Source of the DNA: JACRDV01 sp024860865 [NCBI: Methanobacteriota archaeon]
GTDB lineage: Archaea > JACRDV01
Direction: 5' to 3'
Assembly: GCA_024860865.1 (NCBI GenBank)
Contig: JACRDV010000047.1
Span: forward strand, 1-13,478
DNA length: 13,478 nucleotides
A program made the position numbers and the translations under genes. Below are positions 1 through 13,478 of this stretch, piece by piece. Position 1 is the stretch's first letter. Each line of letters opens with the position of its first letter. The notes beneath the pieces are model-generated. The model had not been told where the DNA came from. It saw only the letters and a list, made by a program, of their open reading frames with translations, and searched no databases.

Positions 1-103
1 ATCGTGATTCGAGTAAAATATTTATTCGCTAATTCATAACTAATGTTTCAATATATTTTAAAAATTATTTATTGATGATACCTTGCCCCTTTCATCTATT
101 ATG

Positions 104-131
104 GTTAACTGGAATTAAGTTAACTTTTTTT
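104..131 (+). terminator. Possible terminator hairpin with T-tract
   Basis: A 7-bp inverted repeat (GTTAACT at 104-110 and AGTTAAC at 118-124, 7-nt loop) is followed at once by seven T residues, and by a second run of seven T at 134-140. It would end plus-strand transcription entering from the left of the window. The stem is AT-rich and archaeal termination depends mainly on the T-tract, so the hairpin may be incidental. Apart from this I see no supported gene in 1-231. Confidence 0.35.
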
Positions 132-231
132 CATTTTTTTCTGTTATGCTATTCGCCATTTTACACCTTTATTGTTTGGGATGAACGATATTTTTTATTG
201 AACAAAAAGTTTTCTTATGAGAAATTTCAGG

Positions 232-333
232 CGCCCCAGTCGGGATTCGAACCCGAGTCGCAGGCTCGACAGGCCTGCATTCTAGGCTTGAACGTGCAAT
301 CCAAGACTTCCTAGGCCTCTAGACTACTGGGGC
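232..333 (-). tRNA. tRNA-Asp (GTC), interrupted by an intron near the D-arm
   Basis: Reads 5'->3' from 333 down to 232. The 7-bp acceptor stem GCCCCAG/CTGGGGC (333-327 with 239-233), T-arm (TCGGG, loop TTCGAAT, CCCGA) and anticodon arm (CAGGC, loop CTGTCGA, GCCTG) are all intact. The anticodon GTC lies at 270-268 and the discriminator base is G, as expected for tRNA-Asp. CCA is not encoded. The unspliced gene is 102 nt; removing about 29 nt between the D-arm and the anticodon arm gives a normal 73-nt tRNA. A T-rich stretch at about 353-363 sits at the right distance upstream to be its own TATA box, although it could also be processed from the RNA cluster transcript. Confidence 0.9.
280..308 (-). 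other. Non-canonical intron of tRNA-Asp (about position 24/25)
   Basis: The anticodon loop is uninterrupted, so this intron is not at the usual 37/38 site. Boundaries are inferred from tRNA geometry: exon 1 ends at 309 (A24) and exon 2 starts at 279 (position 25), giving a D-stem of GTCT with GGAT (two G-U wobbles). Support for a BHB-like fold: CTAGG at the end of exon 1 can pair with CCTAG at the end of the intron, and CTTG can pair with CAAG inside the intron, leaving short bulges at both junctions. The 5' bulge is 4 nt rather than 3, so the motif is relaxed and the exact cut sites may differ by a base or two. Confidence 0.6.
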
Positions 334-366
334 ACAAAATAAAGTAATTTGAGATAATTTAAAAAC

Positions 367-699
367 CTATCGTGCCTTGGCCTTAACTCCTTTCACACGG
401 GGAGGTTTTGTGGTTAAAAGGGTTTTTAAGCCAGTCGCTTCTTTAACAAAAGAATTATACCGATTAATCGCATCTTTAAACATCTCTGGATTTACCCCTT
501 CAGTCTGAGTTTCAGTTTGGCAAAAAAGTTTCTCTTCTTGCACTTCTACCACAAGTTTTCTCAAAGCTCCATAATTTTCCATGACATTTTTTCCATCATC
601 TGTCTCGTAGATCTTTGAGTTTGGAAAGTATTTTTGAAGAAGGCCGGGGATTTCTCTTAAAACGCTTTTATAACCTTTCTTAAGAGAATAACCTTTCAT
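367..699 (-). CDS. Small conserved archaeal protein, DUF5611-like
   Basis: 110 residues, ATG at 699. The N-terminal MKGYSLKKGYK segment, the central ENYGALRKL segment followed by an alternating beta pattern ending in FCQTETQ, the helix with RYNSFVKEATG, and the basic Lys/Arg/Pro-rich tail all resemble what I remember of the archaeal DUF5611 family, whose function is unknown. There is no signal peptide, membrane segment or metal-ligand cluster. The basic tail would suit a nucleic-acid-binding role, but that is speculation. It lies between the 5S rRNA gene (25 nt downstream of its 3' end) and tRNA-Asp on the same strand, with no clear ribosome site upstream, so it may be translated from an RNA released by processing of the stable-RNA transcript. 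Confidence 0.65.
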   Translation of the reverse strand: MKGYSLKKGYKSVLREIPGLLQKYFPNSKIYETDDGKNVMENYGALRKLVVEVQEEKLFCQTETQTEGVNPEMFKDAINRYNSFVKEATGLKTLLTTKPPRVKGVKAKAR

Positions 700-723
700 G
701 CAAAGCCCCGAAATAATAATTAG

Positions 724-879
724 TGGGCTGGCAGCTATCTAGGCTTCGCGTAGGCTCTCGCACTACACTACCACCTAGAACGTGGGCGGACTTAACTTCC
801 GGGATCAGAACGAGTCCGGGTCTAGCCCCGCCACTGTGGCCGTTCAAATCAATGAACTATGGCCGCCATACCCAGCCCA
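724..879 (-). rRNA. rrf: 5S ribosomal RNA with internal insertion
   Basis: Reads from 879 down to 724, with ends defined by a perfect 8-bp terminal helix I (TGGGCTGG at 879-872 with CCAGCCCA at 731-724). Archaeal 5S landmarks are present in order: loop A (CGGCCATAG), helix II start TGGCGGGG, the ACCCGG / CCCGGAAGTTAAG loop B-C region, CGCCCA closing helix II, the GTGCGAGAG loop, and helix V (TCTAGG with CCTAGA). The total is 156 nt against about 120-126 nt in most archaea. The excess is explained mainly by a 23-nt insertion at 836-858. A TATA-like TTTAAATT at about 900-910 is correctly placed for an own promoter. Confidence 0.88.
836..858 (-). other. 23-nt intron-like insertion in 5S rRNA
   Basis: The segment interrupts the loop A/helix II junction. 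It contains a 5-bp hairpin (GTTCA at 857-853, TGAAC at 846-842). A GGCC tetramer upstream (864-861) can pair with a second GGCC (841-838), leaving a 3-nt AUA bulge on the 5' side and a 3-nt ACA bulge on the 3' side: the bulge/4-bp helix/bulge layout of archaeal introns. Cutting after the second base of each bulge joins the flanks into CGGCCATAGTGGCGGGG, a textbook archaeal 5S sequence. The outer helix is weak (one C-G, one G-U), so it could instead be a retained expansion segment. Confidence 0.55.
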
Positions 880-957
880 TTTAAAGGTTAAAAGTTGTTT
901 AATTTAAATTTTTCTTTAGTCAATTTCAGTATCAAATAAGTGGTCCCGGCAGTCGGA

Positions 958-1196
958 TTTTCATTCAAGAGGTATTAAGCTATTAATCCTGCTAATGTAT
1001 TTCACTCTTGTTCGCAGCTTTCTTTTGATATGTACACATTTCTTAAAATTTTAGAAATGCTTTTATGGCGATTTCATGCTTGACACGAACTCTATTTGCC
1101 TCCGGATACTTGCCCTTTCGCGTTCCTTTGCACCAATATAATATGGTTCCAATTGATCCCAGTTCTTCTTCATCATTTATGATTTGCCTCTTGAAA
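958..1196 (-). other. 239-nt BHB intron in the tRNA-Tyr T-loop (position 59/60)
   Basis: The junctions form an exact archaeal bulge-helix-bulge. The outer helix is the T-stem GTCGG/CCGAC. The 4-bp central helix is TTCA (1202-1199) with TGAA (963-960). Each strand has a 3-nt AAT bulge (1198-1196 and 959-957), and the 9-bp inner helix is TTCAAGAGG (1195-1187) with CCTCTTGAA (972-964). Cutting between the second and third bulge bases restores a perfect T-loop. At 239 nt it is far longer than most archaeal tRNA introns, and it holds a broken protein reading frame. Confidence 0.9.
961..1192 (-). pseudogene. Decayed endonuclease-like reading frame inside the tRNA-Tyr intron
   Basis: One frame is open for 49 codons from the intron's 5' helix (1192) to a TAA at 1045-1043. 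It includes LGSIGTILYWCKGTRKG, then ANRVRV and IKAFLKF. Shifting frame by one base at that stop continues as KKCVHIKRKLRTRV and ends SLIPLE before a TGA at 963-961. The order 'LYWxxGTKxG ... RVxV ... IxxFLKFL ... KLRxRV ... IPLE' matches what I recall of a LAGLIDADG-like homing-endonuclease-related family common in archaeal and bacterial genomes. No start codon opens the frame and it has one frameshift, so it looks like a remnant of an intron-borne gene. The family call rests on memory of motif spacing; that the frames are broken is seen directly. Confidence 0.5.
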
Positions 1197-1256
1197 TTTG
1201 AACCGACGACCAAGCGGTCTACAGCCGCCCGCTCTGCCAGGCTGAGCTATGCCGGG

Positions 1257-1339
1257 ATATTAATTATATTTAGAAGAAGCGCTTTTAAATTATTTTTGTT
1301 AACAGTTTTTTTATAAATCAGGACTTTTGGAGGATAATT
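1257..1339. promoter_or_regulatory. Divergent AT-rich promoter region (tRNA-Tyr / nitroreductase)
   Basis: For tRNA-Tyr (minus), AATTTAAAAG at about 1284-1294 lies roughly 30 bases upstream of G/C-rich position 1 of the tRNA. For the nitroreductase (plus), candidates are TTATATTTAG (about 1263-1272) or TTTTAAATT (about 1285-1293). A later TTTTATAAAT (1309-1318) is too close to the ribosome site at 1329 to place a start upstream of it. Which box is used cannot be decided from sequence. Confidence 0.4.
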
Positions 1340-1861
1340 TTGGAACTATTTGAAGCAATTAAAAACAGGCGCAGTATAAGGGCTTTTAAGGACAAACCAG
1401 TTCCTGAAGAAAAACTGATGAAAATTTTAGAGGCAGCTCGCTGGGCTCCCTCAGCCGGCAACCTCCAGGCTTGGGAATTTATTGTGGTTAAAGAGCAGAA
1501 GCTTAAGGAACAAGTTGCAACAGCCGCTTTATCCCAATGGTTTATCGCTGAGGCACCTGTAGCTGTTGTGGTATGTGCGAACCAAAACCGCTCTGCAAGG
1601 AGATATGGTGAGAGGGGAAGAGAGCTATACTCAATACAAGATGCGACCTTAGCAACGCAAAATATGATACTAGCAGCCCATGCAGAGGGATTAAGCTCTT
1701 GCATAGTAGGGGCTTTCTATGAAGAAGAAGTTAGAAGAGTCCTAAAAATCCCTGAAGGAGTGAGGCCAATAGCAATTATACCAATTGGATACCCTGGTGA
1801 AAGGCCAGAAGCACCAGAGAGATATGAGTTAAGCAAAGTTGTCCATCGCAACGGATACTAG
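1340..1861 (+). CDS. Nitroreductase-family flavoprotein
   Basis: 173 residues. An FMN-dependent NAD(P)H oxidoreductase of the nitroreductase superfamily, cytosolic; the natural substrate cannot be told from sequence. Diagnostic segments are NRRSIRAF (residues 9-16, phosphate contact for FMN), APSAGNLQAWEF (36-47, the conserved 'P-S-xxN-xQ-xW' loop), and the late GLSSCIVGAF and IPIGYPGE motifs. The length is typical of the compact archaeal members. The start is TTG at 1340, preceded by a strong GGAGG at 1329-1333 with 6-nt spacing. The gene is alone on the plus strand here and converges with the KaiC-like gene, their stop codons overlapping by 4 bp. No signal peptide or membrane segment is visible. 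Confidence 0.92.
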   Translation: MELFEAIKNRRSIRAFKDKPVPEEKLMKILEAARWAPSAGNLQAWEFIVVKEQKLKEQVATAALSQWFIAEAPVAVVVCANQNRSARRYGERGRELYSIQDATLATQNMILAAHAEGLSSCIVGAFYEEEVRRVLKIPEGVRPIAIIPIGYPGERPEAPERYELSKVVHRNGY

Positions 1862-2589
1862 GCTTGATAGGCCTCTTCGCCAGGAAATATTGCAATGCCT
1901 TCTGGAGTAATTTCAAATGGATATCTTCGCGTGCTGTGTTTTATCCCCCTCATCTTTAACACAATTAAGTTTCTCTTCAGTTCTGCTCCAATTTCACTCA
2001 AAGAAAAATTAACAATGCCGTGGCAAATAAACTCTTCAACTCCAAATTTGCTAATCCTTTGGCCATTTGCTTCCGTAGTCATTAAAGTTGTGCAACCAGT
2101 ATCCTCAAGTAGCGCCCCTAATCTTAAAAGCTCACGGCGCAAAGCGATTGGGGTGTCATACTGCAACATCAAAGCTGGTAGCGAGTCTACCACTATTCTT
2201 TTTGCATTTATTTTTTGAACAATATTGTCAATTGTTGTAATTAAAGAATCGACATCAGAAGGTTTAGTTATGATGTATTTTTCATTGCTTGGGACTCCTA
2301 GGCGTGCCGCTGAGGCATCAATAATTGCGAGCTTATTTTGCTCCTCCAGCTTCTTAAGATCCCAACCAAAATTGCTTATGAATCTTCGGATATCTTTTGG
2401 GCGCTCTTCTAAAGCAACAAAAATTCCAGGCTCTTTGAATTCGATGACTCCTTTATACAAGAATTGCACACAAAATATGCTCTTGCCAGTTCCAGTTCCT
2501 CCAGAGACCAAGATAATCGACCCTGCTGGGAAACCACCGCCTATTATAGTATCTAGGCCTAAAACTCCAGTTTTAGAACGATCGACCAC
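1858..2589 (-). CDS. KaiC-like RecA-superfamily ATPase
   Basis: 243 residues, a single-domain KaiC-type ATPase. Walker A GGTGTGKS spans residues 30-37, the catalytic glutamate pair EE is at 61-62 (FVALEERP), and Walker B RIVVDS is at 131-136. The 'TGVLGLDTIIGGGFPAGS' opening is standard for archaeal KaiC homologues. Two-domain cyanobacterial KaiC is about twice as long, so a circadian role is not implied; archaeal single-domain homologues are thought to be regulatory or signalling ATPases. The start is GTG at 2589 with AGGAG at 2600-2596. A TATA-like ATTATAAAA at about 2634-2645 gives a short leader. The stop overlaps that of the convergent nitroreductase. Confidence 0.93.
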   Translation of the reverse strand: MVDRSKTGVLGLDTIIGGGFPAGSIILVSGGTGTGKSIFCVQFLYKGVIEFKEPGIFVALEERPKDIRRFISNFGWDLKKLEEQNKLAIIDASAARLGVPSNEKYIITKPSDVDSLITTIDNIVQKINAKRIVVDSLPALMLQYDTPIALRRELLRLGALLEDTGCTTLMTTEANGQRISKFGVEEFICHGIVNFSLSEIGAELKRNLIVLKMRGIKHSTRRYPFEITPEGIAIFPGEEAYQA

Positions 2590-2601
2590 TTAAATCTCCT
2601 T

Positions 2602-2819
2602 GAAATTTATTGTGATTAAAATCTACAACCGGTTTTTTATAATTTTTCATTTTATCTTCATAATTTAGGTTTGTTTGTTCTTTAAATCATTTAAAACGGA
2701 TAGAATTACCCCTTCGTTTACTACAATGTCTTACCTTTGTCAATAACCGCTAAGAAAGCCTATGCATAGTTTTTTATAAACTCAATATATTATTCTAAGA
2801 CTCACAGGAGTTTGAGCCA
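2602..2819. promoter_or_regulatory. Divergent promoter region between KaiC-like and FrhB-like genes
   Basis: AT-rich, no gene. Minus-strand TATA-like ATTATAAAA at about 2634-2645 would start the KaiC-like transcript near 2613. Plus-strand TTTATAAA at 2773-2780 would start the FrhB-like transcript near 2802, just ahead of its AGGAG at 2806-2810. A perfect 10-bp palindrome CTATGCATAG (2760-2769) lies immediately upstream of the plus-strand TATA box and could be a regulator site or part of the factor B recognition region. I see nothing else in 2646-2759. Confidence 0.5.
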
Positions 2820-3929
2820 TTGCACCCAGCTGGTCTCGTGCGCACTGCAAAGGATGAAGGTTTTGCCTCCCTTGAAGGCAGAGTAGTTTTATCTGGCCTC
2901 TGTTATAGCTGTGGATTGTGTGTTGCAGTTTGTCCCGAAAATGTAATAGAAATGATTGTTGAAATGCCGACTTTAAAAGGGAACTGCACCCATTGTGGAG
3001 ACTGTTTTGTAGAATGTCCTAAAAGTTATCTTCCCATTAAAGAGATTCAAGAGAATTTATTTGGAGACACTCAATCCTTTGAACAATCTATTGGATATTA
3101 TCAAAAAATATTTAGCGCTCAAACCAAGCGAAAAAAAATTCTTGGTGTATCACAGTCTGGTGGAGTTGTAACAACTCTGCTAACTTCAGCTCTTGACCAG
3201 AACTTGATCAATGGAGCACTCGTAACTGCTTTGGAAGGGGAATGGGGACCTAAGCCCACAATCGCCAGAACCTATCCAAAATTGTTGGAATCTGCGCGCT
3301 CAAAATATACTGTGAATTCAATTCTAACGGCACTAAAAGAAGTTGGGGCAGAAGATGAAATTGCAGTAGTGGGATTACCTTGTCATGTTCAAGCGCTCAG
3401 AAAACTTCAAGTAAGTTCATCTTCGCCTAAGATTTTGAATCGAATAAAAATTTTAATTGGTCTTTTTTGCTCTTCTAGCTTCACTTCTTCATTTTTAGAA
3501 TATATTAGAAAGAAAAATAGCATAGAGTTATCTCAAATTAAAAAATTCGATATAAGCAAAGGCAATGTATACTTAACCGTTGGAGCCGAAAAAATTTGTT
3601 TTCCTTTGAAGGAAGTGAGCCCTTACAAACCAACAGGTTGTAGGCTTTGTTTCGATTTCACATCTGAGCTTGCAGATATTTCAGTAGGTTCAGAAGGAGC
3701 GCAAACAGATTGGTCAGCTGTTATAATAAGAACCGAAAAAGGTCTAGAATTTTTTGAGCAATGCCAAGATTGCTTTAAAATTTCTAATGAAGTCGACTTA
3801 GAGACTATAAAAAAGCGGGCAACGAAAAAGAAACTAAGTTTTCAAAAAGATGCGAATAAATTGATAAGCAAATCGCTCAACTTCCCATTAAAGACGCTTT
3901 TCGATTTTTCAAGGGAATTTAAATTTTAG
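2820..3929 (+). CDS. Ferredoxin-FrhB protein: F420 hydrogenase/dehydrogenase beta-subunit family
   Basis: 369 residues. The N-terminal two-cluster ferredoxin domain has CxxCxxCxxxCP at Cys28/31/34/38 and again at Cys56/59/62/66. It is followed by the FrhB/FdhB N- and C-terminal domains: SQSGGVVTTLL (111-121), GLPCHVQALRKL with Cys188, and GCRLCFDFTSELADISVG with Cys274/277. The family oxidizes or reduces coenzyme F420 (flavin plus Fe-S clusters) as a module of hydrogenases, formate dehydrogenases, Fpo and related complexes, so an F420-electron transfer role is likely; the partner is unknown. The start is TTG at 2820 with AGGAG at 2806-2810. It is a paralogue of the protein at 10844-11896 but sits on the opposite strand, ending 7 nt from the Hdr operon, and it may serve the same complex. 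Confidence 0.88.
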   Translation: MHPAGLVRTAKDEGFASLEGRVVLSGLCYSCGLCVAVCPENVIEMIVEMPTLKGNCTHCGDCFVECPKSYLPIKEIQENLFGDTQSFEQSIGYYQKIFSAQTKRKKILGVSQSGGVVTTLLTSALDQNLINGALVTALEGEWGPKPTIARTYPKLLESARSKYTVNSILTALKEVGAEDEIAVVGLPCHVQALRKLQVSSSSPKILNRIKILIGLFCSSSFTSSFLEYIRKKNSIELSQIKKFDISKGNVYLTVGAEKICFPLKEVSPYKPTGCRLCFDFTSELADISVGSEGAQTDWSAVIIRTEKGLEFFEQCQDCFKISNEVDLETIKKRATKKKLSFQKDANKLISKSLNFPLKTLFDFSREFKF

Positions 3930-3936
3930 GCAAAAA

Positions 3937-4341
3937 TTATTTCTTTAGTGGGTTAGGGCCTATCTCAGTTATCTCTTCTGTAAACTCCTTAACAACACTC
4001 GCGAATTTTGCTCCTTCAGATGCAGAAACCCACTCTAACCTTAATCTTTCAGAGCCGAATCCAACTAATTCTAAAATTTGTTTTAAATCATTAATTCTCT
4101 TCTCAGCCTTCAGGTTTCCATCGCTGTAATGGCAATCACCCGGATGACAACCACAGACTAGAACTCCATCTGCACCTAACTCAAAGGCCTCAAGTATAAT
4201 AGCTGAGTCAACTCTGCCGCTGCACATCACTCGAATAACCCTTATTGAAGGGGGATATTGGAATCTACTAACGCCAGCTGTATCTGCCCCTCCGTATCCG
4301 CACCAGCTGCAGAGGAAGGTGACTATTTTTGGATATTTCAC
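3937..4341 (-). CDS. mvhD: MvhD/FlpD-like iron-sulfur subunit, cysteine form
   Basis: 134 residues. Homologous to the delta subunit of F420-non-reducing hydrogenase (MvhD), which carries a [2Fe-2S] cluster and hands electrons between a hydrogenase or formate dehydrogenase and HdrA. Cysteines are Cys11 and Cys14 (LCSWCGYGGAD), Cys40 (MCSGRVD), Cys63/65 and Cys70 (CGCHPGDCHY), all family positions. The start is GTG at 4341, two nt after the upstream hdrA stop, with GAGG about 7 nt upstream. It is the last gene of the operon, 7 nt from the convergent FrhB gene end. It is a paralogue of the selenocysteine form at 8483-8899, so the operon carries one Cys and one Sec copy. Confidence 0.9.
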   Translation of the reverse strand: MKYPKIVTFLCSWCGYGGADTAGVSRFQYPPSIRVIRVMCSGRVDSAIILEAFELGADGVLVCGCHPGDCHYSDGNLKAEKRINDLKQILELVGFGSERLRLEWVSASEGAKFASVVKEFTEEITEIGPNPLKK

Positions 4342-4343
4342 AA

Positions 4344-7300
4344 TTATTCCTCTAAGAATGCCTTTACCATTGAGCGAATTTGAATCGTTTCAAATCCTTT
4401 CTGTGAAAGTGCACCAGTAGGACATGTTGGAACACAGCCACCACAACCTTTGCAGATTACCTCTTCAACGTCAGCTTTTGAAATACCAGGTTTAATTTCT
4501 TTAAGTTTTATAGCATTGAATGAACAAATTTTTACGCACTGGCCGCATCCGATACAGACATCGATGTCGACAAACGTTGTAAGAGCTTCAAGTTTAATTT
4601 TCCCTTTTGCCATCGGGACAATTGCTCTAGATGCAGCTCCGCATGCTTGTGAAACAGAATCTGTAATATCCTTTGGGCCTTGGGCACATCCGCATAAGTA
4701 AATTCCATCGGACATGAATTCAACTGGTCTTAACTTGGCATGTGCTTCTGCAAAAAAACCGTCCGGGCTTCTAGGAACTTTTAGTGTTTTAGATAATGTT
4801 TCGGCATCTTCGGTTGGAACCAGAGGAGTTGAAAGTATAATGTAATCAGCATCTAGTTCAATTTCTCGCCTTAACACGTTATCGAAAACAAGCACCTTGC
4901 CATCATTTACAGAGGGTGGTTTTTCCGGCTCGTATTTTAGGAAATTGACGCCTATTTCCTGTGTTTTTTCATAGTATTCTTCATGCTTCTTTCCAAAACT
5001 TTGGATATCTCGATAGCAGATAGAAACATCACAATTTGGATACATTTCCTTTATTGTTTGTGCATTTTTTAATGCAACTGCACAACAAACTCTAGAGCAG
5101 TAAGTCCTTCCATTTTCTTCGCGCGCCCCTACACATTGAATCATAACAATATTCTTAGGGTTCTTAAGTTCATGGTTAGCAAGCTTTTGTTCTAGTTCAA
5201 GTTGAGTCATAACATTTGGATGTTTACCATAACCAAACATACCATTCGGTTTGAATTCTTGAGAACCAGTTGCAACAACTATTGTTCCAACTTTAACTAA
5301 AATATCTTGGTCTTCTCTTGAAATTTTCACGTCGAAATTTCCGATATATCCAACTACTTCTTTAACTGTTGAAGAAGTTAAAAGCTCGATGTTATTGTGT
5401 TCCTTTACTTTTTTAATAATTGGCTCGAGAACATCCTTTGAGTATCCATTGGTCGGGAATACTTTATAGATTTCTTTTAACAATCCTCCTGGTTCGGATT
5501 TTTTATCCACCAAATAGACCTTAAATCCTTGGTCAGCTATGTTCAGTGCAGCCATCATACCTGAGATTCCAGCTCCAATTACAAGGGCAGAGGGTATAAC
5601 TGGAATTTCCTTTTCTTCTTGCGGCCTGAGTAATCTTGCTTTTGCAGCCGCCATTCTTAGCTGATCTTTTGCTCGTTCGGTTGCTTCTTGCGGCTCATGC
5701 GTGTGAACCCAAGAAGAGTGTTCTCGGATGTTTGCCATTTCAAAGAGATACGGATTTAATCCGCCTTCTTTTAGCGTTCCTCTGAACAATACTTCGTGAG
5801 TTCTTGGAGTGCAGGAGGCAACTACAACTCGATTTAGGTTATAATCATTAATTGCCTTCTTAATTTGAGTTTGAGCATCATCAGCACAAGCATACACGGT
5901 ATTAGTTGCATAAACAACATTTGGCAAAGATTTTGCGTGATTAACAACTTCAGGAATGTTAACAACGCCTGCTATGTTAGTTCCGCAATGACAGACAAAA
6001 ACTCCAATTCTCGGTTCTTCTTCTATAGTTACCAATTTTTCAAGTGGAAATATTTTCTCTTTAATTAAGGTACCTCTAGCTTCAGCAATCGGAATGACTG
6101 CTCTAGCTGCCGCCCCACTCCCCTGTGCGACAGAGTCCGGGATATCTTTAGGTCCTTGAGCAGTTCCGCAAATGTAGATGCCAGGTATTGCTGTATCCAT
6201 TGGAGCTGTTTTCAAGTCTTTTTCTTTAAAAAATCCGTTCTCATCGAGCTCAGTATTTAAAATTTGAGCTAGTTTTTCGGCATTATTTTGTTTGACTAAA
6301 CCACAAGAGAGAACAACCATATCGGCTTCAAATTTTTTGTATTCGCTTGTTACAGTATCAATATATTTTATTATGAGATTATTTGTTTTTGTATCCTCTT
6401 GTATATCGGATACTCTGGCACGAATGTAGTTTATTCCATATTCATCTCGAGCGCGCTGGACATATTCTTGAAATGCCTTTCCATATGCTCTGAGATCCAT
6501 AAAGAAAATTGTAATTTCTAAATTTCGATTGTGCTCTTTTGCAATTATTGCCTCCTTTGTTGCATACATGCAGCAGACTCTGGAGCAGTATGGATTTCCG
6601 ATTTTTTCATCTCTTGAGCCGACACATTGGATAAAAGCAATGTTTTTTGGCTCCTGACCGTCAGAAAACTTGATAACGTGACCCTGCGTGGGTCCACTTG
6701 CACTGAGTAACCTCTCAAATTCAAGCGAGGTGATTACATTTTTGTAAATTCCAAATTTATAGACAGATTTTTTAGCAGCATCAAAAACAGCATGGCCTGT
6801 TGAAACTATTATAGCTCCGACATTAATTTGGATCTCTTGTGGCTCTTGCTGGAAGTTAATCGCTTTTTTATCGCACACAAATTCACAGCTTCGACATTCG
6901 ATGCAAAAGTCCTTGTAAATTGTATAAACAGCTGGAACAGCTTGGGGAAATGGCAGCCCAATTACTTTTTGAGCTCCAATATTTGAGTCAAATTCATTCG
7001 GAATCAGCACCGGGCATTTCTCTGCGCATAAGCCGCAGCCATTGCAGGTCTTCTCATCGACATACCTTGGGTTTTTCTGGATTTTTATGCGGAAGTTGCC
7101 GACATGGCCTTTGACCTCCTTAACTTCAGCATAGGTTATTAGCTCGATGTTGGGGTGCCTTGCAACTTCTACCATTTTTGGAGCCAAAATACACATTGAG
7201 CAATCGTTTGTTGGGAAAGTCTTATCAAGCTGAGCCATTCCCCCTCCGATGCTTGGATTTTTTTCAACAAGGTAAACTTTGAGACCAGATTCAGCTAGAT

Positions 7301-7379
7301 CAAGGCTAGCTTGAATCCCAGAAACTCCTCCGCCAATGATTAATACAGCGCCAACATAATTCTTGGTCAATGTTCTCAA
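4344..7379 (-). CDS. hdrA: Double HdrA fusion (heterodisulfide reductase subunit A-like, 1011 aa)
   Basis: Two HdrA modules in one chain; ordinary HdrA is about 650 residues. Module 1 has FAD motif GGGVSG (16-21), NDCSMC (Cys60/63), and inserted ferredoxin cysteines 112/115/118/122 and 159/162/165/169. Module 2 starts with the HdrA N-terminal domain (FVCHCG, Cys463/465), then a second FAD motif GAGISG (602-607). Its equivalent of NDCSMC reads NGYSKD (644-649), so those ligands are lost, and it lacks the inserted ferredoxin. The C-terminus carries two [4Fe-4S] motifs (Cys942-952 and 976-986). HdrA is the flavin electron-bifurcating subunit, so two FADs imply an expanded relay. The TTG start (7379) overlaps the upstream TGA stop; its ribosome site is weak, and the next TTG (7367) is an alternative. 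Confidence 0.92.
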   Translation of the reverse strand: MRTLTKNYVGAVLIIGGGVSGIQASLDLAESGLKVYLVEKNPSIGGGMAQLDKTFPTNDCSMCILAPKMVEVARHPNIELITYAEVKEVKGHVGNFRIKIQKNPRYVDEKTCNGCGLCAEKCPVLIPNEFDSNIGAQKVIGLPFPQAVPAVYTIYKDFCIECRSCEFVCDKKAINFQQEPQEIQINVGAIIVSTGHAVFDAAKKSVYKFGIYKNVITSLEFERLLSASGPTQGHVIKFSDGQEPKNIAFIQCVGSRDEKIGNPYCSRVCCMYATKEAIIAKEHNRNLEITIFFMDLRAYGKAFQEYVQRARDEYGINYIRARVSDIQEDTKTNNLIIKYIDTVTSEYKKFEADMVVLSCGLVKQNNAEKLAQILNTELDENGFFKEKDLKTAPMDTAIPGIYICGTAQGPKDIPDSVAQGSGAAARAVIPIAEARGTLIKEKIFPLEKLVTIEEEPRIGVFVCHCGTNIAGVVNIPEVVNHAKSLPNVVYATNTVYACADDAQTQIKKAINDYNLNRVVVASCTPRTHEVLFRGTLKEGGLNPYLFEMANIREHSSWVHTHEPQEATERAKDQLRMAAAKARLLRPQEEKEIPVIPSALVIGAGISGMMAALNIADQGFKVYLVDKKSEPGGLLKEIYKVFPTNGYSKDVLEPIIKKVKEHNNIELLTSSTVKEVVGYIGNFDVKISREDQDILVKVGTIVVATGSQEFKPNGMFGYGKHPNVMTQLELEQKLANHELKNPKNIVMIQCVGAREENGRTYCSRVCCAVALKNAQTIKEMYPNCDVSICYRDIQSFGKKHEEYYEKTQEIGVNFLKYEPEKPPSVNDGKVLVFDNVLRREIELDADYIILSTPLVPTEDAETLSKTLKVPRSPDGFFAEAHAKLRPVEFMSDGIYLCGCAQGPKDITDSVSQACGAASRAIVPMAKGKIKLEALTTFVDIDVCIGCGQCVKICSFNAIKLKEIKPGISKADVEEVICKGCGGCVPTCPTGALSQKGFETIQIRSMVKAFLEE

Positions 7380-8449
7380 CCTGATTTTTTAAGATTCCTT
7401 TGTGCTATTTGAAAGAGTGAACTTATTGGCAAACGGGGTGGGCACACGACATCGCAGGCTCCGCAGTTAGTACATGTTTCAGCTATGTGAAGTAAGCGAA
7501 TTAAATGAACTTGGGACTTATCTAAAGCCTTGCCTTCTTTCTTTAATATGCACAGCTTGCAAATACATAATGGGCAAGCCCTCACGCAAGCGAGACATTT
7601 AGTACATTTAGAGAAAAGCTTTCCATCCCACCAATATTTTAGTTTCTCACTATCGCTTAATTTTAAAAACTGCTCCTCAATTTCGCTTAAGATGTTTTCA
7701 GCTTGTCTTTGGATCTTATTTTTGAATTCATTGATAAAGTTAACAGCATTACCGTTTGGTTCAAATGAATATCCAGTATCTTCAAGTATTTTTTTAATGG
7801 AAGGATTCAAAACTTCAATAAAGAATTGAGAATTCGGCAATTGATAAATGAAAAGATCAGATCCACTCGAGGAAATCTTATCAAAGCAATGTTTGCAATT
7901 TGAACGAACTAGAACTCCTTTTTCTTCGAGTTCCTTAATTGAAAAATTTTTAGATTGGCCATCATCCAGTGTTAAGTGAAGGAATTCCTCATCAATTCGC
8001 TCGGACTTGATGGGTTTTTGTCCAATTATTTCTTCCAGTTTTTTAGCTGTTTTTACATTGATTGTTCCAAAACAGGATAATCCGACTATATAACCATTAA
8101 ATGAGTACCCTTTCTTCTTTAACTCATCAATTGCTTTGATATCGCAGGGCTTGGCAAACATCAAAAAATTTTTTGAATTTTTAATTGGTGTTAAATACAA
8201 ATACTTAGCCAAGTTCCCGTATAGTGATGGATAATAGCAATTAAAGGCAGAGACATTAAACTCAGATAATTTTTTCTCATCTTCAATTAGAATTGGTTTT
8301 ACTTCAAAATGAGACTTCTGTTTTTGAAAAATAACGGCACTATCAACTACTTTACTCTTTAAAGCGCTTTCAGCTAACTTTAAGATGAAATCATACAATT
8401 TTTCAGGGCGATCTAATTTTAGTTTAAGAACCTCTGGCAATAAAGCCAT
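7376..8449 (-). CDS. FrhB/FdhB-like electron-transfer protein with C-terminal ferredoxin domain
   Basis: 357 residues. The first ~260 residues resemble the F420 hydrogenase/formate dehydrogenase beta-subunit type (AKPCDIKAID at 99-108, VGLSCFGT at 122-129, NCKHCFD at 184-190). The C-terminus has a ferredoxin-like domain, CxxCxxCxxxC at Cys282/285/288/292 with extra Cys295/297/300, then Cys326/329/332/336. Such proteins sit next to HdrA in many anaerobes and are thought to bring electrons from F420H2, NADH or formate to HdrA. The ATG at 8449 directly abuts AGGAG with no spacer; the in-frame TTG at 8440 has 9-nt spacing and may be the real start. It ends with TGA used as a stop although UGA is read as Sec two genes upstream. 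The first residue of the next gene overlaps the stop. Confidence 0.8.
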   Translation of the reverse strand: MALLPEVLKLKLDRPEKLYDFILKLAESALKSKVVDSAVIFQKQKSHFEVKPILIEDEKKLSEFNVSAFNCYYPSLYGNLAKYLYLTPIKNSKNFLMFAKPCDIKAIDELKKKGYSFNGYIVGLSCFGTINVKTAKKLEEIIGQKPIKSERIDEEFLHLTLDDGQSKNFSIKELEEKGVLVRSNCKHCFDKISSSGSDLFIYQLPNSQFFIEVLNPSIKKILEDTGYSFEPNGNAVNFINEFKNKIQRQAENILSEIEEQFLKLSDSEKLKYWWDGKLFSKCTKCLACVRACPLCICKLCILKKEGKALDKSQVHLIRLLHIAETCTNCGACDVVCPPRLPISSLFQIAQRNLKKSG

Positions 8450-8474
8450 CTCCTGCTTATGAAGCGAGTCGCAA

Positions 8475-8498
8475 GGAGGACCTTACGGCTTTCCCTCC
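8475..8498 (-). promoter_or_regulatory. Candidate archaeal SECIS element at the end of the Sec mvhD gene
   Basis: Minus-strand RNA from 8498 to 8475. A 5-bp GC-rich lower stem (GGAGG at 8498-8494, CCTCC at 8479-8475) is followed on the 5' side by GAA(A), a short upper stem GCC/GGU, and apical loop GUAA, which contains most of the gene's UAA stop (8485-8483). A GC stem with a 5' GAA internal loop and a ~3-bp upper stem is the archaeal SECIS hallmark. The usual unpaired A on the 3' side is not evident. Weak pairing continues below (TCG/CGA, GAG/CTC). The position, at the 3' end of a gene with two in-frame UGA codons, is where archaeal SECIS elements lie. No separate element was recognised for hdrA. 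Confidence 0.5.
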
Positions 8499-8899
8499 GA
8501 GCTCACCCTCTTTAGAGGATTCTCACCAAGTTTTGAGAGTTTTTCAACTGCAGCATTGGCAGACTTCGCAAATTTGTCAGCATCCGCGGCAGAAAGGAGC
8601 AACACTTCAATCCGTTCGCCTAGGCCGATTGGAGCCAATATCTTTTTTGCAAGATCGACTTTTTGTTCCGCCAAAATGTTTCCATGTTTATAGTCGCAAT
8701 CGCCTTTTGTTCAGCCAATGACTAGAACTCCATCCATACCTTTTGTTAGAGCTCTAGCAATGTGGTTCACGCTTACTCTGCCTGCGCATGGGAATCTTAA
8801 GACTTTGAGCACAGCTGAGTATTGCTTTTTGACAGTACCAGCCAAGTCTGCTGCAGCATAACCTCATTTATAGCAAGCAAAAGCAACCATGTTGAGCAT
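8483..8899 (-). CDS. vhuD: MvhD/VhuD-like selenoprotein with two selenocysteines
   Basis: 138 residues when two in-frame UGA codons are read as Sec. They lie at 8866-8864 (residue 12, CYKUGY) and 8713-8711 (residue 63, IGUTKGDC). Against the Cys paralogue at 3937-4341 these match Cys14 (CSWCGY) and Cys65 (CGCHPGDC); Cys9, Cys38 and Cys68 match Cys11, Cys40 and Cys70, while Ile61 replaces Cys63. Downstream homology (GNILAEQKVDLAKKIL) continues in frame through both UGAs. VhuD, the [2Fe-2S] hydrogenase delta subunit, is a known selenoprotein in methanococci. The start is ATG 8899 (or ATG 8890), 8 nt after the hdrA stop, with an AGGTGA ribosome site overlapping that stop. An ordinary gene caller would report only the last ~63 codons. 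Confidence 0.9.
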
Positions 8900-8907
8900 T
8901 TTCTCAC

Positions 8908-10833
8908 CTATTGTGCCAAAGCATCAATTTGTGCATCAATTTGTGCATCTCTGTAGTATCGCAGAGTTATTGAGCTCGAAGGACAAACACCGGCACAAGA
9001 TCCACAGCCCTTACAAAGAATTTCGTCGACTACTGCCTTTTGGTTTTCAATTCTGATAGCATTGAAGGGGCAAGCATTTGCACAAAGTCCGCAGCCAACA
9101 CAGTTTTCTGTATCTACCAAAGCGCGAATGAGTTCAATTTCGACCTTACCTGCTATTAATGGATGTAAGGCAGTGACAGCAGCTGCTTGAGCTTGTGAAA
9201 CAGCATTAGCAATTGATTTTGGCCCAGCAGCGCACCCGCAGATAGAAACACCATCTATCCGTGTCTTAACTGGAGCCAATGCATAGTGGAACTCTTTAAA
9301 AAAGCCATATGAATCGATTTCAAGTCCAAGCATATTAGAAATTTCTCTTGCGCTCGGGTTCGAAAGCATAGCAGTTGATAGAACAACTAGATCTACTGTA
9401 TCATTGATTAATGTTTGGCGTAAAGTATCTTCGGCGTATATAGTCAGGCTCCTTGTTTCTGGGTCCTCTAGTATCTGGCCTATCTTACCCCGAACGAATT
9501 TAATGCCGAAGTCTTTTGAACGCATGAAGTATTCTTCGTTTAACTTTTCTTCTGCTCTAACATCGATATAGTAGATAGTGAGTTCGATCTCAGGATGATG
9601 TTGCTTGACGAGAGTTGCATTTTTTATTGCTACCATACAGCAAACAGTGGAGCAGTAAGGTTGAGAACGCAGATCTCTTGATCCGACGCACTGTATGAAG
9701 GCTATTTTCTTCACTTTTTTGCCGTCGGAAATCCTTACCAGTTCCCCTTCAGTCGGTCCGTTTGGGCTGAGAAGTCTTTCAAGTTCAAACTCTGTAATCA
9801 CATTGGGATAAGTGCCATATCCATAGTAACTTGGCTTATAAACCTCGAGTCCAGTAGCCACGATAATTGTTCCAATCTCGAGTTCGATCTCTTGTGGTTT
9901 TTGATTGAAGTCAATTGACTTTTTCTCGCAAACAAGTTCGCAACTTCGGCACTCTGTGCAAAATTCCTTTTCAATCGCATAGATTGCTGGAACTGCTTGA
10001 GAGAAAGGTAACCCAATTACCTTCCTTGCCCCTAGATTCGCATCGAATTCGTTTGGAATCAGCACTGGGCATTTCTCTGAACAAAGTCCACAGCCATTGC
10101 AGGTCTTCTCATCGACATACCTTGGGTTTTTCTGGATTTTTATGCGGAAGTTGCCGACATAACCGGTGATCTCTTTTACCTCGGCGTTTGTAATTAACTG
10201 AACATTTGGATGCTTTGACGTCTCCACCATTTTTGGAGCTAGAATTCACATTGCACAATCGTCAGTTGGAAAGATCCTGTCGTATCCTGCCATTCTTCCG
10301 CCTATGCTGGTTTTTTTCTCCACGAGGTAAACTTTGAATCCTCGGTTGGCAATATCGATGGCAGCTGTCATTCCAGCTATTCCTCCGCCGATAATTAGTG
10401 CTGTAGGTGTTACTGGGACTTCCTTTATTGGCACCTCTTCTAAATTTTTGGCCCTAGCGATCCCGGCCTTGACCAAAGAAATTGCTTTATCAGTTGCTTC
10501 CTTCGGTGTCTCTCTGTGCACAAATGAACAATGTTCCCGCAAGTTTACCATTTCAAAGAAATATTGGCTCAACCCAGCGCGCTTGAGAGCATTGCGGAAT
10601 GTTATTTCGTGCATTTTAGGGGTACAAGAAGCAACCACAACTCGATTTAGTCCCTGTTCCTTGATGTCTTTGATAATACCGTCCTGAGAAGGATCTGCGC
10701 ACATAAAGGTCTCACTTCTAGCCACCGTTACACTTGGAATCGATTTAACTGAGTTCATAACTTGCTCGACGTTCACTATACTGCCAATGTTAACTCCTCA
10801 TTTGCAGATGTAAACTCCCACTTTGGGTTCCAT
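8908..10833 (-). CDS. hdrA: HdrA selenoprotein with two selenocysteines
   Basis: 641 residues, the normal HdrA length, when UGA at 10800-10798 (residue 12, ICKUGVN) and 10248-10246 (residue 196, DDCAMUILAPK) are read as Sec. The Cys paralogue at 4344-7379 has CHCG and DCSMC at these sites. Other features are FAD motif GGGIAG (149-154), inserted ferredoxin cysteines from Cys245/248/251/255 onward, and C-terminal CVGCGLCANACP and CKGCGSCAGVCP clusters. HdrA bifurcates electrons at its FAD; HdrA is a known Sec protein in Methanococcales. ATG 10833 follows a strong AGGAGGT (10845-10839) with 5-nt spacing. Reading frame and homology continue through both UGAs, so sequencing error is very unlikely. 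The stop is TAG at 8910-8908. Confidence 0.93.
8921..8949 (-). repeat. 12-bp tandem repeat at the 3' end of Sec hdrA
   Basis: The plus-strand unit gcatcaatttgt occurs at 8921-8932 and 8933-8944, followed by a partial gcatc (8945-8949). In the protein this is a repeated DAQI tetrapeptide just before the C-terminal LAQ. It is in frame (12 bp), lies after the last Fe-S cluster, and looks like recent slippage; no function is implied. Confidence 0.85.
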
Positions 10834-10843
10834 TCTCCACCTC

Positions 10844-11896
10844 CTATTTGCTTGCCTTCTTCTTCGAAGCTGTTTTGTTGAGTTCATCTAAATTGACTTG
10901 ATCTGAGACTTCAATTAAGCCAGCTTTCTTAACTTCGTTGATTAATTCTGCACCCTTTTTAGAGCGTATGACTAAAGTCGACCAACGGTCTGGTGAACCC
11001 ACACTTCCAACTGATACATCAGCTAACTCTGCTGTAAAATCGGTGCACTTATGACAAGCATTTACTACACAGTCCATAAATTCTCTAACTTTTTTCTCAT
11101 GTACTCCTTCCTTTGTAGCGAAAATAAATTTGCCTTTTGTAATATTGGCTTTGATAAGTTTGTCAAAATCAATGTTAAACAAGTTTTTGACCTTAGTTCG
11201 TAATTTTTCATAAACAAAATTTTCATAACAGAATAGACCGATTGTTGTGATATCAATTCCATCGAACTTCTTGAAGAAATTTAACTGCAAATTTCTTGAA
11301 CCGCTAATTTGGCAACCCGTTCCAACCAGTATCATTTTTTTAAGTTTTTGTTCCATGATTGCTTTTCCAAGCACTTTGACCACCGGAGAGTTTGTGTATT
11401 TCGAGCCAGCAGAAGGAAGAAGCTGCTCCAAAGAAGTTGCTACATATGATTTTGGTCGCCAAGGTTCAACCCCATCTTTGCCAGTAACTATGGCTCCATC
11501 TACTAGTTTATTTTGAAGCGCATGAGCCAAAATCGTGGTTACGATACCGCCATCTTGTGAAATGTTCCCAATTTCAGAGCGCGTAGTTCGTGCGGCAGCA
11601 ATTTTAATGAATTTTCCGACCTGCTCACTTTTTGTACCTTCTAAGAAATTTTTCTCGATAGTATCGGTTGGGGTCTTTACCTTTGGGCAATTCTCGTAAC
11701 ACATACCATCGATTTCGCACTGAATTGCACCCACTTTAATTGTGCAATCTTTTACTAAGATTGGGTCATCGTAATTGATATCAATTCTATTACAAAGAGC
11801 AGAGCAGGTTCCACATCTGGAGCAAAGATTTTGGTCAATTATTTTTTTCTTTAACTCTTCATATCCAAGACTTTTTTTCATCAATGGAACTAGCAA
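10844..11896 (-). CDS. Ferredoxin-FrhB protein with an Asp-substituted Fe-S motif
   Basis: 350 residues, paralogous to the protein at 2820-3929. The N-terminal ferredoxin part has one complete set (Cys25/28/31/35) and a second set in which the middle cysteine is Asp: Cys60-x2-Asp63-x2-Cys66-x3-Cys70. FrhB-type body: SQDGGIVTTIL, VGTGCQISGSRNLQ, and ACHKCTDFTAELADVSVG. Expected role: flavin/Fe-S electron exchange with F420 for the Hdr complex. TTG at 11896 immediately follows the upstream stop, with GAGG very close; the in-frame ATG at 11881 (before KKSLGYEEL) is a reasonable alternative start. The stop TAG at 10846-10844 overlaps the ribosome site of the downstream Sec hdrA, suggesting coupled translation. 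Confidence 0.87.
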   Translation of the reverse strand: MLVPLMKKSLGYEELKKKIIDQNLCSRCGTCSALCNRIDINYDDPILVKDCTIKVGAIQCEIDGMCYENCPKVKTPTDTIEKNFLEGTKSEQVGKFIKIAAARTTRSEIGNISQDGGIVTTILAHALQNKLVDGAIVTGKDGVEPWRPKSYVATSLEQLLPSAGSKYTNSPVVKVLGKAIMEQKLKKMILVGTGCQISGSRNLQLNFFKKFDGIDITTIGLFCYENFVYEKLRTKVKNLFNIDFDKLIKANITKGKFIFATKEGVHEKKVREFMDCVVNACHKCTDFTAELADVSVGSVGSPDRWSTLVIRSKKGAELINEVKKAGLIEVSDQVNLDELNKTASKKKASK

Positions 11897-12997
11897 TTAC
11901 CTCAACCCCTCAAAGTGGCTTGAAATAAAGCTGGTTAGATCTTGGACCTTTAAATTAGTATTTTTCATGGCTTCTTCGCTCAAAAGGCAGTTTAAGTGAA
12001 TGTTACACTTTGGACAAGGCACTATCAGGCTTTCGACTTTGGCTTTTCTAGCGTCGTTAATTTTTTGAGTTCTAATCAGCTTTGAATTTTCATCGCAGTT
12101 CATCCAAGCGCTCACACCGCAACACAATGAGTTTTCCCTCCTTCTCATTATTTCAGTGAAGTTAGTTCCTGCTATTGCTTTTATAATTTCTCTTGGAGAA
12201 TCATATACATTCAAGTGCCGGCCAAGTCTGCAAGAGTCATGATAACCAATTTTTATTTCAGATGGCTTAAACCGAAGATTTGGGAAATGTTTCTCTAGAA
12301 ACTCGGATATAAACAAGACTTCAATATTAAAATCAAATTTTTCATAATCAATTTTCAGGGTTCTATAGCATTCTGCGCAAGTCGTTATAATTTTTTTAAC
12401 TCCGCTAGCTTTTATCATTTCAATATTCTGTTTAGCAAGATTTTCAAATATTTGATATTCCCCGCGCCAAAAAGCATCATGACCACAGCATTTTGTTCTT
12501 AAAAGAACAGGTTCAATTCCAAGTTTGTTTAAAATTGAGAGGGCGTCTTGCACAATCTTCTTTCCATCAAAACCAATGTCTTTAAAAAATATATCTAAAT
12601 AAGGCAAACATCCGATAAAATATCCTATATCATTATTTTCGCTAGTTTTGTAACCCGAAGGCAGCCATATTTTCAATCGTGGCCAAATTTTATTTGACAC
12701 CATTATTTTATCTAAAAAATGGAAAAATCCTTTATGAGCGAAACAAAAAGGGTCTTCTTTTAGACCAGCTCGTTCTTCACGAACAGCCTCGGGTAAGTTG
12801 ATCTGCATTGGACAATTGGTATAGCAAGCTGCACAAGTTAAACACTGTTTTAAAAAATCTTTCGATATAGTATAACCTATGCTCGTGCCGTATACTGCTA
12901 TCCTAGGCGAAAATAATTTGAGGTCAGTAAAAAGCGGGCAGTTTCCTGAACAAACTCCGCACTGAGCGCATGTATTTGGGTTATATTTAATTGTCAT
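11897..12997 (-). CDS. hdrD: HdrD-like protein (fused HdrC and HdrB, two CCG domains)
   Basis: 366 residues, first gene of the operon. The N-terminal HdrC-like ferredoxin domain has Cys10/13/16/20 and Cys52/55/58/62. It is followed by two complete CCG cluster motifs (Cx31-39CCx35-36CxxC type): Cys130, Cys170-Cys171, Cys207/210; and Cys256, Cys292-Cys293, Cys328/331. In HdrB/HdrD these bind noncubane [4Fe-4S] clusters that split a disulfide such as CoM-S-S-CoB. Fused forms also occur in non-methanogens, where the substrate may be another thiol or an organic acid (GlcF/LutA relatives share CCG domains). Nothing here proves a CoM/CoB substrate. No membrane segment is seen. ATG 12997 has no clear ribosome site and lies only a few bases after the predicted transcription start, so the mRNA may be nearly leaderless. 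Confidence 0.88.
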   Translation of the reverse strand: MTIKYNPNTCAQCGVCSGNCPLFTDLKLFSPRIAVYGTSIGYTISKDFLKQCLTCAACYTNCPMQINLPEAVREERAGLKEDPFCFAHKGFFHFLDKIMVSNKIWPRLKIWLPSGYKTSENNDIGYFIGCLPYLDIFFKDIGFDGKKIVQDALSILNKLGIEPVLLRTKCCGHDAFWRGEYQIFENLAKQNIEMIKASGVKKIITTCAECYRTLKIDYEKFDFNIEVLFISEFLEKHFPNLRFKPSEIKIGYHDSCRLGRHLNVYDSPREIIKAIAGTNFTEIMRRRENSLCCGVSAWMNCDENSKLIRTQKINDARKAKVESLIVPCPKCNIHLNCLLSEEAMKNTNLKVQDLTSFISSHFEGLR

Positions 12998-13035
12998 GAT
13001 TAATCATTGACAAATCTATTCTAAATATATAAAAA
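12991..13035 (-). promoter_or_regulatory. Promoter and inverted-repeat operator candidate of the Hdr operon
   Basis: On the minus strand a TATA-like TTTTTATATATTTA (13035-13022) sits about 25-30 bases before the start codon at 12997, so transcription would begin near 13000-13010. Across that site lies a near-perfect dyad: outer arms TTGTCA (12991-12996) and TGACAA (13008-13013) around a 12-bp palindrome ATGATTAATCAT (12996-13007). A protein bound here would cover both transcription start and start codon, a repressor-type position. The regulator is unknown. Confidence 0.55.
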
Positions 13036-13147
13036 TGTTTTTGCGACTATTTAGTATATTTGGAGGGATTCTGAGCCTTTATATTTTGTTTATATTATGT
13101 CTACTATGGTTCTGTTGCATTTTCGGGACTTGAAAAATAATTTTTTC

Positions 13148-13478
13148 TCATCTGCCCAAGCCTTGCTCAAGGCTTAATGTAACTTCTGGGCTTAGGCTCG
13201 GCGGATTAGAGTTCATTGATCCCCCGTTCCGCTTCAACACTGCATTTGCCCAGCTATCTGGAGCGAACCGCACTCCTTCATCTTGGGTTTTTAACAAATT
13301 GATTGCAGCATTAAGCTGCCTGTCTATTAATCCACACTTGGGGCAGCTTGCAAGGTGTACATTCGAGTATTCCAAATTTGACCCACATATCGTGCACCTT
13401 TGCGAAGTCCCCTTTGGGTTTACTTCGATTATTTTGGCTCCTTCCCAGAGAGCTTTATACTTTATAAAATTTTGAAGC
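13148..13478 (-). CDS. tnpB: TnpB (IS200/IS605 family OrfB), C-terminal part, truncated by the window edge
   Basis: Open from the right edge (13478) to TGA at 13150-13148, about 109 codons of the C-terminus; the frame begins upstream beyond the window. The visible part has KIIEVNPKGTSQRC, a four-cysteine zinc ribbon (CTIC ... CPKC), and the RuvC-III block IDRQLNAAINLL, all diagnostic of the OrfB zinc-ribbon domain of TnpB, the transposon-encoded RNA-guided nuclease. The usual RuvC-III sequence is DRDxNAA; here the second Asp is Gln (codon CAG), which I believe is the catalytic residue. The ~50-residue tail after the ribbon ends in a region with strong RNA hairpin potential. Whether tnpA lies nearby cannot be seen. 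Confidence 0.88.
   Translation of the reverse strand, partial: LQNFIKYKALWEGAKIIEVNPKGTSQRCTICGSNLEYSNVHLASCPKCGLIDRQLNAAINLLKTQDEGVRFAPDSWANAVLKRNGGSMNSNPPSLSPEVTLSLEQGLGR
13158..13175 (-). ncRNA. Perfect hairpin in the tnpB 3' end, candidate omega-RNA (reRNA) scaffold
   Basis: An 8-bp perfect inverted repeat (AAGCCTTG at 13158-13165, CAAGGCTT at 13168-13175, 2-nt spacer) lies within the last ten codons of tnpB. A second minus-strand segment, GCCTAAGCC just upstream in the gene (about 13189-13197), can pair over nine positions with GGCTTGGGC, which overlaps the hairpin's 3' arm, giving alternative or pseudoknot folds. In IS605-type elements the guide RNA scaffold is made from the tnpB 3' end and the transposon right end. 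I cannot place the element's right terminus or guide. Confidence 0.4.

What the first reader, a model, noticed from the sequence alone, without database searches (positions are those of the whole stretch)
8908..10833. HdrA with two UGA-encoded selenocysteines (CKUG and DCAMU motifs)
Two in-frame UGA codons (10800-10798, 10248-10246) stand exactly where the paralogue in the same operon has cysteine (CHCG and DCSMC), and homology runs uninterrupted through both. HdrA selenoproteins are established in Methanococcales; I do not know a precedent for Sec in the N-terminal CxC position, which would make this an unusual double-Sec HdrA. A naive annotation would break the gene in pieces.
Basis: partly seen in the sequence, partly recalled or inferred. 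Interest (0 to 1): 0.85.

Follow-up and report, generated by a model that had tools for sequence, protein, structure and literature searches.

The report
Double-selenocysteine HdrA outside the Asgard phylum
A metal-cluster enzyme subunit from a deep-branching uncultured archaeon is predicted to carry two selenocysteines, one at a position that is common in unannotated Asgard DNA but was not found described in print, and its owner looks like a further lineage of selenocysteine users.

Summary
hdrA (10833-8908, minus) has two in-frame TGAs, at residues 12 (CKUG) and 196 (DCAMU). Selenocysteine (Sec) is by far the best reading: the same genome holds SelB, a PSTK-like kinase, a SelD with its own TGA and a clear eSECIS-like hairpin, and further TGA-bearing hdrA and mvhD genes, while TGA is otherwise a normal stop. 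SepSecS and tRNA-Sec were not found in this 92% complete MAG. The window's own SECIS candidate is weak.

'No precedent' is wrong for DNA. TGA stands at residue 12 in 29 of the 30 closest Asgard loci fetched; some Asgard HdrA have TGA at 12, 45, 70 and 196. The window gene belongs to that clade. I found no description in the papers searched; a 2026 review lists one Sec for HdrA. Residue 196 equals Cys197, the ligand reaching into the partner subunit's N-terminal Fe-S cluster, and residue 12 lies in that cluster's domain, so both Sec probably ligate one interface cluster (inferred). The genome is alone in its phylum among genomes held, and not Asgard.

The parts
8908..10833 (-). hdrA, 641 residues with TGA read as Sec (U12, U196)
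   Evidence: HdrA models NF040770 (845 bits, under its cut-off of 1100, which was set for longer proteins with a C-terminal MvhD part) and PDB HdrA chains
10798..10800 (-). TGA codon of residue 12 (CKUG)
10246..10248 (-). TGA codon of residue 196 (DCAMU), equivalent to Cys197 of 5odc
8483..8899 (-). mvhD/vhuD, 138 residues with two TGA (residues 12 and 63)
   Evidence: Pfam FlpD 132 bits, NCBIfam VhuD 153.7 bits under cut-off 215
8864..8866 (-). TGA codon of mvhD residue 12 (CYKUG)
8711..8713 (-). TGA codon of mvhD residue 63 (GUTKGDC)
8469..8506 (-). SECIS candidate (eSECIS-like, GUGA_GA core, A-run, mini-stem), over the mvhD stop
   Evidence: weak: score 7.2 is at background over the whole scan; fold z -3.2 but the minimum-energy fold pairs the core
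9934..10203 (-). hdrA residues 211-300, tract 76-86% identical to the neighbour HdrA paralogue (probable gene conversion)
4344..7379 (-). long HdrA paralogue, 1011 residues, Cys in both motifs (two HdrA units fused)
3937..4341 (-). second MvhD, Cys form
7376..8449 (-). FrhB_FdhB_C and ferredoxin domain protein
10844..11896 (-). FrhB/FdhB-like protein
11897..12997 (-). ferredoxin plus CCG-domain protein (HdrC/HdrB-like)

Best explanation
The gene encodes a soluble HdrA with selenocysteine at residues 12 and 196, made with a double-Sec MvhD from one operon; the two genes probably share one SECIS near the mvhD stop. It works like the HdrA of HdrABC-MvhAGD electron-bifurcating complexes. [quoted passage not shown] residue 12 lies in the N-terminal domain that supplies the other ligands. 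The two Sec therefore most likely ligate one and the same interface cluster, one from each subunit, and tune its potential or its resistance to damage. Shown here: the codons, the alignment, the clade, most of the machinery. Inferred: Sec insertion itself, the SECIS, the ligand role of residue 12, the redox effect. The host is a non-Asgard archaeon whose phylum has no other genome in the set held.
For: Open frame with TGA only, on Cys columns. SelB 297.5 bits over its cut-off, SelD over its cut-off with one TGA, PSTK-like kinase 195 bits. Other TGA-bearing HdrA (C68, C132, C55) and MvhD (C68, C132) in the genome. TGA is the stop of 57 of 215 ORFs, so it is not reassigned as a whole. Best two hairpins of a 623,480-base scan follow selD and precede the C55 hdrA. 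The 58-member TGA196 clade that holds the window gene has support 0.998. TGA in HdrA falls on residues 12, 45, 70, 196 and, rarely, 295 or 298 in the loci mapped. Cys197 as trans ligand of the N-terminal cluster: PMC9012536, passages; numbering by 5odc.
Against: SepSecS and tRNA-Sec not found. The PSTK match is under its curated cut-off of 290.5. The window's SECIS candidate is at background score over the whole scan and its minimum-energy fold pairs the core. The ligands in the N-terminal domain were not named in the passages seen. The assembly is a MAG of 160 contigs. In one tree the TGA clade as a whole had support of only 0.491.
Confidence: 0.82

Rival explanations
1. The TGAs are read, but as cysteine or another residue: by a suppressor tRNA, or because SepCysS rather than SepSecS finishes the charged tRNA.
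For: SepSecS and tRNA-Sec not found; a SepCysS-like gene is present.
Against: SelB and a Sec-type SelD have no known use without Sec coding (recalled); the SelB gene is cut by a contig end, so nearby genes can be missing; TGA positions match those of Asgard lineages with published Sec machinery (PMC9723677).
Confidence: 0.06
2. The window and the other TGA-bearing contigs are mis-binned from an Asgard archaeon, so the host claim is wrong although the gene is a selenoprotein gene.
For: The HdrA belongs to a clade otherwise Asgard in my sample; the best SelB match is Asgard, 61%.
Against: Tetranucleotides of five such contigs correlate 0.92-0.94 with 16 other contigs of the bin, against at most 0.74 for 13 Asgard regions; the sixth, C55, is short (3.7 kb) and gives 0.81. 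SelD and SelB trees put the genome beside two non-Asgard genomes (0.76, 0.93).
Confidence: 0.1
3. hdrA and mvhD are decaying pseudogenes, or the TGAs are sequencing errors.
For: Only the internal stops themselves; recombination with the neighbour gene has occurred.
Against: Only TGA, only on Cys columns, in two adjacent genes, in other operons of the genome and in other lineages.
Confidence: 0.02

Closest known systems
Sec-containing HdrA with one Sec, as listed for archaea (NF040770, CxxU; PMC13188914 table, passage) and as PDB 9sfi/9t1s (organism not shown by the call)
   Same: Same domains over residues 2-639; 9sfi has a non-standard residue (X, taken as Sec) at the equivalent of 196
   Different: 9sfi has Cys at residue 12; the window has TGA there. 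9sfi branches just outside the clade with TGA at 12 (0.955), unresolved on residues 306-641 alone (0.047)
Multi-TGA HdrA of Asgardarchaeota (Jordarchaeia, Helarchaeota and unnamed families)
   Same: TGA at 12 and 196; member of the same clade; double-TGA MvhD follows in the named loci L012, L013, L017, L018
   Different: Host not in that phylum; tract 211-300 converted by the neighbour paralogue; many Asgard genes have further TGA at 70 and 45
eSECIS-like elements of Asgard archaea (PMC11227280, sections 12-14 read)
   Same: AUGA/GUGA_GA core with A-run; mini-stem (type II) after selD; one element near the mvhD end for hdrA plus mvhD
   Different: The window element has two stem mismatches and overlaps the mvhD stop; operons C132 and C55 have their candidates 5' of hdrA

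Membership tests
HdrA (soluble heterodisulfide reductase subunit A) | Full-length similarity with N-terminal Fe-S domain, thioredoxin-reductase/FAD domain, inserted and C-terminal ferredoxin | tested here: met
   Residues 2-639 align with five solved HdrA sequences; NAD_binding_8/Pyr_redox_2 and Fer4 domains. NCBIfam scores are under the curated cut-offs (845.2 of 1100 and less)
HdrA selenoprotein (CxxU) | TGA at the Cys197 equivalent | tested here: met
HdrA selenoprotein (CxxU) | Selenium present in the protein | not testable with these tools
   needs mass spectrometry or 75Se labelling
Asgard-type double-TGA HdrA clade | TGA at 12 and 196 and placement inside the clade | tested here: met
   (0.998); one search gave 1.0 for a 14-member group with the window but 0.491 for the whole clade; residues 201-305 left out
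Archaeal Sec-coding system | SelB/EFSec | tested here: met
   297.5 bits, cut-off 242.25; best relative 61%
Archaeal Sec-coding system | SelD | tested here: met
   260.8 bits, cut-off 125, one TGA
Archaeal Sec-coding system | PSTK | tested here: inconclusive
   195 bits over residues 1-233 of 249, but under the cut-off of 290.5
Archaeal Sec-coding system | SepSecS | tested here: not met
   only a SepCysS-like match in a 92% complete MAG
Archaeal Sec-coding system | tRNA-Sec | tested here: not met
   best hits 35.5 and 30.8 bits, cut-off 47; both are tRNA-Ser
eSECIS-like element for hdrA-mvhD | RUGA_RA core, A-run in the apical part, at the 3' end of the gene pair | tested here: inconclusive
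Asgardarchaeota (host) | Placement in the phylum | tested here: not met
   kinship tables and the EF2-led tree, in which Asgard genomes form two groups and G000 lies in neither

The most novel reading that the evidence does not exclude
HdrA has stepwise replaced the ligands of its dimer-interface N-terminal [4Fe-4S] cluster by selenium: residue 196 in trans first (as in PDB 9sfi), then 12, then 70 and 45. The window then has one cluster with a Sec ligand from each subunit, and some Asgard HdrA have a cluster whose four protein ligands are all Sec. The double-Sec stage also occurs in a non-Asgard archaeal phylum, a further Sec-using lineage that combines methanogen-side SelB/SelD with Asgard-side HdrA and SECIS.
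Probability: 0.35. Interest if true: 0.82.

Novelty: new variant of a known kind. Interest (0 to 1): 0.62.

Why it matters
Standard gene calling breaks these genes (PMC12054007, passage, says the same of hdrA in Methanocaldococcus), so multi-Sec HdrA is easily overlooked; the 2026 review table gives one Sec for HdrA (PMC13188914, passage). If both Sec bind one cluster, this is a natural system for asking what selenium ligation does to an Fe-S cluster in electron bifurcation. A Sec-using lineage outside Methanococcales, Methanopyrales and Asgard would change the account of how Sec coding spread in archaea.

Tried and rejected
SepSecS at C74: rejected, it is SepCysS-like. tRNA-Sec hits at C134 and C152: both tRNA-Ser. 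ARAGORN found no tRNA in the window and no tRNA-Sec in the contigs given to it. An HdrA tree on residues 144-545 placed the window gene beside its operon neighbour; windowed identities showed a converted tract, so residues 201-305 were left out afterwards. General reassignment of TGA was rejected on stop usage. The numbers of the N-terminal cluster's ligands were looked for in papers and not seen. No structure prediction was run. A first translation of mvhD was out of frame and is not used.

Limits of the samples: the 30 loci mapped are the best matches to the window protein; 17 of the 20 loci were picked for three or more TGA and 3 as TGA-free controls. Their fractions are not prevalences. 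One search listed only part of its matches and left out 6 genomes without a match. Named and unnamed loci overlap (L011 and L129; L014 and L136). EF1A, S7 and S12 rows of wrong length were dropped before the tree.

Full report
Observation. The minus-strand frame 10833-8908 is open for 641 codons if TGA is read, with TGA at residues 12 and 196 and no other stop inside. Both stand where the all-Cys HdrA of the same gene cluster (7379-4344) has Cys. The next gene, mvhD (8899-8483), has two TGAs as well, at residues 12 and 63, in columns that are Cys or TGA in 6 of 6 aligned MvhD proteins. That four of four TGAs fall on Cys columns has a chance of about 2e-6, counting the TGA columns as Cys.

The source genome. 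The window is contig C147 of G000, 1.54 Mb in 160 contigs, 92.45% complete, 0.73% contaminated. It has SelB (297.5 bits, cut-off 242.25, gene cut by the contig end), a PSTK-like kinase on the same contig (195 bits, under the cut-off of 290.5) and SelD with one TGA. Among the HdrA matches four places have TGA: C147 (2), C68, C132 and C55 (1 each). Three of eight MvhD-family matches have TGA: C147 (2), C68 (2), C132 (1); the second hydrogenase-type search found one NiFe hydrogenase gene without TGA. TGA ends 57 of 215 non-overlapping ORFs of at least 150 codons in 22 fetched contigs, so it is a normal stop elsewhere. SepSecS and tRNA-Sec were not found: the SepSecS match is SepCysS-like and the two tRNA matches are tRNA-Ser. 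I take this as a gap of the assembly but cannot show it.

SECIS. A scan for [A/G]UGA, stem, A-run, stem, [G/A]A over those 22 contigs, both strands, 623,480 bases, gave its best hit just after selD (9 perfect pairs and a mini-stem, score 12.0) and its second best 5' of the C55 hdrA (11.7); three random sequences of that length and dinucleotide make-up gave none at 11 or more, 2 on average at 10 or more (8 observed) and 35 at 7 or more (38 observed). The window's candidate (8506-8469) scores 7.2 and so is at background over the whole scan; what speaks for it is its place at the mvhD stop, as published for the element shared by hdrA and frhD in Asgard archaea (PMC11227280, sections 12-14 read), and its fold energy (z -3.20, 1 of 200 shuffles as good), although the minimum-energy fold pairs the core bases. 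C68 has an element over its mvhD stop (score 9.2, z -3.15). The selD element has z -1.63 and the C55 one z -3.18; the candidate 5' of the C132 hdrA does not fold better than shuffles (score 8.2, z -0.02). In ten Asgard loci with TGA196, four (L011, L019, L024, L030) have a candidate within 50 bases after the hdrA match; six have none there.

Precedent. The one genome-contig scan gave 54 loci. Of the 20 named loci mapped (L011-L030), TGA stands at residue 12 in 7 and at 196 in 10, all ten Asgard by title (Jordarchaeia, Helarchaeota, Sigynarchaeota); two of the ten are cut before residue 12 and one has TGC there. Ten bacterial loci of the Deltaproteobacteria/Syntrophobacteraceae kind (L040-L046, L048-L050) have TGA at the 196 position but Cys at 12, as do the fused HdrA of C68, C132 and C55 in G000 itself. 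In 227 genomes of the phylum of G053, 201 match at E 1e-150 or better; this phylum is Asgardarchaeota, since a match in G142 has the contig coordinates of the named Helarchaeota locus L014. Of the 30 loci fetched there (L129-L158), 29 have TGA at 12, 30 at 196 and 4 at 70. Of 20 further loci (17 picked for three or more TGA, 3 TGA-free controls), TGA is at 12 in 17, at 196 in 17, at 70 in 16, at 45 in 12, at 295 in 3 and at 298 in 2; one gene has five. In these 70 loci no TGA fell on residue 10.

Clade and history. With residues 201-305 left out, the window gene lies in a 58-member clade in which each member has TGA at 196 (0.998), and PDB 9sfi, with X at 196 and Cys at 12, branches just outside (0.955). 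An earlier set gave 1.0 for a 14-member group with the window but 0.491 for the 41-member clade. Residues 306-641 alone give 0.818 for the clade and leave 9sfi unresolved (0.047). The place of the window gene inside the clade differs between these trees. Residues 211-300 are 76-86% identical to the neighbour paralogue but 33-63% to eight Asgard HdrA, the mark of gene conversion; a tree on residues 144-545 accordingly puts the gene beside the paralogue.

Host. Of 60 relatives offered, all are of the same domain only, and a phylum-wide search returns G000 alone; 97,973 of 199,900 species are held, so others may exist. An EF2-led tree (EF2, with EF1A, S7 and S12 where found; 41 taxa) puts G000 on a long branch among non-Asgard genomes; the Asgard genomes form two groups there, as paralogues would, and G000 is in neither. 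SelD and SelB place it beside two unnamed non-Asgard Sec users, G022 and G043 (0.76 and 0.93), though the single best SelB match is Asgard (61%). Tetranucleotides of five Sec-related contigs correlate 0.92-0.94 with the mean of 16 other G000 contigs (these among themselves 0.87-0.96); the short C55 gives 0.81, 13 Asgard regions at most 0.74, 27 other archaeal regions at most 0.80. Mis-binning is therefore unlikely, not excluded. A 2026 review limits archaeal Sec to Methanococcales, Methanopyrales and Asgard (PMC13188914, passages). Sec is reported in Jordarchaeia (PMC9723677, section 10 read) and in Atabeyarchaeia and Freyarchaeia (PMC11291895, passages).

Mechanism. HdrA holds the FAD of the MvhADG-HdrABC bifurcating complex (PMC5861303, passages). 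Passages of PMC9012536 state that the N-terminal Fe-S cluster is bound by Cys of the N-terminal domain plus Cys197 of the other HdrA of the dimer. Window residue 196 aligns with residue 197 of 5odc. Residues 10, 12, 45 and 70 are Cys in the five solved HdrA sequences and Cys or TGA in 20 of 20 loci. TGA is found at 12, 45, 70 and 196 and not at 10. I infer that 12, 45, 70 and 196 of the partner are the four ligands. Then this HdrA has two Sec on one cluster, from two subunits, and 12 of the 20 loci would have four. This is inference; no coordinates were read.

Print. The searches gave no description of Sec at the N-terminal position of HdrA in what I saw (listings, and passages or sections of ten papers). 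Supplements could not be read and the 2016 Lokiarchaeota paper is not held, so it may be recorded there.

Noticed in passing
L267-L281 (Asgard HdrA loci): HdrA genes with four TGA (residues 12, 45, 70, 196; 12 loci) and one with five (also 298), more Sec per HdrA than in the papers seen.
   Followed up: partly
window 9934-10203 against the gene at 7379-4344: Probable gene conversion between the double-TGA hdrA and its all-Cys neighbour, next to the codon of residue 196.
   Followed up: partly
L126 (C132, near contig base 9917) and L094 (C55, near 2463, minus): SECIS-like hairpins in front of hdrA rather than behind it; the C132 one shares the string AAACCTTTTAGGA with the selD element but does not fold better than shuffles.
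   Followed up: partly
L120 (C74) 8894-7899, minus: SepCysS-like gene, cut by the contig end, in a genome with PSTK-like and SelB genes but no SepSecS found.
   Followed up: partly
L128 (C134) 10943-9003 and 14546-11970, minus: Intein-like insertions in the ribosomal protein S12 gene and in an RNA polymerase A''-like gene (read, no family search).
   Followed up: no
window 13148-13477, minus: C-terminal piece of a TnpB-like protein with a zinc ribbon, at the contig end (named from recall).
   Followed up: no
window 727-847 and 240-293, minus: 5S rRNA gene and part of a tRNA, apparently split by an intron, beside the operon (ARAGORN found none).
   Followed up: no
L040-L046, L048-L050: Bacterial fused HdrA genes with TGA at the 196 position and Cys in the N-terminal motif.
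   Followed up: no
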